From a virus: a stretch of DNA of 44,489 bases. Location: the IMG/VR virus record IMGVR_UViG_3300024358_000491, positions 1 to 44,489 of that record, one strand, 5' to 3'. Of this stretch, positions 1 through 44,489 are shown piece by piece; positions within the stretch are counted from its first letter, which is position 1, and each line of letters starts with the position of its first letter. The translations under genes were made by a program, and so were the position numbers. The notes under the pieces are model-generated. The model saw nothing but the letters and a program-made list of their open reading frames with translations, did no database searches and had not been told where the DNA came from.

Positions 1-1
1 T

Positions 2-631
2 GCTTGTCAGCATAGCTCACATACCCGATACGGCAAGGGAGAGTTTCCTTGGGAACATAGAGCAAATGGTGTAAATGATTTAACTGATTTCACTCCAGAA
101 CTTGATTGGGAGTCTCTACGTGCAGAAATGAAACAACACGGTGTTCGAAACGCCACACTAATGGCTATTGCTCCTGTAGAAAGTTCTAGCGTTGTTATTA
201 ACTCAACTAACGGAATTGAAATGCCTATGAGTTTGATTAGCACAAAGGAATCAAAAGCAGGATCATTTACACAAGTTGTACCAGATTATCATAAGTTAAA
301 AAACAAATATCAATTAATGTGGGAGCAAACTGATTGTGCCGGATATCTTAAGACTGCTGCTGTGTTGGCTGCTTATGTTGATCAAAGCATTAGTACTAAT
401 ACTTTTTATAATCCTGCTCATTTCCCAGACCGCAAGGTACCTACTACATTGATTGCTAAAAATTTAATGCAAGCACACATGTGGGGAATTAAAACATTCT
501 ATTATAGTTTGATTAATAAACAAGGCGCAAAACACGAAGACAAAACTCCAGAAGTTCATTACAATGGATTTCATGAAAGAGAAATAGAACCCGATTATGA
601 AGATGAAGACTGCGAGGCCTGCAAACTATGA
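2..631 (+). CDS. nrdA: Ribonucleoside-diphosphate reductase class I, large subunit (C-terminal part)
   Basis: The reading frame is open from base 2, so the gene begins upstream of the window. It reduces NDPs to dNDPs together with NrdB. Visible family features are the LMAIAPVESSS segment, the radical-transfer tyrosine pair in KTFYYSL, and a C-terminal CEACKL thiol pair that takes electrons from glutaredoxin. Its TGA overlaps the ATG of the next gene (ATGA), which suggests translational coupling. nrdB and a glutaredoxin follow within 3 kb, so the whole reductase system is present. Identification is secure; only the 5' end is missing. Confidence 0.95.
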   Translation, partial: ACQHSSHTRYGKGEFPWEHRANGVNDLTDFTPELDWESLRAEMKQHGVRNATLMAIAPVESSSVVINSTNGIEMPMSLISTKESKAGSFTQVVPDYHKLKNKYQLMWEQTDCAGYLKTAAVLAAYVDQSISTNTFYNPAHFPDRKVPTTLIAKNLMQAHMWGIKTFYYSLINKQGAKHEDKTPEVHYNGFHEREIEPDYEDEDCEACKL

Positions 632-1185
632 CATTTAGTTTTATTCGAAATGTACTCAAAGAAGGTAAAGCTCATAAATTAGAAATTGAAAGTCTTCCTT
701 ACGATTCTAATGAACTAAATCCTGCTATATCAAAAAATACAATCGAATATCACTATGGTAAATTAGCCAAGGCTTATGCTGAAAGATATAATGCCGGTGA
801 AGGTGATCCTGACTTTAACGAAGCTGGAGTTTTCCTACATAACATTTTGTTTCAACAATATCAAGAATATAATTCTGCAAATAAACCTACAGGAAAATCT
901 TTAGAATTCATTGAAGAGCATTTTTCTACATTTGATAAATTTAAAGAAGAATTTTTTAAAATTGCCATGAGCATTCAAGGCAGTGGGTGGGTATACTTAA
1001 CTAAATCTGGCGAAATTAAAACAATAAAAAATCACGAAATAAAAAAAGATATTTTAGTTTTAGTCGATTGGTGGGAACATGCGTGGGCATTAGACTACCA
1101 AGCAGACAAGAAAAAATATTTAGAGAACCAATGGAAAATCATTAACTGGGAGAAAATAAATGGCTTACTCAGACAAGGTTATTGA
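628..1185 (+). CDS. sodB: Superoxide dismutase, Fe/Mn type
   Basis: Converts superoxide to peroxide and oxygen. The 185-residue protein has the four expected metal ligands: His42 (YHYGK), His71 (FLHNI), Asp147 and His151 (DWWEHAW, matching the family DxWEHAY signature). No signal peptide, so cytoplasmic. It lies between nrdA and iscU with overlapping ends, so it is probably cotranscribed with the reductase and Fe-S genes, where it could protect the diiron-tyrosyl radical and Fe-S clusters. The N-terminus is slightly diverged from bacterial SodB. SOD genes are uncommon in phages. Confidence 0.93.
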   Translation: MTFSFIRNVLKEGKAHKLEIESLPYDSNELNPAISKNTIEYHYGKLAKAYAERYNAGEGDPDFNEAGVFLHNILFQQYQEYNSANKPTGKSLEFIEEHFSTFDKFKEEFFKIAMSIQGSGWVYLTKSGEIKTIKNHEIKKDILVLVDWWEHAWALDYQADKKKYLENQWKIINWEKINGLLRQGY

Positions 1186-1549
1186 TCATTACGAAAATCC
1201 ACGTAACGTTGGTAGCTTTGATAAAGCTGATCCTAGCGTAGGTACAGGCATGGTCGGTGCACCTGCTTGTGGTGACGTAATGAAGCTACAAATTAAAGTA
1301 GACGAAACCACAGGAATTATACAAGATGCCAAATTTAAAACGTATGGTTGTGGAAGCGCGATTGCGTCGAGTTCGCTCGTTACTGAGTGGCTCAAAGGCA
1401 GAACGCTTGACGAAGCGCAACAGATTAAAAATAGCGAGATTGCTACTGAGCTTGCCCTTCCCCCTGTTAAGATTCATTGTTCAATACTTGCAGAAGATGC
1501 GATCAAAGCGGCCGTAAATGATTACCGTAACCGACACAGCCAAAACTAA
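1160..1549 (+). CDS. iscU: Fe-S cluster assembly scaffold IscU
   Basis: Scaffold on which [2Fe-2S] clusters are built before transfer to apoproteins. The 129-residue protein is full length for IscU. It keeps three cluster cysteines (Cys37 in APACGD, Cys64 in YGCGSA, Cys107), Asp39, and the LPPVK motif (residues 100-104), which in bacteria is read by the Hsp70 HscA. The gene overlaps the end of sod by 26 bases and iscA by 32 bases. Its middle (about 1340-1460) is visibly richer in G+C than its neighbours, with many GCG/GAG codons, hinting at later acquisition. No cysteine desulfurase is in the window, so sulfur probably comes from host IscS. Confidence 0.95.
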   Translation: MAYSDKVIDHYENPRNVGSFDKADPSVGTGMVGAPACGDVMKLQIKVDETTGIIQDAKFKTYGCGSAIASSSLVTEWLKGRTLDEAQQIKNSEIATELALPPVKIHCSILAEDAIKAAVNDYRNRHSQN

Positions 1550-1844
1550 AATCAAACACCTGCTTAAGAATAGAGGCAAAGGTGTGGGAATTCGACTAGC
1601 AGTTAAAACTACTGGTTGCAGTGGTTTGGCATATGTGTTAGAATATGTAGACGAGTATGAAGCAGAAGTTGGCGTTACAAATTTTGCTACAGATGATTTT
1701 GTAATATTAGTAGATGCAAAGTCGTTAGTATATCTAGACGGATTAACTATAGACTGGGTAAAAAATGGATTAAATGAAGGGTTTGATTTTGTCAATCCAA
1801 ATGAACGTGACCGTTGCGGTTGCGGAGAAAGTTTTAGAGTATAA
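1518..1844 (+). CDS. iscA: A-type Fe-S carrier protein IscA
   Basis: Carries Fe-S clusters or iron from the scaffold to target proteins. It is 108 residues, the usual A-type length, with the three conserved cysteines: Cys34 (TTGCSGLAY) and Cys100/Cys102 (DRCGCGESF). The start lies inside the end of iscU, so translation is probably coupled. nrdB begins two bases after its stop, which suggests that the carrier and scaffold support iron loading or Fe-S enzymes during infection. Which targets it serves here is not visible. Confidence 0.95.
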   Translation: MITVTDTAKTKIKHLLKNRGKGVGIRLAVKTTGCSGLAYVLEYVDEYEAEVGVTNFATDDFVILVDAKSLVYLDGLTIDWVKNGLNEGFDFVNPNERDRCGCGESFRV

Positions 1845-1846
1845 TA

Positions 1847-2947
1847 ATGAGTAAACAACAATATAATTTAAACACAAAGACAGACTACTTACATCGTAAG
1901 ATGTTTTTGGATCCGGCTGGACCAGTTACAATTCAACGATTTGAAGAAGTTAAGTATAACAAGATTGCTGACTTTGAAAAAACAGCACGTGGCTTCTTTT
2001 GGGTGCCAGAGGAAATCAGTCTAACCAAAGATGCACAGGATTTTAAAGAATCAAGTGATGCAGTTAAACATATCTTTACGTCTAACTTGTTACGTCAGAC
2101 AGCATTAGATAGTTTGCAAGGACGTGGTCCTAGCCAAATCTTTACACCTGTTGTAAGCCTGCCAGAACTAGAAGCTCTAGTCTACAACTGGACATTCTTT
2201 GAAACTAATATTCACAGCCGTAGTTACAGCCACATCATCCGTAACATCTACAACGTGCCTAAGGAAGTGTTTAACACCATCCATGACACTAAAGAGATTG
2301 TAGACATGGCATCAAGTGTTGGCAACTACTACGATAAATTGCATGTTCTAAACTGCAACAAAGAAGCAGGATTCCATGTTGATGAATTTGAACACATCAA
2401 TGCTATCTACCTAGCACTACACGCAAGTTATGCCTTAGAAGCATTCCGCTTTATGGTATCATTTGCAACAAGTCTAGCAATGGTAGAGAATAAAATCTTT
2501 ATTGGTAATGGCAACATTATCAGTTTGATCCTACAAGATGAATTGCTACATAAAGGATGGACTGCTTTCTTAATCAATCAAGTGGTCAAGGAAGACCCTC
2601 GATTTGCCAAGGCAGCACAAGACTGCCAAGAAGAAGTAATACAGATCTATAAGGATGTTATTAAAGAAGAAAAAGAATGGGCAGACTATCTATTTCAGAA
2701 AGGCCCTGTCATTGGATTGAACGCAAACATTCTTAAAGACTTTGTGGATTATACTGCTTCTGTATCATTAAAAGAAATTGGAATTAAATATTGGGCATCT
2801 GCACCAAAAACAACACCAATTCCTTGGTTCAATAAACATAGCGACACAAGTAAAAAACAAAGTGCGTTACAAGAAACTGAATCAACAAGTTATGTAATTG
2901 GTGTTATGTCAGATGCAATTGACTATTCGGAATTACCGACTATATAA
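1847..2947 (+). CDS. nrdB: Ribonucleoside-diphosphate reductase class I, small (radical) subunit
   Basis: Holds the diiron centre and tyrosyl radical that drive NrdA. It is 366 residues. By alignment from memory with E. coli R2, the ligands are Asp88 (ALDSLQGR), Glu119 and His123 (ETNIHSRSY), Glu198, and Glu232/His235 (DELLHK); the radical tyrosine is Tyr127. Compared with E. coli (ETIHSRSY) there is one extra residue, Asn, between the first helix Glu and His; I have not checked how common this is. It follows iscA by two bases, a context consistent with co-supply of iron. Confidence 0.95.
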   Translation: MSKQQYNLNTKTDYLHRKMFLDPAGPVTIQRFEEVKYNKIADFEKTARGFFWVPEEISLTKDAQDFKESSDAVKHIFTSNLLRQTALDSLQGRGPSQIFTPVVSLPELEALVYNWTFFETNIHSRSYSHIIRNIYNVPKEVFNTIHDTKEIVDMASSVGNYYDKLHVLNCNKEAGFHVDEFEHINAIYLALHASYALEAFRFMVSFATSLAMVENKIFIGNGNIISLILQDELLHKGWTAFLINQVVKEDPRFAKAAQDCQEEVIQIYKDVIKEEKEWADYLFQKGPVIGLNANILKDFVDYTASVSLKEIGIKYWASAPKTTPIPWFNKHSDTSKKQSALQETESTSYVIGVMSDAIDYSELPTI

Positions 2948-2949
2948 TC

Positions 2950-3117
2950 ATGTATAAAGTTTTTTATAAAAAAAGATCGCCATATGAAAATTGGCAAGCA
3001 GTTGGGACCTATGGTTCAGAGCAATCAGCTATCGCCGCAGCAATGAATAAGAAAAAACAAGGAGCATTGCTAGTGCGTGTAACTGATAAATCTGGAAGTG
3101 TAGTTTTTACAAATTAA
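2950..3117 (+). CDS. Small hypothetical protein (55 aa)
   Basis: A short ORF fills the gap between nrdB and glutaredoxin, starting two bases after the nrdB stop. It begins MYKVFYKKRSPYENW and ends in VVFTN. It is basic, with alternating short hydrophobic stretches compatible with a small beta fold; there is no signal peptide or cysteine. No clear ribosome binding site is visible, so coupling to nrdB is likely. Real coding is supported by its exact fit in the gap. Function unknown. Confidence 0.6.
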   Translation: MYKVFYKKRSPYENWQAVGTYGSEQSAIAAAMNKKKQGALLVRVTDKSGSVVFTN

Positions 3118-3130
3118 AAAGGAAGTGTAA

Positions 3131-3361
3131 ATGAAAGCGGTAGTATGGAGCAAATATCATTGCCCTTATTGTGATCAAGCAAAGGCATTGTTAACACAAA
3201 AAGGAATTCAGTTTGAAGAAAGAAAAATTGGAGATGGTTATACAAGGGAAGACTTGTTAGAAGCTGTACCCACAGCTCGAACCGTTCCTCAAATCTTTTT
3301 AGATGAAGAATTAGTTGGTGGTTTCCAAGAATTAAAGAAAAGGTTAGAAAATGTTAATTGA
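3131..3361 (+). CDS. Glutaredoxin
   Basis: A 76-residue thioredoxin-fold protein with the CPYC active site (Cys11, Cys14), the cis-proline motif TVPQIF (Pro53) and a GG turn near residue 63. It passes electrons from glutathione to ribonucleotide reductase, whose C-terminal CxxC is encoded 2.5 kb upstream. AAAAAGGAAGTGTAA before the ATG gives a ribosome binding site. It has the compact length typical of phage and GrxC-type glutaredoxins. The next gene overlaps its end by 11 bases. Confidence 0.93.
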   Translation: MKAVVWSKYHCPYCDQAKALLTQKGIQFEERKIGDGYTREDLLEAVPTARTVPQIFLDEELVGGFQELKKRLENVN

Positions 3362-3647
3362 TAAAGGTGTATCAGAAGGTGAAGTTGTAACAATTAAAAT
3401 GTCAACAGGTGAAGAGCTTTTAGCAACATATGTTGAAGGTACTCCAAATGGACATAAGGTTAAAAGACCTATGGTCTTGAGTGTTTCGCAAAAAGGTATT
3501 GGAATGATGCCTTATATTTTTACGGTACACCCAGATAAAGAAATTGTTTTTAATTCTGCAACTATTATGGCTCTTGTGCCTACAGAAAAAGATTTTGCAA
3601 ACCAGTATCTACAAAGTACTACGGGGATTGCATTGGCTGGAGTTTAA
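3351..3647 (+). CDS. Conserved phage hypothetical, possible Sm-like small barrel
   Basis: 98 residues. The N-terminal half (VVTIKMSTGEELLATYVE) reads as alternating strands resembling an Sm/SH3-type small barrel, but I cannot assign a family with certainty. No signal peptide or membrane segment. It overlaps the glutaredoxin stop and is followed immediately by the PAAR gene. Function unknown; RNA binding would be speculation. Confidence 0.7.
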   Translation: MLIDKGVSEGEVVTIKMSTGEELLATYVEGTPNGHKVKRPMVLSVSQKGIGMMPYIFTVHPDKEIVFNSATIMALVPTEKDFANQYLQSTTGIALAGV

Positions 3648-3648
3648 T

Positions 3649-3912
3649 ATGCCAGGGATATCTAGAGTAGGAGTTGATGCAGCCGGAGGAACTATTGTAG
3701 GAAACCTTGCACCTACGGTTAAGGTAAACGGATCTCCTGTTGCGGTTAAAGGTGCTGCGGTATCTGGACACGGACGATCACCTCACTCTAGTCCAGTTAT
3801 GTCGGGTTCTTCGGGAACGGTAAAAGCAAACGGCATTGCAATTTGCAGAGCAGGCGATACCGCCACATGCGGTCATGCTGCTAGCGGTAGCGGAGATGTG
3901 AAAGCAGGTTAA
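3649..3912 (+). CDS. PAAR-domain spike tip protein
   Basis: 87 residues, almost all glycine, alanine, serine and valine in short repeats (VKVNGSPVAVKGA, SSGTVKANGIAICRAGD), ending in TCGHAASGSGDVKAG. This is the PAAR fold: a cone that sharpens the tip of a contractile-tail spike (T4 gp5.4) and binds one metal through His/Cys residues, here probably His41/His46 with Cys66, Cys74 and His76. It supports a contractile-tailed phage. The start ATG directly follows the TAA of the previous gene. Confidence 0.88.
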   Translation: MPGISRVGVDAAGGTIVGNLAPTVKVNGSPVAVKGAAVSGHGRSPHSSPVMSGSSGTVKANGIAICRAGDTATCGHAASGSGDVKAG

Positions 3913-3913
3913 T

Positions 3914-4324
3914 ATGAAAAAGTTTTTTTGGAATGTATTAGGGTTTTTATCATTGGGGATGGCCTATATCGGAGTTGTTACTCCCGGTATTCCTTATAGT
4001 CCCTTTGTAGTATTTTCTGCCTATTGTTTTAGCAAGGGCAGCGAACGTATGCACAAGTGGATCTACAATCATAAGATCTTTGGACCGTTCCTTACTAATT
4101 GGAACGAGAAACGTGTGTTCCCACAGAAGATGCGTTATCTAATGTTTTTTATGATGAGTCTAAGTCTTGTGTTAATGTATACAGGAGGAGTTAAACCAAT
4201 TGGAATTATCTCAACTGCTATCTTTATGGCCCTTGTGGCTGTTTGGGCTTGTCGTTATCCTAACAGCGTTGAAGAACATGATCGTAGAAAAGCTGAAGGA
4301 AAAAAAATAGGATGGATTAAATGA
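3914..4324 (+). CDS. DUF454 (YbaN-like) inner-membrane protein
   Basis: 136 residues with the DUF454 pattern: an N-terminal membrane hairpin (residues about 8-40, ending in FSKGSERMHKWIYNH), then NEKRVFPQKMRY and two more membrane segments (about 74-112). Bacterial YbaN proteins are small inner-membrane proteins of unknown function. The ATG is one base after the PAAR stop; the TGA overlaps the start of the first 2OG oxygenase (ATGA). Probably inserted in the host inner membrane; role unknown. Confidence 0.85.
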   Translation: MKKFFWNVLGFLSLGMAYIGVVTPGIPYSPFVVFSAYCFSKGSERMHKWIYNHKIFGPFLTNWNEKRVFPQKMRYLMFFMMSLSLVLMYTGGVKPIGIISTAIFMALVAVWACRYPNSVEEHDRRKAEGKKIGWIK

Positions 4325-4950
4325 TTAGGGGGAGTGTGCATCATGTCTGGCCCATTCCTCTTTATCAATCTCGGTTAGATCCAGTTGATCCTATTACCTA
4401 TGCATATCTAGTTAATCAAGAATTTAGTAATTTTGGCGATGAAAGTTTTACACACTTGGAAACGCCAAATAGATTTTTATTAAACTTACCAAAATTAAAC
4501 AAACTAAAATCTCAGATACAAGAGCATATAGATTATTTTGTTCACGATGTAATAGGAGCGAGCCGGAATCAAAAATGGGAAATTACAACTAGTTGGATTA
4601 ACAAATCTTTCCCTAATGGTTATCATCCCAATCATTGGCATAGTAATGCATTAATTAGTGGTGTTTGGTATATGAAGGCTCCTAAGGATTGTGGAGATAT
4701 AGAGTTTCATAAAGATCGCGGGCATACAAATCTTTGGCGTGATACATTTTGTATAGACTTTGAAAAAACCACAACCTATCAATCTCCTGTTTCTATTGAA
4801 CCTGTAGAAAACGAATTGCTTATGTTTCCTTCTTTATTAAATCACAATGTTGCACAAAACAAATCTAAAGAAGAAAGATATAGTCTAGCATTTAATGTTT
4901 TTCCTCGAGGAATAATTGGGCAAGGCGGAAATAGTGAAATTACACTATGA
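4321..4950 (+). CDS. 2OG-Fe(II) oxygenase family protein (first of a tandem pair)
   Basis: 209 residues, resembling the 2OG-FeII_Oxy_5 family (TIGR02466/PF13759) common in marine T4-like phages. Candidate metal and cosubstrate residues are His105/His107 (NHWHSNALISGVWYM), Asp126 (GDIEF), His175 and Arg186 (ERYSLAFNVFPRG). Such enzymes hydroxylate or oxidise a substrate with 2-oxoglutarate and oxygen; this family's substrate is unknown. It is a paralogue of the next gene: both share the N-terminal FPxPLY-like segment and the YSLAFNVFPRG ending. Confidence 0.88.
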   Translation: MIRGSVHHVWPIPLYQSRLDPVDPITYAYLVNQEFSNFGDESFTHLETPNRFLLNLPKLNKLKSQIQEHIDYFVHDVIGASRNQKWEITTSWINKSFPNGYHPNHWHSNALISGVWYMKAPKDCGDIEFHKDRGHTNLWRDTFCIDFEKTTTYQSPVSIEPVENELLMFPSLLNHNVAQNKSKEERYSLAFNVFPRGIIGQGGNSEITL

Positions 4951-5576
4951 TGGATTATTCTGTTACACCCTTGTTCCCTGTTCCTCTTTACAGAACTCCG
5001 TTGGGTAGTTTAGAAAAACATATTAGAGAATTAATTAATACTCTTGAATTTGAAGAGATGCCTTCTAAAAACGGACATTACACCGTTAACAAATATATTT
5101 TAGATCAGGAACAATTTGCTCCGCTAAAGAAAAGAATACAACAGCACGTAGATAATTTTCTTTATGAAGTTTTGGGTTGCGATAAAAATTTACAATTTCA
5201 AATACAGAACAGCTGGATCAATAGACATCAATTGAATGACTGGGCAGAATCGCATAGGCATAACAACAGCCTCATCAGTGGAGTTTATTATATCGATGTT
5301 AATGACGAATCTGGTGCAATAACCTTTTTAAAAGATAAAAGTCATTATAATCTTTGGCCTGAAATGATCGACGTTGAAATTGATCAAACAAAATTAAATT
5401 TTTTTAATGCTCAAACTTGGGATGTTATTCCAAAGAAGAACGATCTTGTTATGTTTCCTTCTTTGTTATATCATTCAGTAAGTGAAAATAAATCAACCAA
5501 AATAAGGTATAGTTTAGCCTTTAATGTATTTCCAAGAGGAACATTGGGCGGTTCTATAAACACGTTAAAAATATGA
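4947..5576 (+). CDS. 2OG-Fe(II) oxygenase family protein (second of a tandem pair)
   Basis: Also 209 residues and clearly duplicated from its upstream neighbour. Candidate ligands are His103/His105 (ESHRHNNSLISGVYYI), His176 and Arg187 (IRYSLAFNVFPRG). Sequence between the motifs has diverged, so the two may act on different substrates. The start may be either of two adjacent ATGs; the first overlaps the previous stop (ATGA). A DNA, protein or surface-glycan hydroxylation role is possible but not shown. Confidence 0.88.
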   Translation: MMDYSVTPLFPVPLYRTPLGSLEKHIRELINTLEFEEMPSKNGHYTVNKYILDQEQFAPLKKRIQQHVDNFLYEVLGCDKNLQFQIQNSWINRHQLNDWAESHRHNNSLISGVYYIDVNDESGAITFLKDKSHYNLWPEMIDVEIDQTKLNFFNAQTWDVIPKKNDLVMFPSLLYHSVSENKSTKIRYSLAFNVFPRGTLGGSINTLKI

Positions 5577-5875
5577 AATGCGAACAAGGCGACATTGCCA
5601 AAATCATTATGAGCCTTCGTCCACAAAACATAGGCAAAACCGTTTTGGTAGAAAATTATATTGGACACTTTAAACAAGGTGAAGAATTTGATTTTCGTGG
5701 TATTATATGTAAAGCACAGATTACAGATCATTATTGGTGGATTAGCACCGACCACGGACTCCAAAATATGCTAGGCGATACACCCAAAGCATACATCCCG
5801 GACACTTGGCTTGAGCCTCTTCGTCCAAACAAACTTAGCCAAAAAGAAGAAGAAAAACTTGACTTAACTGCTTAA
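5573..5875 (+). CDS. Hypothetical protein (100 aa)
   Basis: Soluble protein with an N-terminal segment (KCEQGDIAKIIMSLRPQNIGKTVLV) that resembles a KOW/SH3-like strand pattern, a tryptophan-rich middle (DHYWWIS) and an acidic-basic tail. It overlaps the 2OG oxygenase stop (ATGA) and ends about 20 bases before the amber tRNA. Function unknown. Confidence 0.75.
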   Translation: MKCEQGDIAKIIMSLRPQNIGKTVLVENYIGHFKQGEEFDFRGIICKAQITDHYWWISTDHGLQNMLGDTPKAYIPDTWLEPLRPNKLSQKEEEKLDLTA

Positions 5876-5895
5876 CGGTAGCATAATTACCCTAT

Positions 5896-5971
5896 GCGCT
5901 AGTAGCCAAGTGGAACGGCAGGAGCCTCTAAAACTCCAGAAGCGTGAGTTCGATTCTCACCTAGCGCACCA
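5896..5971 (+). tRNA. tRNA with anticodon CUA (amber suppressor tRNA)
   Basis: A complete 76-nt cloverleaf. The acceptor stem GCGCTAG/CTAGCGC is perfect over 7 bp, with discriminator A and an encoded CCA (5969-5971). The T-arm is GTGAG/CTCAC around TTCGATT. The anticodon arm is GGAGC-CTCTAAA-ACTCC (5921-5937), with the last stem pair (C-A) mismatched. The anticodon at 5928-5930 is CTA, which reads UAG. The D-arm (GCCAAGTGGAACGGC) and short variable loop look most like tRNA-Gln, so glutamine insertion is an inference. A gene with an in-frame TAG lies 2.3 kb downstream. Confidence 0.9.
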
Positions 5972-5981
5972 AAGGATTTAT

Positions 5982-6218
5982 ATGCAGTTTAAAACCAAAG
6001 AAGAAGCAGAAGCATTCGTTCGCAAGATCATGGGACCTCCTAAGCGTAGGCTAGAAGGTGCTGAACACGATCGAGTTTGGTTAATGCTGCAAATGACAGA
6101 ACCGGTCAGAGAGACTAACAATCAACATAGCTGGTGTGCAGAATACAACATTGGCGGAATAATGTACGATGTGCATTATTTCCCAGAAGAAGATCCGTTT
6201 ATAGAGCAGTATCTATAA
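5982..6218 (+). CDS. Hypothetical protein (78 aa)
   Basis: Begins at the ATG 10 bases after the tRNA CCA; the open frame that extends upstream runs through the tRNA and is not real. Starts MQFKTKEEAEAFVRKIMG, rich in charged residues, with aromatic-rich strands (WCAEYNIGGIMYDVHYF). AGGATTT upstream may act as a ribosome binding site. No recognised domain. A TATAAATA octamer overlaps its last codons. Confidence 0.7.
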   Translation: MQFKTKEEAEAFVRKIMGPPKRRLEGAEHDRVWLMLQMTEPVRETNNQHSWCAEYNIGGIMYDVHYFPEEDPFIEQYL

Positions 6219-6221
6219 ATA
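6214..6221 (+). promoter_or_regulatory. T4-type late promoter octamer TATAAATA
   Basis: Exact match to the T4 late-promoter consensus, overlapping the previous stop codon. It would start transcription near 6228, giving an ~70-base leader ahead of the zinc-ribbon gene with hairpins GTGGG-aaggt-CCCAC (6226-6242) and GGTAC/GTACC. Confidence 0.6.
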
Positions 6222-6298
6222 GATGCGTGGGAAGGTCCCACAACCAACACTCTTTAAATGATAGGTACTTAGAGTGTGTACCGTAAAAGGAGAAAGTA

Positions 6299-7066
6299 AT
6301 GATGTACGAATCAAAATTAGCCGCGGCTATCAAAGTTAAAGGCAAAGTCCTAAGAGAATTTAAGGACACCGTTTATGTTCCGTTTGGATCAGAATATTCA
6401 ATACTACTTAAGAATCTACATACGACCCGTGCTGTCGTTAACGTATATATCGACGGTGATGATATGGTCCCTGGTGGCATTGTTCTTAACGCTGGACAAG
6501 AAGTCGACCTCGAGCGATCAGTCAAAAACGGCAATCTCACAGAAGGCAACAAGTTCAAGTTCATCGAAAGAACAGGCGCAGTGGAGCAACACCGAGGTGC
6601 CAAACTTGAAGACGGACTGGTAAGAATCGAATTCCAATTTGAACAGCCTGTTCGTCCAATTACCTGGACAACTAATACTGCCTATTACGGCGATAATAAA
6701 ATCTACCCACAAGGCGGAATTCTGCGTGGATCTACAGCAGATTGGGCTGCACCGGCAGGATCAGTAACCTGTTCTGCAACTATGGATAGTTATAGTACAG
6801 CATCTGCTCAGGCATTTGTTAATCAAGTTAACGATGTTGGCATTACCGTTCCAGGTAGCAAGAGTGAGCAAAAGTTTACCACTACCTATGTAGGTGCATT
6901 AGAAAGTACTAAACATTCTATGGTGTTTAAGATTTTGGGAGGAGAAGCCGTTAAAGAAGCTGTTACGGTTAAACATAAACCAAAATGCGTAACCTGCGGT
7001 AAACAGAATAAGGCAACTGCTAAGTTCTGCGTAGAGTGTGGCACAGCACTAGAAATTTTTGCTTAA
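6299..7066 (+). CDS. Hypothetical protein with C-terminal zinc ribbon
   Basis: 255 residues. The body is beta-rich (VNVYIDGDDMVPGGIVLNAG; a variable segment near residues 60-110). The C-terminus carries two CxxC knuckles (CVTCGKQNKATAKFCVECG, about 230-250), a zinc ribbon of the rubredoxin-like type. AGGAG is 8 bases before the first of two ATGs. It has its own late promoter and leader, and a stem-loop follows, so it is a single-gene unit, probably highly expressed. Structural or secreted function cannot be decided from sequence. Confidence 0.8.
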   Translation: MMYESKLAAAIKVKGKVLREFKDTVYVPFGSEYSILLKNLHTTRAVVNVYIDGDDMVPGGIVLNAGQEVDLERSVKNGNLTEGNKFKFIERTGAVEQHRGAKLEDGLVRIEFQFEQPVRPITWTTNTAYYGDNKIYPQGGILRGSTADWAAPAGSVTCSATMDSYSTASAQAFVNQVNDVGITVPGSKSEQKFTTTYVGALESTKHSMVFKILGGEAVKEAVTVKHKPKCVTCGKQNKATAKFCVECGTALEIFA

Positions 7067-7073
7067 TCTGTCC

Positions 7074-7096
7074 AAAGGGCCTTGACTGGCCCTTTT
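7074..7096 (+). terminator. Probable intrinsic terminator
   Basis: Inverted repeat AAAGGGCC-ttgact-GGCCCTTT followed by TT, just after the zinc-ribbon gene stop. The U-run is short, so termination may be partial. Confidence 0.55.
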
Positions 7097-7144
7097 AATG
7101 GCACTATAATTAAATCGTTGTTTAAACTAATTGAAAAGACTCAG

Positions 7145-8221
7145 ATGACATATTTCCTAAAACAAGGCAATTCATATACCGTTAGCAAAAAAGAATCTCT
7201 TGATCTTCATGAGCACCTACCTGCTGGCAATTATGTTATTAAGAAAAACGAAATGACTGGTCAATTGTATCTTGAAGCAATTGATAAATTTGCAATTGGT
7301 AGCAAAGTCTACGGAGACACTATTAAACGTGCAGATCGTATTCTTAATACATTTCAAAGTCGTCCTTCTACTACCGGTGTAATGCTTACCGGAGAAAAAG
7401 GTTCTGGCAAGACCTTGCTGGCTAAGATGCTGTCTGTAAAAGGCTATGAGCAAGACATTCCTACTATTGTAATTAATGCTCCTTGGTGTGGAGATTTGTT
7501 TAATGCGTTTATTCAAAGTATTGAACAACCGTTGATTGTAATTTTTGACGAGTTTGAAAAAGTATACGACGAACAAGAGCAAGAAGCTATGCTTACACTC
7601 CTTGACGGTGTGTATCCAACTAAGAAGTTGTTCGTGCTAACCTGTAACGACAAATGGCGTGTGAATAGTCATATGCGTAATCGTCCAGGCCGTATCTTCT
7701 ATTCACTAGAGTACAAAGGTCTTGATGCAGATTTTATTCGTGAATATTGCCATGATAACCTTAAGGCTAAAGAGCATATCGAAAAGATTGTAGGTATTGC
7801 AGGAACTTTTGACGAGTTCAATTTTGACATGCTTAAAGCACTTGTTGAGGAAATGAATCGTTATAACGAAACTCCTCAAGAAGCAATGAGTATGCTTAAT
7901 ACCAAACCCGAATATGGTGACAGCTCTAGCTATACAATCAAGCTGGTCGTTAATGGCGAAGAAGTCAAAGACACTAGCTACGAGGAAAAAGAGTGGCACG
8001 GTAACCCGCTTAACAAGAGTGTTAGCGTTAGCTACAAGGTGGTTGAGCAAGAAGGTACTGATGAGGAAGTTTGGGATTGGGAAAGTGTTCGTTTTAGCCC
8101 TGCTGAACTTAAGAAAATCGATGCCAACGGCACTAAGTATGTCTTTACAAAAGACGATGGTGTGAGCTTGATCCTTACTAAGGTTAAGACCAAAGGTTAC
8201 TCTTACTGGGATGCCTTTTAA
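7145..8221 (+). CDS. AAA+ ATPase
   Basis: 358 residues from the ATG at 7145 (upstream extension overlaps the terminator). Walker A GEKGSGKT at 83-90, Walker B LIVIFDEFEK (Asp135, Glu136), sensor-1 Asn168 (LFVLTCNDK) and arginine fingers in MRNRPGRIFYS (about 178-183). The ATPase domain covers roughly 70-240; a beta-rich C-terminal region (about 260-358) is acidic and unrecognised. It is a typical phage AAA protein, perhaps an unfoldase or remodeller. It is not ClpX or ClpA (no zinc or N domain). An AATAAATA octamer overlaps its stop. Confidence 0.9.
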   Translation: MTYFLKQGNSYTVSKKESLDLHEHLPAGNYVIKKNEMTGQLYLEAIDKFAIGSKVYGDTIKRADRILNTFQSRPSTTGVMLTGEKGSGKTLLAKMLSVKGYEQDIPTIVINAPWCGDLFNAFIQSIEQPLIVIFDEFEKVYDEQEQEAMLTLLDGVYPTKKLFVLTCNDKWRVNSHMRNRPGRIFYSLEYKGLDADFIREYCHDNLKAKEHIEKIVGIAGTFDEFNFDMLKALVEEMNRYNETPQEAMSMLNTKPEYGDSSSYTIKLVVNGEEVKDTSYEEKEWHGNPLNKSVSVSYKVVEQEGTDEEVWDWESVRFSPAELKKIDANGTKYVFTKDDGVSLILTKVKTKGYSYWDAF

Positions 8222-8227
8222 TAAATA
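8220..8227 (+). promoter_or_regulatory. T4-type late promoter octamer AATAAATA
   Basis: Matches NATAAATA. It precedes an ~70-base leader (to 8302) containing hairpins AAGTCC-tggacacgc-GGACTT (8229-8249) and CAGG/CCTG, then AAAGGA before the ATG at 8303. The layout is like the zinc-ribbon gene leader. Confidence 0.5.
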
Positions 8228-8302
8228 ACAAGTCCTGGACACGCGGACTTAAAAACGAGGTGGGAGACAGGTGGAAGCCCTGCACTTTTAAAGGAAAATA
8301 AA

Positions 8303-8881
8303 ATGACAAAATAGATTGAATATGCTTGTAAGGATGTAGTGTTCCATTTTAATAAAAAACACTTAGAAGACCAAACCGTTCCCATGTGGGTCTTAAAATT
8401 TCATGGTGAAACATTGTATGTTAATCACGTAGACTGCTCAGTTCCTTGGAGTACTAAGGAAACACCTGATAATAGTCATACTAAAGGTAGCATCAAAGTC
8501 AAGGACGTATTGTTACGTGTCAATGACAACAACGAAGCTACAATCTCCACACTAACTATCTATGACAAATATCGACTTCGTAATCAGAAGTTAGGTATCA
8601 CTCGAATTATGTTCAGTCCGGGTACGGCTTTTCATAAAGCTCTCCAAAAAAATGAGTTTAAACATAGTCCGTTTAAAACTATACAAGGTCGATGTAGTAG
8701 TTCGTTTGTCATCTGTGATCTATTAAACAAAGCAGAAGTCACAATGGCTGGATTAAAGTTTATGGGGCAGTTTAGGATTGTCAAACCAAACGAGAGTTAT
8801 TTCCAAGAGTATGATGAAATTAAAGGAGATAACATTCCTGTAGACTATAGTCATCCTAGTACACCTTTTGAGTATTCATAA
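8303..8881 (+). CDS. Conserved phage hypothetical with in-frame TAG at codon 4
   Basis: An AAAGGA ribosome binding site lies 8-10 bases before ATG 8303. The frame reads M-T-K, then TAG (8312-8314), then IEYACKDVVFHFNKKHLEDQ and on to a TAA at 8881. The residues after the TAG look like the genuine N-terminus of this phage family (the WSTKETPDNSHTKGS motif follows). If the TAG is read through, the product is 192 residues. Alternatively translation starts at GTG 8339, which has a weak AAGGA before it, giving 180 residues. A tRNA that reads UAG is encoded at 5896, which favours regulated or routine read-through. A sequencing error or a dead codon remain possible. Confidence 0.75.
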
Positions 8882-8883
8882 GA

Positions 8884-8912
8884 TTGACAAATTTTTAAAA
8901 AGGCCTTAAAAT
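8884..8912 (+). promoter_or_regulatory. Sigma70-type promoter with leaderless start
   Basis: TTGACA (8884-8889), 17-base spacer, TAAAAT (8907-8912). Transcription would begin near 8919, which is the A of the next ATG, so the SGNH hydrolase mRNA is probably leaderless. No ribosome binding site is present. Confidence 0.7.
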
Positions 8913-8918
8913 AGTTAA

Positions 8919-9626
8919 ATGATATTACATGCATTTGGTGATAGTTTTGTTTCGGGGTACCAGGACGATTTTATCCATATATTAGGATACGATCCTGGTC
9001 ACGGAATGGAATTTGAAGAACGAGAAGAATATCTAAAATACAATGTAAGTTTTGCAGCATTAATTGCCAAACATCTTGGATTTAAATTTAAAAATTATGC
9101 AGAAAGAGGGAGTGGAAATTTTCCTCAGCTTGATAAATTAACAACAAGATTGCGAGCCGGAAAAATAAAATCTGGAAACATTGTATTATTTGGAATTACA
9201 ACGCCAATTCGAGATAGACTTTTTTTTGCCGAAGATGTTAAAATTCATAATGAAGAATTAAGTGGACCAATTTTAATCGATAGAGAACTAATAACATCTC
9301 AAAGATTAGACAAAGTAATTGATTCTGATTATTTTTATATTCTTTGTATATTAGAACAACTTGAAAGAATTTTTGGAATAAAAATAATTAAATTTAATCT
9401 ATTTGGAACACCTCCTCCCGTTCCTTATAATTTTATAAATTATATCAACGAAGGAACATTAATTGATATTTTAAATGATACATGGGGGCAAAAAATAAAA
9501 AATCAGTATCATACCAATATTGATGTTCCGGCGGGTTACGAAAATTTGTATACTTTGAAAAAACATCCGTCGATTGAAGGGCATAAAAAAATAGCATCTT
9601 GGTTTATTAATAATGTTAAACTATAA
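8919..9626 (+). CDS. SGNH/GDSL-type hydrolase
   Basis: 235 residues with the SGNH blocks: GDSF at 8-11 (catalytic Ser), a GSGN segment near residue 66 and HPSIEGHKKIASWF near the C-terminus (catalytic His). Related enzymes are esterases or deacetylases acting on lipids, glycans or peptidoglycan. There is no signal peptide. It is preceded by its own promoter and precedes the tmRNA. A second, smaller SGNH protein is encoded at 11414. The substrate is unknown. Confidence 0.8.
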   Translation: MILHAFGDSFVSGYQDDFIHILGYDPGHGMEFEEREEYLKYNVSFAALIAKHLGFKFKNYAERGSGNFPQLDKLTTRLRAGKIKSGNIVLFGITTPIRDRLFFAEDVKIHNEELSGPILIDRELITSQRLDKVIDSDYFYILCILEQLERIFGIKIIKFNLFGTPPPVPYNFINYINEGTLIDILNDTWGQKIKNQYHTNIDVPAGYENLYTLKKHPSIEGHKKIASWFINNVKL

Positions 9627-9639
9627 TTGTTAAATATAA

Positions 9640-9957
9640 GTTATTGCTGTATGAAGCAGATAGAAAAGTGTTCTGGACGCGGGTTCGACTCCCGCCTGGT
9701 CCACCAGAGAGAGCATTAGAGAACCGTTACTAAGGGCTTTGGCCGCGGTGTAGCAGACGTCATGCTAGTGTTCTCCCTAATGGGCCAGTCAAGGTTTCGA
9801 CAGGGCAAAGAGTAAGGAAGTGGACAGCACGGGAATGTGAAACCCGTAGGGTTGGGGGAACCCGGCCGAAGAAGCAAAAAAAGTAAACGCAAACGATACA
9901 CGTTTCGCATTAGCCGCTTAAGGCTTTGGGTAGCCATACCTCGAAACAGAAAATGGT
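9640..9957 (+). ncRNA. ssrA: Circularly permuted two-piece tmRNA
   Basis: The 3' (acceptor) piece comes first: T-arm GCGGG-TTCGACT-CCCGC (9679-9695), CTGGTCC (9696-9702), A, and encoded CCA (9704-9706). The 5' (coding) piece starts at 9782 with GGGCCAG, which pairs with CTGGTCC over 7 bp including a G3-U70 wobble, the alanine identity pair, then the GGTTTCGACAGGG D-region. The tag frame at 9889-9921 reads ANDTRFALAA then TAA, behind AAAAAAAGTAAAC, close to the E. coli tag context. A terminator follows. It rescues stalled ribosomes. Exact ends of each piece are estimated. Confidence 0.93.
9707..9781 (+). other. Intervening segment of permuted tmRNA
   Basis: Between the acceptor CCA and the coding piece. 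TTAG-AGAAC (9716-9724) pairs with GTTCT-cc-CTAA (9770-9780), closing a stem-loop that should be cut out when the two tmRNA pieces are matured. Confidence 0.75.
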
Positions 9958-9986
9958 AAAAATGGCGTCTTTTGACGCCATTTTTT
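9958..9986 (+). terminator. Intrinsic terminator of the tmRNA gene
   Basis: AAAAATGGCGTC-tttt(g)-GACGCCATTTTTT: a long perfect stem followed by a U-run, right after the coding piece of tmRNA. From 9987 to 10115 there is no ORF; it holds the leader of the outer-membrane barrel gene, with a TATATACT-like -10 near 10010 and a CAGTGTTACTACTG palindrome. Confidence 0.88.
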
Positions 9987-10115
9987 ATTGCATCTGCACA
10001 AGTAAGACTATATACTTGCTAATGATCAGTGTTACTACTGATTATTTTTCTGTCGTGTTGTTATAGGTTTAATACAAAAAGTTATCACACACGATTACAC
10101 ATAAGAGGATATTAT

Positions 10116-10670
10116 ATGAAGAAAATTGCATTAGCAACTCTGTTGGCTCTAGCTGTAGGTTCAGCTTCGGCCGTTGAAGTAAGAGTAGAAGGTCAGGACG
10201 CAGATGGCAAAAACGGTACTGCTAGTCAGAACGTTGTTGAATTAAGCGTTAAAGAATCTATCACTAAAAACTTCGCAGGAGATGTTACCTTTAAGCAATA
10301 TCGTACGGACGGTACTCACGCTCTAGCAAATCGTGTTGAAGCAGGTGTTACTGCATCAAGCACATACGGCGCATTCACACCCTACACTCGTGTAGCAATT
10401 GGTGAAAAATACGCAAGCGGAGCAGCCGGTTATGGCTATTGGTCTGCTGAACCAGGTCTTGGTGTTGCACTAGGAAGCGGTGTTACTGCTAGCCTAGGAT
10501 GGAGATACCAAAACGCATTTAGCGATAGCCAAAATGACCAAACACGTACATGGCGTGCCAAGGTAGGGTATGATGTAACTGCAAAAGATAACGTTTATGT
10601 TGGCTTTGACCAAATCCGTGGTGACAGCGAACAAAATGTTGCCAAGGTTGGTTACATTCATCGTTTCTAA
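10116..10670 (+). CDS. Small outer-membrane beta-barrel protein
   Basis: 184 residues from ATG 10116 (AAGAGGATATT before it). It has a clean signal peptide (MKKIALATLLALAVGSASA, cleavage about residue 19), then alternating beta strands with aromatic girdles and a terminal Phe (VGYIHRF) as recognised by the BAM complex. Length fits an 8-stranded barrel. Codon use is favourable, and it has a strong terminator behind, which suggests high expression. It may alter host surface or block superinfection; that is inference. Confidence 0.8.
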   Translation: MKKIALATLLALAVGSASAVEVRVEGQDADGKNGTASQNVVELSVKESITKNFAGDVTFKQYRTDGTHALANRVEAGVTASSTYGAFTPYTRVAIGEKYASGAAGYGYWSAEPGLGVALGSGVTASLGWRYQNAFSDSQNDQTRTWRAKVGYDVTAKDNVYVGFDQIRGDSEQNVAKVGYIHRF

Positions 10671-10687
10671 TTCAATTAGATTCACCC

Positions 10688-10709
10688 AAGGCCCTTCGGG
10701 GCCTTTTTT
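10688..10709 (+). terminator. Intrinsic terminator
   Basis: AAGGCCC-ttcg-GGGCCTT then TTTTT: a UUCG tetraloop hairpin closing the outer-membrane barrel gene. Confidence 0.92.
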
Positions 10710-10774
10710 AACCTATTGAATTTATTGCTTATTGATTTTTCCTATAAGCGTTATTAAAATAATTTCAGAAAAAA

Positions 10775-10799
10775 CCTATTAATTTGCTTGATTAATAGG
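10775..10799 (+). repeat. 9-bp inverted repeat upstream of ahpC
   Basis: CCTATTAAT-ttgcttg-ATTAATAGG, a perfect inverted repeat in the 160-base gap before ahpC, with no U-run after it. It is more like an operator or mRNA hairpin than a terminator. A possible TATAGT -10 lies about 15 bases downstream. Confidence 0.6.
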
Positions 10800-10871
10800 A
10801 TAATTAAATGTATAGTAAGTGCATAGGACAATATGTCTTACGTAGTTTTCAAACACAGACAAGGAGATAAA

Positions 10872-11405
10872 ATGAAAACGGTTGGTAATAAAATTGAAAA
10901 GTTTGCCGTAACAGGCGTTAACCCAGGTAAGGATGATTTCTTTACTATTACAGACGAAAGCTTCGCTGGCAAGTGGAAAGTAATTGTTTACTATCCAAAG
11001 GACTTTACATTCGTATGTCCAACTGAAATCGTTGCCTATGATAAGTTGGCAGGTGATTTCAAAGACCGTGACGCAGTATTGCTAACAGGTTCAACAGACA
11101 ATGAGTTCTGTAAACTTGCCTGGCAGAAGGCTCATCCAGATCTTGCCAAGATCACACACGTTCAGTTTGCTGACACACAACGTGGTGAGTTGTCATTGAT
11201 TGAGCAACTTGGTGTATTCTATGCTCCAGCAGGTGCCGCACTTCGTGCAACATTCATTGTTGACCCAGACAATGTTATTCAACACGTTACCGTAAACAAC
11301 TTGAACGTTGGTCGTTCACCAGAAGAAACATTGCGTATTCTTGACGCATTGCAAACTGGCGAACTATGTGCATGTAACCGTGCAGTCGGCGGCGAAACTC
11401 TTTAA
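10872..11405 (+). CDS. ahpC: Peroxiredoxin AhpC
   Basis: 177 residues from the ATG preceded by AAGGAGATAAA. Reduces peroxides. The peroxidatic cysteine is in FTFVCPTEIVAYDK (about residue 49); the resolving cysteines are in GELCACNRAVGG near the C-terminus. The two-cysteine ending resembles AhpC proteins served by AhpD rather than AhpF. An AhpD-type protein is encoded 420 bases downstream, which supports that pairing. Cytoplasmic. It adds to the SOD at 628 as an oxidative-stress defence. Confidence 0.94.
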   Translation: MKTVGNKIEKFAVTGVNPGKDDFFTITDESFAGKWKVIVYYPKDFTFVCPTEIVAYDKLAGDFKDRDAVLLTGSTDNEFCKLAWQKAHPDLAKITHVQFADTQRGELSLIEQLGVFYAPAGAALRATFIVDPDNVIQHVTVNNLNVGRSPEETLRILDALQTGELCACNRAVGGETL

Positions 11406-11413
11406 GGACTAAT

Positions 11414-11824
11414 ATGTTAGAATGTTTGATTCTAGGCGATAGCCTTGCAGTTGGTGTGGGACAAGTTCGTACAGAATGTGCGACCTATGCTAAGTCGGGT
11501 ATTAATAGTTACGACTATGTAAATCGTCATGTATTCAATACCGGCGGTAATAATGAAGCTAAAAGTATTATTATTAGCCTAGGATCAAACGATCTTAAGA
11601 ATATTAATACTTTTGAAGAGCTTGATACACTTAGACATTTAATAAAAGCAGACAGAGTCTATTGGATTATTCCTGCTATTAAAGAAGAGAAACGTCAGGC
11701 TGTTCAAAAAGTAGCTGAGAAATATAAAGATTTTGTCATTGATGCCCGGCAACATCAACTTAGTGCAGACGGTGTTCATCCAACCGGCAAAGGATATAAA
11801 TCAATAGCGGAGAAAACAAAATGA
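11414..11824 (+). CDS. Small SGNH hydrolase
   Basis: 136 residues with complete SGNH blocks: ILGDSLAVGVG (Ser10), the SLGSNDLKN block near residue 56 and DGVHPTGKGY (about 118-127) giving the catalytic Asp and His. This is at the lower size limit for the family, and it has no signal peptide. It sits between ahpC and ahpD, with its stop overlapping the ahpD start (ATGA), so it belongs to the same operon. The substrate is unknown. Confidence 0.85.
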   Translation: MLECLILGDSLAVGVGQVRTECATYAKSGINSYDYVNRHVFNTGGNNEAKSIIISLGSNDLKNINTFEELDTLRHLIKADRVYWIIPAIKEEKRQAVQKVAEKYKDFVIDARQHQLSADGVHPTGKGYKSIAEKTK

Positions 11825-12333
11825 CACAATGGGTAGACACACTTAAAGAAGGCTTACCAGAATATGCCAAGGATACAAAACTAAATCTGGACGCAGTAAT
11901 TAAACGCAGTTCGTTGCCAGTTGAAGAAGCAGAAGGTTGCGCACTAGCGGCAGCTATGTCAACAGGTAACGGAAAACTGATCTCTTACATCATGAGCAAC
12001 ATTGCTGATGAGAAAGAACGTGATGCTGCTATGACTGCTGGTTCACTAATGGCACAAAACAATGTATGGTATCCATATGTTGAAATGGTTGGCGGTGACC
12101 TGGAAGGTATTCCGCCGCAGCTAAGAATGAACGCAATTGCCAGCCATGGCGGTACAACTAAGGCTCGATTTGAAAGTTATAGTTTGGCCGCAAGCATAGT
12201 TGGTAAATGCCATTTCTGTGTCAAGGCACATTATGATACATTGAAACAAGAAGGTTATTCAGTTGACCAGCTTCGTGACATTGGCCGTATTGCTGCCGTG
12301 ATTAATAGTCTTGCTAAGGTGTTAAACGGCTGA
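11821..12333 (+). CDS. ahpD: AhpD-like alkylhydroperoxidase
   Basis: 170 residues. The signature CHFC (about residues 131-134) followed by the helix with VKAHYDTL is the CxxC...H active site of AhpD, which recycles AhpC using lipoyl proteins. The upstream helical bundle (EGCALAAAMSTGN, NAIASHGGTTK) matches the family fold and length. It shares an operon with ahpC. The electron donor is probably host dihydrolipoamide enzymes. Confidence 0.9.
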   Translation: MTQWVDTLKEGLPEYAKDTKLNLDAVIKRSSLPVEEAEGCALAAAMSTGNGKLISYIMSNIADEKERDAAMTAGSLMAQNNVWYPYVEMVGGDLEGIPPQLRMNAIASHGGTTKARFESYSLAASIVGKCHFCVKAHYDTLKQEGYSVDQLRDIGRIAAVINSLAKVLNG

Positions 12334-12374
12334 TGGCCTTTTAATGATTATCAGTATGGTTTTTATGGTGTTTC

Positions 12375-12430
12375 TATAATATAATAACGATACATACTAA
12401 TGCAGTATGTTATTACAAAGGAGAAATACT
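12375..12430 (+). promoter_or_regulatory. pqqA promoter and leader hairpin
   Basis: TATAAT at 12375-12380 in an AT-rich gap, then hairpin ACATACT-aatgc-AGTATGT (12392-12410) and an AAAGGAG ribosome binding site (12417-12423) seven bases before the pqqA ATG. Confidence 0.6.
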
Positions 12431-12502
12431 ATGTGGACAAAACCAGAAGCAGTTGAAATGCGTTACGGTTTCGAAGTTACAATGTATGTAATGAATCGAT
12501 AA
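12431..12502 (+). CDS. pqqA: PQQ precursor peptide PqqA
   Basis: A 23-residue ORF with its own promoter, a strong AAAGGAG site and a terminator immediately after. It starts MWTKPEAVEMRYG and ends FEVTMYVMNR. The E-V-T-M-Y core holds the glutamate and tyrosine that PqqE cross-links and that become pyrroloquinoline quinone; N-terminal MW-KP and the C-terminal Arg match bacterial PqqA. No pqqB, C, D or E is in the window, so it would feed host enzymes. The radical SAM gene downstream is not PqqE. The match is from memory of the family and strong for such a short peptide. Confidence 0.88.
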   Translation: MWTKPEAVEMRYGFEVTMYVMNR

Positions 12503-12513
12503 CATAGCAATTT

Positions 12514-12542
12514 AAAAATCCCGCTCAGGCGGGATTTTTTTT
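12514..12542 (+). terminator. Intrinsic terminator after pqqA
   Basis: AAAAATCCCGC-tcag-GCGGGATTTTTTTT: a 10-bp stem with a long U-run, isolating pqqA as a one-gene transcript. Confidence 0.95.
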
Positions 12543-12571
12543 GGCCGCAACAAACATATATTAAATATGGT

Positions 12572-14077
12572 ATGAGAAAAACATTTGATGTAATAATGGT
12601 AACCGATACGGCCACACACCCTAATTGGTCAAGAGGTTATGGAGCCCATAGACTTGCCAGCCATATGAGAAGTCACGGTTTTTCTGTTCTTGTGATTGAT
12701 TTTTCATCGGCAATGAATTTTGATATTTGGAAACAAATATGCAATTATGCAATTGGCGAAAATACTCAAATGATAGGGTTCTCTACAACTTGGTGGCCAT
12801 ATCGAAACCCGTTTGATAATTCTGATACTCCAAATTTTAGAAGATGTAATGTTGAGTGGCAAACAGAAACAGGCGAAAATGATGATATTGATCCTACATC
12901 ACTAACTTATCACGCAGCCACAGGAAAAGCAAAACCTTGGATTGATATAATTAAAGAAAAAAATAAAAAAATTAAAGTAGTTATAGGTGGCCCAAAAATA
13001 GACTATTACAAAGATTTTCCTGCTGATTATTTTATAAATGGATTAGGTGAAAATCAAATACTTGACTTGCTTACACAACCAAAAAGAATCTGGCCAAAAG
13101 TATTAGAGCACGATATAAACTCAAATGCAAGAGAATGGGGTTGGAGAGAAAGCACCACGGTCTACACAGACTTTGATCAAATTAAACCAAACGAAATTCT
13201 TACTTTAGAAATAGCCCGCGGTTGTAAGTTTAAATGTAGTTTTTGTTCGTTTCCTTTGATAGGACAAAAAGACATCGCTAGTTATCTCAAAACAGAAGAA
13301 ACCATTTATCAAGAAATGTTAGACAACTATAATAAATGGGGTACTACTAGATATTTTATTGCCGATGACACCTTTAATGATTCTATAGAAAAATTAGAAA
13401 TGGTAGCAAGAATTAAATCAAAATTACCTTTCGATTTAAAGATTAAAGCCTATATAAGAATTGATGTAATTGCAACACAACGAGAGCAATTAACACTTTT
13501 ACCAAAAACAGGACTGGCTTCGTGTTTTATAGGAATCGAATCGTTTCATCCAGAAGCTAGTAAATTTGCTGGTAAAGGTATGAGTGCCGATAAAAGAAAA
13601 AAAGTTTTATACGACATAAGAGATACGTGGGGTGATAGCGTGTCTTTAAATGCAGGATATATCGTTGGGTTGCCTGGCGAGGATGAAGCATTTGTTCGTG
13701 AACAAGCCAAATGGTTTATGCAAAAAGATTGTCCTATAAATTATGCAGCATCTTTTATTGGGTTAGTCATTAACCCATACCGTCCAGGATCTTATATTGC
13801 AGGCAGTGAGATTGATAGAAACCCAGAGGCATTTGGGTACACCATTCCGGACATGTCAAAACCCAATCACTGGATCAAAAATGACGGAACAGATATAACT
13901 TCTTATATGCAGGCCCAAAATTTAGCCAACGAACTTAACAGGCAAGTTTGGGCTGTCAATCGAGGCGAAGAAGATAATGTGGATTACAAGATTGCAGGCA
14001 GTATACAAGATCCAAAAAATGAATATTTCATTCCGTTGATTGAGATGCTTAAATCTCTTGACATTAACCAAAATTGA
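12572..14077 (+). CDS. B12-binding-type radical SAM protein
   Basis: 501 residues. The N-terminal part (about 1-170) resembles a cobalamin-binding Rossmann domain (IMVTDTATHPNWSRGYGAHR; KVVIGGPKIDYY), and the [4Fe-4S] motif CxxxCxxC is Cys218, Cys222 and Cys225 (ARGCKFKCSFC). The TIM-barrel half contains SCFIGIESFHPEA and NAGYIVGLPGEDE, typical of the BchE/elongator-like class. The SPASM cysteines of PqqE are absent. It is separated from pqqA by a terminator, so a PQQ role is not implied. It needs host SAM and perhaps cobalamin. Substrate unknown. Confidence 0.88.
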   Translation: MRKTFDVIMVTDTATHPNWSRGYGAHRLASHMRSHGFSVLVIDFSSAMNFDIWKQICNYAIGENTQMIGFSTTWWPYRNPFDNSDTPNFRRCNVEWQTETGENDDIDPTSLTYHAATGKAKPWIDIIKEKNKKIKVVIGGPKIDYYKDFPADYFINGLGENQILDLLTQPKRIWPKVLEHDINSNAREWGWRESTTVYTDFDQIKPNEILTLEIARGCKFKCSFCSFPLIGQKDIASYLKTEETIYQEMLDNYNKWGTTRYFIADDTFNDSIEKLEMVARIKSKLPFDLKIKAYIRIDVIATQREQLTLLPKTGLASCFIGIESFHPEASKFAGKGMSADKRKKVLYDIRDTWGDSVSLNAGYIVGLPGEDEAFVREQAKWFMQKDCPINYAASFIGLVINPYRPGSYIAGSEIDRNPEAFGYTIPDMSKPNHWIKNDGTDITSYMQAQNLANELNRQVWAVNRGEEDNVDYKIAGSIQDPKNEYFIPLIEMLKSLDINQN

Positions 14078-14086
14078 TACTATAAT
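14058..14086 (+). promoter_or_regulatory. Sigma70-type promoter inside the radical SAM gene end
   Basis: TTGACA (14058-14063), 17-base spacer, perfect TATAAT (14081-14086). It would drive the gene at 14117 with a leader of about 24 bases. Confidence 0.8.
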
Positions 14087-14116
14087 ATATTTTGTATTAA
14101 ACAAATTTGGTGAAAC

Positions 14117-14506
14117 ATGAGTATGCATTTAGAAGGTCCGTGGCTTAGTACCACCGGCAAGAAAAAAGGCAAGCAAAAATTTCGTAATGCTGAACAAGCA
14201 AGAAAGGCTCGTGAATTGGACGAATCTTGGAAAGAGCTTCAAAAGAAATGGGGCATAGAGGCCGAAGAACGCAAACGTAAGCGTGGTCTCGAAGCTCCGG
14301 TTATGACTCCTGTGGTTACTCAACCTTATCGAAGAGAAACACCACGAATCAATAGTTTACCTTTTACAGCCGGTCCTTGTCTAAAGGCACCTGACAAGGT
14401 TTATACTGGAACGGCTATCAAAGGCATTGGTACTATGCATAAGAGTAATGCTGTACCAATCTTCAGTGATAAAGAAGCTGAAGATATTGCCAAAATGCGT
14501 CGATAA
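14117..14506 (+). CDS. Conserved phage hypothetical (129 aa)
   Basis: Highly basic N-terminal half (GKKKGKQKF, then helical charged repeats), and a C-terminus TMHKSNAVPIFSDKEAEDIAKMRR that I recognise from marine T4-like phages and bacteria. No catalytic motif. It has its own perfect promoter inside the radical SAM gene. The basic N-terminus could bind nucleic acid, but no function is known. Confidence 0.8.
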   Translation: MSMHLEGPWLSTTGKKKGKQKFRNAEQARKARELDESWKELQKKWGIEAEERKRKRGLEAPVMTPVVTQPYRRETPRINSLPFTAGPCLKAPDKVYTGTAIKGIGTMHKSNAVPIFSDKEAEDIAKMRR

Positions 14507-14524
14507 TTACCTATTTTAGCCGAT

Positions 14525-14816
14525 GATTTTGGATAAGATGGTATATATTACTACGTTTCGCAAAGAAACTAAGATAGTTGGATCATCATTGATGCACGTA
14601 AGTGAGATGATCCGGCGGGTCTTGGCTAATGAGAAACCCGTATTTTCGGGATGCCAAGGGTCGCCAAAGGCACATAGGTTATGAGACTATGCGTCCGATG
14701 GAGACAACTACACGAAAGTAGGGTTCTTTCAGAGCCTCGTGAAGTTAAACTCCCTTAATGTAATGTTGTTGCGGTGCAGTAATGCACTAACATAACACCA
14801 AGTCAAAGGAGGACTT
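14525..14816 (+). ncRNA. Structured non-coding region (RNA gene or long leader of the lysin gene)
   Basis: About 300 bases with no ORF but many perfect hairpins: GTTTC/GAAAC (14555-14568), GGATCATC/GATGATCC (14580-14613), a long hairpin GGCG-ggt-CTTGGC...GCCAAG-ggt-CGCC with inner CCCG/CGGG (14614-14665), CATAG/CTATG, CACGA...TCGTG enclosing CTAC/GTAG, and GTGCA/TGCAC near 14775. A TATATT -10-like box is near 14543. AAAGGAGG stands before ATG 14817. It may be a small RNA or a structured 5' UTR; it matches no riboswitch I know. Confidence 0.6.
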
Positions 14817-15377
14817 ATGGAAAAAGTAGTTAAATTTACAACCTGTCTGATTGGGTTGATGTTAGTATCACTTTTGGTTCAAAATGTTACACAAGCCAAA
14901 ATGACTAAACTTCGTACAACTACATTGGCTGAATCGCCATCAGTAGTATCAATTAAAACCGTTGAACGTAATCTCGATTGCATGGCAATGAACATTTATA
15001 GAGAAGCCGGTTACGAACCTTTTGAAGGAAAAGTAGCGGTAGCACAAGTAACTATGAATCGAGTTAAATCCGGACGTTTTGGCAATGACGTTTGCGGAGT
15101 GGTTTATCAAAAGAATATAATTATGGAAAAAGTTGTATGCCAATTCTCATGGGCATGTGACTCTGCGGCAAAGGCAAGGCCAGTAAATCATGCCGCTTAC
15201 CAAGAAAGCTATGAAGTAGCTAAAAAAGTTCTTTTAGAAGGGTTTTCTTTAAGTGTATTAAAAGATGCTCTCTATTATCATGCCGCTTATGTTAATCCAA
15301 GATGGCCATTAGAAAAGATTGGTCAAATTGGACAACATATTTTTTATAAACCAAAATCTAATAGCAAGGACATTTAA
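14817..15377 (+). CDS. SleB/CwlJ-type cell wall hydrolase (lysin)
   Basis: 186 residues. An N-terminal signal or anchor segment (about 8-26) is followed by a Hydrolase_2 (SleB) domain: CMAMNIYREAGYEPFEGKVAVAQV with the catalytic Glu63, NRVKSGRFG, CQFSWACD and ALYYHAAYVNPRW. It cleaves peptidoglycan. The uncleaved-anchor look suggests signal-arrest-release export to the periplasm. AAAGGAGG gives strong translation. The next gene starts two bases later and encodes a small membrane protein, a likely lysis cassette. Confidence 0.9.
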   Translation: MEKVVKFTTCLIGLMLVSLLVQNVTQAKMTKLRTTTLAESPSVVSIKTVERNLDCMAMNIYREAGYEPFEGKVAVAQVTMNRVKSGRFGNDVCGVVYQKNIIMEKVVCQFSWACDSAAKARPVNHAAYQESYEVAKKVLLEGFSLSVLKDALYYHAAYVNPRWPLEKIGQIGQHIFYKPKSNSKDI

Positions 15378-15379
15378 AA

Positions 15380-15700
15380 ATGAATTTACCTACTATGCCA
15401 AAATTTGATCTTAATCAAGTTAAAGAATTTTTTGTTAATAAGTTTAGCCATATTTCAGCAGAAACATTTGGTTGGATGGCTGTTATTGTTTTACATGCTT
15501 CAACCGTTCCGAGTTTACTTGCAGTAATGAGTGGACTAACGGATCGACTACCTGGAGTAGATTTAGTATTGTTAGTTTGGACTGGTCTTACTTTACTTTT
15601 TGTTAAGGCGGCTGTTCAAAAAGACATGCTCAATTTAATTACTATCGGTTTTGGATTTATTCTACAAGCCGTAATGATGGCGTTAATCTTCTTTAAGTAA
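15380..15700 (+). CDS. Small membrane protein, putative holin
   Basis: 106 residues with three predicted hydrophobic segments (about 30-52, 59-76 and 84-105) after a polar, amphipathic N-terminus. Size, topology and its position two bases behind the lysin suggest a holin, though no named holin family is recognised. Confidence 0.6.
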   Translation: MNLPTMPKFDLNQVKEFFVNKFSHISAETFGWMAVIVLHASTVPSLLAVMSGLTDRLPGVDLVLLVWTGLTLLFVKAAVQKDMLNLITIGFGFILQAVMMALIFFK

Positions 15701-15717
15701 ATTGGCAAACATCACCG

Positions 15718-15746
15718 TTGACTTTGGTTGGCGGTGGTGCTATACT
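15718..15746 (+). promoter_or_regulatory. Sigma70-type promoter
   Basis: TTGACT (15718-15723), 17-base spacer ending in TGC (extended -10), TATACT (15741-15746), upstream of the LPP20-like lipoprotein gene. Confidence 0.7.
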
Positions 15747-15780
15747 AATAATGTCGTAATTCACACACAGAAAGGCAGTT

Positions 15781-16266
15781 ATGAAAAAGGCTCTTATTAT
15801 TGCTCCGTTGGTAGCAGCCCTTGTTGGTTGCGCTGGTATGAAAGATATTGAAGAACGCAAGACTTATGCTCAACCTAGTTGGTATCAAGATTGCGCACAA
15901 GCTGGAACAGAAGGTTGGTTCTGGTGGTCAAAAGATTATGCATACGCCTGTGGCGCAGGTGAATCAATTCACGCACAAGCCGCAGAAGAACAAATGTATG
16001 CAATTGCTATGAACAACTTTGCCAAACGTATTAACAGCGAAGTAAACAGCAATACCGATATCATTTTTGATAACGATAAAAAGACTACATACACTAAAAT
16101 TTCTTACGTTGTTAAGAACACAACTATCCGTGAACACCTTCAACGTGAAGTTGGTCATTTTACTATGAGTGGTCGTCATTACACTTTTGTTCGTTTGAAA
16201 ATGCCTAAGGCAGTTTTTGATCAGTTGATTGCCGAAGCCAAAGAACAGAAAGTTGCGGGACGATAA
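15781..16266 (+). CDS. LPP20-like lipoprotein
   Basis: 161 residues with a lipoprotein signal ending in LVGC (Cys17). The mature part resembles LPP20-family lipoproteins: GESIHAQAAEEQMYAIAMNN is the typical AxxxAxxxA helix, followed by strands (TYTKISYVVKNT, GRHYTFVRLKMP). It would be anchored in a host membrane facing the periplasm. It is the first of three exported proteins with overlapping or touching ends. Function unknown. Confidence 0.8.
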   Translation: MKKALIIAPLVAALVGCAGMKDIEERKTYAQPSWYQDCAQAGTEGWFWWSKDYAYACGAGESIHAQAAEEQMYAIAMNNFAKRINSEVNSNTDIIFDNDKKTTYTKISYVVKNTTIREHLQREVGHFTMSGRHYTFVRLKMPKAVFDQLIAEAKEQKVAGR

Positions 16267-16619
16267 TGCATCCCTACACCGTGAAGAACTATCTGTGGGC
16301 TGTAATAATTTTGATGTTTATCATTATTGCACTCACAGGTTGTTCGTCGACACCCCAGGTACAGGCCAAGAAGCCGCAATATTGTTATACCGAACAAACT
16401 ATTCAAACAAAGAATGGTGAAAAGGTTAACAGCACAACTACCGTCGAATGTACTGACGATCAAATTAAACGACTAACCGCCAAACGTTTGGGCCTAGCAC
16501 CTAACTGCGGTGAGTTTACATATTGGATGCAGATTGGAGGCAAGAATGTTCAACGGACTGGTATCAGTTGTCAAAAACTGGACGGTAGTTGGGAGATTGT
16601 TAATACTTCTGGTACTTAG
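16266..16619 (+). CDS. Small lipoprotein
   Basis: 117 residues. A signal segment ends in LTGCSS (Cys26), followed by a proline/glutamine stretch and a cysteine-containing domain with four Cys that may pair in the periplasm. It ends in TAG, one of only three genes here to do so; read-through would add just YQCQWR-like residues before TGA. The start codon shares its first A with the previous stop. Function unknown. Confidence 0.7.
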   Translation: MHPYTVKNYLWAVIILMFIIIALTGCSSTPQVQAKKPQYCYTEQTIQTKNGEKVNSTTTVECTDDQIKRLTAKRLGLAPNCGEFTYWMQIGGKNVQRTGISCQKLDGSWEIVNTSGT

Positions 16620-16977
16620 TACCAATGCCAATGGCGTTGAAATTAACAATCCAAAATTCTTTGATTATCGAGGCGGTTCGTGGGCCAACCAACTAATTGA
16701 AATGTCGTTTGGTTGGTTTAAAACTCTTGACAAAGAACAATCGGCAGTCTATAATCAAAGTATTACTCATGCCGTTATGTATGCCGAAAACGGTCAGGCT
16801 GTTACTTGGTATCAAAATGATGCCAGTGGTGTTTCTGTTCCCGTAATGACTTGGCCGGTATCAGACGGGTATTGTAGACGTATGCATATCCAAGTAATTG
16901 CATACAACGTAGAGAAAACAATGGCTGCAACTGCCTGTTTCTCAAATAGTAGCAATTATTGGAGATGGTTTAACTAA
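16546..16977 (+). CDS. Exported hypothetical protein
   Basis: 143 residues from the ATG preceded by GGAGG (16536-16540), inside the previous lipoprotein gene in another frame. It has a signal peptide (hydrophobic about 17-25, cleavage after NANG) and a beta-rich mature domain (AVTWYQNDASGVSVPVMTW) with two cysteines that could form a disulfide. The last of three exported proteins. It resembles periplasmic surface-antigen-like domains but no firm family. Confidence 0.7.
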   Translation: MFNGLVSVVKNWTVVGRLLILLVLSTNANGVEINNPKFFDYRGGSWANQLIEMSFGWFKTLDKEQSAVYNQSITHAVMYAENGQAVTWYQNDASGVSVPVMTWPVSDGYCRRMHIQVIAYNVEKTMAATACFSNSSNYWRWFN

Positions 16978-16983
16978 TAAATA
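16976..16983 (+). promoter_or_regulatory. T4-type late promoter octamer AATAAATA
   Basis: Matches NATAAATA and lies 8 bases before the ATG at 16991, which has no ribosome binding site. The transcript would be near-leaderless. Confidence 0.5.
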
Positions 16984-16990
16984 TTATTTC

Positions 16991-18409
16991 ATGAAAATAA
17001 CTTTTAGCGATAAACTAATAGCTTGGCTAACTTTATTCAGCGGATTATCAATTTCCGCTGTCGCCGTTTATTATAGCGTAGCGGGTCTAGTTTCTATATT
17101 CGCCGCTGCCGCTATACCTATTATGATTATGGGTGTGGCATTAGAAGTTAGCAAATTAGTTGCCACCGTATGGATAAAATGGAATTGGTCTCGAGCCCCT
17201 AGACTAATTAAGGTTTATCTCATGATAGCTATCACCATTTTGATGATGATTACATCAATGGGTATATTTGGCTACCTTTCAAAAGCACACCTAGACCAAG
17301 CGGTTCCTACAGGTGATGTTGCCGATAAGGTTTCACTTATCGATGAAAAAATAAAAACACAAAAGGAGAACATCGATGCTGCTCGAAAGGCTCTTAAACA
17401 AATGGACGAATCTGTTGACCAAGTTATGGCAAGATCAACAGACGAAAAAGGTGCAGACAAAGCCGCTGCCTTGCGAAGAAGTCAAGCAAGAGAAAGGTCA
17501 CAATTACAAAATGATATTGCAAAGGCCCAGAAAGAAATATCTGTTCTCAACGAAGAACGTGCTCCAATCGCCAAGGAACTCCGTAAGGTTGAAGCTGAAG
17601 TCGGACCAATCAAATACATCGCTGCCCTCATTTATGGCGACAACCCCGACCAAAATCTCTTAGAATCAGCCGTACGATGGGTAATCATTATTATTGTTAT
17701 AGTATTTGATCCTTTGGCAGTTATTTTATTATTGGCTAGCCAATATAGTTTCCAATGGTTTCGCGAAGCAGATGAAGATGAAATGCGTGAGGAATATGAT
17801 TTTTCCGAAGGAACTATTGGACCAGTAATAAAAAATGATGAACCACAAGAACCAGAACCAGTAGAAACGGATTATAAAGAAAGTGCGTGGCCTTTCAAAG
17901 TATCTTCTGACCCTCATCCCGTAGGATGGATGTATCCTAAACATGCTGATATTCAAAATTATCATGTAGAAGATGCCGACGATGAAGAATTTGATAATGA
18001 AGAAATAGACGAAGATGATCCTGGTGATACCGATGCTGTAAAAGATGCTAAAGCTCGATGGAAACACGACCATCCAGGGAGTTCTTTAAAGCAACAACGT
18101 AGATTATTAGAAAACGGTATTATTGATCATCTACCTTGGGAAGATTATTTAAAACCTGAAGCTGATATTGCTGCCGAAGAAGCTAAAAAATGGGCTGAAG
18201 AAAATCCAGAAACTGAAGAGGCAACAGAAGCAAAGGAATGGGCCAATGAAAGAATGGACGAACGTCCAGGTGACTACATTCCAGCAAAAGAAACCTATAT
18301 GGAAAATGTTGACGGCACACAGGTTACTAAAACAATTGAAGGTTATCATCAAAACGAAGAACAAACTCAATCTACACTTTGGAATAAAATTCAACAGGCC
18401 AAAAAATGA
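16991..18409 (+). CDS. Membrane protein with coiled coil and acidic tail
   Basis: 472 residues. Four hydrophobic segments (about 10-28, 33-55, 75-97, 225-250) flank a long charged coiled coil (about 115-205, KIKTQKENIDAARKALKQ and onward). After the last membrane helix comes an acidic, helix-rich tail (EEATEAKEWANERMDERPG repeats). Similar proteins occur in T4-like marine phages, as far as I recall, but their function is unknown. A role organising membranes or the replication area is only a guess. Confidence 0.75.
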   Translation: MKITFSDKLIAWLTLFSGLSISAVAVYYSVAGLVSIFAAAAIPIMIMGVALEVSKLVATVWIKWNWSRAPRLIKVYLMIAITILMMITSMGIFGYLSKAHLDQAVPTGDVADKVSLIDEKIKTQKENIDAARKALKQMDESVDQVMARSTDEKGADKAAALRRSQARERSQLQNDIAKAQKEISVLNEERAPIAKELRKVEAEVGPIKYIAALIYGDNPDQNLLESAVRWVIIIIVIVFDPLAVILLLASQYSFQWFREADEDEMREEYDFSEGTIGPVIKNDEPQEPEPVETDYKESAWPFKVSSDPHPVGWMYPKHADIQNYHVEDADDEEFDNEEIDEDDPGDTDAVKDAKARWKHDHPGSSLKQQRRLLENGIIDHLPWEDYLKPEADIAAEEAKKWAEENPETEEATEAKEWANERMDERPGDYIPAKETYMENVDGTQVTKTIEGYHQNEEQTQSTLWNKIQQAKK

Positions 18410-18819
18410 CTAATTCGGTAATTGTTGTAACACCTCCAGACGACACATTATTAGACGGAGTGAGGATAGCATTAGTAGATCTTGCTCCGGATCAAACACA
18501 AATAATTTCAGATTCCTTAAAAGAAATTAATAATAACAATCGAGTCATTTTATACTATTGGAAAATGGGTAATCCTGTAGACTGGTTACTGAACATAAAA
18601 CCTAAAGCCGATCTTATTATTTTTAATGCAGATGCACAGGCAAATGGTGCTATTGAACTAATAATTGGTTATATGGCAGCACAATCAAATTCGTACTACT
18701 TCGGTACCCTAAGAGATCTAAATAAAGTCAATGACTCTGTCATTTATTCAAAGGAAGATTTAAAAGAATTACTTTTAACAACATTGGAAAATTATGAAAC
18801 ACAACACTCTCACAGGTAA
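18406..18819 (+). CDS. Hypothetical protein, Rossmann-like
   Basis: 137 residues; overlaps the previous stop (ATGA). Alternating hydrophobic strands and helices (NSVIVVTPPDD, ADLIIFNADAQANG, YYFGTL) look like a small three-layer fold of the kind seen in T4-like phage unknowns. No catalytic motif is evident. The bS21 gene starts inside its last codons. Confidence 0.7.
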   Translation: MTNSVIVVTPPDDTLLDGVRIALVDLAPDQTQIISDSLKEINNNNRVILYYWKMGNPVDWLLNIKPKADLIIFNADAQANGAIELIIGYMAAQSNSYYFGTLRDLNKVNDSVIYSKEDLKELLLTTLENYETQHSHR

Positions 18820-19027
18820 TAAGGTTTTTGTAAAAGACGGTGAACCATTTGAAAAGGCTCTAAGACGTTTTAAGAAAAAAGTCGAGGATAGTGGACTTAT
18901 GGAAGACCTTCGAAAAAAAGAATGTTATTTAAAACCTAGCGTTCTTAGAAAAACACAAAAATCCGCTGCCAGAGCAAGATGGCTCAAAAAGATCAGAGAT
19001 AATCAGTTACCTAAAAAAATGTATTGA
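18794..19027 (+). CDS. rpsU: Ribosomal protein bS21
   Basis: 77 residues with the bS21 core: VFVKDGEPFEKALRRFKKKVEDSG (about 11-34) and KKECYLKPSVLRKTQKSAARARW (about 41-63). bS21 sits near the anti-Shine-Dalgarno end of 16S rRNA and affects start-site choice. It overlaps the previous gene by 26 bases. Phage-borne bS21 is known in aquatic phages and may bias host ribosomes towards phage mRNAs, an interesting match to the several leaderless or weak-SD genes here. Confidence 0.93.
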   Translation: MKHNTLTGNKVFVKDGEPFEKALRRFKKKVEDSGLMEDLRKKECYLKPSVLRKTQKSAARARWLKKIRDNQLPKKMY

Positions 19028-19052
19028 CACTTTGTCAGAAAGGTAGTATAAT
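19024..19052 (+). promoter_or_regulatory. Consensus sigma70 promoter with leaderless start
   Basis: TTGACA (19024-19029), 17-base spacer, TATAAT (19047-19052): a perfect consensus. The ATG of the exonuclease is only six bases after the -10 box, so the mRNA should start at or next to the start codon. The -35 overlaps the bS21 stop. Confidence 0.85.
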
Positions 19053-19058
19053 ATTTGT

Positions 19059-19640
19059 ATGAACACAGATATTATGATTGACTTGGAAACGCTAGACGTT
19101 CTCCCATCCGCTACTATACTAACTATCGGAGCAGTTAAATTTGATCCGTTTGGTATGGACATTCAAGAACCCGCAATGGAAAAATTCTATGTAAGAGTAG
19201 ATATTGATAGTTGCGATAGATTAGGTTGTACCGTTAGTCAAGCAACCTTGGACTGGTGGTCACAACAGGCCCAAGCGGCACAAGACGAAGCATTTGATCC
19301 CTCAGGAAGAATCGATATTGTTGATGCTATGAATCAACTTTATAAATTCTGTTGGGGCGGTAAACGTGTATGGAGTCACGGTGCTGGATTTGATGTTATT
19401 ATTTGCGAACATCTATTTCGAAAAATTGGCAAAGCAGTTCCTTGGCAATTCTGGGAAGTTCGAGATACACGAACATTATTTGACATCGGAATTGATCCAA
19501 ATAGACCCCCTGTACTAAAACATCATGCCTTAGAAGATGCATGGAATCAAGCAGTTGGAGTACAAAACGTATTTCAAAAATTGCGTAGTTCTACAATGTA
19601 TGACGGTAAGATGATTACTCCTTTTGCTAATCAAAGATAA
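19059..19640 (+). CDS. DnaQ-like 3'-5' exonuclease
   Basis: 193 residues of the DEDDh type: Asp8 and Glu10 (IMIDLETLD), Asp112 ([14 protein letters not shown]), and His155 or His156 with Asp160 ([12 protein letters not shown]). This resembles phage exonucleases related to T4 DexA and the Rv2179c-like family. It digests DNA or RNA from the 3' end, perhaps host DNA or recombination intermediates. Its promoter is the best in the window, and translation looks leaderless. Confidence 0.9.
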
Positions 19641-19642
19641 TT

Positions 19643-20662
19643 ATGAGAATTGAAGAAGACATTAAACTTGATTTTAAAGATGTTCTGATTCGTCCTAAAC
19701 GCAGTACTCTTTCTAGTCGCAAAGAAGTAAACTTAAAACGTACATACAAATTTAAGCATAGCGGTACAGAGTGGACAGGAGTCCCTGTTATGGCTGCTAA
19801 CATGGATGGCGTAGGTACTTTGCAAATGGCTCATGCGCTATATGAGCATAAAATGTTTACTTGCTTAGTAAAGAACATTGACACTTTATATCTTCAAACT
19901 ACTACCGAAGATATTGGCGGAAATTATTTTGCTGTAAGCACAGGAACAAGTGACAATGACTTCGAACGCCTGAGCAGAATTCTTAAAGACTATCCAGCAA
20001 TTCATTTTATTTGCATTGATGTAGCTAATGGTTACAGCGAACATTTTGGAGATTTTGTCTCAAGAGTTCGCAATGCGTGGCCTACGCATACAATTATTGC
20101 AGGTAATGTTGTTACTGCGGATATGACACAGGAACTTATTTTAAGAGGAGCAGACATTGTCAAAGTTGGAATCGGACCAGGGTCGGTATGTACGACTAGG
20201 ATACAAACTGGGGTTGGCTACCCGCAACTTTCTGCAATCATTGAGTGCGCTGATGCGGCTCATGGGCTCGGTGCCCATATCATTGCTGATGGCGGTTGCA
20301 CTTGCCCAGGCGATGTGGCTAAGGCATTTGGAGCAGGCGCAGACTTTGTCATGCTGGGCGGGATGCTAGCCGGACACGACGAAGGCGGCGGAAAAGTCGA
20401 AGACGGAATGGTTACATTTTACGGAATGAGCTCGGATACCGCAATGAATAAACATCACGGCGGAGTAGCTGAATATCGTAGCAGTGAGGGCAGGACCGTA
20501 AATATCAAATATAAAGGACCTGTAAATTCTACGGTTCTTGATTTATTAGGCGGTTTGCGTAGTTGTTGCACATATGTAGGAGCAGCTAGTCTTAAACAAT
20601 TAAGTAAATGTACCACATTTATTAGAGTAAACCGCCAAATAAATGACGTTTTTATTACCTAA
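19643..20662 (+). CDS. guaC: GMP reductase
   Basis: 339 residues of the IMPDH/GMPR barrel family. It lacks the CBS domains of IMPDH and has the GMP-reductase length. The catalytic Cys183 is in [20 protein letters not shown], with [26 protein letters not shown] phosphate-binding segments after it and the flap [10 protein letters not shown]. It converts GMP to IMP and so rebalances purines for AT-rich phage DNA. The segment at about 20160-20400 is richer in G+C than its surroundings. It starts two bases after the exonuclease stop. Confidence 0.92.
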
Positions 20663-20687
20663 ATTTAAATATTTTTAAAATCTCGGT

Positions 20688-20695
20688 GATAAATA
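20688..20695 (+). promoter_or_regulatory. T4-type late promoter octamer GATAAATA
   Basis: NATAAATA match placed so that RNA would start near 20701-20702, exactly where the structured dnaK leader begins. Confidence 0.6.
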
Positions 20696-20700
20696 TTTTT

Positions 20701-20770
20701 GTTAGCGTACCAGGTGGGCGTTAACAGGGGCAAAGGGCCCAAACAGATCTTACTTTAAAAGGAGATGACT
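20701..20770 (+). promoter_or_regulatory. Structured 5' leader of dnaK (two-hairpin element)
   Basis: Hairpin 1 is GTTAGCGT/GCGTTAAC (20701-20725), hairpin 2 is GGGC-aaagg-GCCC (20728-20740), then TCTTACTTTA and AAAAGGAGA before the start. The hsp20 leader at 22698 has the same order, with the stem bases changed in pairs. Confidence 0.8.
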
Positions 20771-22669
20771 ATGTCTAAGATCATCGGTATCGACTTAGGT
20801 ACCACAAATAGTTGCGTGGCCGTAATCGAAAACGGCAATTCTAAAGTTATTGAAAATAGCGAAGGCGCAAGAACAACACCCTCAATCGTTGCTTACACAC
20901 AAGATGAAATCCTTGTAGGTGCTACGGCAAAACGACAAGCAGTAACAAATCCAAAGAATACAATTTATGCAGCCAAGCGTTTAATTGGACGTAAGTTCAA
21001 AGAACAAGCTGTACAGAAAGACATCGACCTAATGCCATATGAAATTATGGAAAGTAAAAATGGTGATGCATGGGTTCGAGCACAAGGCAAAGAACTAGCA
21101 CCTCCACAGATTAGTGCTGAAGTTCTACGTAAAATGAAAAAGACTGCCGAAGACTATCTTGGTGCAGAAGTTACACAAGCAGTTATTACGGTTCCTGCAT
21201 ATTTTAATGATCAACAACGTCAAGCAACTAAAGATGCAGGACAAATTGCTGGACTAGAAGTTCTTCGTATTATTAATGAACCAACAGCAGCCGCATTGGC
21301 CTACGGTGTTGACAAACAAGATAAATCCGATCGCAAGATTGCAGTATACGACTTAGGTGGCGGTACATTTGACGTATCTATCATTGAGATTGCTAACGTA
21401 GACGGTGATAAACAAATTGAAGTTCTATCAACAAACGGTGATACATTCCTAGGCGGTGAAGACTTTGACCAACGCATCATGGATTACCTATGCGACGAGT
21501 TTAAGAAAGAACAAGGCATCGACCTAAAGAAAGATATGCTTGCCTTACAACGTCTAAAAGAAAGTGCTGAAAAAGCTAAGATTGAATTGTCTAGCTCTGC
21601 TAGCACAGATGTTAACTTGCCATACATTACAGCAGACGCAAGTGGTCCTAAACATATGAACGTTAAGATTACTCGTGCTAAGTTTGAATCAATGGTTGAA
21701 GACCTAATCAATCGCTCATTAGCGCCTTGCCGTCAAGCTATGCAAGACGCAGGCGTGAGTGCCTCCGATATTGACGAAGTTATCTTAGTTGGCGGACAAA
21801 CTCGTATGCCTAAGGTGCAGGAAGAAGTTGAAAAACTATTCGGCAAAGCACCACGCAAAGATGTTAATCCAGACGAGGCAGTTGCTGTTGGTGCTGCTAT
21901 CCAAGGTGCTGTGCTAGGTGGTGATCGCAAAGACGTTCTATTGCTAGACGTTACTCCATTAAGTCTGGGTATTGAAACCCTTGGCGGTGTGATGGCAAAG
22001 ATCATTCAAAAGAACACAACTATTCCTACTAAAGGACAACAAACATTCTCTACAGCAGAAGACAATCAACCAGCCGTTGATATTAAAGTGTTCCAAGGAG
22101 AGCGTGAGCTTGTTCAACATAACAAACTGCTAGGCGAATTTAAGTTAGACGGAATTGTTCCTGCTCCACGAGGCATTCCACAAGTTGAAGTAACCTTTGA
22201 TATTGATGCAAACGGAATCATGCACATCAGTGCTAAAGATAAGTCAACTGGCAAAGAAAATAAAATTACTATTAAATCGGATAGTGGTCTAAGCAAAGAA
22301 CAAATCGATGAGATGATTCGTGATGCTGAAGCTAATGCTGACGCTGACAAGAAAGCACGTGAACTTATTGAAACTAAAAATTCTGCAGAATCTCAAATTC
22401 ATCAAGTTAAAAAAGATCTTGAAGAATTCCGCAGTGAACTTACTGAAACAGAAATTGCTGATATTGAAAAAACAATTACAGATGTTGAAACTGCCGCTAA
22501 AGGTGACAGCGTAGATGCTATTAAAACAGAATTAGAAAAAGTTGTTCCAGCAATGTCAGTGCTTTTACAAAAACGTCAGCAAAAAGAGCAACCTCAAACT
22601 CCAGACGCTTCTGCTAATCCAGAAGATAACGTAGTTGATGCTACATTTACTGAAACTAAAAAAGATTGA
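20771..22669 (+). CDS. dnaK: Chaperone DnaK (Hsp70)
   Basis: 632 residues, full bacterial length. Start at 20771, because the ATG two codons earlier abuts the AGGAG site. The N-terminal ATPase domain has [14 protein letters not shown], the conserved Thr-rich phosphate loops, [13 protein letters not shown] and [14 protein letters not shown]; the substrate domain has [18 protein letters not shown]; the C-terminus ends in an acidic lid ([10 protein letters not shown]). All standard motifs are intact. DnaJ and GrpE are not in the window, so host partners are needed. It is followed by hsp20 and clpS. A complete DnaK is rare on a phage. Confidence 0.96.
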
Positions 22670-22695
22670 CACACAGACAGAAAGATGTTTAAATA
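22666..22695 (+). promoter_or_regulatory. hsp20 promoter region
   Basis: TTGACA (22666-22671) over the dnaK stop codon with TTAAAT 17 bases on, and an overlapping TTTAAATA (22688-22695), one mismatch from NATAAATA. Either places the RNA start near 22700, at the leader hairpin. Confidence 0.55.
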
Positions 22696-22697
22696 AT

Positions 22698-22767
22698 ATT
22701 AGCGGTACCTAAATGGGCCGCTAATGAGCAAAGAGCTCAATTGTTCTTACTTTATAAGGAGACTAAT
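22698..22767 (+). promoter_or_regulatory. Structured 5' leader of hsp20 (two-hairpin element)
   Basis: Hairpin 1 ATTAGCGG/CCGCTAAT (22698-22725), hairpin 2 GAGC-aaaga-GCTC (22726-22738), then TCTTACTTTA and TAAGGAGA. Same architecture as the dnaK leader, including the AAAGR loop and the TCTTACTTTA tract. Confidence 0.8.
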
Positions 22768-23202
22768 ATGAACAATCAACTTGCAAGACTAGATGCTATT
22801 AATAGAGCACTAATTGGTTTCGATCAAATGTTTGATCAAATGGAAAGACGATTCGCTAACAGCGTTTCTAATAATTATCCTCCGCACAACATTTTAAAAA
22901 TGGGAGATAATGAATATTCAATTCAGTTAGCAGTAACTGGCTTTGAAAAAAATGAAATTGCTGTTACCGTAGAAAACAATATTCTTATTGTTAAAGGTGA
23001 AAGTATGACAACAGACTATGCACCTGAACAATATCTGCATCGTGGTTTAGCAACACGTGACTTTGTTAAAGAATTTCCTCTTGCAGAACACATTGAAGTT
23101 GTTGGTGCAGAAACAAAAAATGGTATGCTTACTATCAAATTAGTTCGCAATATTCCAGAATCTGCAAAACCAAAGATCATTGACATTGTAGAGGTTAAGT
23201 AA
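22768..23202 (+). CDS. Small heat shock protein Hsp20 (IbpA-like)
   Basis: 144 residues from the ATG behind TAAGGAGA. The alpha-crystallin domain covers about 33-125: NILKMGDNEYSIQLAVTGFEKNEI, then LHRGLATRDFVKEFPLAEHIEV and ETKNGMLTIKLVRNIPE, typical of the IbpA class. It holds unfolded proteins for DnaK/ClpB refolding. It lies directly behind dnaK and shares its leader RNA, so the two are probably co-regulated. Hsp20 genes are known in cyanophages. Confidence 0.95.
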   Translation: MNNQLARLDAINRALIGFDQMFDQMERRFANSVSNNYPPHNILKMGDNEYSIQLAVTGFEKNEIAVTVENNILIVKGESMTTDYAPEQYLHRGLATRDFVKEFPLAEHIEVVGAETKNGMLTIKLVRNIPESAKPKIIDIVEVK

Positions 23203-23206
23203 TAAC

Positions 23207-23228
23207 ATGTGGGGGGAAACCCCCACAT
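23207..23228 (+). other. Strong GAAA-loop hairpin between hsp20 and clpS
   Basis: ATGTGGGGG-gaaa-CCCCCACAT, nine perfect base pairs with a GNRA loop and no U-run. Probably an mRNA-stabilising or processing hairpin rather than a terminator, as clpS starts 15 bases later. Confidence 0.8.
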
Positions 23229-23242
23229 AAATTGGAGAAACT

Positions 23243-23548
23243 ATGGGAACACTAACCGACATCGAAATTGATGAAAAAATAAAAGTTACAATTCAACCTC
23301 CAAAGTTATGGAAAGTTATATTTTTTAATGACGACCAAACACCTATGGATTTTGTTGTAGAATTATTGGTAAACATTTTTAAACATAACGAAAATAGAGC
23401 AAGAGATCTTACTTTAGAAATTCATAATACAGGAAGTGCAGTTGCAGGAATTTATCCTCATGAAATTGCTGAACATAGAGGATTAATGGCAACTCAAGTT
23501 TCTCGAACAAACGGTTTTCCATTACAAATACAGGTGGTAGAAGAATGA
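23243..23548 (+). CDS. clpS: Clp protease adaptor ClpS
   Basis: 101 residues with the ClpS core: KLWKVIFFNDDQTPMDFVVELL (the NDD and TPM segments that form the N-degron pocket), and GSAVAGIYPHEIAEHR as the second half. ClpS hands N-degron substrates to ClpAP. It follows hsp20 behind a GGAG site and overlaps the heme oxygenase start. A phage ClpP is encoded at 42.5 kb, but ClpA must come from the host. Confidence 0.9.
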   Translation: MGTLTDIEIDEKIKVTIQPPKLWKVIFFNDDQTPMDFVVELLVNIFKHNENRARDLTLEIHNTGSAVAGIYPHEIAEHRGLMATQVSRTNGFPLQIQVVEE

Positions 23549-24090
23549 GCTTAAGAGAAATCACAAAAGATTTACATCATGAAGCAGAAACAACAAAATT
23601 TGCTAAAGAATTACTTAGTGGTAAAATTGGTGGTAAGAAATATGTAAATTATCTTTACAACCTATTAGCAATTTATGATCCAATTGAATGGTATGCAAGT
23701 CGTCAGGGCATGTTTGAAAAAATGCCGTATTTGCCAAGACTTAAACATATTCATGCAGATTTTAAAGAATTGGACGACGGCGGCTATTTGTATCTAACTC
23801 CGTCTACATTAGAATATCAAGCGTATTTGCATAAGTTAGGTAATGACCCAGAACGCAAACATTTGATTAAAGCGCATTTATATTGTCGACATATGGGCGA
23901 TTTAAATGGCGGGCAAATCATTAAAAAACAAGTAGCTCATATCAGTAGTGGTAAGTTTTATGATTTTAATGATGCAGATACATTAAAGGTACAGATTCGT
24001 CAAGAGCTTACAGACGACCTCGGTGATGAGGCTCGTTTGGCATTTGAATATGCTATTCGAATGATGAAGGATCTCTATGACGGAGAGTAA
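23545..24090 (+). CDS. ho1: Heme oxygenase (biliverdin-forming)
   Basis: 181 residues of the HO family. The proximal His is His11 (KDLHHEAE) and the distal helix is GDLNGGQ (118-124). It opens heme to biliverdin IX-alpha, CO and Fe2+, using ferredoxin. It overlaps clpS by four bases and the bilin reductase by 14 bases, so the two-step heme-to-bilin route is translated together. In cyanophages such genes serve phycobilins; here the neighbours are not cyanophage-like, so the purpose may be iron release, a pigment or light/redox sensing. Confidence 0.93.
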   Translation: MSLREITKDLHHEAETTKFAKELLSGKIGGKKYVNYLYNLLAIYDPIEWYASRQGMFEKMPYLPRLKHIHADFKELDDGGYLYLTPSTLEYQAYLHKLGNDPERKHLIKAHLYCRHMGDLNGGQIIKKQVAHISSGKFYDFNDADTLKVQIRQELTDDLGDEARLAFEYAIRMMKDLYDGE

Positions 24091-24763
24091 TGTTTGGAAT
24101 ACGTTAATTGGAATCCAACAATTACTTGAAGACTCGTTTAACAGAACAGGCACCGAAATACAGGAGCCTGGAATGGATAGGTTTAATCAGCCTGGTTGGG
24201 TCAATCGTGTGTGGTCCAGCGATGCTTATCGTCGTGCTCACATTGATGTAGTAGACGCTAGAGAAACCAAAGGATTGTGGATGATGCATTGTTGCATTTT
24301 CCCTCATATTCATAACTCTGCTCCTATATTTGGTTTTGATGTAATAGCAGGAAAAAACAAGATCACAGGCTGTTTCATAGACTACAGCCCAACTACTAAC
24401 AAACAGCATCCTATGATAGATTATTTTGCTGAAGAAGTTACTAGATACGAGTGGATCCGCAAACGTGAATTACCCGACTGGGCACAGCGTATTTTTAGCT
24501 CTAGTATGGTAGCTGCGGGCAATGTTAAAGACGAATCAGAATTGAAACAGATTACTAGTCTAGCACATATACTGGTAAATCACTACTTAGAAACCGTAGG
24601 TGAAACTAATAATACTACCGCAGATGCAACTTTTGAACAGAATTACTATGCTCAAAATCAAAAACAAAACCCGCATACACCGCGTGTAATGGCTAGTTTG
24701 GGTTTAGACGAGGAAGATGTTCGAGTGTTTATTCAAGAATGCCTGTTCCCAGAAATTCGATAA
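24077..24763 (+). CDS. pcyX: Ferredoxin-dependent bilin reductase, PcyX-like
   Basis: 228 residues. The FDBR core is clear: AHIDVVDARETKGLWMMHCC then FPHIHNSAPIFGFDVIAG and ITGCFIDYSP. His71 and Asp88 align with the catalytic His88/Asp105 of PcyA. It reduces biliverdin to a phycobilin. Overlap with a heme oxygenase gene on a non-cyanophage-like genome matches the PcyX group described from marine viral metagenomes (phycoerythrobilin-forming); that subgroup call is from memory. No ferredoxin is in the window. PcyA or another FDBR class cannot be excluded. Confidence 0.82.
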   Translation: MTESNVWNTLIGIQQLLEDSFNRTGTEIQEPGMDRFNQPGWVNRVWSSDAYRRAHIDVVDARETKGLWMMHCCIFPHIHNSAPIFGFDVIAGKNKITGCFIDYSPTTNKQHPMIDYFAEEVTRYEWIRKRELPDWAQRIFSSSMVAAGNVKDESELKQITSLAHILVNHYLETVGETNNTTADATFEQNYYAQNQKQNPHTPRVMASLGLDEEDVRVFIQECLFPEIR

Positions 24764-24766
24764 ATA
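24759..24766 (+). promoter_or_regulatory. T4-type late promoter octamer GATAAATA
   Basis: Overlaps the bilin reductase stop; the next ATG (24774) is seven bases beyond, with no ribosome binding site, so the transcript would be leaderless. Confidence 0.5.
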
Positions 24767-24773
24767 CAGAACT

Positions 24774-26069
24774 ATGAGATTTTTTGAATTTGCAGCGCCT
24801 CAACAGGATCAAAACACGGTTTCTAAATTAGTAGATATTGTGAAAAACCCTAATACCGATCCTAAATTAAAAAACGAAATTCTAGCTATTTTAAAACAGC
24901 TGGAAGTTAAGGGCACCAAACAAGATAAACAGCTTAACGCTATACCCCCAGCGGAAGAGATTACTAAAGAAGCAGTAGGTGACGATACAATTAGTACTAT
25001 TGAATCCGATGAAGATTACTTTCAACGTATTCTTAACAGCGACCCTCGTTTAAAAGCCATTGCAGAAAAGAAACTTAAAGATGCAGAATCACAAGGATTT
25101 AATGTAGGTTCTGCTTTGTCAGCTGGAGATGCATTTAAACGTTTTAACGATCAAGTATTATCGTTAGTACAACATCTTAAACAGCTACCACCAGACTTTG
25201 CTAAAGAAGTTACTAAAACATTTAGTCACTTAGCTACTCAAGGTATAGATCAACAAGATTTAATTTCTTTCTTACAAGATTGTGCTAAACCAGATAGACT
25301 AATAGATCTACCTGCATTAACATCAAAATCTGGTACAGGTATTAGATTAAATGTTCCTTCAAAATATCAAGAAATCGTTAAGCATCTCGTGGCAGTTACT
25401 CCGGGTAGTAAAAATGCCGCTGCGGGCAAGGGAGAACTTATGCTTGCAGTTATTGGTAAAGACACAACTAAACCTGCTGTAGGAGATATTATTGTAGGTG
25501 AAAAACGTGTTGAAGTTAAAGCATCTGATGCAACTGGTAAAACAATATCTGATTTTGCTCTCGGTAAACAACCAGTTGAAAAGGCAAGAACAATCATGGT
25601 TAATACCATGAATAGAACCCTTGGTAGAGAGGTGTTTTTAGATGCAACAGCTGATACAACCAACGACCAAGGTGTTACTGGTATATCATCTATTAATACT
25701 AAAAATCTTGCTCAACTAAACAAGCTCTTTAGTGAAATGGGTGCAGAAGCTACACAAAAAATGTTCCGTGAAATGTTCACAGCAGTAGTAGGCAATAAAT
25801 TTTCAAAGGATATTGAAGATATTGTTTCCTCTATAGATAATAACGGAATTAACGTAGAATCAATGAGAAAGGCTATTGTTGCTTTATTGTTTGACTACTA
25901 TAAATCTGTGAATAACCATACAGGATTATTAACTATAAACGTTCCTAATCTAACTATCAATTATGTAGAAGATGCAGCGTCATTTGCAGCTATTCCTAAT
26001 CTAACAATTGGTACTTTATTTGATTTTAGAGCCAATCCTGGATCTATAACATCATTTAAACAAAAATAA
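24774..26069 (+). CDS. Hypothetical protein with PD-(D/E)XK nuclease-like core
   Basis: 431 residues from ATG 24774 (the upstream extension overlaps the bilin reductase gene). The N-terminal 120 residues are charged and helical. In the middle, GKGELMLAVIG, then GDIIVGEKRVEVKASD resembles the E...D-x(n)-ExK motif of PD-(D/E)XK nucleases. The C-terminus is helical then beta-rich (LLTINVPNLTINYVEDA). The nuclease assignment is tentative; the MRFFEF start is reminiscent of T4-like virion-associated proteins. It may cut DNA or be a catalytic relic. Confidence 0.65.
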   Translation: MRFFEFAAPQQDQNTVSKLVDIVKNPNTDPKLKNEILAILKQLEVKGTKQDKQLNAIPPAEEITKEAVGDDTISTIESDEDYFQRILNSDPRLKAIAEKKLKDAESQGFNVGSALSAGDAFKRFNDQVLSLVQHLKQLPPDFAKEVTKTFSHLATQGIDQQDLISFLQDCAKPDRLIDLPALTSKSGTGIRLNVPSKYQEIVKHLVAVTPGSKNAAAGKGELMLAVIGKDTTKPAVGDIIVGEKRVEVKASDATGKTISDFALGKQPVEKARTIMVNTMNRTLGREVFLDATADTTNDQGVTGISSINTKNLAQLNKLFSEMGAEATQKMFREMFTAVVGNKFSKDIEDIVSSIDNNGINVESMRKAIVALLFDYYKSVNNHTGLLTINVPNLTINYVEDAASFAAIPNLTIGTLFDFRANPGSITSFKQK

Positions 26070-26139
26070 AGTTTCTTAATCTAGAACAATTTAATAACGC
26101 CTTATAATTTTGGTTCTCTCTCCTTTAAATACTATACGG

Positions 26140-26145
26140 TATAAT
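26140..26145 (+). promoter_or_regulatory. TATAAT -10 box ahead of the curli cluster
   Basis: TATAAT 15 bases before the csgF start, with GGGAG (26148-26152) as ribosome binding site. No clear -35 was found. It is the only candidate promoter in the 90-base gap before the cluster. Confidence 0.5.
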
Positions 26146-26159
26146 CCGGGAGCGAATCA

Positions 26160-26642
26160 ATGTCTAAAACAAAAATAATATTAGTGACACTGATGCTGCC
26201 TTCAGTTGTATTGGCAGCAGAACTACAGCATAACTTTAATAGTCCTGCTTTTAACGGGCAAGGCTATAGTTCGCACGTTCTAACAATCAAACAACTTGAA
26301 GATCAAGCAAAAGAAAAGAACAGAGCAGCGGTAGAAGCATTAAAAGCAAAAGCAGAAGCTGAAGCAGCAAATACACCAACTGCACGTTTTATTGCTAATC
26401 TTGAAAGTCGTATCTATTCACAATTAGCTAAACAACTAACTGATAGTATGTTTGGTGAAGGTGCAACCTGTACAACCAGAGGTGTTGTATGCGGAACAAT
26501 TCCAGATATTGGTGGTAATTCAATTAGTTGGAAACTCGGTGATGGCAGTGATAATGGTATGATTGTCATTACAATTCAAAGCCTTACTAATGCCTCGGAT
26601 ATAACAACAATGAAGGTTCCAGCCGGAACGTTTTATTTTTAA
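26160..26642 (+). CDS. csgF: Curli assembly protein CsgF
   Basis: 160 residues. Signal peptide (about 1-19, cleaved after VLA), then ELQHNFNSPAFNGQGYSS, the CsgF N-terminus that plugs the CsgG pore, and TARFIANLESRIYSQLAKQL matching the conserved helix. Two cysteines follow in a C-terminal domain (CTTRGVVCG). CsgF couples secretion to nucleation of curli fibres at the outer surface. csgG follows 11 bases later, the classic pairing. Confidence 0.88.
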   Translation: MSKTKIILVTLMLPSVVLAAELQHNFNSPAFNGQGYSSHVLTIKQLEDQAKEKNRAAVEALKAKAEAEAANTPTARFIANLESRIYSQLAKQLTDSMFGEGATCTTRGVVCGTIPDIGGNSISWKLGDGSDNGMIVITIQSLTNASDITTMKVPAGTFYF

Positions 26643-26652
26643 GGGGCGGTAA

Positions 26653-27813
26653 ATGAAAAAAACAATAATAGCCCTAGGGGTAATCGCTATTTTATCAGGC
26701 TGTGCCACTAGTTCATCAATAAGAGAAAAGATGACCGGTGAACAATTTGATGAGCCAACCGTAGAGCAGAACAAATATCTAAAAAAATTAGGTGACGGAA
26801 TTAGAGCACCTAAAGGTGGACCAATTACCGTAGCAGTATACGGTTTCCGTGATATGACCGGACAACGTAAATCTGTTCCAAATATTGCTAGTTTAAGTTC
26901 AGCAGTTACTCAAGGTGCAGATTCATATCTTGTAAAAGCATTACAAGATGTAGGCAATGCAAGATGGTTTACCGTAGTTGAGCGTGTTGGTCTTGAGAAC
27001 CTAATTAAAGAACGTCAAATGATTCGTCAAATGCGTGAACAATATCAAGGCCGCGATGCTAAACCGTTGCCACCAATGTTGTTTGCAGGAGTTATTATCG
27101 AAGGCGGAATTGTTGGCTACGATTCAAATACATCAACCGGCGGTAGTGGTGCAAGATTTTTAGGAATTGGAGCACAAACACAATATCAAAGTGATACCGT
27201 AACCGTAAATTTAAGAACGGTTAGCGTTTCTACTGGAGAAGTATTGACTAGCATTACCGTTACCAAGACCGTGCTAAGTTATATGGATAAGGTCGGTGTG
27301 TTAAGATTTGTGTCGGCCGGTGAACAAGCAATTGAAGCTGAAATTGGTGCAAGCATTAACGAAAGCATCAATAAAGCAACTAATCTAGCTATTCAAGCAG
27401 CCGTTATAGAAACTATTAATGAAGGTGCCAAAAAAGGACATTGGGCATTTAAAGATGATTTGGTTATAACCCATCCGCTACCTGTTCAACCAGAAATAAA
27501 AATTGAACCTATGGTAGAGGTAAAGGTTGAACCTAAGGCAGAAGTAAAGGTCGAACCTAAGGCAGAAGCAAAACCAGAAGTAAAGGCAGAAGCAAAACCA
27601 GAAGCAAAACCAGAACCAACTCCAGCTAAAGTTCTTACTAAAAAATCAACAACAAGAACAACGGTAAGAGAAAATGATAAGGCTGGATCAACTATCCTTT
27701 CAATATTATCACCAGGGGACGAAGTTGAAGTATTACGAGAACAAGGAAATATGACTTTTGTTCAAACAAAGAGTGGTAAGAAGGGATGGGTAGTAAGTAA
27801 TTTCTTAAAATAA
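26653..27813 (+). CDS. csgG: Curli secretion channel CsgG with C-terminal SH3b domain
   Basis: 386 residues. A lipoprotein signal ends in LSGC (Cys17). The CsgG domain covers about 45-275: ITVAVYGFRDMTGQRK, WFTVVERVGLENLIKERQ, FAGVIIEGGIVGYDSN and the transmembrane-hairpin region QSDTVTVNLRTVSVSTGEV. It forms a nonameric outer-membrane export pore. Unusually, it continues through a Lys/Glu/Pro/Ala-rich linker of repeated VKVEPKAE/AKPE units (about 275-320) into an SH3b domain ending GKKGWVVSNFLK. The SH3 part would face the periplasm and could bind peptidoglycan. Confidence 0.93.
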   Translation: MKKTIIALGVIAILSGCATSSSIREKMTGEQFDEPTVEQNKYLKKLGDGIRAPKGGPITVAVYGFRDMTGQRKSVPNIASLSSAVTQGADSYLVKALQDVGNARWFTVVERVGLENLIKERQMIRQMREQYQGRDAKPLPPMLFAGVIIEGGIVGYDSNTSTGGSGARFLGIGAQTQYQSDTVTVNLRTVSVSTGEVLTSITVTKTVLSYMDKVGVLRFVSAGEQAIEAEIGASINESINKATNLAIQAAVIETINEGAKKGHWAFKDDLVITHPLPVQPEIKIEPMVEVKVEPKAEVKVEPKAEAKPEVKAEAKPEAKPEPTPAKVLTKKSTTRTTVRENDKAGSTILSILSPGDEVEVLREQGNMTFVQTKSGKKGWVVSNFLK

Positions 27814-27858
27814 TAACGGTACACTAATAAAAATAATAAAGTACCAAGGAGCGAAGAA

Positions 27859-28662
27859 ATGTATAAAAAAGATATTAAACTAATGGCGGCTATTGTCTCC
27901 GCTATATTTTGGGGTTCTGGTGCCCATGCAGCTGGTAGCAGCACTGGCCCAAACAACGTATATATAGAACAAGTGGGAAGTAGTAATACAATTACTATTG
28001 AACAAGTTGGCGGGACAAATAATGTTGGCGGAACAGCAGGTTCTGTTAGCGTTGATGCAACAGGTGTAACAACATTAACACCAACTGCACCTAGTTCGTC
28101 AAATTATGCAACAATAAACGGTAGTAGCAATACCGTATCAATCCAACAAAACGGAAATAACAATTCCTCACAATACAATATTGTTGGAAGTAAGAATACA
28201 TATACAGAAACCATTAATGGTTATAATAACCAAGTAAAATTAACGGTTAATAATGGAACCGTTACAGGTACTTCTAATTCTACAATGACAAATACCATCA
28301 CTGGCGATAGCAACGTAATAATTCAAAATATTACTTCTAGTCGTTTTACGTCAACTAATACAATTACAGGTGATAGTAACCAAGTTACTACAGATAGCAC
28401 TACATCAGGTACATTAAGTAGCATTAGTAATACTATTACTAGCAGTAATAATAACGTGATCAACATTCAACAAGCTGACACAGGAACTCATACCGTTGTA
28501 TTGAATACGACTGGTGGTGATTACAACTCTATTACTACTCAACAACAAGGAAGTAATAACAGCACAATCAATGTTAGCACAAACGGAGCACACAATACCA
28601 TTACGGTTCGTAGTACTAATGGATCTAGTATTACTAATCCGATGACAGCAATAGTGAGGTAA
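27859..28662 (+). CDS. Curlin-repeat protein (CsgA/CsgB-like)
   Basis: 267 residues with a signal peptide ending near GAHA. The mature chain is almost all Asn, Ser, Thr, Gly and Gln in curlin-like repeats (NVYIEQVGSSNTITIEQVGG, NTVSIQQNGNNN, NNVINIQQADTG, NSITTQQQGSNN), the amyloid beta-helix strand-turn units. Middle repeats are degenerate, with TNTITGDSN units in place of the Gln-Gln type. It is a likely substrate of the CsgG channel. AAGGAG site 9 bases before ATG. CsgA or CsgB role cannot be decided. Confidence 0.88.
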   Translation: MYKKDIKLMAAIVSAIFWGSGAHAAGSSTGPNNVYIEQVGSSNTITIEQVGGTNNVGGTAGSVSVDATGVTTLTPTAPSSSNYATINGSSNTVSIQQNGNNNSSQYNIVGSKNTYTETINGYNNQVKLTVNNGTVTGTSNSTMTNTITGDSNVIIQNITSSRFTSTNTITGDSNQVTTDSTTSGTLSSISNTITSSNNNVINIQQADTGTHTVVLNTTGGDYNSITTQQQGSNNSTINVSTNGAHNTITVRSTNGSSITNPMTAIVR

Positions 28663-28664
28663 CA

Positions 28665-29756
28665 ATGAATGCCCTGCTCGGAGTAATTTTATCACTTTTT
28701 GTGGTTAATGCCTGGGCGGGCATTGGTATTGTTGCCGACGTAAAAGGAACAGCCTGTGAGATCCAACGAAATAAAAGTAAATTATCCGGAGTTAAAGGTG
28801 CAGAAATTGAAACAATGGATACCTATATTACAGGATCTTGCGTAAGCAATATCACTTTTAAAGATGATACTAAAGTTCGAGTTACAGAAAATAGCAGGCT
28901 GCTTATCGACGATTTTGTCTTCGATCCTAAAAAGTCTGATGCTGGCAAACTGGCTATTAAAGCCGCTATGGGAACCGTCAGATACACATCAGGACAGATT
29001 GCTAAGAATAATCCTCAGCAAGTTAATATCCACACTCCTACCGCCTCGATAGCAGTTCGAGGAACTGATTTTACAATGACCGTAGATGAAGCAGGACAAA
29101 GTCTTGTTGTTCTAGTCCCGTCATGTAAAGATGATAAAGAAGTTAAACAATTTGAATTAGATGAACAACGTTGTCGCGTGGGAAAAATTGAGGTAACGAC
29201 GCAAGCAGGTTCAGTGGAGTTAGACAAAGCATTCGAGGGAACATATGTTACAAGTGCTAATATGCCACCGACTCCTCCGGTCGTTATGAATATTATCGAA
29301 TCAAAAATTAATAATAATTTAATCTTAGTTAAGCCTATGGAAATTCAGCGTTCTTTAGCCACTGCTACTAAAACTAAAAAAGAAATTGAATCAGAAGAAC
29401 TAGAACAAGAAGCCATACGTCAAATGATGCAACGCCTTGAAGAATCAAGAGAATCCCCTCAAGCAAAAGTATTACAATTTACCTATGCTGATGGAAGCAA
29501 AGGATGTAATCCTTCAACAAATATTTGTGTTAACTGGGATAATCCAGACGGATCGTCAATACAAGACAAAGGCAAAGGTGTGGCGTTTAGAAAAAACGAA
29601 GACCACTATGCTGAAATTAAAACTTTAGGCTATGCATCAAATACAACAATAACCGTTATACATAATGATCAACCAGATACTATTGTTATTGGCAGCGGAG
29701 ATCCAAACGGTAACGTTGTTTATATAAAACAAAACGCTGGTGTATTAAAAAGATGA
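28665..29756 (+). CDS. FecR-domain exported protein
   Basis: 363 residues with a signal peptide (1-18). The FecR domain (about 45-140) includes FKDDTKVRVTENSRLLIDDF and TPTASIAVRGTDFTMTV, the usual end of that fold. A charged helix (about 240-265) and a beta-rich end follow. Two cysteine pairs could form disulfides. In bacteria, FecR-like proteins of this type are found near CHASE2 cyclases and surface-protein genes. It is three bases after the curlin gene and overlaps the next by four. Confidence 0.85.
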   Translation: MNALLGVILSLFVVNAWAGIGIVADVKGTACEIQRNKSKLSGVKGAEIETMDTYITGSCVSNITFKDDTKVRVTENSRLLIDDFVFDPKKSDAGKLAIKAAMGTVRYTSGQIAKNNPQQVNIHTPTASIAVRGTDFTMTVDEAGQSLVVLVPSCKDDKEVKQFELDEQRCRVGKIEVTTQAGSVELDKAFEGTYVTSANMPPTPPVVMNIIESKINNNLILVKPMEIQRSLATATKTKKEIESEELEQEAIRQMMQRLEESRESPQAKVLQFTYADGSKGCNPSTNICVNWDNPDGSSIQDKGKGVAFRKNEDHYAEIKTLGYASNTTITVIHNDQPDTIVIGSGDPNGNVVYIKQNAGVLKR

Positions 29757-31135
29757 AAAGACTAATACAATTTTTATTCTTAATAATGATAACACCATTT
29801 GTTTGGTGTGAAGATCTTTCTGCACAAGGAACAGGTTTTGAATCAGGAACATTGTCTGGTTGGACATCGGCCGGTGGAGTTAGTGTATCTGGAGCCAGTT
29901 CTAATAACCTTGGAGGCAAAGCCTGGGTAGTTAATCCTTATGGTACTAAAATGGGTATGCTTTATCCTAGTGGAAGTACAAGTTTTGATACAGCATTGTC
30001 TACTCTAGGACTATCGGCAAATGAAAATTCAGCTGTTAGATCTTTTTTATCTGCCAACGCCGGTGGCGGAAGTCCTACTCCAACTAATGCTGCTTATGTA
30101 ATGACTACCGTAGCATTACAAGCAGGAGTTACCTATACCTTTGCTTGGAACTATTTGAGCACAGATTATTTTCCATTCAACGACGGTTCTATGATGACAC
30201 TGACACATGCCAGTAATGCTAGTGTTATCCCATCGTTGAATAACGGTAATCAACGTTTTGCATTATTAGGTTTTACAAATCCCGGATCAGGAAATTACTC
30301 AACAGGATCCTACGGTTCTACAGGTTGGCAGTTAGCTGTGTTTACCGTACCCGAAGACGGCAATTATGTTTTAGGTTTTGCCGCATTTAATCTAGGCGAC
30401 ACTATTCTAAGTCCTATCTTATACATTGACGAAGTTCAAGGAAGCACAACACTCAACGGCCAAAACTTTGGACCTGTTGCTCCTAATGCAGGTTCAACAG
30501 CACCAGCAACTCCTTCAGAACCAACAGCACCAACTTTATGTTGTGGCGGTAGCGCAGCATCATTTAATATTAATGCTATGCACCAAACAAACATTAATAC
30601 GTTTTTGAATAGACCACACGCTGATTCAAAAGTTATGATTGAACAAATTGGCAGCTATAATCATATTACGGTTCAACAAACAGGCACCAATCAAAACTAT
30701 TTAGAATACATAGGCACAGGAAATAATAATCAAATAACCGTCAATCAATCTGGCAATGTTAATACACAGGTTAACTATGCTGAGATAAGATTAGGAACTA
30801 CAGGTAGTGCAAATAATAATACCGTGAATCTTACACAACAAAGTACAGGTGGTGGCAAAGGAGCATTTATTACCGTTAACGATAATAATAATGCTGTGAC
30901 ATTACAGCAAAAAGATTCAGGAAGTCATTATGCGGCTATACATGTAAGTGGCGGATCAAAAACCGTTGATGTTATTCAACAAGGATCTGCCGGTCATATG
31001 GCAGATATTACATTATCAGGGCCAGGGAGCCGAAGTTTAAATCTTACACAAGGCGGCTCTACACAACAATTCTATAGTATAAACAGCAGTTGTAGCAGTA
31101 ATTGTCAAGCGATAACCGTTACGCAAGGACAATAA
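29753..31135 (+). CDS. Large curlin-repeat protein with N-terminal lectin-like domain
   Basis: 460 residues. Signal peptide (about 1-19), then a beta-sandwich domain (about 25-235) with GFESGTLSGWTSAGG and YLSTDYFPFNDGSMM, resembling the exported GxW-type carbohydrate-binding or surface domains. After a Pro/Thr linker and a CC pair, curlin repeats occupy about 290-460 (SKVMIEQIGSYNHITVQQTG, NNQITVNQSGNVN, KTVDVIQQGS). It probably decorates or nucleates the fibre and may bind cells or surfaces. A T4 late octamer overlaps its stop. Confidence 0.85.
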   Translation: MKRLIQFLFLIMITPFVWCEDLSAQGTGFESGTLSGWTSAGGVSVSGASSNNLGGKAWVVNPYGTKMGMLYPSGSTSFDTALSTLGLSANENSAVRSFLSANAGGGSPTPTNAAYVMTTVALQAGVTYTFAWNYLSTDYFPFNDGSMMTLTHASNASVIPSLNNGNQRFALLGFTNPGSGNYSTGSYGSTGWQLAVFTVPEDGNYVLGFAAFNLGDTILSPILYIDEVQGSTTLNGQNFGPVAPNAGSTAPATPSEPTAPTLCCGGSAASFNINAMHQTNINTFLNRPHADSKVMIEQIGSYNHITVQQTGTNQNYLEYIGTGNNNQITVNQSGNVNTQVNYAEIRLGTTGSANNNTVNLTQQSTGGGKGAFITVNDNNNAVTLQQKDSGSHYAAIHVSGGSKTVDVIQQGSAGHMADITLSGPGSRSLNLTQGGSTQQFYSINSSCSSNCQAITVTQGQ

Positions 31136-31138
31136 ATA
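31131..31138 (+). promoter_or_regulatory. T4-type late promoter octamer AATAAATA
   Basis: Overlaps the end of the curlin gene and is five bases before the next ATG; it could supply late transcripts of the lipoprotein and cyclase. Confidence 0.45.
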
Positions 31139-31142
31139 ATAG

Positions 31143-31355
31143 ATGCGTAAATTAACGTTGTTAATTTCATTTATTATTACAGGTTGTGCAACAGGTCCTA
31201 GACCAGTGTCTGCACCACCACCGCCCAGTTGTATTAATATTCCCGGTGAAGGATGTAAACAATTTAATGCTGGTAATAAGGGCGGTACAACACTAGGACA
31301 TCATAACAATGAAGATATCCCTGCCAAAGCTGCCGCAGTTCCAACTCAACCCTAA
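31143..31355 (+). CDS. Small lipoprotein
   Basis: 70 residues. A signal segment ends in ITGC (Cys15), then a proline-rich linker and a CINIPGEGCKQF cysteine pair. Overlaps the cyclase gene start by 47 bases in another frame. It may be a small outer-membrane partner for the curli machinery; function unknown. Confidence 0.7.
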   Translation: MRKLTLLISFIITGCATGPRPVSAPPPPSCINIPGEGCKQFNAGNKGGTTLGHHNNEDIPAKAAAVPTQP

Positions 31356-33387
31356 AAAGATTTTAATCAGTCCTTGGACAGCATTAATAACACTTGTACT
31401 TATTTTAAGTATAAGAATAGCTGATCCTGTCTTTGTAGAAAGTATAAGATTACGTTACTTTGATACGTTAATTACAAGTCAAACACCTACACAAAATAAT
31501 ATTATTACAATTAACATTGATGAAAATGCTTTAGACAAATATGGCCAATGGCCTTTTAAGCGTGATGTTTATGCACAACTTATAGACGAGCTTTATAAAC
31601 GCAACGCTGGTCTAGTAGTATTCAATGTATTAATGACTGAAAAAGATCGTCAAGGAGGCGATGCACGACTAGCAACTACTCTCAGCGACTTTCCTGTAAT
31701 ACTTCCAAACATGCCGGCAGACAGGATGAAAAACACTCCTCGTCAGCCCGGTACAGCCGTTATTGGTTCTGACTTTCAAGAATCAATAATTCAATACCCG
31801 GGTATAATTGCAAATATTTCAGAACTTGAAAAACGAGCGGCAGGTGTTGGTATTGTAAACACACTACCAGAAGTTGATGGAGTTAATAGAAGAATGCCTC
31901 TAGTCGTTAGTGTTGATGGAAGAGTTTATCCAAGTCTGGCCATGGAGGCATTAAGAGTTGCCGCAGGAGATACAACCGTTCAAGTCAAACTTTTTGAAGG
32001 CGGTGTTGAAAAAATGCGAATACCTAAGTTTGGTCCTATTACTACTGATCAATTAGGTCGTGTGTGGATTGACTGGAGTCAACAATCAAAATCATATTCA
32101 ATGACAGAGTTGCCTAAAGACTTTGGCGGTGCTGTTGTTATTGTAGGTGTTGCTGCGGCCGGTTTGGGCAATCCTGTCCCTACAGCAGTAGGCAGCGTTT
32201 GGCCACACGATGTGCAGGCCGCAGTTTTAGGAACAATGTTCAATGGCGTTGTTATTCAAAGACCTGATTATGCCGACGGTGTTGAAATACTAACATTAGC
32301 ATTAGCAGGTATACTATTAATTTTCTTAACGAGGTATGTATATGTCGGATTGGCAACTACAATTGGTCTGGTGGTCATCAGCGGTATTGGCAGTTGGTTT
32401 GTGTTTAATAATTTTCTATGGTTATTTGACGCTACTGCCCCTGGAGTTGGCTTGGTATTGGTCGCTTTGCATGCCTACGGTGTCAAGTTTGTAAGTGAGT
32501 TTTTACAAAAGCAACAAATTAAAAAACAATTTGGTTCTTATGTAAGCCCTGTTATCGTTGAAAGATTACAAAAAGATCCTAGTCTAATTCGTTTAGGCGG
32601 GGAAGAAAAAATGCTCACAGCAGTTATGACTGATATGCGCAACTTCACAGGTCTAGGTGAAAAGTATGGAGCAGACGTTGAAGGTTTTACAGCTATCATG
32701 AATTCTTATATGACAGCAATTAGTAAACCTGTGTTTGCCAACGATGGATGTTTAATTAAATTTATTGGTGATGCATCTTTACATATACACGGAGCTCCGG
32801 TAGATGACGATCGTCATGCTTATCACGGTGTTAAAACTGCTTTAGAAATGATAGAAGCAGTCAACGAATTTAACAAACATCTAGAGTCCATTGGAAAACC
32901 ACCCGTTGGTATGGGAGCAGGTGTTAACACTGGTAAGATTCTAGTTGGTAATATTGGTAGTGAAGGTAAAATGGGTTATGACGTACTAGGCGATCCTGTA
33001 TCGGTAGCAAGTCGACTTGAAGGACAAACAAAAGGTTATGGTGTACTAATCATTATAGGCCCAGATACCTACGAAGAAGTTAAAAATGATTTTACGTGTT
33101 TAGAATTAGATTGTATTGCAGTTAAAGGCAAAGCTATTGGCTTAAACATTTATACTCCAATAACAACAAAAGCTGAGTCGAATGATCTACAAATGCATGC
33201 CGCAATGCTACAATTATATCGTCAACAAAAATTTGATCAAGCTATTAAATTCTGTAAAGATTTAATGGGGAGGTTTGAAGGATCTATGGATCATTATTAT
33301 GAAATATGGATTGAACGTTGCGAGGAGATGAAAACACATGATTTACCCGCAGACTGGGATGGGGTCTTTAGAGCCACTTCTAAATAA
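31309..33387 (+). CDS. CHASE2-domain class III adenylate cyclase
   Basis: 692 residues. First membrane helix about 24-40, CHASE2 sensor (about 42-320; FDTLITSQTPTQNNI, INIDENALDKYGQWPFKRD), three membrane helices (about 328-395), then a class III cyclase. Metal aspartates are Asp442 (VMTDMRNFTG) and Asp488 (KFIGDASLHI); the base-specifying Lys lies just before, and GYDVLGDPVSVASRLEG carries the transition-state residues. All catalytic residues look intact, so cAMP synthesis is likely. CHASE2 senses an unknown periplasmic signal. It ends a cluster of curli and FecR genes, which suggests coupled surface sensing. No comparable phage gene is known to me. Confidence 0.93.
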   Translation: MKISLPKLPQFQLNPKKILISPWTALITLVLILSIRIADPVFVESIRLRYFDTLITSQTPTQNNIITINIDENALDKYGQWPFKRDVYAQLIDELYKRNAGLVVFNVLMTEKDRQGGDARLATTLSDFPVILPNMPADRMKNTPRQPGTAVIGSDFQESIIQYPGIIANISELEKRAAGVGIVNTLPEVDGVNRRMPLVVSVDGRVYPSLAMEALRVAAGDTTVQVKLFEGGVEKMRIPKFGPITTDQLGRVWIDWSQQSKSYSMTELPKDFGGAVVIVGVAAAGLGNPVPTAVGSVWPHDVQAAVLGTMFNGVVIQRPDYADGVEILTLALAGILLIFLTRYVYVGLATTIGLVVISGIGSWFVFNNFLWLFDATAPGVGLVLVALHAYGVKFVSEFLQKQQIKKQFGSYVSPVIVERLQKDPSLIRLGGEEKMLTAVMTDMRNFTGLGEKYGADVEGFTAIMNSYMTAISKPVFANDGCLIKFIGDASLHIHGAPVDDDRHAYHGVKTALEMIEAVNEFNKHLESIGKPPVGMGAGVNTGKILVGNIGSEGKMGYDVLGDPVSVASRLEGQTKGYGVLIIIGPDTYEEVKNDFTCLELDCIAVKGKAIGLNIYTPITTKAESNDLQMHAAMLQLYRQQKFDQAIKFCKDLMGRFEGSMDHYYEIWIERCEEMKTHDLPADWDGVFRATSK

Positions 33388-33562
33388 TTTATATAGAATT
33401 AATCCTGTATTACAAATACAGGATCAGATTATAGGTTGGTGGTTTGACCAAGGAATTTTAACTTTTGTTAAAATGTATTACTGGCCAGCATTCCTAGCAG
33501 GATCTGCAGATACTATGGCTGATTTGTTTAATCCAAAGACCTACAGCATCTGTAGATATTAA
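33338..33562 (+). CDS. Hypothetical protein (74 aa)
   Basis: Starts 50 bases inside the cyclase gene's 3' end in another frame. It has a hydrophobic-aromatic middle (ILTFVKMYYWPAFLAG) that could be a membrane or interface segment, and ends two bases from the convergent minus-strand stop. No known family. Confidence 0.55.
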   Translation: MIYPQTGMGSLEPLLNNLYRINPVLQIQDQIIGWWFDQGILTFVKMYYWPAFLAGSADTMADLFNPKTYSICRY

Positions 33563-33668
33563 ACAGCCGGTGTATCTAATGGAGTTGTTGGCTGAGGTGC
33601 TGGCTGTTTTGGCAGCTTTGGTTCTGATGATTTAACTGGTGCTACTGGAATTTTTGTTCTACTCATTT
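33561..33668 (-). CDS. Tiny Pro/Lys-rich protein (35 aa)
   Basis: Last gene of the minus-strand cassette. Starts MSRTKIPVAPVKSSEPKLP and is full of Pro, Lys, Gln and Thr, so probably disordered. Its ATG is two bases past the stop of the next gene. Coding status is uncertain but the frame fits the cassette spacing. Confidence 0.5.
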
Positions 33669-34022
33669 TTAACTTTCTCCTGCTGAGGCTGTTTTCTTCT
33701 CGTCATCGTCTAATTTAGTAGCTTGATCAAACTTCTGATTAGCTTCTTTTTCAACTTTCATCTGTTCCATAACGCGATCTGACTCAATAATTTTGCCTCG
33801 CAAATGTAATACGGTATTTACCTTTTGATTTAACCTAATTAAATCGTTGTCTAACATACGAATACGATCAATAAGGGCAATAAGAACGGTGTTAGCTTCG
33901 CTAATAACGGGCTTAACTTCTTTAGTTGACCACTCCCAAACATATTTAATAATATAGCCCATACCGACTGCCATAACAATCGGAAAGCCATATTTGTTTA
34001 CTAATTCTGCTAATTCACCCAT
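33669..34022 (-). CDS. Small membrane-anchored coiled-coil protein
   Basis: 117 residues with GGAG before the ATG. An N-terminal membrane segment (about 8-28; YGFPIVMAVGMGYIIKYVW) is followed by a coiled coil (about 45-100). It resembles BhlA/YvrJ-type holin-like proteins in its short GFPI membrane start, and is a paralogue of the gene at 34444, with the same G-F-P-I motif. A role as holin or membrane tether is inference. Confidence 0.7.
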   Translation of the reverse strand: MGELAELVNKYGFPIVMAVGMGYIIKYVWEWSTKEVKPVISEANTVLIALIDRIRMLDNDLIRLNQKVNTVLHLRGKIIESDRVMEQMKVEKEANQKFDQATKLDDDEKKTASAGES

Positions 34023-34031
34023 GGTATCTCC

Positions 34032-34226
34032 TTAGTCCCAAAGTCCTTTTGCTCTATCAACTTTTATTGGGGGTTTATTTGCCCAAGTACTTGTTGTAGG
34101 TTTTTTATTTTTTTTCTTATAATACTCTTCTATCTCTTTTAAAGTCCATAACGAATAGATACTAACACCTAACGCTATAGTGGCAAAACAATATATTAAA
34201 AAGAGAAAAACAAGATCAACATACAC
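34032..34226 (-). CDS. Single-span membrane protein (64 aa)
   Basis: A GTG start overlaps the TAG stop of the upstream gene by one base (TAGTG). One membrane helix (about 3-25) then a lysine-rich tail (EEYYKKKNKKPTTS). GGAG lies about 12 bases before. Function unknown. Confidence 0.65.
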   Translation of the reverse strand: MYVDLVFLFLIYCFATIALGVSIYSLWTLKEIEEYYKKKNKKPTTSTWANKPPIKVDRAKGLWD

Positions 34227-34426
34227 TATTCTTGATCTCCAAAATTTACACGATACCCTTTAACAAATGCTACCATAGGTTCTACTTTTACTAACATAGC
34301 TTTACCGTTTTTATTTGTAATCATAAAATGATCACCGTGTTTCCAACCTAGTTTATCTATGTTTAATTCTTCATCGAAGATAATACCATTAGGGCTTAAA
34401 TCCCAATTGTAGTCCATATAGAACAT
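34226..34426 (-). CDS. Hypothetical protein (about 66 aa)
   Basis: The start at 34426 is chosen because AAAAGGA lies eight bases before it; an ATG 18 bases earlier (34444) is in frame. Compact, soluble, with GDHFMITNKNGKAMLVKVEP beta-type sequence. It ends in TAG, one of three such stops in the window. Function unknown. Confidence 0.65.
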   Translation of the reverse strand: MFYMDYNWDLSPNGIIFDEELNIDKLGWKHGDHFMITNKNGKAMLVKVEPMVAFVKGYRVNFGDQE

Positions 34427-34443
34427 TTTAAAATTCCTTTTCA

Positions 34444-34725
34444 TTAATCACGTCTTGCATCGTTCTTGCCGTCTGCTCGAGCAATACGATCTACATCAGG
34501 ACGTAGTCCTAGGGCGTTTGATACAATAGTATCAATACGTACAACATCGTGGTTCATTGTTTTGACGCGATTATCAAGAGCTACAATGATACCGGCCATG
34601 CCCTTGATACTGCCCAAAACGCCCTGTAGCAAAAGTTTAATGGTTAAGTATACAAAATACCCACCTGCAAATGCCACAGCAATTGGGAAGCCCAAATCGC
34701 CTATTATTTTGAAAATTTCGTTCAT
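34444..34725 (-). CDS. Small membrane-anchored protein, paralogue of 33669-34022
   Basis: First gene of the minus-strand cassette, about 93 residues from the ATG at 34725 (GGAG seven bases before it). Membrane segment LGFPIAVAFAGGYFVYLTIKLL, then a helical region ending in a charged tail. Same layout and G-F-P-I motif as the gene at 33669. Divergent from the metallophosphatase, with a shared intergenic promoter region. Confidence 0.7.
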   Translation of the reverse strand: MNEIFKIIGDLGFPIAVAFAGGYFVYLTIKLLLQGVLGSIKGMAGIIVALDNRVKTMNHDVVRIDTIVSNALGLRPDVDRIARADGKNDARRD

Positions 34726-34767
34726 CGCTCGCTCCAAATTGTTATTTTTATGTACGTATTTAACTTC

Positions 34768-34796
34768 TTGACTTAATTATTATCTGATGCTATAAT
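34768..34796 (+). promoter_or_regulatory. Sigma70-type promoter
   Basis: TTGACT (34768-34773), 17-base spacer ending GATGC (extended -10), TATAAT (34791-34796). GATGCTATAAT recurs at 39074 and 42455. Confidence 0.8.
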
Positions 34797-34825
34797 ATAC
34801 TCATATTTCTAATAAAGTGAATAAA

Positions 34826-35632
34826 ATGCGTATTCAAATTGTATCCGATTTGCACCTAGAGTTTTCAGACATTAACATTAAAAACACAAATAATGCTGAT
34901 GTGCTGATTCTTGGCGGTGACATTATGGTCGCTTCAAAAGTGCTGAAGCCCGAAAGCGAATACGGTATCCGTTTTCGCGATTTCTTGAAGCGTGTGAGCT
35001 TCCAGTTTCCTCACGTTGTCTACGTTATGGGCAATCATGAGTTTTACAGCGATGGTCGCTGGTTTGATTCTATTGACTGGATGCGTTTGGCCTGCGGAGT
35101 TCACGATAACATTTATTTGTTAGAACGAGATTGCAAACAAATTGACGATGTATTGTTTGTTGGAGGTACTTTATGGACCGACATGAACAAGTACGATCCG
35201 TTGACTCTACATGCAGTTCGAGACATGATGATGGATTATCGTGCTATTAACAACGACAAAGCCGGATTCCGCAAACTTAAACCTGCTGATACGGTTGAAA
35301 GACATAGATTAACTCGCGATTATATTGTGCATGTTGTACAAGAAAACAAAGACAAAAAGATTGTTGTTGTAGGACATCATTCTCCTAGTTTTCAAAGTTG
35401 TCACGAACAATATAAAACTGATTATTTAATGAACGGAGCCTATCATAGCAGCCTGGAAGATATTATGTTAGACAATCCACATATAAAATTGTGGACTCAC
35501 GGACATACACATCATCCATTTGACTATGTGGTTGGAGAAACTCGGGTTGTTTGTAACCCACGTGGATACGAACAAGAATATGGTTTTAGTGAAGACACTG
35601 GATGGGATCCAGAGAAAGTGATTGAGATATAA
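34826..35632 (+). CDS. Calcineurin-like metallophosphatase
   Basis: 268 residues with all metal motifs: IVSDLHLEF (Asp8, His10), LILGGDI, VMGNHEFY (Asn, His), VVVGHHSP and LWTHGHTHHPF. It hydrolyses phosphoesters; family members include DNA-repair and nucleotide phosphoesterases. The substrate is unknown. Chosen start ATG 34826; a GTG nine bases earlier is possible. First gene of a long + strand operon. Confidence 0.9.
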   Translation: MRIQIVSDLHLEFSDINIKNTNNADVLILGGDIMVASKVLKPESEYGIRFRDFLKRVSFQFPHVVYVMGNHEFYSDGRWFDSIDWMRLACGVHDNIYLLERDCKQIDDVLFVGGTLWTDMNKYDPLTLHAVRDMMMDYRAINNDKAGFRKLKPADTVERHRLTRDYIVHVVQENKDKKIVVVGHHSPSFQSCHEQYKTDYLMNGAYHSSLEDIMLDNPHIKLWTHGHTHHPFDYVVGETRVVCNPRGYEQEYGFSEDTGWDPEKVIEI

Positions 35633-35633
35633 A

Positions 35634-35957
35634 ATGGATAAACAAAAGTTTTTAAATGATTTAAAAACTGGTGTTCGTTATGTTGTAATTAATGACTGCT
35701 ATGGTGGTTTTAGTTTAAGCCATGAAGCCTCTGTAGAATATAAAAAATTAGCAGGCATCACAGACCCAGGTTGGTATGATCGTGACGTTGCACGTGACGA
35801 TCCTTACCTTGTTCAAGTTGTTCGACAAATGGGATCAAAGTCTCATGGAACCCACGCTAATCTTAAGATAGTTGAGATTCCAGGCGATGTGCCTTGGCAC
35901 ATTGAAGAATACGACGGTAACGAATGGGTTGCCGAGGATCACCGAACATGGTCTTAA
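35634..35957 (+). CDS. Hypothetical protein (107 aa)
   Basis: Starts one base after the phosphatase stop. Soluble, with VVINDCYGGFSLS and VPWHIEEYDGNEWVAEDHRTW segments that I recall from other phages. No active-site motif. Overlaps the next gene by 10 bases. Confidence 0.7.
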   Translation: MDKQKFLNDLKTGVRYVVINDCYGGFSLSHEASVEYKKLAGITDPGWYDRDVARDDPYLVQVVRQMGSKSHGTHANLKIVEIPGDVPWHIEEYDGNEWVAEDHRTWS

Positions 35958-36259
35958 AAGCAGTAAAAGGAGGATGGGTTAAGGTGAGGAAAACTTCAAT
36001 TCAACATTGGCGATTTGAAGACGGAAAGACGTGCCCTAATCCTGGTTCAAAATGGGAAATGGATCCACCCCCACGTGGGTGGTACTGCTGGGTATATCCT
36101 GAAGACGATCACGAGTTTGAAACTTGGATGAACAAAATGTGTCCAACCGCAGATTGTACTCATCGATTTAATTCTGGAAATCCTATGTATACCGTGTACA
36201 TTAAGGATCCTCAGGAAGCAACTATATTTCAATTAAAATATGGCGATGAACTTCGGTAA
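35948..36259 (+). CDS. Hypothetical protein (103 aa) with F-x-L-K-Y ending
   Basis: The ATG sits behind GAGGAT. Tryptophan-rich, with two Cys and several His. It ends YIKDPQEATIFQLKYGD, the first of a run of proteins with this style of C-terminus (D-x-A-x-x-F-x-L-K). Function unknown. Confidence 0.7.
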   Translation: MVLKAVKGGWVKVRKTSIQHWRFEDGKTCPNPGSKWEMDPPPRGWYCWVYPEDDHEFETWMNKMCPTADCTHRFNSGNPMYTVYIKDPQEATIFQLKYGDELR

Positions 36260-36509
36260 AGGTTTAAGGGTGGCTAGTGTGGGCGAGATCTTGGCAACAA
36301 GAGCTCGTGCCACCTTTTCTCATCGTATTAACTTTGATAGTATAGCATATCTAAATGTTGATGAAATGAAGTGGTGGTGTGAAGAAAATTGTGAAGGTCT
36401 TTGGAGATCTGAAACACATCATGCTTTATATTGGCAATTTGAAAACGAAAAAGATGCTTTGATGTTTATGCTTCGATGGGGAACCGCAGAAGGGAACAAG
36501 TTAAAATGA
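36240..36509 (+). CDS. LKW-motif small protein 1
   Basis: 89 residues, 20-base overlap with the previous gene. Ends in WQFENEKDALMFMLRWG plus a short tail. A middle MKWWCEENCEGLW segment resembles the WCxE segments of the neighbours. Part of a divergent tandem family; function unknown. Confidence 0.7.
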   Translation: MAMNFGKGLRVASVGEILATRARATFSHRINFDSIAYLNVDEMKWWCEENCEGLWRSETHHALYWQFENEKDALMFMLRWGTAEGNKLK

Positions 36510-36706
36510 GAGTAATGAACAAAAATATTTGGCCTTTCCAAACTAAAATTCAAATGGTGTCTAGTGAAGACGTGTTTAGATGGTGTAAAGAAAAACTCTA
36601 TCATGGCGGTTACTACGAACCAAATTGGTATTATAATTCTGATACCAATACTTGGTGTTTCAAAGACGAAAAAGAATATCTGATGTTTTGTTTAAAGTGG
36701 TCATAA
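36506..36706 (+). CDS. LKW-motif small protein 2
   Basis: 66 residues, starting at the ATG that overlaps the previous stop (ATGA); the ATG nine bases later is an alternative. Carries FRWCKEKL and ends in WCFKDEKEYLMFCLKWS. Almost nothing but the shared motif plus an N-terminal strand region. Confidence 0.7.
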   Translation: MRVMNKNIWPFQTKIQMVSSEDVFRWCKEKLYHGGYYEPNWYYNSDTNTWCFKDEKEYLMFCLKWS

Positions 36707-37095
36707 TGTATCCTTGGCAAATGGAGTTACTAGAAAAAATGTACAAATACAAAGGACGAGGAATGATACAGATCACAGGTCGTAATACGGGCAAGAGCAA
36801 CTTTTCTGCTCAGGCTTTAAAAAGATTGTGGGAAGATATAGTCTATAGTCCCTTACAGGATATTGTTTTATCTGACGGCACCGTATACGGTGCTCGTTAC
36901 TATACAGCAGAACCCATAGGCGGCAATTGGCGAGAAATGGAAGCGTGGTGTTATGAGACCTTTGGCAATTCTGGAGAACACATTTGGGGTGAAAAAGAAG
37001 CACCAGAACCTGCACAGCGTTGGTATATGAACAATCGCAAGTTTTGGTTTCGTGATGACCGTGACAGAATGATATTTGTATTAAAATGGCGCTAA
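36705..37095 (+). CDS. P-loop fragment fused to an LKW-motif domain
   Basis: 130 residues. The N-terminal part YPWQMELLEKMYKYKGRG then ITGRNTGKSNFS is a Walker-A-like phosphate loop resembling the start of phage ATPases, but no Walker B follows. The C-terminal half has EMEAWCYETFG and ends KFWFRDDRDRMIFVLKWR, matching the small-protein family around it. It may bind a nucleotide without hydrolysing it. Overlaps both neighbours. Confidence 0.7.
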
Positions 37096-37478
37096 GAACA
37101 TTAAAAAGAAAAGTAATCATTCGAGAATATGATTACAAAAAAATATACGATCAAGCAACGGGTCTACACTATGACGGTGTTGCACTTTACGATCGTGTAA
37201 AGTTCTTGCCAATAAATGCAGAAACTCTTGAAAAACTCAAGTTAGTAGAAATCCTTAAAGGCAAAGAACATACTCCATTAATAGCATCAGAATGGAACAA
37301 CAATGTTCCTGCTATGATGTTATATCATCTAAGAGATTATCTTTATGACGAAAGATATTACAACTGGGAAGTAAGTATCGACGAGGATGGTTACCTTTGT
37401 GTACAGGCAAGAAAAAATACTCCTAAGACACGTATAGGTTGGGGCGAGTTTGAAAAGGATCTAGAGTGCCGGATTTAG
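37086..37478 (+). CDS. Hypothetical protein (130 aa)
   Basis: Basic start (LRTLKRKVIIREYDYKK), soluble, with HLRDYLYDERYYNWEV. It lacks the LKW ending. The stop is TAG (37476-37478) within the next gene's frame; read-through would hit several more TAG and TAA codons, so TAG works as stop here. Function unknown. Confidence 0.7.
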   Translation: MALRTLKRKVIIREYDYKKIYDQATGLHYDGVALYDRVKFLPINAETLEKLKLVEILKGKEHTPLIASEWNNNVPAMMLYHLRDYLYDERYYNWEVSIDEDGYLCVQARKNTPKTRIGWGEFEKDLECRI

Positions 37479-37729
37479 ATCTACAAGAACAAATTATTGC
37501 CGATGCTGGCAAACAAATGGCTAAGGAAATAGACTTTCAGATTCTTTGCGGATTCTTAGAAGAACTAGGTTGGACTAAAGTAATCCTAAGCCCTATGACT
37601 AAAGAACAAGGTGATGCTATTGATTACTGGACACAGACACAGCTAACGGGTAACTTTGAAAATATGGGCCTTGTTTGGGTTTTCGAAGACAAGGGTGATG
37701 CTATTAACTTTACGCTGAAATGGAAATAA
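37466..37729 (+). CDS. LKW-motif small protein 3
   Basis: 87 residues from a GTG start, 13 bases into the previous gene's end. N-terminus DLDLQEQIIADAGKQMAKE is a helix; ends in WVFEDKGDAINFTLKWK. Function unknown. Confidence 0.7.
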   Translation: MPDLDLQEQIIADAGKQMAKEIDFQILCGFLEELGWTKVILSPMTKEQGDAIDYWTQTQLTGNFENMGLVWVFEDKGDAINFTLKWK

Positions 37730-37935
37730 CACAAAGAATTCACGACGGAGCCGACTGCTATCCTTGGAGAGAAGTATTTGCTCTATGGCCTGTTCGAACT
37801 ATCTCAGGCAAGTATGTATGGTTTCGTAAAATTTACAAACAAAAATTTTGGGTAGTATGGGGTGCAGGCTTTCATATGGAACCACACGTAGAGTATGCGG
37901 AACTATTTGATATATTAAATTATGGGAAAAGTTAA
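37720..37935 (+). CDS. Hypothetical protein (71 aa)
   Basis: Starts inside the previous gene (ATGGAAATAA). Aromatic and basic (WREVFALWPVRT, VWFRKIYKQKFWVVWG). No LKW ending. Function unknown. Confidence 0.65.
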   Translation: MEITQRIHDGADCYPWREVFALWPVRTISGKYVWFRKIYKQKFWVVWGAGFHMEPHVEYAELFDILNYGKS

Positions 37936-38326
37936 AGAATCGATAATGTGGCCTAATGCGCCCGATAGGACGCCTGCTGCCAATCAAATGTTAGCAGACG
38001 CATACTTTAAGCATCATTCTCCCTATACGCATAAGCCTCCGAGGTATAAGTACAACGTAATAGGAGATCGAGTGGAAGAATGTAAAGAGGTTGTCGTTCA
38101 TACCTTTACAATGGGCGATGTAGAAGATCCGGATTTATATGCTGCCCAACCCCTACACGAATGGGAAACTAGCGATTCAGGGCAATGGGTAATGAAGAAT
38201 GCCGCAGACACGCCAACTTGGTGTCGAATGGCAGATCCGATGAGTTATGGATACAAATATCAGATTCGTGCTAAGTTAATGGGTCCTGCCCTTACAGAAT
38301 GGTTATTGAGGTACGGTTCAAAGTGA
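37922..38326 (+). CDS. Hypothetical protein (134 aa)
   Basis: Overlaps the previous gene by 14 bases. Contains PRYKYNVIGDRVEE and a C-terminal KYQIRAKLMGPALTEWLLRYG, a more distant version of the L-K-W ending. Function unknown. Confidence 0.7.
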   Translation: MGKVKESIMWPNAPDRTPAANQMLADAYFKHHSPYTHKPPRYKYNVIGDRVEECKEVVVHTFTMGDVEDPDLYAAQPLHEWETSDSGQWVMKNAADTPTWCRMADPMSYGYKYQIRAKLMGPALTEWLLRYGSK

Positions 38327-38583
38327 CTACAAAATACGTTCCTAGAATAATGCCAAAACCAAAGGTTGTTGATAGTCATCTAACTAGGGATGAAAAATTA
38401 ATGGACTTGCTTTCTACCTATTATCCTGTTACACTTATAGAAGAAAGTGATTATTCCGAAAAATTAACTTGGTGTCTTGAGCATTGCCAAAATAAATTTA
38501 GAGATATCAAAATAACAAAAGGCAGAGTTTGGTATTTTCAAAATGAACAGGACGCCACAATGTTTGCAATGAAATGGTCTTAA
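38323..38583 (+). CDS. LKW-motif small protein 4
   Basis: 86 residues from a GTG that overlaps the previous TGA (GTGA); an ATG 24 bases earlier is in frame. Carries WCLEHCQNKF and ends WYFQNEQDATMFAMKWS. Function unknown. Confidence 0.7.
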   Translation: MTTKYVPRIMPKPKVVDSHLTRDEKLMDLLSTYYPVTLIEESDYSEKLTWCLEHCQNKFRDIKITKGRVWYFQNEQDATMFAMKWS

Positions 38584-38844
38584 ATGGGCGGATACGCATA
38601 TATTCCTATGTCAAAAGAAATTTATTGGATTAAGACTGCAAGAAGAAATTCTTTATCCGGTAGAGTAAGGATTCGGCCATTCGATAATGCTCATGATTTT
38701 TCTGTTGGGTTAAATGAATCTGATATAGATCCTATCCAAAAGTGGTGTCAAGAAAATAATTGCGGTATTCGAACTAGTTTTGATACATTCAAATTTAAAA
38801 ATAAAAAAGAAATTACTTTGTTTTTATTAAAGTGGGGCTCATGA
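38584..38844 (+). CDS. LKW-motif small protein 5
   Basis: 86 residues, immediately after the previous stop. Carries IQKWCQENNCGIR and ends FKFKNKKEITLFLLKWGS. Function unknown. Confidence 0.7.
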   Translation: MGGYAYIPMSKEIYWIKTARRNSLSGRVRIRPFDNAHDFSVGLNESDIDPIQKWCQENNCGIRTSFDTFKFKNKKEITLFLLKWGS

Positions 38845-39059
38845 AAGTAGTATATCTCTCCGACGAAAAAATTCCCTACGAAGCAGCTCACGCCCACTTT
38901 AAAAAAGCAGCAGATTGGGCAAAAGAACAATGCGCTAGTTTTATTGGATACAATGTACAAGATGTTTCGGATGTTTCTTACACATACGATAACGTAGCCC
39001 AATATACATTTCGTGATCCAAAAGATGCCATGTGGTTTGAATTAAAATGGAGAACTTGA
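38841..39059 (+). CDS. LKW-motif small protein 6
   Basis: 72 residues, start overlapping the previous stop (ATGA). Carries ADWAKEQCASF and ends YTFRDPKDAMWFELKWRT. Its last codons contain the -35 of the next promoter. Function unknown. Confidence 0.7.
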   Translation: MKVVYLSDEKIPYEAAHAHFKKAADWAKEQCASFIGYNVQDVSDVSYTYDNVAQYTFRDPKDAMWFELKWRT

Positions 39060-39084
39060 CTTTCTCTGTGTTCGATGCTATAAT
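39056..39084 (+). promoter_or_regulatory. Sigma70-type promoter
   Basis: TTGACT (39056-39061), 17-base spacer ending GATGC, TATAAT (39079-39084). Drives the gene at 39118. Confidence 0.8.
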
Positions 39085-39117
39085 AAGTTATCGTAACAGA
39101 TTAACAGAAAGTTCAAG

Positions 39118-39528
39118 ATGTCTAAGAAGCCACTCACTAAAAAGTTTATTGAGCTAGATAAGAAGCGTATTCCGCTTCGGCAGCTTCTGCACGGCAAAGA
39201 AATCCGTGAGGCAGCAAAAGCATTGGAAGACTTTCGTATAAAGCTAAACGAGCAAGAGTTTCTCTACGGTGCTAAGATTACTATCAAATGGGAAAACTAC
39301 GGCGAAGCCTATGCTGTTGCTCGTAGATTGGAAACTGACAAAGAGTTTGAAGATCGTATCGAAAAAGTTCGCTTGGCTGCTGAAGCTAAGGCGGAGCGTG
39401 AACGTCTACGCAAACTTAAAGAAGCAAAACTGCGAGAACAAGAAGAGCTAAACAAGAAGGCTCGTGTTGCAGAATACATTCAAAAACTAGCACGAGAAGC
39501 TGGTATTGCCGTTAGCATCGTGGAGTAA
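39118..39528 (+). CDS. Charged coiled-coil protein
   Basis: 136 residues, strongly basic, with a long helix (about 80-130; AAEAKAERERLRKLKEAKLRE) likely to form a coiled coil. No enzyme motif. It overlaps no neighbour upstream and has its own promoter. Function unknown; nucleic-acid or scaffold role possible. Confidence 0.7.
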   Translation: MSKKPLTKKFIELDKKRIPLRQLLHGKEIREAAKALEDFRIKLNEQEFLYGAKITIKWENYGEAYAVARRLETDKEFEDRIEKVRLAAEAKAERERLRKLKEAKLREQEELNKKARVAEYIQKLAREAGIAVSIVE

Positions 39529-39532
39529 AAAA

Positions 39533-39988
39533 ATGGCACGTGGTCGAGCAAAATTATCCGACAAGCAAGAACGCATTTTGGTTCAGGCTCAATTAATGGG
39601 TCTAACTCCTCGCGACATGCAACAGATTTCAAACCGTCTGATTGCACTACAACGAGAAGCAGACGAAATTAAAAAAGTTGGAGACGCTATTCAAGGATAT
39701 AGTTGGACCAAAACTGAAAAGGGTACATGGAATATTACTACCCCAGATGGTTATCTTTGTGAGTTTTCTAAGGGTCAAAGAGTTAAACGAGATTACTGGA
39801 GTCGAAAATTAGATTACAGCATTAAAGTTACCAAACCTGGTACTGCATTTAAACCTCGACACCTTCAAAAGAAAGGTATCGGAGTTAATGATGATTGGAC
39901 TGCAAGAATTTGTCCAGAAGGTAGTAAAGAACTATATGCTTTAATCAATTGGGCACATGGTTTAAAATGGGAAATTAAAAATCAATGA
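39533..39988 (+). CDS. Hypothetical protein with LKW-like ending
   Basis: 151 residues. N-terminal helical region (LSDKQERILVQAQLMG) then a beta-rich part (WNITTPDGYLCEFSKG). Ends in GSKELYALINWAHGLKWEIKNQ, another distant form of the family ending. Function unknown. Confidence 0.7.
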   Translation: MARGRAKLSDKQERILVQAQLMGLTPRDMQQISNRLIALQREADEIKKVGDAIQGYSWTKTEKGTWNITTPDGYLCEFSKGQRVKRDYWSRKLDYSIKVTKPGTAFKPRHLQKKGIGVNDDWTARICPEGSKELYALINWAHGLKWEIKNQ

Positions 39989-40242
39989 ATATACAACAGG
40001 CAACTCTTGTAGAAATCCTTCCTACTGAAGTTTGGTATGAGAAGGACTTCTTTGGCACGGTCCATATCAAGATGCAACATCAAGGTATGGAACCGTTTAC
40101 CTTTATTCAAATGCACTATGACTATGCTTATACAAGTAATAGTCATCAACATACTATGGTCAAAGAAATTGGTAAGTTGTTAGGCATTGAAGATATTCCA
40201 CAACGAGAATGGGTAATGCCCGAAAGTTGGAAAAATGTATAA
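39985..40242 (+). CDS. Hypothetical protein (85 aa)
   Basis: Overlaps the previous stop (ATGA). Soluble, aromatic and His-rich (FTFIQMHYDYAYTSNSHQH). Function unknown. Confidence 0.65.
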   Translation: MNIQQATLVEILPTEVWYEKDFFGTVHIKMQHQGMEPFTFIQMHYDYAYTSNSHQHTMVKEIGKLLGIEDIPQREWVMPESWKNV

Positions 40243-40642
40243 AGAAGAAGAATACGAAAAATTTTCTAAGCGTATGCACGAACGCTTTCCAAAAATGTTT
40301 GAGGGTAAGTACGGCGGATTTGCCTGTAGTCCGGGTTGGTGGCCTATGCTAGAAACTCTATGCGGTGTTATACAAAGTCACATCGATCAAAGCAAAGGTT
40401 CCTGTGAGCAAGTAGTAGTTGAACAGATCAAAGAAAAGTTTGGCACACTACGTTTTTATGTACAAGGCGGAGACGAATTTACCAACGGTGCTATTTGGTT
40501 AGCAGAGAGTCTTAGTAGTCATATGTGTGAAGAATGTGGTGCTCCCGGTAAACGTACAGGCGGGGGTTGGGTTCGTACATTATGCGATTTTCATATTGCA
40601 GAACGAGAAGCCTTAAAAAAGGAAGAACATGAAAACACGTGA
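40235..40642 (+). CDS. Hypothetical zinc-binding phage protein
   Basis: 135 residues. Middle segment VEQIKEKFGTLRFYV and a C-terminal CEECGAPG...CDFH cluster (about 109-128) form a probable Cys3-His zinc site. I recall this family from many phages; no function is known. Confidence 0.75.
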   Translation: MYKEEEYEKFSKRMHERFPKMFEGKYGGFACSPGWWPMLETLCGVIQSHIDQSKGSCEQVVVEQIKEKFGTLRFYVQGGDEFTNGAIWLAESLSSHMCEECGAPGKRTGGGWVRTLCDFHIAEREALKKEEHENT

Positions 40643-40922
40643 AGACATAATCACATCAATGTGTTATACTTGGCGCCATGACTACGGTCTTGAAAAAGAT
40701 CTAGGCAACGGATTTGTTGCCGAATTCAGTGCTGGCATGACCAAAGATGAACGTGAAAGTCTTTGGCGTCAGATGGCTCAGATTTTTGATAACGATATTG
40801 CACCCGAGCTAGAAGATTATCGCCGACTACAAGAAGGCGAAGCAGTAGTAGTACCTAAGGATCGCGAACACGCAGAAGCATTAGTTCGCGTTGGAATGTT
40901 TTATTTGGAGAATAATAAGTGA
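40629..40922 (+). CDS. Hypothetical protein (97 aa)
   Basis: Overlaps the previous gene by 14 bases. Acidic and helical (MTKDERESLWRQMAQIFDN). No known domain; function unknown. Confidence 0.65.
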   Translation: MKTREDIITSMCYTWRHDYGLEKDLGNGFVAEFSAGMTKDERESLWRQMAQIFDNDIAPELEDYRRLQEGEAVVVPKDREHAEALVRVGMFYLENNK

Positions 40923-41320
40923 AAATTGGATTTAGTCTAGGTCGTTGTATTCGTGATATTGTTATGGGTAAAATTAGTGAGGATGAGGTTGCCTTTATTA
41001 TTACAGCAACCTGTATTCGTGAACCGTCAGGACTAGCACCAGTTATTGCTGATTACTCACTTCGAGAAGATTATCTATACGGGCTCGACGAAGTAGAATG
41101 TCTTCGTGTTGCAAAAAGTCTTTGGGATAGTAACAAACTAATTCAACCACGTCGCGAAGGTATTCATAGACACAAGCAGCCTGCTAATTCAGTATGGGTT
41201 GATATCTTTCCTACAGAGTTGTCAAATAATGCCTCAGTCAAGAAAACCTGGGATGCTTATAGATTTATGCTACATATGACTGAGAATGTTGATACTGAAG
41301 CACTAGAAATTTTTAAATGA
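40919..41320 (+). CDS. Hypothetical protein (133 aa)
   Basis: GTG start in a GTGA overlap. Helical, with ISEDEVAFIITATC and NSVWVDIFPTELS segments. No motif; function unknown. Confidence 0.7.
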   Translation: MKIGFSLGRCIRDIVMGKISEDEVAFIITATCIREPSGLAPVIADYSLREDYLYGLDEVECLRVAKSLWDSNKLIQPRREGIHRHKQPANSVWVDIFPTELSNNASVKKTWDAYRFMLHMTENVDTEALEIFK

Positions 41321-41613
41321 TTTATTTTAATTTTAATATTCGTAATCCTAAATGGTGGAATCGTTTTGCCAACATTAAATGGTGGGCAGGTGAAACTCCT
41401 TTTGAACATAAATTTTGGGAAGTACAGATTATTAAAAACGATAACCTACTTAGGGTCGAGTTTCAAGTTACTACACAACAAGATCATGCAGGTGTTAATC
41501 TTGAATTGGGTCTTTTAGGTTACGAAGCGCATTTTACATTTTACGATAACCGCCACTGGAATTACGAAGAAAACCGTTGGATGTTTTATACGGAAGAAAA
41601 AGGACTCCACTAA
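41317..41613 (+). CDS. Conserved phage hypothetical (98 aa)
   Basis: Overlaps the previous stop (ATGA). Tryptophan-rich, all-beta pattern: NPKWWNRFANIKWWAG, then VNLELGLLGYEAHFTFYDNRHW. I recall this as widespread in phages; its function is unknown. Confidence 0.75.
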   Translation: MIYFNFNIRNPKWWNRFANIKWWAGETPFEHKFWEVQIIKNDNLLRVEFQVTTQQDHAGVNLELGLLGYEAHFTFYDNRHWNYEENRWMFYTEEKGLH

Positions 41614-42080
41614 TGAAAAAGATTTTTTACGAAAAGAAAGGACGTCGATATGTTCCAGTATCGGAATATGATTCTGAGTATTTGGATAGTTTTCCTCGCG
41701 GTGATCATTTGGTTAGTGTATACCCAGGGGGTACAAGTCGTCGGTTCAATATTAATCCGAACTATGCGGCTCTTATAGCCGCTGGTCGTGTTGCAGAGGA
41801 TACAATTAGTAAAGCGTTAATGAAAGCCAGTGACCTACGCCCACAACGTGCTCCTATTACAGAAGGACAACGCAAGGCTTGGGATAACCTAGTTAAAGAG
41901 TTTGGAGAAGAAGCTCGTTGTCTACAATGGCCTAGTGCTAGAGAAGCATGTGAAGAAGCAGTTAAAGCCATGCAAGAAGAAGCAGATAAACTATTAAAAC
42001 ACGAAAGTGTACGTAAGGCATACGATCATTTTCTATTAATGTGTGAACTCACTAAGGAAAAAGAATATGACACAAATTGA
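41613..42080 (+). CDS. Hypothetical protein (155 aa)
   Basis: Starts on the last base of the previous stop. Basic start (KKIFYEKKGRRYVPVSEYD), then a long helical region. Segment about 62-100 (LIAAGRVAEDTISKALM) is helical. Overlaps the next gene by 14 bases. Function unknown. Confidence 0.65.
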   Translation: MKKIFYEKKGRRYVPVSEYDSEYLDSFPRGDHLVSVYPGGTSRRFNINPNYAALIAAGRVAEDTISKALMKASDLRPQRAPITEGQRKAWDNLVKEFGEEARCLQWPSAREACEEAVKAMQEEADKLLKHESVRKAYDHFLLMCELTKEKEYDTN

Positions 42081-42447
42081 AATTATAATTCTATTATTAA
42101 CTCTGTTTGGAATCAAACATTTTATATTTGATTTTTTACTTCAACGTGCCTATCAATATCAAAATAAAGGCATCTACGGACACTTTGGCGGAGTACTTCA
42201 TGCAGGATTGCATGGAATAGGTACGTTTGCATGTTTGGTATTATTCAATCCGTTTTTTGCCCTAGTAGCAGCTATTTTTGATTCTGTAGTACACTATCAT
42301 GTAGATTGGGCCAAAACTAACATAAACAGCCGTTTTGGTTGGGGTCCAAATACTCATGAAGAATTTTGGTGGCTGTTAGGGCTAGATCAGCTTCTCCATT
42401 ATCTAACCTATATTGCTATTATCGGCTGGGCAGTAGGCGCTTTCTAA
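42067..42447 (+). CDS. DUF3307 membrane protein
   Basis: 126 residues with several membrane helices and the DUF3307 pattern: KHFIFDFLLQRAYQYQNKG near the start, GGVLHAGLHG, and DSVVHYHVDWAKTNIN with conserved His and Asp that could bind a metal. Function of the family is unknown. Confidence 0.8.
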   Translation: MTQIEIIILLLTLFGIKHFIFDFLLQRAYQYQNKGIYGHFGGVLHAGLHGIGTFACLVLFNPFFALVAAIFDSVVHYHVDWAKTNINSRFGWGPNTHEEFWWLLGLDQLLHYLTYIAIIGWAVGAF

Positions 42448-42456
42448 ATAAACAGA

Positions 42457-42465
42457 TGCTATAAT
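42457..42465 (+). promoter_or_regulatory. Extended -10 promoter TGCTATAAT
   Basis: GATGCTATAAT (42455-42465), identical to the -10 regions at 34786 and 39074, but no good -35. Upstream of clpP. Confidence 0.65.
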
Positions 42466-42490
42466 CATTACTGAGATAAGTAATTTAAAG

Positions 42491-43066
42491 ATGGAGCATC
42501 GTGTGAAAAAAATAGAGGATTTTAATGCCGAAGATCGGATTGATCTAAGATTACTTGAAAAAGGTACCTTCTATCTAAACGGCGAAATTAACGAAGATTC
42601 TGTAGGCGATTGTATTAAATGGTTAATTTATGAAAATTTAGATTCGTCTAAAGATAAACTTTTAACTCTTTATATCAACAGCACAGGCGGAGATTTGTAC
42701 CAGGCGTTTGGGCTAATTGATGTTATGAAAGCAAGTCCTCATACTATTCGTGTGATTGGTTTGGGTGCTGTTATGAGTGCCGCTTTTTTGATATTTGCCA
42801 GCGGATCAAAAGGACACAGATATGCTGCCAAAAACACAAGTTTTATGTGCCACCAATTTAGCGAAACAACAGAAGGCAAATATCACGATATCAAAGCATC
42901 AATGAAAGAAAATGAAATGTGCAACGAAAGAATGATTGCCATTTTGAAAGAAGCAACCGGTCTTGCTCCTTCCAAAATTAAATCCAAACTACTACCTGCT
43001 AGCGATGTATACTTGACAGCCGAAGAGGTTTTGCAGTATAATATAGCTGATAACATATTAGTCTGA
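42491..43066 (+). CDS. clpP: ClpP-like serine protease subunit
   Basis: 191 residues from ATG 42491; GTG 42503 has a better ribosome site (GGAG six bases before) and may be the true start. The ClpP catalytic triad is complete: Ser96 (GLGAVMSAAFL), His121 (SFMCHQFS) and Asp172 (SDVYLTAEEVLQYNIAD). The INSTGGDLYQAFGLIDVM helix also fits. It would need ClpA or ClpX from the host to form a processive protease. Some phage ClpP relatives serve as prohead proteases; here the genes around it are not capsid genes. Confidence 0.9.
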   Translation: MEHRVKKIEDFNAEDRIDLRLLEKGTFYLNGEINEDSVGDCIKWLIYENLDSSKDKLLTLYINSTGGDLYQAFGLIDVMKASPHTIRVIGLGAVMSAAFLIFASGSKGHRYAAKNTSFMCHQFSETTEGKYHDIKASMKENEMCNERMIAILKEATGLAPSKIKSKLLPASDVYLTAEEVLQYNIADNILV

Positions 43067-43076
43067 AAGGAAAATC

Positions 43077-43307
43077 ATGGAAGTCGTTAGCATCAATGTA
43101 AAGCAGGACGATCGCAGAAAAGAAGATATGTTAGAAGTTCTTGATGTTCTTCGCGAGCGAATTGAATCGGGCGAGATCAAAGAGTTTGTGGCTGCTAGTA
43201 TTGACCCAGAAGGTGTTGCTAGAATCCACGTAGCGGCTCTTGACCTACCAGGTGGCATTGGTCTGTTTGAAATTGGCAAACACTTGCTAATTCAACAATC
43301 AGATTAA
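43077..43307 (+). CDS. Hypothetical protein (76 aa)
   Basis: GGAAAATC before the ATG. A small alpha/beta protein with helix-strand layout (MLEVLDVLRERIESGEI then FVAASIDPEG), ending LFEIGKHLLIQQSD. I recall similar small phage proteins; function unknown. Last gene of this block. Confidence 0.7.
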   Translation: MEVVSINVKQDDRRKEDMLEVLDVLRERIESGEIKEFVAASIDPEGVARIHVAALDLPGGIGLFEIGKHLLIQQSD

Positions 43308-43346
43308 AATGTTGCAAAAAAGCCACATTATAACCCACTTTTTCTC

Positions 43347-43374
43347 TTGACACATAAATAAAAGACTATATAAT
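43347..43374 (+). promoter_or_regulatory. Sigma70-type promoter
   Basis: TTGACA (43347-43352), 16-base spacer, TATAAT (43369-43374). The transcript passes a GTGGGTcaacaaAAACCCA-like hairpin before the next promoter. Confidence 0.8.
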
Positions 43375-43440
43375 AGTAGGACTGCTTAGTGCAGTGGGTC
43401 AACAAAAACCCAACGGTTTACTCAAGTTTACCAAAAGGGG

Positions 43441-43469
43441 TTGACAAACAGACTAAGTTGTTATACAAT
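43441..43469 (+). promoter_or_regulatory. Sigma70-type promoter
   Basis: TTGACA (43441-43446), 17-base spacer, TACAAT (43464-43469). Second of two promoters about 95 bases apart in a 210-base gap without genes (43308-43517). Confidence 0.7.
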
Positions 43470-43517
43470 TAGATCATGCGTTAGAGATAACGTGTAAAAA
43501 AGGAAAAACTGAAACAA

Positions 43518-43661
43518 ATGAAAACTACGATGTTACATAGACAAATTAAACAGATAGCCCAAGCGGGAGGCTTTATGCCCTCTTATTGGTCAGTATGTTC
43601 AATTAGCCTATCTAATGATCGTACACCAGAATTATGTTCGGGGTCCATGGAGATCATGAGT
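43518..43661 (+). CDS. Small ORF between promoter and terminator (47 aa)
   Basis: AAAAGGAAAAACTG then ATG. Starts MKTTMLHRQIKQIAQAGGF and ends GSMEIMS with TAA. It is basic at the N-terminus, with two Cys. A promoter lies just before and a terminator just after, so it could be a one-gene transcript. Coding is uncertain; the region could also be a small RNA. Confidence 0.5.
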
Positions 43662-43702
43662 TAACGAAAAAGTAAACTCAAACTTCAAAGGACCCTAGGA
43701 TT

Positions 43703-43725
43703 AAAAACCCTGGGGTTTTTTGTTT
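43703..43725 (+). terminator. Intrinsic terminator
   Basis: AAAAACC-ctgg-GGTTTTTT followed by GTTTT, ending the 43441 promoter unit. Confidence 0.8.
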
Positions 43726-43741
43726 TGTAGGATTTAAAAAA

Positions 43742-43903
43742 ATGAATTTTGAAGATTTTAGAAAACAGAGAAATGCCAAGTTTTTAGCAGAACACGAACT
43801 CGACGACGATGCGCTCGAAAAGCTCATTGAAGAAAAGTTTAATCGTGCTCGTGCTTATCACGAAGCATTTCAAAAGCGAGAAGAAGAGGTAATACTCGAC
43901 TAA
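43742..43903 (+). CDS. Small charged protein (53 aa)
   Basis: Starts MNFEDFRKQRNAKFLAEHE and consists of one or two highly charged helices, ending EEEVILD with TAA. The ATG follows GTAGGATTTAAAAA, and it begins just past the terminator. Helical, soluble, unknown function. Confidence 0.6.
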   Translation: MNFEDFRKQRNAKFLAEHELDDDALEKLIEEKFNRARAYHEAFQKREEEVILD

Positions 43904-44141
43904 TTGCAAAGTGGTATAGGGAACGCGACCCTGCCGCCCACTTAAAACATGCGGCTACTAATGAGGGCGGCCTACCGGATGATAAGTCTACGGCGATAAC
44001 GTAGATGCGTAAAAAGGTAGCGTAGTAAAGCAGATTGGCTCCTTCGGGAGGTCTGCCAGACGTCAGTCTGTTTTACTACACACTCTTTATTCGCCTTACG
44101 ACGGCGTCTAAACACATAGTGGAAGAGTGTTACAAATTTAT
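43904..44141 (+). ncRNA. Multi-hairpin RNA region before the tRNA cluster
   Basis: No ORF, but strong structures: AAGTGG...CCACTT enclosing AGGG/CCCT (43909-43943), TCTACG/CGTAGA (43987-44005), a 13-bp stem GTAGTAAAGCAGA/TCTGTTTTACTAC (44022-44079) around CTCC-ttcg-GGAG, and ACACTCT/AGAGTGT (44080-44130) around CGCC/GGCG. A stable folded RNA or a processed leader for the tRNA transcript. It matches no RNA family I know. Confidence 0.6.
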
Positions 44142-44223
44142 GGAGGGGATGCTCTAATGGTAGGGCAGCTGGCTGTAACCCAGTGGCTTCGGCAAGTAGG
44201 TTCGATTCCTACCTCCTCCACCA
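44142..44223 (+). tRNA. tRNA-Tyr (GTA)
   Basis: Acceptor GGAGGGG/CTCCTCC with one G-U pair, anticodon loop CTGTAAC (GTA), a long variable arm as in bacterial tRNA-Tyr, T-arm GTAGG/CCTAC, encoded CCA. Confidence 0.93.
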
Positions 44224-44230
44224 AAATCTA

Positions 44231-44259
44231 TTGACAGACTTGTATAGAGATAATATAAT
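44231..44259 (+). promoter_or_regulatory. Consensus promoter inside the tRNA cluster
   Basis: TTGACA (44231-44236), 17-base spacer, TATAAT (44254-44259): perfect boxes, directly after tRNA-Tyr, so tRNA-Leu and the following tRNAs get their own start. Confidence 0.8.
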
Positions 44260-44274
44260 AAGTTTGTTGAGTTT

Positions 44275-44359
44275 GCGAGTGTGGTGAAATAGGTAGACAC
44301 AAGAGACTTAAAATCTCTCGCCGAAAGGTGTGCCGGTTCGAGTCCGGCCACTCGCACCA
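44275..44359 (+). tRNA. tRNA-Leu (TAA)
   Basis: Acceptor GCGAGTG/CACTCGC, anticodon stem AGAGA/TCTCT with loop CTTAAAA (TAA), a long variable arm, T-arm GCCGG/CCGGC, encoded CCA. UUA is a frequent codon in this AT-rich genome. Confidence 0.95.
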
Positions 44360-44364
44360 AATTT

Positions 44365-44439
44365 GGTCTCAAGGTGTTCATGGACGCACACTGGCTTGTC
44401 ACGCCAGAGGACGGGGATCGTTACCCCGTGAGACCGCCA
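44365..44439 (+). tRNA. tRNA-Asp (GTC)
   Basis: Acceptor GGTCTCA/TGAGACC, discriminator G, anticodon stem CTGGC/GCCAG with loop TTGTCAC (GTC), T-arm CGGGG/CCCCG, encoded CCA. It starts five bases after tRNA-Leu. Confidence 0.94.
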
Positions 44440-44447
44440 AGGATTAT

Positions 44448-44489
44448 TCCAGGATAGCACAGCGGTAGTGCAGTTGGCTGTTAACCAAT
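44448..44489 (+). tRNA. tRNA-Asn (GTT), truncated by the window end
   Basis: Starts TCCAGGATAGCACAGC, anticodon stem GTTGG/CCAAT with loop CTGTTAA (GTT). The window ends at the anticodon arm. Confidence 0.85.

Follow-up and report, generated by a model that had tools for sequence, protein, structure and literature searches.

The gene at 8303 and the suppressor tRNA

The window, the whole 44,489-nucleotide stretch of viral DNA that we analysed (IMG/VR record IMGVR_UViG_3300024358_000491), contains a gene for an amber-reading tRNA and, downstream on the same strand, a gene with an in-frame TAG close to its start, which we call the gate. The features of the locus are as follows:

5896..5971, + strand: tRNA with anticodon CUA (amber suppressor), acceptor GCG...CGC, A73, encoded CCA (ARAGORN)
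8290..8295, + strand: Shine-Dalgarno (SD) site AAAGGA of the gated gene (sequence)
8303..8311, + strand: ATG start and the two codons before the gate, M-T-K (sequence)
8312..8314, + strand: the gate, an in-frame TAG at codon 4, next base A (sequence; early TAG in relatives)
8315..8560, + strand: conserved FHFNK domain of about 80 residues (alignments; pN/pS)
8561..8881, + strand: C-terminal domain of about 105 residues, found in long members only, and TAA stop (alignment; AlphaFold2 model)
9614..10012, + strand: phage tmRNA gene, tag ANDTRFALAA (ARAGORN)

The gene at 8303-8881 reads ATG-ACA-AAA-TAG followed by 188 conserved codons without a stop; after the TAG the frame continues IEYACKDVVFHF... 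up to the TAA at 8879-8881. A preliminary description of this DNA had noted the AAAGGA site, the ATG and the same-frame continuation after M-T-K-TAG, all of which we confirmed in the sequence, and had suggested that the residues after the TAG are the true N-terminus of the family. The homologues bear this out: they match the residues immediately following the TAG, nearly all of them keep the TAG itself, and they do not start at the position of the GTG at 8339, which had been named as the outcome that would speak against this reading. In the gated family, pN/pS was 0.33 over the first 8 codons after the TAG and 0.24 over the next 72.

Scans of Pfam and PHROG matched the FHFNK family to no known family, and a profile search of the PDB gave no convincing match. 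An AlphaFold2 model of the protein (mean pLDDT 89.7, pTM 0.66) had no PDB match at E < 0.001 in Foldseek, and its top viral match was an uncharacterised phage protein. Relatives of the gene were found in neither bacterial genome contigs nor plasmids. The protein itself did not match PF01981, the Pfam family of PTH2-type peptidyl-tRNA hydrolases, and tblastn found no PTH2 in the window. According to ARAGORN, tmRNA genes often neighbour the related loci.

In agreement with the preliminary description, ARAGORN placed a tRNA with anticodon CTA at 5896-5971 (+). On inspection of the sequence its cloverleaf is complete, all 7 bp of the acceptor stem are paired and the ACCA end is encoded in the DNA. 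The related loci yielded 48 distinct homologous tRNA sequences with CTA, and this family keeps A73 and the GCG/CGC acceptor end. Bacterial tRNA-Gln normally carries G73, and the Gln-like tRNA body suggested earlier is therefore unsupported. The GCG/CGC-A73 end resembles the acceptor ends of tRNA-Leu genes of the same phages; however, the long variable arm is absent, and we assigned no amino acid on this likeness. The acceptor ends of the suppressor tRNAs vary between lineages.

Conservation of the gate among FHFNK relatives

Among deduplicated relatives from two scans of viral contigs, 112 of 116 contexts consisted of ATG, zero to five further codons and TAG, so that the stop at codon 4 of the window gene is not accidental. 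The pattern ATG-(1-3 codons)-TAG-IE[YF] or similar was present in all 80 of the nearest relatives (first scan), and 76 of 80 more distant relatives (second scan) were gated; these counts include near-duplicate contigs and do not equal independent events. The gate lay at codon 2-7, with variable spacing to the conserved block, and an SD-like site preceded the ATG in 108 of the 112 gated contexts. In 108 gated contexts the TAG was followed by A, and in 4 by G; a following A favours suppression of UAG.

When the first 160 fetched loci and the window were searched for an SD site and ATG, a stop within at most 7 codons and at least 60 open codons thereafter, the stop was TAG in 184 cases, TGA in 23 and TAA in 20. 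The TAG count dropped to 25 when the FHFNK family was left out.

A tRNA-CUA gene lay within 6 kb in 79 of the 93 FHFNK loci with full flanks, on the same strand in every case (79:0), upstream in 75 and at a median distance of 942 bp; about 15% of these loci had none within that distance. On several long contigs a strict pattern found no tRNA-CUA, and patterns of this type are known to overlook genuine tRNAs, for example the one in phage ME3. Conversely, of 80 viral loci chosen by a tRNA-CUA pattern alone, 53 had an FHFNK or PTH2 gene within the piece retrieved. One locus was an exception in that its FHFNK gene was ungated despite the presence of a tRNA-CUA, and in another the gate was out of frame.

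The gate on PTH2 in related and cultured phages

Where an FHFNK copy lacked the TAG, the gate was usually found on the upstream gene, which encodes a PTH2-type peptidyl-tRNA hydrolase. Three related loci had this arrangement of an ungated FHFNK gene downstream of a gated PTH2 gene, as did Phosso-type jumbo phages. As far as the sequences can tell, these loci show that the gate relocates to the first gene of the operon. Automatic classification of all loci yielded PTH2 results that were noisy and included wrong-frame matches, and we used hand-checked sets instead; in the IMG/VR PTH2 set, 20 of 22 were gated.

TAG-gated PTH2 genes were present in the phages CBB, GAP32, Kaldavass, XbC2, BF, ME3, Arash and LR756511, and that of Phosso was likewise gated; in XacN1 and RAS14 the TAG gate lies on an HD-PTH2 fusion with an HD-like domain in front. 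A tRNA-CUA was found in CBB, GAP32, Kaldavass, XbC2, BF, ME3, Arash, XacN1 and RAS14, and no suppressor tRNA was located in LR756511. PF01981 was matched above cut-off in Phosso (1.3e-20), LR756511 (2.8e-6) and the C-terminal half of XacN1 (1.8e-5), the match being clear for Phosso and weaker for CBB, XacN1 and others; GAP32-type PTH2 gave a weak Pfam match below the gathering score (E 0.014-0.0003). In contrast to ordinary PTH2 genes, the gated genes are interrupted by a stop at codon 3-8, and a suppressor tRNA would be required to express them. They are often truncated or missed in the annotation of cultured phages, because genes with a stop at codon 3 are discarded by the pipelines.

Correspondence between gate codon and suppressor anticodon

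The gate codon matched the anticodon of the phage's own suppressor tRNA: TAG with CUA in most phages, and TGA with UCA in Agrobacterium phage Atu_ph07, the one phage from which this codon swap is known. In Atu_ph07, ATG ATT GGC GAA CAC TTT TGA stands ahead of PTH2, and we found a single suppressor tRNA, with anticodon TCA and none with CTA; the genome paper likewise reports a single UCA suppressor tRNA (PMC6102473). This pairing of a TGA gate with a tRNA predicted to read UGA is, in our view, the best single test of the relationship.

The PTH2 genes of RaK2, Baka and Hallingskeid are ungated, and the whole genomes of these phages contain no suppressor tRNA. Phage phiM19 has a tRNA-UUA and an ungated PTH2 gene, and a search for a TAA-gated gene fitting that tRNA gave no convincing candidate. 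One related locus has a TAA gate, with no tRNA-UUA on its 33-kb fragment.

Proposed decoding of the gate and alternative explanations

At the level of sequence, we see a conserved gate, selection at the protein level on the gated product and a linked suppressor tRNA that matches the gate codon. We consider it highly probable (about 0.88) that these parts together work as a natural nonsense gate close to the gene start, which a phage tRNA opens. A ribosome starting at 8303 would reach UAG at codon 4; if the phage tRNA were absent, release factor 1 (RF1) would stop translation after M-T-K and no protein would be made. Once the phage tRNA-CUA had been transcribed and processed and a host synthetase had charged it, it would compete with RF1 for the UAG, and where it read the codon the ribosome would proceed and the FHFNK protein would be made. 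In related phages the gated product would be a PTH2-type peptidyl-tRNA hydrolase or be led by one.

Comparison across phages strongly supports decoding of the gate by the phage tRNA, and readthrough would be expected in infected cells. It also supports the earlier proposal that one protein may depend for its synthesis on the presence of the amber-reading tRNA, and timed suppression is plausible. Since gene and tRNA would both have to be expressed, the two may constitute an AND switch of the coherent feed-forward type, by which production would be tightly controlled and delayed. The gated products may act on tRNA or in ribosome rescue, and the gate would serve delay or leak-proofing, or termination sensing.

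The last of these purposes is a possible, though tentative, alternative, in which the gate reports low release-factor activity and not tRNA supply: if RF1 (or RF2 for a TGA gate) became scarce, the resident suppressor would win and a rescue-type PTH2 would be made. Gated genes often encode a peptidyl-tRNA hydrolase, an enzyme acting on the products of failed translation, tmRNA genes are frequent near related loci, and the evidence for decoding is identical to that for a gate opened by the tRNA. The analogy is with autoregulation of RF2 (prfB), in which a start-proximal stop (an in-frame UGA) in a translation-factor gene likewise decides whether the full protein is synthesized. However, RF2 autoregulation works through +1 frameshifting and involves no dedicated tRNA, whereas the gate phages have a dedicated tRNA that is linked and co-oriented.

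We think it improbable that the ATG-x-TAG is a mini-ORF leader without readthrough, tuning translation by reinitiation or peptidyl-tRNA drop-off, with the protein starting downstream (at GTG 8339 in the window). A GTG or TTG does follow the TAG before FHFNK in 68 of 108 contexts, 41 of them with an SD-like site, and the amber mini-ORF of Summit-type phages could be nothing other than a leader. Yet an ATG stands there in just 2 of the 108, GAP32-type PTH2 has neither ATG nor GTG ahead of its first conserved strand, and purifying selection begins immediately past the TAG; both the linked suppressor tRNA and the TGA/UCA swap would be left unexplained.

A required special residue at the N-terminus is very unlikely. 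What would be visible of a pyrrolysine system is a dedicated tRNA-CUA together with a conserved in-frame TAG, and both are present; the gate shares with pyrrolysine and selenocysteine decoding a dedicated tRNA that reads a stop in a few genes. However, TGA replaces TAG in Atu_ph07, the acceptor ends differ by lineage and the tRNAs resemble ordinary class I tRNAs; the variable position of the TAG in the alignment is the reason why we prefer the tRNA-opened switch.

Partial or full reassignment of TAG across the genome, as in recoded gut phages, has still less to recommend it. A suppressor tRNA is present and, as the preliminary description had observed, TAG is rare as a stop: a mechanical set of 76 non-overlapping ORFs in the window ended in TAA (47), TGA (26) and TAG (3). 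The three TAG stops that it had listed, at 16617, 34226 (minus strand) and 37476, are all present, and one of the three TAG-ended ORFs of the mechanical set overlaps tRNA genes and is probably no gene. This scarcity is weak evidence by itself, because TAG accounts for 21 of 304 stops in RaK2 and 29 of 361 in Hallingskeid, both without a suppressor tRNA, and 8 of 328 in GAP32, which has one. As had been argued from the window, TAG is not reassigned genome-wide: it still ends genes, and outside the gated families early in-frame TAG (25) is in no excess over TAA (20) and TGA (23). In recoded gut phages (crAss-like and others; TAG to Gln), a phage tRNA-CUA likewise reads TAG in a standard-code host, and a timing role has been proposed there; those phages, however, have many genes with many in-frame TAGs, whereas in the gate phages TAG stays a stop, the effect is confined to a single position near the start of one gene or operon, and TGA can serve in place of TAG.

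A pseudogene or sequencing error is the usual meaning of a stop at codon 4, but no other result of the analysis points to it. It can be given next to no credence here, as the same stop recurs at the same place in more than 100 distinct sequences from many metagenomes and independently sequenced cultured phages, and protein-level selection persists after it.

Relation to known systems and significance

The switch that we propose has the coherent feed-forward logic of a synthetic leak dampener (Ho et al. 2020, PMC7969014), in which a gene with a nonsense codon is combined with a co-regulated suppressor tRNA and both amber and opal codons work; the dampener was engineered in E. coli, whereas the phage version would be natural, widespread and tied to PTH2 and FHFNK genes. 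The suppressor tRNAs concerned, so far orphans, are those described by the discoverers of XacN1 (PMC5852040), Atu_ph07 (PMC6102473) and Summit (PMC9022506). The authors of the XacN1 and Summit papers could identify no target, and the Atu_ph07 paper names none; gene ends were examined in those studies, whereas the gate sits at gene starts. We found no earlier description of such a gate in the open-licence literature.

Many large phages carry a stop just past the start of one gene, usually in an operon with a tRNA-acting protein, together with their own stop-reading tRNA that would allow the gene to be translated, and this gene is the likely target of the hitherto unexplained suppressor tRNAs in phages with the ordinary code. 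More broadly, we find it fairly probable that dedicated switches based on nonsense suppression have arisen, or been retained, repeatedly in standard-code phages. Each would be a natural feed-forward AND gate: a start-proximal stop (TAG, in some cases TGA and perhaps TAA) would lock one operon that handles tRNAs or ribosomes, and nothing but the suppressor tRNA of the phage itself would unlock it. Such switches would be a main reason why these phages carry suppressor tRNAs. These findings name a concrete candidate target for the suppressor tRNA of XacN1 and similar phages, testable in cultured phages, and point to a class of genes that annotation pipelines overlook or shorten. If the proposed mechanism is true, it would be a natural precedent for synthetic suppressor-tRNA feed-forward loops.

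Conservation of the amber gate in the FHFNK family

The linear viral record of 44,489 bases encodes an amber-reading tRNA and a gene with a gate, that is, an in-frame stop codon shortly after the start codon:

5896-5971, tRNA, anticodon CUA
8303-8881, gene with a Shine-Dalgarno (SD) site, ATG ACA AAA TAG (TAG at codon 4, 8312-8314) and 188 open codons, ending with TAA at 8881

The window sequence bore out all facts of the preliminary description, including its three TAG stops. In the description, the sequence immediately after the TAG looked like the family's true N-terminus; phage homologues align with the conserved block from its very beginning, so the residues right after the TAG are part of the protein. 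The family, named FHFNK after its most conserved motif, had a predicted fold with no clear relative among solved structures. The homologue in Rhizobium phage RHph_I1_18 (locus L001) reads M-S-E-F-M-TAG-N-E-S-C-R-E-V-I-F-H-F in an unannotated stretch and ends directly before a tRNA-CUA gene.

Two IMG/VR scans provided 160 FHFNK loci. TAG immediately preceded I-E in all 80 nearest loci, and 76 of the 80 more distant loci were gated, with a variable gap between TAG and the conserved cysteine; since many contigs are related to one another, these counts do not represent independent events. With identical contexts removed, the gate was present in 112/116. TAG was codon 3 in 74 distinct contexts and codon 7 at the latest; the next base was A in 108 contexts and G in the other 4. 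An ATG lay between TAG and the FHFNK motif in just 2 of 108 contexts, and pN/pS was 0.33 over the first eight codons after the gate and 0.24 over the following 72. A control scan of these loci and the window for SD-ATG, at most seven codons, a stop and at least 60 further codons returned 184 TAG, 23 TGA and 20 TAA cases; TAG fell to 25 once the FHFNK family was removed.

The TAG position is not a fixed residue, which makes a special amino acid unlikely, and the code is not reassigned, because genes still terminate at TAG; the preliminary description had likewise held that TAG is not fully reassigned.

Genes for phage-encoded tmRNAs with differing tag peptides often lie near the gated gene (window 9614-10012 and loci L006, L010, L011, L034, L044, L066, L080 and others).

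Linkage to tRNA-CUA

A tRNA-CUA gene was found within 6 kb of the FHFNK gene, on the same strand and mostly upstream, in 79 of 93 loci with full flanks, and was missing nearby at approximately 15%. Despite widely different bodies, 46 of 48 distinct tRNA-CUA sequences share the acceptor end GCG/CGC and A73. In a converse scan by tRNA-CUA pattern, which was modelled on the FHFNK-family tRNAs and is therefore not fully independent, 53 of 80 loci encoded FHFNK or PTH2 (peptidyl-tRNA hydrolase 2) within the fetched piece; gated ORFs in these loci comprised 45 TAG, 13 TGA and 12 TAA. One ORF (L409:6182-6502), ATG-x-TAG followed by 104 open codons approximately 170 bases downstream of tRNA-CUA, had no clear match in Pfam and is a possible third gated family.

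Gated PTH2 genes and a codon swap

The remaining gated ORFs of the control scan gave the clue to the ungated FHFNK exceptions. In L114, L130 and L148, FHFNK is ungated and the upstream gene begins ATG-x-TAG and encodes a product resembling PTH2. Sinorhizobium phage Phosso (L002) has the same arrangement, with ATG AAG TAT TAG preceding a PTH2 domain (Pfam 1.3e-20), and carries two tRNA-CUA genes. A small coil-like ORF lies between gated PTH2 and FHFNK (L114:5708-6002, L130:5720-5992); the equivalent stretch forms the FHFNK N-terminus in Phosso and Atu_ph07, by fusion or split.

All 12 Phosso-type PTH2 loci in IMG/VR were gated, eleven by TAG and one by TGA; the latter is Agrobacterium phage Atu_ph07 again, since the gate sequence is identical. 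The PTH2 gate of Atu_ph07 is TGA instead of TAG, and the tRNAs retrieved from this phage included a single tRNA-UCA but lacked tRNA-CUA. The genome paper reports a single suppressor tRNA, UCA, with no target gene named (PMC6102473). Atu_ph07, the single case of a TGA swap, is the best test of the match between gate and suppressor.

A second PTH2 type has ATG, one or two codons and TAG before the PTH2 domain in the well-known jumbo phages CBB, GAP32, Kaldavass, XbC2, BF, ME3 and Arash and in the uncultured LR756511; in XacN1 and RAS14, ATG AAG TAG precedes an HD-like domain fused to PTH2. We identified tRNA-CUA in all of these except LR756511. Among IMG/VR relatives of this type, 20/22 were gated. 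Whole genomes of RaK2, Baka and Hallingskeid, in which PTH2 is ungated, contained no suppressor tRNA when scanned in pieces. The XacN1 authors reported two tRNA-CUA genes and, having considered 18 amber stops as read-through sites, were unable to identify a target (PMC5852040). The annotated start of the gated gene is an internal ATG or GTG in GAP32 (L205), CBB (L204) and Phosso, where the PTH2 record is truncated to an internal ATG, and conserved residues are lost; annotation omits the gene altogether in BF (L208) and RHph_I1_18.

Exceptions

The exceptions were L126, L191, L315, L317, LR756511 and phiM19. L126 has both tRNA-CUA and an ungated FHFNK gene; a CCA-adding enzyme gene (L126:4595-5770) immediately precedes the two, the tRNA-CUA being divergent. 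Sinorhizobium phage phiM19 encodes an ochre suppressor tRNA, anticodon UUA (L267:4863-4938); its PTH2 is ungated, and a search for a TAA-gated gene in this phage yielded none that was convincing. L191 contains a PTH2-like gene (5960-6303) with an apparent TAA gate (ATG TTG CCA CAC ACG TAA), and tRNA-UUA was absent from its 33-kb fragment.

An out-of-sample check

Stenotrophomonas phage Summit (MZ326862), whose authors reported a suppressor tRNA and did not find its target (PMC9022506), was taken as an out-of-sample check. FHFNK and PTH2 are both absent from Summit. Upstream of gene 069 and tRNA-CUA lies the following feature:

L453:1529-1571 (about 49428-49470 of MZ326862), SD-ATG amber mini-ORF, also present in the Summit relatives DLP_3 (L454) and DLP_5 (L455)

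The mini-ORF, AGAAGGAGAAGACC ATG AAG TAG GTC TAC AAG CCG CC(G/C) TAA, is nearly invariant in the three phages and is unchanged in DLP_5 even though the tRNA-CUA body differs. Readthrough would yield an 8-residue peptide with a Pro-Pro-stop end, and the mini-ORF may be an amber-gated leader peptide. Although its arrangement differs from that of the FHFNK and PTH2 gates, it supports the general gate idea.

Possible mechanism

The main rival to an AND-gate role is that the gate is a termination sensor, responding to low release-factor activity; the sequences are compatible with both. Our sequence comparison shows that phages keep the gate, that selection acts on the protein behind it and that a tRNA of matching anticodon is linked to it. 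It also shows one exchange of the gate codon and a shift of the gate to the leading gene of the operon. With suppressor opening, the gate would be read through in vivo, and gate and tRNA would together act as an AND gate. In E. coli, a synthetic circuit built on this logic strongly reduced leak (PMC7969014). The gated products may contribute to tRNA or ribosome rescue.

Follow-up and report, generated by a model that had tools for sequence, protein, structure and literature searches.

The viral DNA analysed here (the window, an IMG/VR virus record of 44,489 nucleotides) carries a pqqA gene, and the reading we prefer, at a probability of roughly 0.8, is that the gene is a genuine pqqA and that its carrier, a T4-like phage, infects a Methylophilaceae methylotroph; the phage would supply only the consumable substrate and leave the host enzymes to finish PQQ. 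At somewhat better than even odds, we further propose that unrelated lineages of methylotroph phages carry a stand-alone pqqA behind a compact form of an undescribed Methylophilaceae PQQ-regulon promoter, through which a host regulator would induce the gene with demand.

Identity and coding unit of the window pqqA

The open reading frame with its ATG at 12431 and its stop codon at 12500-12502 encodes MWTKPEAVEMRYGFEVTMYVMNR, a full PqqA of 23 residues. The peptide covers the whole profile of the family and exceeds the curated cut-offs, with 34.9 bits on the equivalog model TIGR02107 (cut-off 20) and, against a threshold of 21.1 for PF08042, 33.7-35.9 bits (E 3.2e-9 in the 44-kb record), and a PqqA profile search of 14 control genomes gave no match. 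Glu15 and Tyr19 are located in GFEVTMY, which fits the PqqA core G-F/L-E-V-T-x-Y with three residues between Glu and Tyr, and the length, read from its own ATG behind a Shine-Dalgarno motif, falls within the range of about 22-29 residues of PqqA peptides. A first-pass annotation, made from the letters alone, had called this frame a PQQ precursor gene and had named a PqqA profile search as the check; the match found, with both scores over the cut-offs, bears that identity out. Adjacency to pqqBCDE is common in PqqA but does not define it, and no pqq enzyme was detected among the scanned window neighbours. Comparison of the window peptide with solved structures gave no meaningful match.

The window pqqA is a self-contained unit, which consists of a host-type operator element, a -10 box, a 5' hairpin leader, a strong Shine-Dalgarno motif, pqqA and a terminator (Table 1). 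The ribosome site, 5' hairpin and terminator of the first-pass annotation are all present, and the fold of 164 nt with the pqqA terminator has a z of -3.7; the interval given in that annotation, 12375-12542, starts too late, since the conserved element at 12340-12358 belongs to the unit. As for the promoter, the TATAAT at 12380-12385 is backed by comparison with related phage and host loci, but not by a simple sigma-70 consensus scan, which gave no forward promoter at pqqA; the terminator rule of the same scan missed the obvious terminator. The leader hairpins of related phages pair other letters (CATACT/AGTATG vs AAGTAC/GTACTT). Because the leader hairpin is significant in only 27% of viral pqqA leaders, with a z near -0.5 in the loci L430 and L436, we do not claim it as universal.

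Table 1. Positions of the features in the window and the evidence for each
Feature	Position	Strand	Evidence
Permuted betaproteobacterial-type tmRNA	9593-9987	+	RF01850, 120.9 bits, E 2e-36
AhpD-family alkylhydroperoxidase-like protein, neighbour outside the pqqA unit	11821-12333	+	PF02627, 38.7 bits; TIGR00777, 113 bits (below the curated cut-off)
Upstream element TTTAATGATTATCAGTATG, candidate activator site of host PQQ-regulon type	12340-12358	+	Conservation across phages
Probable -10 box TATAAT	12380-12385	+	Overlapping TATAAT at 12375-12380; 38 nt from upstream element start
Hairpin CATACT-AATGC-AGTATG, predicted mRNA 5' end	12393-12409	+	Fold z -2.5
Shine-Dalgarno AAAGGAG	12417-12423	+	Sequence; 7 nt before ATG
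pqqA, 23 codons + stop, PQQ precursor peptide	12431-12502	+	PF08042, TIGR02107
Intrinsic terminator, perfect stem ATCCCGC-TCAG-GCGGGAT (12518-12535), then T8	12514-12543	+	Sequence
B12-binding/radical SAM protein, neighbour, not PqqE	12572-14077	+	PF04055; TIGR04072/TIGR04479-type NCBIfam families

A homologue of the AhpD-like neighbour, 70% identical, is also located upstream of pqqA in the locus L096. The radical SAM neighbour was considered as a PqqE and rejected, TIGR02109 being absent among its NCBIfam matches at E 1e-3. The phage genes of the window include CsgG, CsgF, ribonucleotide reductase, IscU, superoxide dismutase, AhpC, DnaK and Hsp20. The curli pore genes CsgF and CsgG lie at 26160-27813, and the CsgG is related to that of phage Melnitz, with an added SH3 domain. 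An oxidative-stress set (628-1549 and 10833-12333) consists of an Fe/Mn superoxide dismutase, an IscU scaffold, an AhpC-like peroxiredoxin and the AhpD-like protein; a full-length DnaK (994 bits on NF001413, ~66% identical to bacterial-type DnaK) accompanies Hsp20 at 20765-23202; and an IMP dehydrogenase/GMP reductase-type enzyme (19643-20662) is 83% identical in L096. At 23545-24763, a heme oxygenase (PF01126) is followed by a ferredoxin-dependent bilin reductase (PF05996), and the probable host is not phototrophic. A tRNA with the anticodon CTA (5896-5971; RF00005, 56.5 bits), called Pyl by ARAGORN, could be amber-reading because only 1 of the 47 listed genes ends in TAG.

Distribution and conservation of viral pqqA

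A phage collection of 50,697 records was searched by tblastn with the window peptide or an OM43 peptide. We found pqqA in all nine cultured Methylophilales/Methylophilaceae phage genomes identified in the collection, which come from dissimilar lineages (P19250A, Venkman, MEP301, the Zobellviridae phages MEP401 and MEP402, and four Melnitz genomes), a count that leaves out MEP431-434 and Venkman EXVC038S, which were not found in the collection. A 5.7-kb MEP402 query aligns with P19250A and Melnitz at pqqA alone. Beyond these, the search matched only a podovirus from spring water and two contigs that carry the label Acinetobacter phage. The one of these two that was inspected, L009 (CAKLQF020000010.1), carries ppk and is probably a bacterial contig because pqqBCD and a PqqE-like gene adjoin its pqqA. 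No feature is annotated at pqqA in MEP401, MEP402, P19250A, Venkman and MEP301, and the ORF listed there in the Melnitz record inspected and in the spring phage runs on the opposite strand. Most gene callers would pass over so short a gene; it is frequent in methylotroph viruses of marine and fresh waters and is without annotation in most of the cultured ones, just as the first-pass annotation had expected it to be missed.

A pattern scan of IMG/VR detected pqqA on at least 120 contigs, and in all those listed the ORF terminates at the same codon. The flanking genes of viral pqqA fall into 18 groups when loci are joined at two shared proteins; when they are joined at one, most loci come together. 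Viral pqqA travels alone: the 50 larger viral records searched whole contain exactly one pqqA each, and neither a PqqE over the cut-off nor a PQQ dehydrogenase was found in any of the 50 viral pqqA records. A 104-kb CsgG-bearing phage contig (L435/L441, G169) has an XoxF-type methanol dehydrogenase about 4 kb from pqqA; this enzyme of 621 aa scores 613 bits on TIGR03075, and its best solved relatives are lanthanide-dependent XoxF methanol dehydrogenases. The gene is not universal among related phages, being present on 11 of 32 contigs of CsgG-bearing relatives, many of them fragments, and in 6 of 12 relatives of Venkman or MEP402, again with many fragments and with contigs of 35 kb and 42.8 kb that lack it; host differences or fragmentation may explain the absence. 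Being a metabolic gene of host type that sits in a viral genome and has relatives in other viruses, pqqA is a putative auxiliary metabolic gene.

The 110 distinct viral pqqA sequences encode few peptides, the commonest of which is encoded in 29 ways. Among the residues left free by the search pattern, Arg11 is present in 110/110 and Asn22 in 105/110. Since part of the peptide (W, K, P, G, E, V, T and Y) was already set by the pattern, the pN/pS value of 0.18 carries a downward bias. A Shine-Dalgarno-like motif precedes each of the 126 viral pqqA genes examined, and a terminator follows within 90 nt in 45%, vs 2.9% of shuffles.

The upstream element and the host dyad

The alignment of related phages shows TTTAATGATTTTNMGTATG upstream of pqqA. 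With at most one mismatch, this element occurs once per genome in ten phage records, each time upstream of pqqA and on the same strand; it was found 0 times in the other 15 records, and the reversed-pattern control gave 0. An unbiased 9-mer count returned TAATGATTT in 31 of 118 distinct viral upstream regions (0.6 expected) and ATGAAAATC, which is part of a dyad, in 24 of 49 Methylophilaceae pqqA upstream regions (0.2 expected). The half-site TMATGRTTWT is present upstream of pqqA in 63 of 134 viral loci (0.6 expected), with 4 occurrences in the opposite orientation and none downstream, and about half of the viral pqqA genes are without the element.

The host dyad, defined here as TMATGA-N3-TCATKA, is located upstream of 35 of the 48 Methylophilaceae pqqA genes (0.6 expected) and upstream of 0 of 70 pqqA genes in other bacteria. 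Across 29 genomes, each holds between 0 and 8 copies (control 0-2). Of the 44 listed copies whose spacer is AAA or TTT, 33 are followed by a pqqA at a distance of 94-142 nt. The dyad was noted in the host genomes G002, G007, G014, G025, G030 and others, and at the loci L478-L487. Among the inspected sites away from pqqA, one precedes pqqB-pqqC, one lies between xoxF and a MoxJ-like gene, and four precede PqqU-like TonB receptors (best NCBIfam match PqqU, below the cut-off), and at two of these four sites the opposite flank holds a SoxYZ-like quinoprotein carrier; the remainder comprise three near a lipoprotein-like gene without known PQQ link and one inside an ORF. The 15-bp dyad TMATGA-W3-TCATKA at Methylophilaceae pqqA, pqqB, PqqU-like receptor and xoxF genes is thus a candidate mark of a PQQ/methanol regulon. 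The Fur consensus contains TAATGATAATCATTA. A classical Fur regulator seems unlikely for the host dyad, as 0-8 sites per genome, largely at pqqA, are not what a classical iron regulon would show.

The strict host dyad is present in only 1 of the 134 viral pqqA loci, and the window does not carry the full dyad: its element combines the left half TAATGATTAT with a phage-type right half, CAGTATG, and the phage element is asymmetric. Among 37 host promoters, 24 place the -10 box 60-61 nt from the start of the dyad, and a degenerate second copy (TMAT.R.TTT) begins 23 nt into the dyad, that is, 37-38 nt before the -10 box. Of 41 phage loci, 24 have the element (TMATGRTTTT with a conserved A at the 15th base) 35-39 nt ahead of the -10 box, vs a mean of 3.3 and a maximum of 10 in shuffles. 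In the window, the element begins at 12342 and precedes the TATAAT at 12380 by 38 nt, which agrees with the spacing of the host proximal copy. From this match, the phage promoter looks like a compact host pqqA promoter with the proximal site kept. Phage pqqA is probably under the host PQQ/methanol regulator, because its element resembles that of the host pqqA, pqqB, PqqU-like receptor and xoxF genes.

Probable host, proposed role and comparison with known systems

The most likely host of the window phage is a Methylophilaceae methylotroph, on account of the host-type peptide, the betaproteobacterial tmRNA and the nearest cultured relative, Melnitz. The beta-type tmRNA is host evidence that does not depend on pqqA; a comparison of the window tmRNA with Methylophilaceae DNA gave short matches only. 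The window peptide resembles those of Methylophilaceae, with AATEMRFGFEVTMYVMNK or ...VCNR in Methylotenera, Methylophilus and Methylopumilus, and OM43-like genomes have TATDLRFGFEVTMYIAAK. Only eight relatives of the protein at 31309-33387 turn up in the 50,697 phage records, the best being the four Melnitz genomes (42.5%) and then the pelagiphage HTVC008M (34.9%). Methylophilaceae genomes, chosen for having pqqA, hold 1-9 copies each, and 3-12 per genome have been reported, often as orphan copies, in addition to one pqqBCDE set (PMC4109929). The PQQ-making methylotroph proposed by the first-pass annotation agrees with this lineage, which has the PQQ pathway.

PqqA is consumed at one molecule per PQQ, so the peptide can limit output, and extra phage peptide may raise it. 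If the phage shuts down host transcription, host pqqA mRNA would be lost. The host PQQ/methanol regulator would switch on phage pqqA through the host-type element, host PqqE and PqqD would form the cross-link between Glu15 and Tyr19 in the phage peptide, and PqqB, PqqC and proteases of the host would complete PQQ. The cofactor would then charge methanol dehydrogenase (XoxF/MxaF), letting methanol oxidation and energy supply persist after the decay of host pqqA mRNA, and the peptide alone under a host-type promoter would be the cheapest route to continued PQQ. Methylophilaceae need PQQ for methanol dehydrogenase (PMC4109929), and this is the relevant enzyme; the role in glucose dehydrogenase also put forward in the first-pass annotation found no support.

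That host pqqA was captured passively with its promoter by recombination, without benefit, seems unlikely to us. A control element of the host type and the many pqqA copies held by the hosts would suit such a capture, but the gene occurs in dissimilar lineages (18 flank-gene groups at the two-shared-protein threshold), its frame is intact despite high synonymous divergence, viral pqqA genes have their own terminators, and the promoter is reduced to one element at the preferred spacing, which together argue for selection. The resemblance of the phage element to the host operator, together with the binding of PqqA by PqqD, would also fit a decoy, in which the element or the peptide mainly titrates a host PQQ regulator or PqqE/PqqD. 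We consider this very improbable, since the Glu/Tyr core that becomes PQQ is retained, as are the Shine-Dalgarno motif and promoter for expression, and a few phages also have methanol dehydrogenase (PMC7678222 and L435/L441), which fits a raised PQQ demand.

The B12-binding radical SAM gene begins 70 nt after pqqA, and the two products might make a different modified peptide instead of PQQ. However, a terminator stands between the genes, the matches of the enzyme are to B12 families of the TIGR04072/TIGR04479 type, with no PqqE among them, and the pair is not conserved, as L012 and L096, with the same pqqA, give no radical SAM match though other neighbours match. With PqqE over the cut-off in 0 of the 50 viral pqqA records as well, such a product has hardly any claim on the data. 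A chance ORF might be suspected from 23 codons only, but it is already refuted by the profile matches (E 3.2e-9 in the window record) and the conserved viral copies, every listed one of which has the exact family length.

Read as a substrate gene for host PQQ synthesis, viral pqqA suggests that these methylotroph viruses sustain methanol oxidation via a substrate peptide and not an enzyme. The common control element offers a handle, as a candidate operator, on the regulation of PQQ and methanol oxidation in Methylophilaceae, and pqqA may serve as a host marker for methylotroph phages.

A PqqA was reported in 2020 in VP_266, a T4-like Methylophilaceae phage from Lake Baikal, with methanol dehydrogenase (PMC7678222), and one reservoir study from 2026 (PMC13188868) also lists pqqA of viral origin. 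The phage type, host and phage-borne PqqA of VP_266 (PMC7678222) are like those inferred here, and L435/L441 likewise pairs pqqA with XoxF; unlike here, the VP_266 PqqA was reported as one annotated gene, without a cultured-phage survey, a stand-alone test or a control element. In the publications that describe MEP301, MEP401/402 and Melnitz, pqqA goes unmentioned. Relative to the literature found in a limited search of open-access texts, the prevalence in cultured phages, the stand-alone state and the host-type element are new. The orphan pqqA genes of Methylophilaceae (PMC4109929) belong to the same peptide family, stand alone and have a proximal element equally far from the -10 box. Unlike the phage genes, which keep one proximal element, they have a distal full dyad and a degenerate proximal copy, and the window peptide reads EAVEMRY vs AATEMRF in the host. 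Melnitz and HTVC008M share a cyclase-domain protein with the window phage, and Melnitz also shares CsgG; Melnitz has pqqA and HTVC008M, in the same phage collection, gave no pqqA match, so that the gene follows host metabolism. In cyanophages, psbA encodes the photosystem II D1 protein, by which the phage supplies a fast-consumed part of the main energy system of the host. Phage pqqA parallels psbA in logic but not in family, and unlike the psbA product, PqqA is a consumed substrate peptide and not a subunit, with a use that here would follow the same principle.

Follow-up and report, generated by a model that had tools for sequence, protein, structure and literature searches.

Why phages, most of all those of non-photosynthetic hosts, carry pigment-making genes is an open question, and the role of phage bilin genes has been called enigmatic (PMC11480375). 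The question is raised by a 44,489-base IMG/VR fragment, the whole of which is referred to here as the window, where a heme oxygenase (HO) gene, hemO, is followed by pcyX, a gene for a bilin reductase. The features on which the analysis draws are listed by their positions in the window.

9593 to 9987, + strand: permuted tmRNA of betaproteobacterial type, tag ANDTRFALAA (Rfam beta_tmRNA RF01850, 120.9 bits; ARAGORN)
12431 to 12502, + strand: pqqA-like peptide gene (MWTKPEAVEMRYGFEVTMYVMNR), also present in six related loci
20765 to 22669, + strand: DnaK/Hsp70, conserved block (Pfam HSP70, E=7e-261)
22768 to 23202, + strand: Hsp20 small heat-shock protein, conserved block (Pfam HSP20; 99 of 104 loci)
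23243 to 23548, + strand: ClpS-like adaptor, conserved block (Pfam ClpS, E=6.4e-26; precedes HO in 100 of 104 loci)
23545 to 24090, + strand: heme oxygenase (hemO), 181 aa (Pfam, invariant catalytic residues, purifying selection)
24077 to 24763, + strand: PcyX-type ferredoxin-dependent bilin reductase, 228 aa, predicted phycoerythrobilin synthase (5OWG match, residues, tree)
26160 to 33387, + strand: module of CsgF, CsgG, curlin-repeat, FecR, curlin-like and CHASE2-adenylate cyclase genes (Pfam; Melnitz annotation)

The hemO-pcyX pair and its relatives

The hemO frame is intact and matches Pfam Heme_oxygenase with E=1.3e-21. Its product has the proximal His and the Gly-rich distal helix (GDLxGGQ) of canonical heme oxygenases (PF01126), and the proximal His11 together with G118, D119, G122 and G123 of the distal helix are invariant among 16 relatives. 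The protein is, by these features, a canonical heme oxygenase, predicted to open heme to biliverdin IX-alpha. The reductase frame matches Pfam Fe_bilin_red (E=3.7e-16) and overlaps hemO by 14 nt, while clpS and hemO overlap by 4 nt; the two intact frames thus form the overlapping heme-to-phycobilin pair that an earlier note on this DNA had described. In nearly all of the first 81 relatives examined, hemO immediately precedes pcyX, so that the adjacency is not due to chance.

Among all PDB sequences searched, the closest to the window reductase is 5OWG (PcyX_EBK42635, E=8.6e-71), the best PcyA reaching 1.6e-15. Residue D57, which corresponds to Asp55 of PcyX when counted from the 5OWG alignment with an assumed 8-residue tag, is invariant across 21 PcyX sequences together with H71 and D88; the equivalents of His88 and Asp105 are present, and the position of PcyA Glu76 is occupied by Asp. 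A phylogeny of ferredoxin-dependent bilin reductases (FDBRs) was among the checks proposed in the earlier note, and in a quick tree sparse in PcyA sequences and lacking PebS, PebA and PebB, the window enzyme falls inside the PcyX clade and not with cyanobacterial PcyA. The PDB match, the retained Asp55, the absence of Glu76 and the tree all agree with the original assignment to PcyX. Asp55 has been named the PcyX-specific catalytic residue, and the enzyme of the freshwater phage CB_2, which lacks it, makes phycocyanobilin (PCB) (Wegner et al., 2024; PMC11480375). Because Asp55 is present in the window enzyme, unlike in that of CB_2, the product predicted from these residues is most likely phycoerythrobilin (PEB).

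Both genes are under purifying selection. Between the window and the related locus L002 the PcyX genes show a dN of 0.066 and a dS of 0.35, with lower ratios in the other measurable pairs, and PcyX is better conserved than HO (median identity to the window of 76% vs. 47%). In the same comparison (window 23545-24763) dS is discordant, being 2.2 for HO vs. 0.35 for PcyX; this mismatch implies partly separate histories for the two genes and suggests that pcyX has recombined from phage to phage independently of hemO.

Relatives in IMG/VR number 312 in a scan with the window protein and at least 587 with an alignment query. In 84,980 bacterial and archaeal species genomes we found two PcyX matches only, one in the Rickettsiales MAG SAT45 (L084) and the other in the Gammaproteobacteria MAG MED685 (L083). 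The L084 contig displays the order hsp20-clpS-HO-pcyX and is probably a misbinned phage contig. A bacterial origin of PcyX was rejected, considering that it would rest on these two contigs, at least one of them with phage-like synteny.

The only isolate with a PcyX about 50% identical to that of the window is Pelagibacter phage Mosig, cyanophage FDBRs reaching 22-30%. The PcyX proteins of Mosig and of a marine phage (PcyX_EBK42635, 5OWG) align with the window enzyme over the full length at this identity and share its catalytic set of Asp55, His and Asp, and in Mosig hemO lies directly upstream of pcyX, as in the window. The window sequence nevertheless belongs to a separate large clade of jumbo phages (18 relatives, 71-92% identity to the window), where pcyX lies inside a dnaK-hsp20-clpS block; the lineage carries phycobiliprotein-like tail domains, which Mosig lacks. 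A second known relative is CB_2, which carries HO, a true PcyA and a distant alaS (a 'broken cassette') and for which a proteobacterial host has been proposed (Wegner et al., 2024; PMC11480375). It resembles the window lineage, which is probably also of fresh water, in having HO, an FDBR and a distant alaS, but differs in its PCB-making PcyA without Asp55. The window had been put forward as a large genomic setting for PcyX; the setting is real, but it was already known from Mosig, and hemO, FDBR and alaS in a freshwater phage were reported in 2024 (PMC11480375). Phage hemO-pcyX cassettes are therefore not new in themselves, the present one being PcyX in heterotroph jumbo phages inside a chaperone block. 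What is added is the number of IMG/VR relatives (at least 587), the fixed dnaK-hsp20-clpS-hemO-pcyX order and, in 8 of the 14 long contigs, a 5-ALA synthase.

The gene order was read in the 104 loci with 4.5 kb upstream, which come from the best 80 loci per scan and so describe the nearest clade; the five genes are all present and identically ordered in 95 of them. This order, together with the SOD and AhpC genes carried by the window, would be expected if HO and PcyX belonged to a proteostasis and oxidative-stress set (DnaK, Hsp20, ClpS, SOD, AhpC) where bilins act as antioxidants or take up electrons. We consider such a role decidedly improbable, since Hsp20 and ClpS are paired in Pseudomonas phage PA5oct with no HO or PcyX match, so that the pairing does not need bilins, and since an antioxidant role needs HO alone, leaving unexplained why a four-electron bilin reductase is so strictly conserved. 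As to the PA5oct pair itself (L261), hsp20-clpS may have preceded the bilin genes of this block, or may be a common jumbo-phage unit.

Phage lineage, host and habitat

Homologues of 43 of the 58 window ORFs, largely collinear, were found in the 364-kb contig G001, and the window phage is a jumbo phage of about 360 kb or more. The terminase of G001 is nearest to those of PA5oct (53%), Sinorhizobium phage Phosso (52%) and Agrobacterium phage Atu_ph07 (48%), and its tmRNA belongs to the same Rfam family as that of the window. The tmRNA was taken as a clue to the host and not as proof, because that of Methylophilales phage Melnitz is mismatched to its own host lineage (PMC9004378). A further lineage clue is the curli-FecR-cyclase module, which the window has in common with Melnitz. 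The curli module occurs in Pelagibacter phage HTVC008M as well as in Melnitz, and Melnitz also has the cyclase and a tmRNA; both phages differ from the window lineage in having no PcyX match and no tail domains of the kind described below. The pqqA-like peptide gene is followed directly by a gene for a B12-binding radical SAM protein (window 12431-14077). A tRNA with a CTA anticodon, a possible amber suppressor, was observed in the window (5896-5971) and in G001 (L286 19529-19603).

The neighbours named in the earlier note as pointing away from a cyanophage, namely curli genes (CsgF, CsgG, curlin), pqqA, a permuted tmRNA and clpS, are all real, and its view is borne out by the G001 terminase, the beta-type tmRNA, the curli module and pqqA. 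On the basis of these features (terminase, tmRNA, pqqA and curli module) the host is probably heterotrophic and betaproteobacterial, and a cyanobacterial one is unlikely. The marks of a cyanophage, which are structural genes nearest to those of cyanophages or photosystem genes, were found neither in the G001 terminase nor, as psbA, in 38 domain-bearing contigs. Given that a tail domain is common to these phages and cyanophages, one could suppose that the former infect cyanobacteria after all and that their bilins go to the host phycobilisomes. We attach next to no weight to this idea: psbA is absent from the 38 contigs that bear the domain, the tmRNA is betaproteobacterial, pqqA is present, and the terminase is nearest to those of phages of Pseudomonas, Sinorhizobium and Agrobacterium.

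A GOLLD giant RNA lies in G001 inside a cluster of 28 tRNAs (L281 14282-14746, complement; Rfam RF02032, 212 bits). Since GOLLD RNA is associated with lakes, and since the IMG sample numbers are ones that we take to be of freshwater origin, it is probable that this is a phage of fresh water.

A phycobiliprotein-like domain in phage tails

A search for phycobilisome proteins gave sub-threshold matches only, all of them in giant tail-like proteins, which hold tandem repeats with the motif K-C-x-R-D-I-G-Y-I-V-D-A. The window itself contains no tail genes, and the link to these proteins is made through its lineage, represented by G001. We considered whether the PF00502 matches were coiled-coil artefacts of giant tail proteins, which was ruled out by profile, masking and fold tests.

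Eighteen repeats picked by the C-x-R-D pattern, eight of them belonging to PcyX contigs and the others to cyanophages, served as seeds for a profile that was compared with 177,635 distinct PDB sequences. The best 60 of the 159 matches are all phycobiliproteins (best E 5.5e-7), and the CxRD of the tail repeat aligns onto their chromophore-bearing Cys-Ala-Arg-Asp. Because the seeds had been chosen by that pattern, the search was repeated with CxRD masked, when phycobiliproteins made up most of the 30 matches and the 23 best (best E 0.0023), and with a profile of 52 sequences that had been collected independently, when they made up 25 of 26 matches, at weak E-values (best 0.046). A single repeat modelled with AlphaFold2 and no templates reached a pLDDT of 92.7; with this model the top 50 Foldseek matches are all phycobiliproteins (TM up to 0.77), and VIA gives a Z of 12.0 and an rmsd of 2.1 over 101 of 110 residues. 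Helical folds may score high by chance, and for that reason the agreement between sequence and fold carries weight. The repeat, as modelled, has the phycobiliprotein globin fold.

Like phycocyanin, phycoerythrin and allophycocyanin (PF00502), the repeat thus combines the fold with the CxRD chromophore motif. The model spans 110 aa, matching phycobiliprotein residues of about 33-149. Unlike phycobiliproteins, the repeats are tandem domains of about 110 aa in open frames of 750 to 7000 aa that encode tail or baseplate proteins, they have an extra near-invariant Asp, and their bilin site is a prediction from sequence. This Asp (column 57 of the repeat model), 14 residues past the Cys, is retained in 99% of copies and missing from the aligned phycobiliproteins; it is not a known chromophore residue and may serve in metal binding, bilin contact or packing. 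We found no description of phycobiliprotein-like phage tail domains in the literature, subscription literature and preprints being outside the scope of the search.

Across 374 distinct copies found by HMM, the Cys of CxRD is conserved in 87%, the Arg in 90% and the Asp in 94%; copies in PcyX phages have the complete motif in 42 of 55 cases and the Cys in 79%. A bilin reductase and CxRD tail domains are both present in all eight contigs above 200 kb that have either. Of these, the five selected by PcyX carry 6-11 copies each (11 in G001) and the three selected by the domain all have FDBR and HO genes, while at least two copies were found in 11 of the 14 PcyX contigs above 100 kb. One of the domain-selected contigs, G073, has an FDBR that, being of the PcyA and not the PcyX type, was acquired separately. 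In this 207-kb contig the gene (L251, G073:78448-78963) encodes Glu76 and adjoins an HO gene, and G073 may be related to phage CB_2. An FDBR is missing from most of the domain-bearing contigs of 100-200 kb, these contigs being fragments. The 199-kb contig G060, with the domain and no FDBR, was examined as a counter-example and set aside as a fragment of the G001 lineage (TerL 88%).

When 50,697 phage records were searched twice, each time with a single query, the domain was matched in cyanophages only. The CxRD HMM was positive in 10 of 11 cyanophages and in none of nine controls (T4, phiKZ, PA5oct, XacN1, Phosso, SCTP-2, HTVC008M, Mosig and Melnitz), and an ordinary myovirus feature was discarded as an explanation on these grounds. 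The link to bilin genes is not strict, as Mosig has HO and PcyX with no domain and P-SSM2, which we take to be a PebS phage, also has none.

Cyanophages with bilin auxiliary metabolic genes (ho1, pcyA, pebS, cpeT) resemble the window lineage in combining heme-to-bilin enzymes with CxRD tail domains in large myoviruses, and differ from it in that their hosts build phycobilisomes and that they carry cpeT, which encodes a bilin lyase. In each of the 19 cyanophage types for which both positions were determined, cpeT precedes a CxRD repeat by 1.5-7.1 kb on the same strand, although these phages are related and the 19 cases are not independent events. The gene that it precedes, and that bears CxRD, is that of the short tail fibre, as in ACG-2014j and S-WAM2 (cpeT at L141:1538-2062 and L143:142-666). 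CpeT was not detected in 33 jumbo-lineage or domain-bearing contigs, and bilin attachment in the jumbo lineage would therefore need another lyase or self-attachment. According to a 2023 review, HO, PcyA and CpeT are confined to the myoviruses among cyanophages, with one podovirus exception for PebS (PMC10452541), a confinement that fits a tail-borne role. Phage P-HM2, in which we count five CxRD copies, is unable to adsorb in the dark, whereas P-SSP7 is able to infect in the dark (PMC7112961); with two phages this contrast is an anecdote.

The domain and the FDBR could be two traits of one lineage. In a rival reading the tail globin domains are purely structural relatives of phycobiliproteins that have lost bilin binding, and their co-occurrence with bilin genes reflects shared ancestry. 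In agreement with this, Asp57 is more conserved than the Cys, which is missing from some copies, and the link is broken in Mosig and P-SSM2. We find this reading somewhat doubtful, given that the three residues of the chromophore motif, C, R and D, rank with the most conserved columns, that every cyanophage examined has cpeT upstream and that the domain is accompanied by two different FDBR lineages.

Heme supply and the fate of the bilin

Eight of 14 long PcyX records (106-364 kb) contain a 5-ALA synthase scoring far above the cut-off, the AlaS of G001 included, and neither a 2Fe-2S ferredoxin nor a ferrochelatase was detected in 14-15 long records, mostly fragments. The 'ferrochelatase' annotated in Mosig has no PF00762 match. 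A lineage that both makes heme precursor and degrades heme would be expected to yield bilin or CO as its product and not a net release of iron, and pure iron release, one of the purposes suggested in the earlier note, fits poorly with the synthase in these records. A broader form of the idea is iron and heme turnover, where HO would release the iron of host heme for use by enzymes of both phage and host, and PcyX would just clear inhibitory biliverdin. The intact HO under selection and the position of the Mosig cassette among 2OG-Fe(II) oxygenases speak for it, and an iron role has already been discussed (PMC11480375). It seems to us unlikely all the same, since a PcyX more conserved than HO would be odd in a waste remover, the synthase would promote the making of new heme, whose renewed breakdown would bring no net gain of iron, and no ferrochelatase was found in the long records.

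The bilin or the CO may alternatively act on the host, either as a phytochrome chromophore or in signalling by CO. Bacteriophytochromes occur in many betaproteobacteria. In a recombinant system, a phage PcyA that makes PCB is able to load the phytochrome Cph1 (PMC11480375). The 14 long PcyX records, mostly fragments, yielded no PHY domain. In phytochromes, moreover, PEB forms a photoinactive adduct, and PEB is the predicted product of PcyX. We give this alternative very little credence.

The best candidate acceptor that we found is the phycobiliprotein-like tail domain of the related genomes. In the mechanism that we propose, HO would open heme to biliverdin and PcyX would reduce this by four electrons using host ferredoxin, most likely to phycoerythrobilin. 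The phage 5-ALA synthase of many relatives would feed heme synthesis, so that the lineage could push glycine and succinyl-CoA towards bilin. The acceptor would be the phage's own virion, where CxRD globin domains in large tail and baseplate-type proteins would give pigmented tails, and such a tail may act as a light sensor, a light-gated adsorption device or a photoprotectant. The identity of the enzymes, the conserved operon, the fold and motif of the domain and its co-occurrence with bilin genes are what the analysis shows, whereas the bilin product, its loading onto the tail and the purpose are inferred. That this is a heme-to-bilin pathway by which a heterotroph jumbo phage pigments its own tail is the explanation to which we tentatively lean, at a little short of an even chance. 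A wider proposal is possible, though we would not call it probable, namely that phages of bilin-free heterotrophs and cyanophages alike make virions with tail proteins that are true biliproteins, the tandem domains in tail fibres and baseplates being loaded by HO and PcyX or, in cyanophages, by host bilins and CpeT, and that these are photoreceptors for light-dependent adsorption or for the timing of infection.

The CxRD tail domains offer a concrete, testable bilin acceptor. If bilin pigmentation of the tail holds true, the bilin auxiliary metabolic genes of phages would have a purpose directed at the virion, virions would be pigmented, and a photoreceptor in the tail could underlie the long-known light-dependent adsorption of cyanophages; a large viral branch would also be added to the evolution of phycobiliproteins.

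Follow-up and report, generated by a model that had tools for sequence, protein, structure and literature searches.

A phage curli (type VIII) secretion operon joined to a CHASE2 sensor cyclase, with signs of a late-made, lectin-bearing fibre

Curli-type gene clusters that include a nucleotide cyclase have been described in phages before. The order csgF-csgG-curlin-fecR-curlin-cyclase was published for pelagiphages in 2022 with roles in aggregation and superinfection already proposed for the cluster, and the combination of T8SS, FecR and adenylate cyclase was not seen in bacteria (PMC9599517). The locus considered here lies in a 44,489-nucleotide stretch of viral DNA (IMG/VR record IMGVR_UViG_3300024358_000491; hereafter, the window). 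It shares both the gene order and the absence of CsgE with the pelagiphage module, but its host is probably a betaproteobacterium and its CsgG has an SH3 tail. The operon order is also that of Methylophilales phage Melnitz EXVC044M (MZ577097) and Pelagibacter phage HTVC008M (NC_020484). Their cyclases are, respectively, 42.5% and 34.9% identical to that of the window and their CsgG proteins 43-46% identical over ~70% of the length, whereas curlin 2 of both phages differs from the window's. The module itself is already known. What we add are a late-promoter motif, two cyclase types with a swapped catalytic domain, and signs of exchangeable sugar-binding heads and of an anchor-like FecR protein with a curlin-like tail; the accessible passages of PMC9599517 mention neither a curlin 2 lectin head nor a late-promoter motif, an FecR tail or cyclase domain swapping.

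In the window, seven genes (csgF, csgG, curlin 1, fecR, a lectin-curlin fusion, a small lipoprotein and a CHASE2 class III cyclase) are packed into a single plus-strand operon (Table 1), with intergenic distances of 10, 45, 2, -4, 7 and -47 bases from csgF to the cyclase. This agrees with a preceding sequence-only reading, which had put the genes on one strand with gaps of at most 46 bases: each gene lies where it had been placed, on the same strand, and the largest measured gap is 45. Homologues of the small lipoprotein ORF are present in three other phage loci (L036, L186 and L041). The protein encoded upstream of the operon (24717-26069) has no match in Pfam or NCBIfam. Since a histidine kinase directly before csgF, a feature of the podophage HTVC023P-type module, was not found in the window, we did not file it as that podophage sub-form. 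The explanation that we favour, and to which we would give an even chance of being right, is that the operon makes a lectin-bearing curli fibre late in infection and couples it to a sensor cyclase. This reading is based on the domains, the conserved order, the late motif, the exchangeable heads, and the fold and tail of FecR, as well as on purifying selection, the presence of cNMP-binding proteins in the bacterial genomes checked and the precedent of the bacterial cyclase CyaD1.

Table 1. Features of the curli-cyclase operon and their positions in the window
Feature	Position	Strand	Evidence
T4-type late promoter-like motif TTTAAATACTATA	26124..26136	+	~24 nt upstream of csgF
csgF, curli chaperone/pore-collar protein	26160..26642	+	Pfam CsgF E 7e-8
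csgG, outer-membrane curlin pore with lipobox	26653..27813	+	Pfam CsgG E 6e-53
SH3_3 domain, CsgG C-terminus, residues 336-386	27658..27813	+	Pfam SH3_3 E 2e-6
curlin 1, predicted major fibre subunit	27859..28662	+	Pfam Curlin_rpt E 3e-4; N-x-x-x-I-x-Q repeats
FecR-domain protein, predicted periplasmic fibre anchor	28665..29756	+	Pfam FecR E 4e-10
FecR tail, curlin-like strand-turn-strand, residues ~315-356	29607..29732	+	tail motif
curlin 2, lectin-curlin fusion	29753..31135	+	AlphaFold2: curlin repeats and jelly-roll head
curlin 2 jelly-roll head, residues 38-226	29864..30430	+	AlphaFold2, Foldseek
curlin 2 curlin solenoid, residues 292-459, ~14 strands	30626..31129	+	AlphaFold2, block pLDDT ~72-90
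small lipoprotein	31143..31355	+	lipobox by eye
CHASE2 class III nucleotide cyclase	31309..33387	+	Pfam CHASE2 E 4e-39, Guanylate_cyc E 2e-16
CHASE2 sensor region, residues 28-335	31390..32313	+	Pfam CHASE2 E 4e-39
cyclase domain, residues 437-608, D/S active-site type	32617..33132	+	D442, K484, D488, D558, S565, R569

The canonical features of type VIII secretion found in the window, namely the CsgG lipoprotein pore domain, CsgF and curlin-repeat subunits, are shared with the E. coli curli system, and CsgG residues 8-268 match the solved E. coli CsgG (E 5e-50). Among phages, CsgG ranges from ~250 to 440 aa, and only some of these proteins have the SH3-like tail. Unlike E. coli, the window has no detectable CsgE and additionally encodes FecR, a lectin head and a cyclase. 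As claimed before, CsgE is absent: it was found neither in the window nor in 17 related phage records (0/18; the E. coli control was positive), and we therefore filed the system as a phage form rather than as canonical type VIII secretion. The missing CsgE gate counts against the late lectin-curli reading, as does the lack of clumping in cultures infected with Melnitz, which bears the same module (PMC9004378). Both observations, together with the late-promoter motif, speak for the proposal made for Melnitz (PMC9004378) that the CsgGF pore has been repurposed as a timed outer-membrane channel aiding lysis or depolarisation, with the curlins being secondary. However, that proposal held the curlin genes to be missing, yet they are present in both Melnitz and the window. 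Moreover, the curlins are under purifying selection, and a lysis channel leaves the exchangeable lectin heads unexplained. We consider it an unlikely explanation.

The order csgF-csgG-curlin-fecR is found in all 59 usable phage csgG loci, and a cyclase lies within ~10 kb in 42 of 46. csgG is in turn present in 16 of the 17 cyclase-bearing phage records, the exception being a 23-kb fragment. In some phages the cyclase lies far away from the curli genes or is convergent with them, an arrangement that counts against the late lectin-curli reading. Some loci had no csg genes in the fetched flanks, which might suggest a cyclase working without curli, yet csgG was located elsewhere in every longer record tested, and we rejected this possibility. 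In related phages, the operon is conserved and under purifying selection, median dN/dS being 0.06-0.10 for csgF, csgG, curlin 1, fecR and the cyclase (0.07 for the cyclase). A search for the same gene order recovered it in the isolated phages HTVC008M and Melnitz and in dozens of viral contigs. This recurrence rules out, for all practical purposes, bacterial contamination or a chimeric assembly, in favour of which we found no point.

Among the closest 80 bacterial cyclase loci, FecR is found within 10 kb of the cyclase in 30 and within 300 nt in 19, and large FecR-domain ORFs adjoin many bacterial CHASE2 cyclases, which bears out the earlier remark that the two occur together in bacteria. In Sinorhizobium, the CHASE2 cyclase CyaD1 adjoins an FecR-domain gene, and removal of CHASE2 results in constitutive cAMP (PMC5498481). 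Such SMc02177/CyaD1-type pairs resemble the window in having an FecR-domain protein next to a CHASE2 cyclase. In contrast to the window, the sampled bacterial FecR-CHASE2 relatives have no curli genes nearby and are of the T/S plus N rather than the D/S active-site type, and many of the FecR proteins beside bacterial cyclases are much larger. csgF and csgG are absent from all 80 of these cyclase loci, and in the bacterial curli loci inspected (one of them, L251, read in part) neither FecR nor a cyclase is labelled beside csgFG. Within the Alphaproteobacteria, the class to which the CsgF sampling was confined, CsgF matches occur in 7 of 385 genomes, one of them below the cut-off. Having found no example in any of these sets, we rejected the suggestion that the module had moved from bacteria as a unit. 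In the sampled bacteria we found either the FecR-cyclase pair or curli, but in no case a combination of the two.

The only exact copy of TAAATACTA in the whole window precedes csgF. A strict TATAAAT search recovered only 8 of 129 csgF upstream regions. The wider TAAATACTA motif, recognised in the same upstream regions and afterwards tested against shuffles and neighbouring genes, occurs at no more than one mismatch in 70 of 128, compared with 6.2 expected from shuffles; upstream regions of csgG and curlin 1 show no such enrichment. Related TATAAATA motifs stand upstream of structural genes in HTVC008M and Melnitz. Judging from the motif, the operon may be switched on late in infection via a T4-type late promoter. 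This has a bearing on superinfection exclusion, in which the fibres would alter the surface of the infected cell and block other phages. The idea was raised by the sequence-only reading and is put forward in PMC9599517 as well; in its favour, receptors could be masked by variable sugar-binding heads displayed outside the cell. However, exclusion is most useful early, and the late-type motif before csgF favours a late adhesive role over early exclusion, so that we regard exclusion as improbable. Overall, the sequence-only reading is partly supported: the coupled curli-cyclase module is genuinely of phage, whereas early exclusion has lost ground.

Curlin 2 has no Pfam match. The closest Foldseek matches of its modelled head are CBM61 (2xom, TMt 0.62), CBM16 and gingipain adhesin domains, but the likeness is modest, with every match above E 1e-3 and a head pLDDT of ~41-88 by block. 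The model lends modest support to a CBM-like, predicted sugar-binding head. Of 60 proteins in the same slot of related phages, 17 have an F5/8C, 9 a PA14, 2 a GLEYA and 3 an autotransporter domain. These are signs that the second curlin is a slot for exchangeable sugar-binding heads (CBM-like, F5/8C, PA14, GLEYA).

For the FecR protein, a sequence search of PDB gave no match. Its AlphaFold2 model (pLDDT 84) has a predicted signal-peptide-like helix followed by the FecR domain, with a periplasmic FecR signalling fold. VIA-align relates the model to the PupR signalling domain 6ovk (Z 15.2) and its residues 17-113 to the cell-surface anchoring domain 5ix9 (73 of 76 residues, rmsd 2.2, Z 10.3), which belongs to a giant RTX ice adhesin. 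The fold is common to both, but 5ix9 anchors a giant adhesin, whereas the window's FecR is joined to a short curlin-like tail. The tail motif is found in 88 of 114 phage FecR proteins (shuffles: mean 8, maximum 17), with Gln356 nearly invariant, and bacterial FecR matches end short of the tail. A Pfam scan of the tail gives no curlin-repeat match, a short repeat HMM exceeds 5 bits in 8 of 110 tails (0 in controls), and the hhalign match to curlin is weak (probability 28%, E 6e-4 for one comparison). What supports a curlin-like tail is thus the enrichment of the motif, along with a weak profile match; the latter, like the modest match of the curlin 2 head, counts against the late lectin-curli reading. 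Given the fold shared with the adhesin anchor and the C-terminal curlin-like strand pair, FecR resembles an anchor of the fibre more than it does an iron regulator. The domain name and the PupR match could instead be taken to mean an iron-linked regulator, with the pore importing nutrients such as siderophores or cofactors, as considered in PMC9599517. We find this very unlikely, because the predicted signal peptide leads into the FecR domain, there is neither an N-terminal cytoplasmic anti-sigma part in the protein nor a sigma factor in the operon, and the tail and the anchoring-domain fold also speak against it.

The cyclase retains both metal-binding aspartates (D442 and D488), the base-specifying pair Lys484/Asp558 and the catalytic Arg569. 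The usual transition-state Asn is replaced by Ser565, so that the earlier statement that all catalytic residues are visible stands except at this site. The phage cyclases come in two perfectly coupled active-site types, the D/S type of the window and a T/N type, and their catalytic domain has been swapped beneath one family of sensors. Ser occupies the Asn site in all 81 D/S-type phage proteins, which might mean that the enzyme is weak, inactive or makes another product, with CHASE2 in another role. However, the other catalytic residues are all kept, dN/dS is low, and the active mycobacterial cyclase Ma1120 combines Lys/Asp with Ala at the Asn site (PMC4215837). With this natural exception, Ser565 is not decisive against a class III cyclase; we consider impaired activity quite unlikely, and the enzyme probably makes cAMP. 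As no phage-encoded cAMP receptor was found in 17 phage records, any effect of cAMP must be on the host, and cNMP-binding proteins are present in all 15 bacterial genomes checked.

In the late lectin-curli reading, the operon would be a phage type VIII secretion system joined to a sensor cyclase and transcribed late from a T4-type late promoter. CsgG and CsgF would form an outer-membrane pore exporting curlin 1 and the lectin-curlin fusion, and these would form, by polymerisation on the infected cell, an amyloid fibre with a sugar-binding head. FecR would remain periplasmic and serve as an anchor, with the curlin-like strand pair at its C-terminus joining or seeding the fibre. The inner-membrane CHASE2 cyclase may sense the state of this anchor, perhaps by contact with FecR, or another periplasmic signal, and the resulting cAMP would act on host cNMP-binding regulators. 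In this way the infected cell, or debris from it, would come to adhere late in infection to sugars that other cells or particles carry. It is tempting to speculate further, though only tentatively, that the strand pair of the FecR anchor docks into or seeds the late lectin-displaying fibre, that the CHASE2 cyclase signals the state of anchor or fibre through a cyclic nucleotide, and that phages exchange the two catalytic domains beneath the same sensor as though to escape or retune a host response.

Amyloid encoded by phages is rare, and what it is for has been asked since 2020. The late motif, the predicted sugar-binding heads and the anchor-like FecR sharpen the proposals of sibling capture, exclusion, nutrient pore and lysis into a specific, testable one, and the two swapped cyclase types would allow catalytic domains to be compared cleanly beneath one sensor family.

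The curli-cyclase operon of the window is a real, conserved phage module that has been described before, and the window adds a new member to it, one that is probably betaproteobacterial. All seven genes named by the sequence-only reading (csgF, csgG, curlin 1, fecR, curlin 2, a small lipoprotein and the CHASE2-cyclase) proved to be in place, with successive intergenic gaps of 10, 45, 2, -4, 7 and -47 bases. Pfam matches in the operon are CsgF, CsgG, Curlin_rpt, FecR, CHASE2 and Guanylate_cyc, with SH3_3 at the CsgG C-terminus. Curli genes of pelagimyophages were described in 2020 (PMC7029224), and a pore-lysis idea was put forward for Melnitz in 2022 (PMC9004378). Since the isolated phages Melnitz (Methylophilales phage EXVC044M) and HTVC008M (Pelagibacter phage) share the operon order of the window, and the complete csgF-csgG-curlin-FecR-curlin-cyclase cluster was published in 2022 (PMC9599517), the module as such is already known.

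IMG/VR contains 436 candidate stretches encoding relatives of the cyclase and 583 encoding relatives of CsgG. The exact gene order of the window recurs in 33 of the analysed sequences that surround the cyclase; csgF, curlin and fecR are present in all 59 csgG loci having enough sequence, the cyclase lies within about 10 kb of csgG in 42 of 46 loci, and csgG is present in 16 of 17 records with a cyclase, also where the two genes lie 12-16 kb apart. Purifying selection acts on csgF, csgG, curlin 1, fecR and the cyclase (median dN/dS 0.06-0.10). Among the related viral contigs, L016, L024, L029 and L041 have the csg-fecR genes opposite in strand to the cyclase. In L056, L058, L063, L065, L073 and L074 the near flank of the cyclase is without csg genes, and in several of these a D,D-carboxypeptidase-like protein (by eye) follows it. 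A separate ORF of 99-135 aa, with a match to the cyclase C-terminal end only, occurs in L018, L004 and about 20 more loci, usually immediately upstream of csgF.

Other phage genes in the 44,489-base IMG/VR window encode a ribonucleotide reductase, a clamp-loader-like protein and an exonuclease. Judging by sequence likeness, the host is probably a betaproteobacterium, because the tmRNA fits the betaproteobacterial family (RF01850, E 2e-36) and DnaK is nearest to betaproteobacterial DnaK, at 68-72%; alphaproteobacterial DnaK reaches 61-65% and that of SAR86 66%. Bilin-type genes would be odd in this phage if its host is not photosynthetic. As TAG is the stop codon in only 2 of 49 window genes checked, the tRNA with the CUA anticodon is possibly an amber suppressor.

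Features of the window and of related phage loci
Feature	Sequence	Positions	Remarks
tRNA, CUA anticodon	window	5896-5971	ARAGORN label tRNA-Pyl
tmRNA, permuted, betaproteobacterial-type	window	9593-9987	Rfam RF01850 and RF04321
Full-length DnaK and small heat-shock-like protein (by eye)	window	20765-23202	just upstream of bilin genes and curli operon
Protein, may be heme-oxygenase-like (by eye)	window	23545-24090	adjoins the following gene
Phycocyanobilin:ferredoxin oxidoreductase-like protein	window	24077-24763	NCBIfam E 2e-27, under curated cut-off
Small membrane protein	window	33669-34022 (-)	right of cyclase; kept in several phages; weak match to holin PHROG
Cyclase appearing as two ORFs	L175	13880-15900	336 + 365 aa; possibly frameshifted or broken
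ORF of cyclase C-terminal end	L018	4350-4724	
ORF of cyclase C-terminal end	L004	6046-6360	

About 24 nt upstream of csgF the window carries TTTAAATACTATA, which can be likened to the T4 late promoter, TATAAATA plus an extension. With at most one mismatch, TAAATACTA is found upstream of 70 of 128 csgF genes (6.2 expected), and exactly upstream of 27 (0.4 expected), the motif having been spotted and counted in the same upstream set, with shuffles and neighbouring genes rather than an independent set as control. There is no excess over chance upstream of csgG or curlin 1 and a weak one upstream of fecR (7 versus 1.8 expected); the motif also precedes 25 of 135 cyclase genes. In both HTVC008M and Melnitz, motifs resembling TATAAATA stand before several of the structural genes, and in HTVC008M before csgF as well. 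The late-promoter form given in PMC9004378 is TATAAAT.

Curlin 2 of the window has no Pfam match. In its AlphaFold2 model, residues 38-226 form a jelly-roll head and residues 292-459 a series of about 14 curlin-type strands; the head is similar to CBM61, CBM16 and gingipain adhesin domains. Among phages the protein in this post-FecR slot varies from 140 to >800 aa, and Pfam domains in 60 such proteins include F5/8 type C (17), PA14 (9), GLEYA (2), autotransporter domains (3) and curlin repeats (20); in single examples a PA14 or F5/8C head shares one chain with curlin repeats. Fold and family suggest that the heads bind sugar. In L014, L061 and L230 an autotransporter-domain protein replaces the lectin-curlin.

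In the FecR model (AlphaFold2, 60 rows, pLDDT 84), the FecR domain is followed by a helical linker and then a flexible stretch, and the chain closes with a small beta domain. The first part of the protein resembles the signalling domain of PupR (Z 15.2) and, at residues 17-113, also 5ix9, a cell-surface anchoring domain (Z 10.3). The last 45 residues look like one curlin strand-turn-strand with a final Gln, a motif seen in 88 of 114 FecR proteins (8 by shuffle), profile comparison of the tail with curlin being suggestive only. None of the best bacterial FecR matches extends past about position 250 of the 371 in the model. From the anchoring-domain fold, the curlin-like tail and the bacterial matches ending before that tail, we infer a fibre anchor rather than an iron regulator.

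The window cyclase has D442, D488, K484, D558 and R569, with Ser565 in place of the usual Asn. At positions 558/565, phage cyclases are either D+S (81) or T/S+N (31), never mixed; all 78 bacterial cyclases are T/S+N. That a cyclase with Lys/Asp and a residue other than Asn may be active is shown by Ma1120 (PMC4215837). The D/S type forms one clade on the cyclase-domain tree, also after removal of both sites; on the CHASE2 tree the types are interspersed, with 18-19 changes, of which supported branches force at least 11, and p 3e-7 in the one-clade AU test. This comparison is limited by long branches and a quick tree, but its simplest reading is swapping of the domain between phages. Since no cNMP-binding protein was found in 17 phage records and each of the 15 bacterial genomes examined has some, any cAMP effect would be exerted through the host.

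No csgF or csgG lies in the retrieved flanks of the 80 nearest bacterial cyclases, whose identity does not exceed 35%. For 30 of them the flanks encode a FecR-domain protein, within 300 nt in 19 cases, and many of these proteins are large (up to 2,956 aa). CsgF matches occur in 7 of 385 alphaproteobacterial genomes (6 above cut-off), and at the curli loci inspected neither FecR nor a cyclase is labelled adjoining the csg genes. The union of curli with FecR-cyclase thus seems to have been put together in phages, which agrees with PMC9599517. Taking together the promoter-like motif, the lectin slot, FecR and the cyclase results, the best-supported reading of the module is a curli fibre that is made late, bears a lectin, is anchored by FecR and is coupled to a sensor cyclase.
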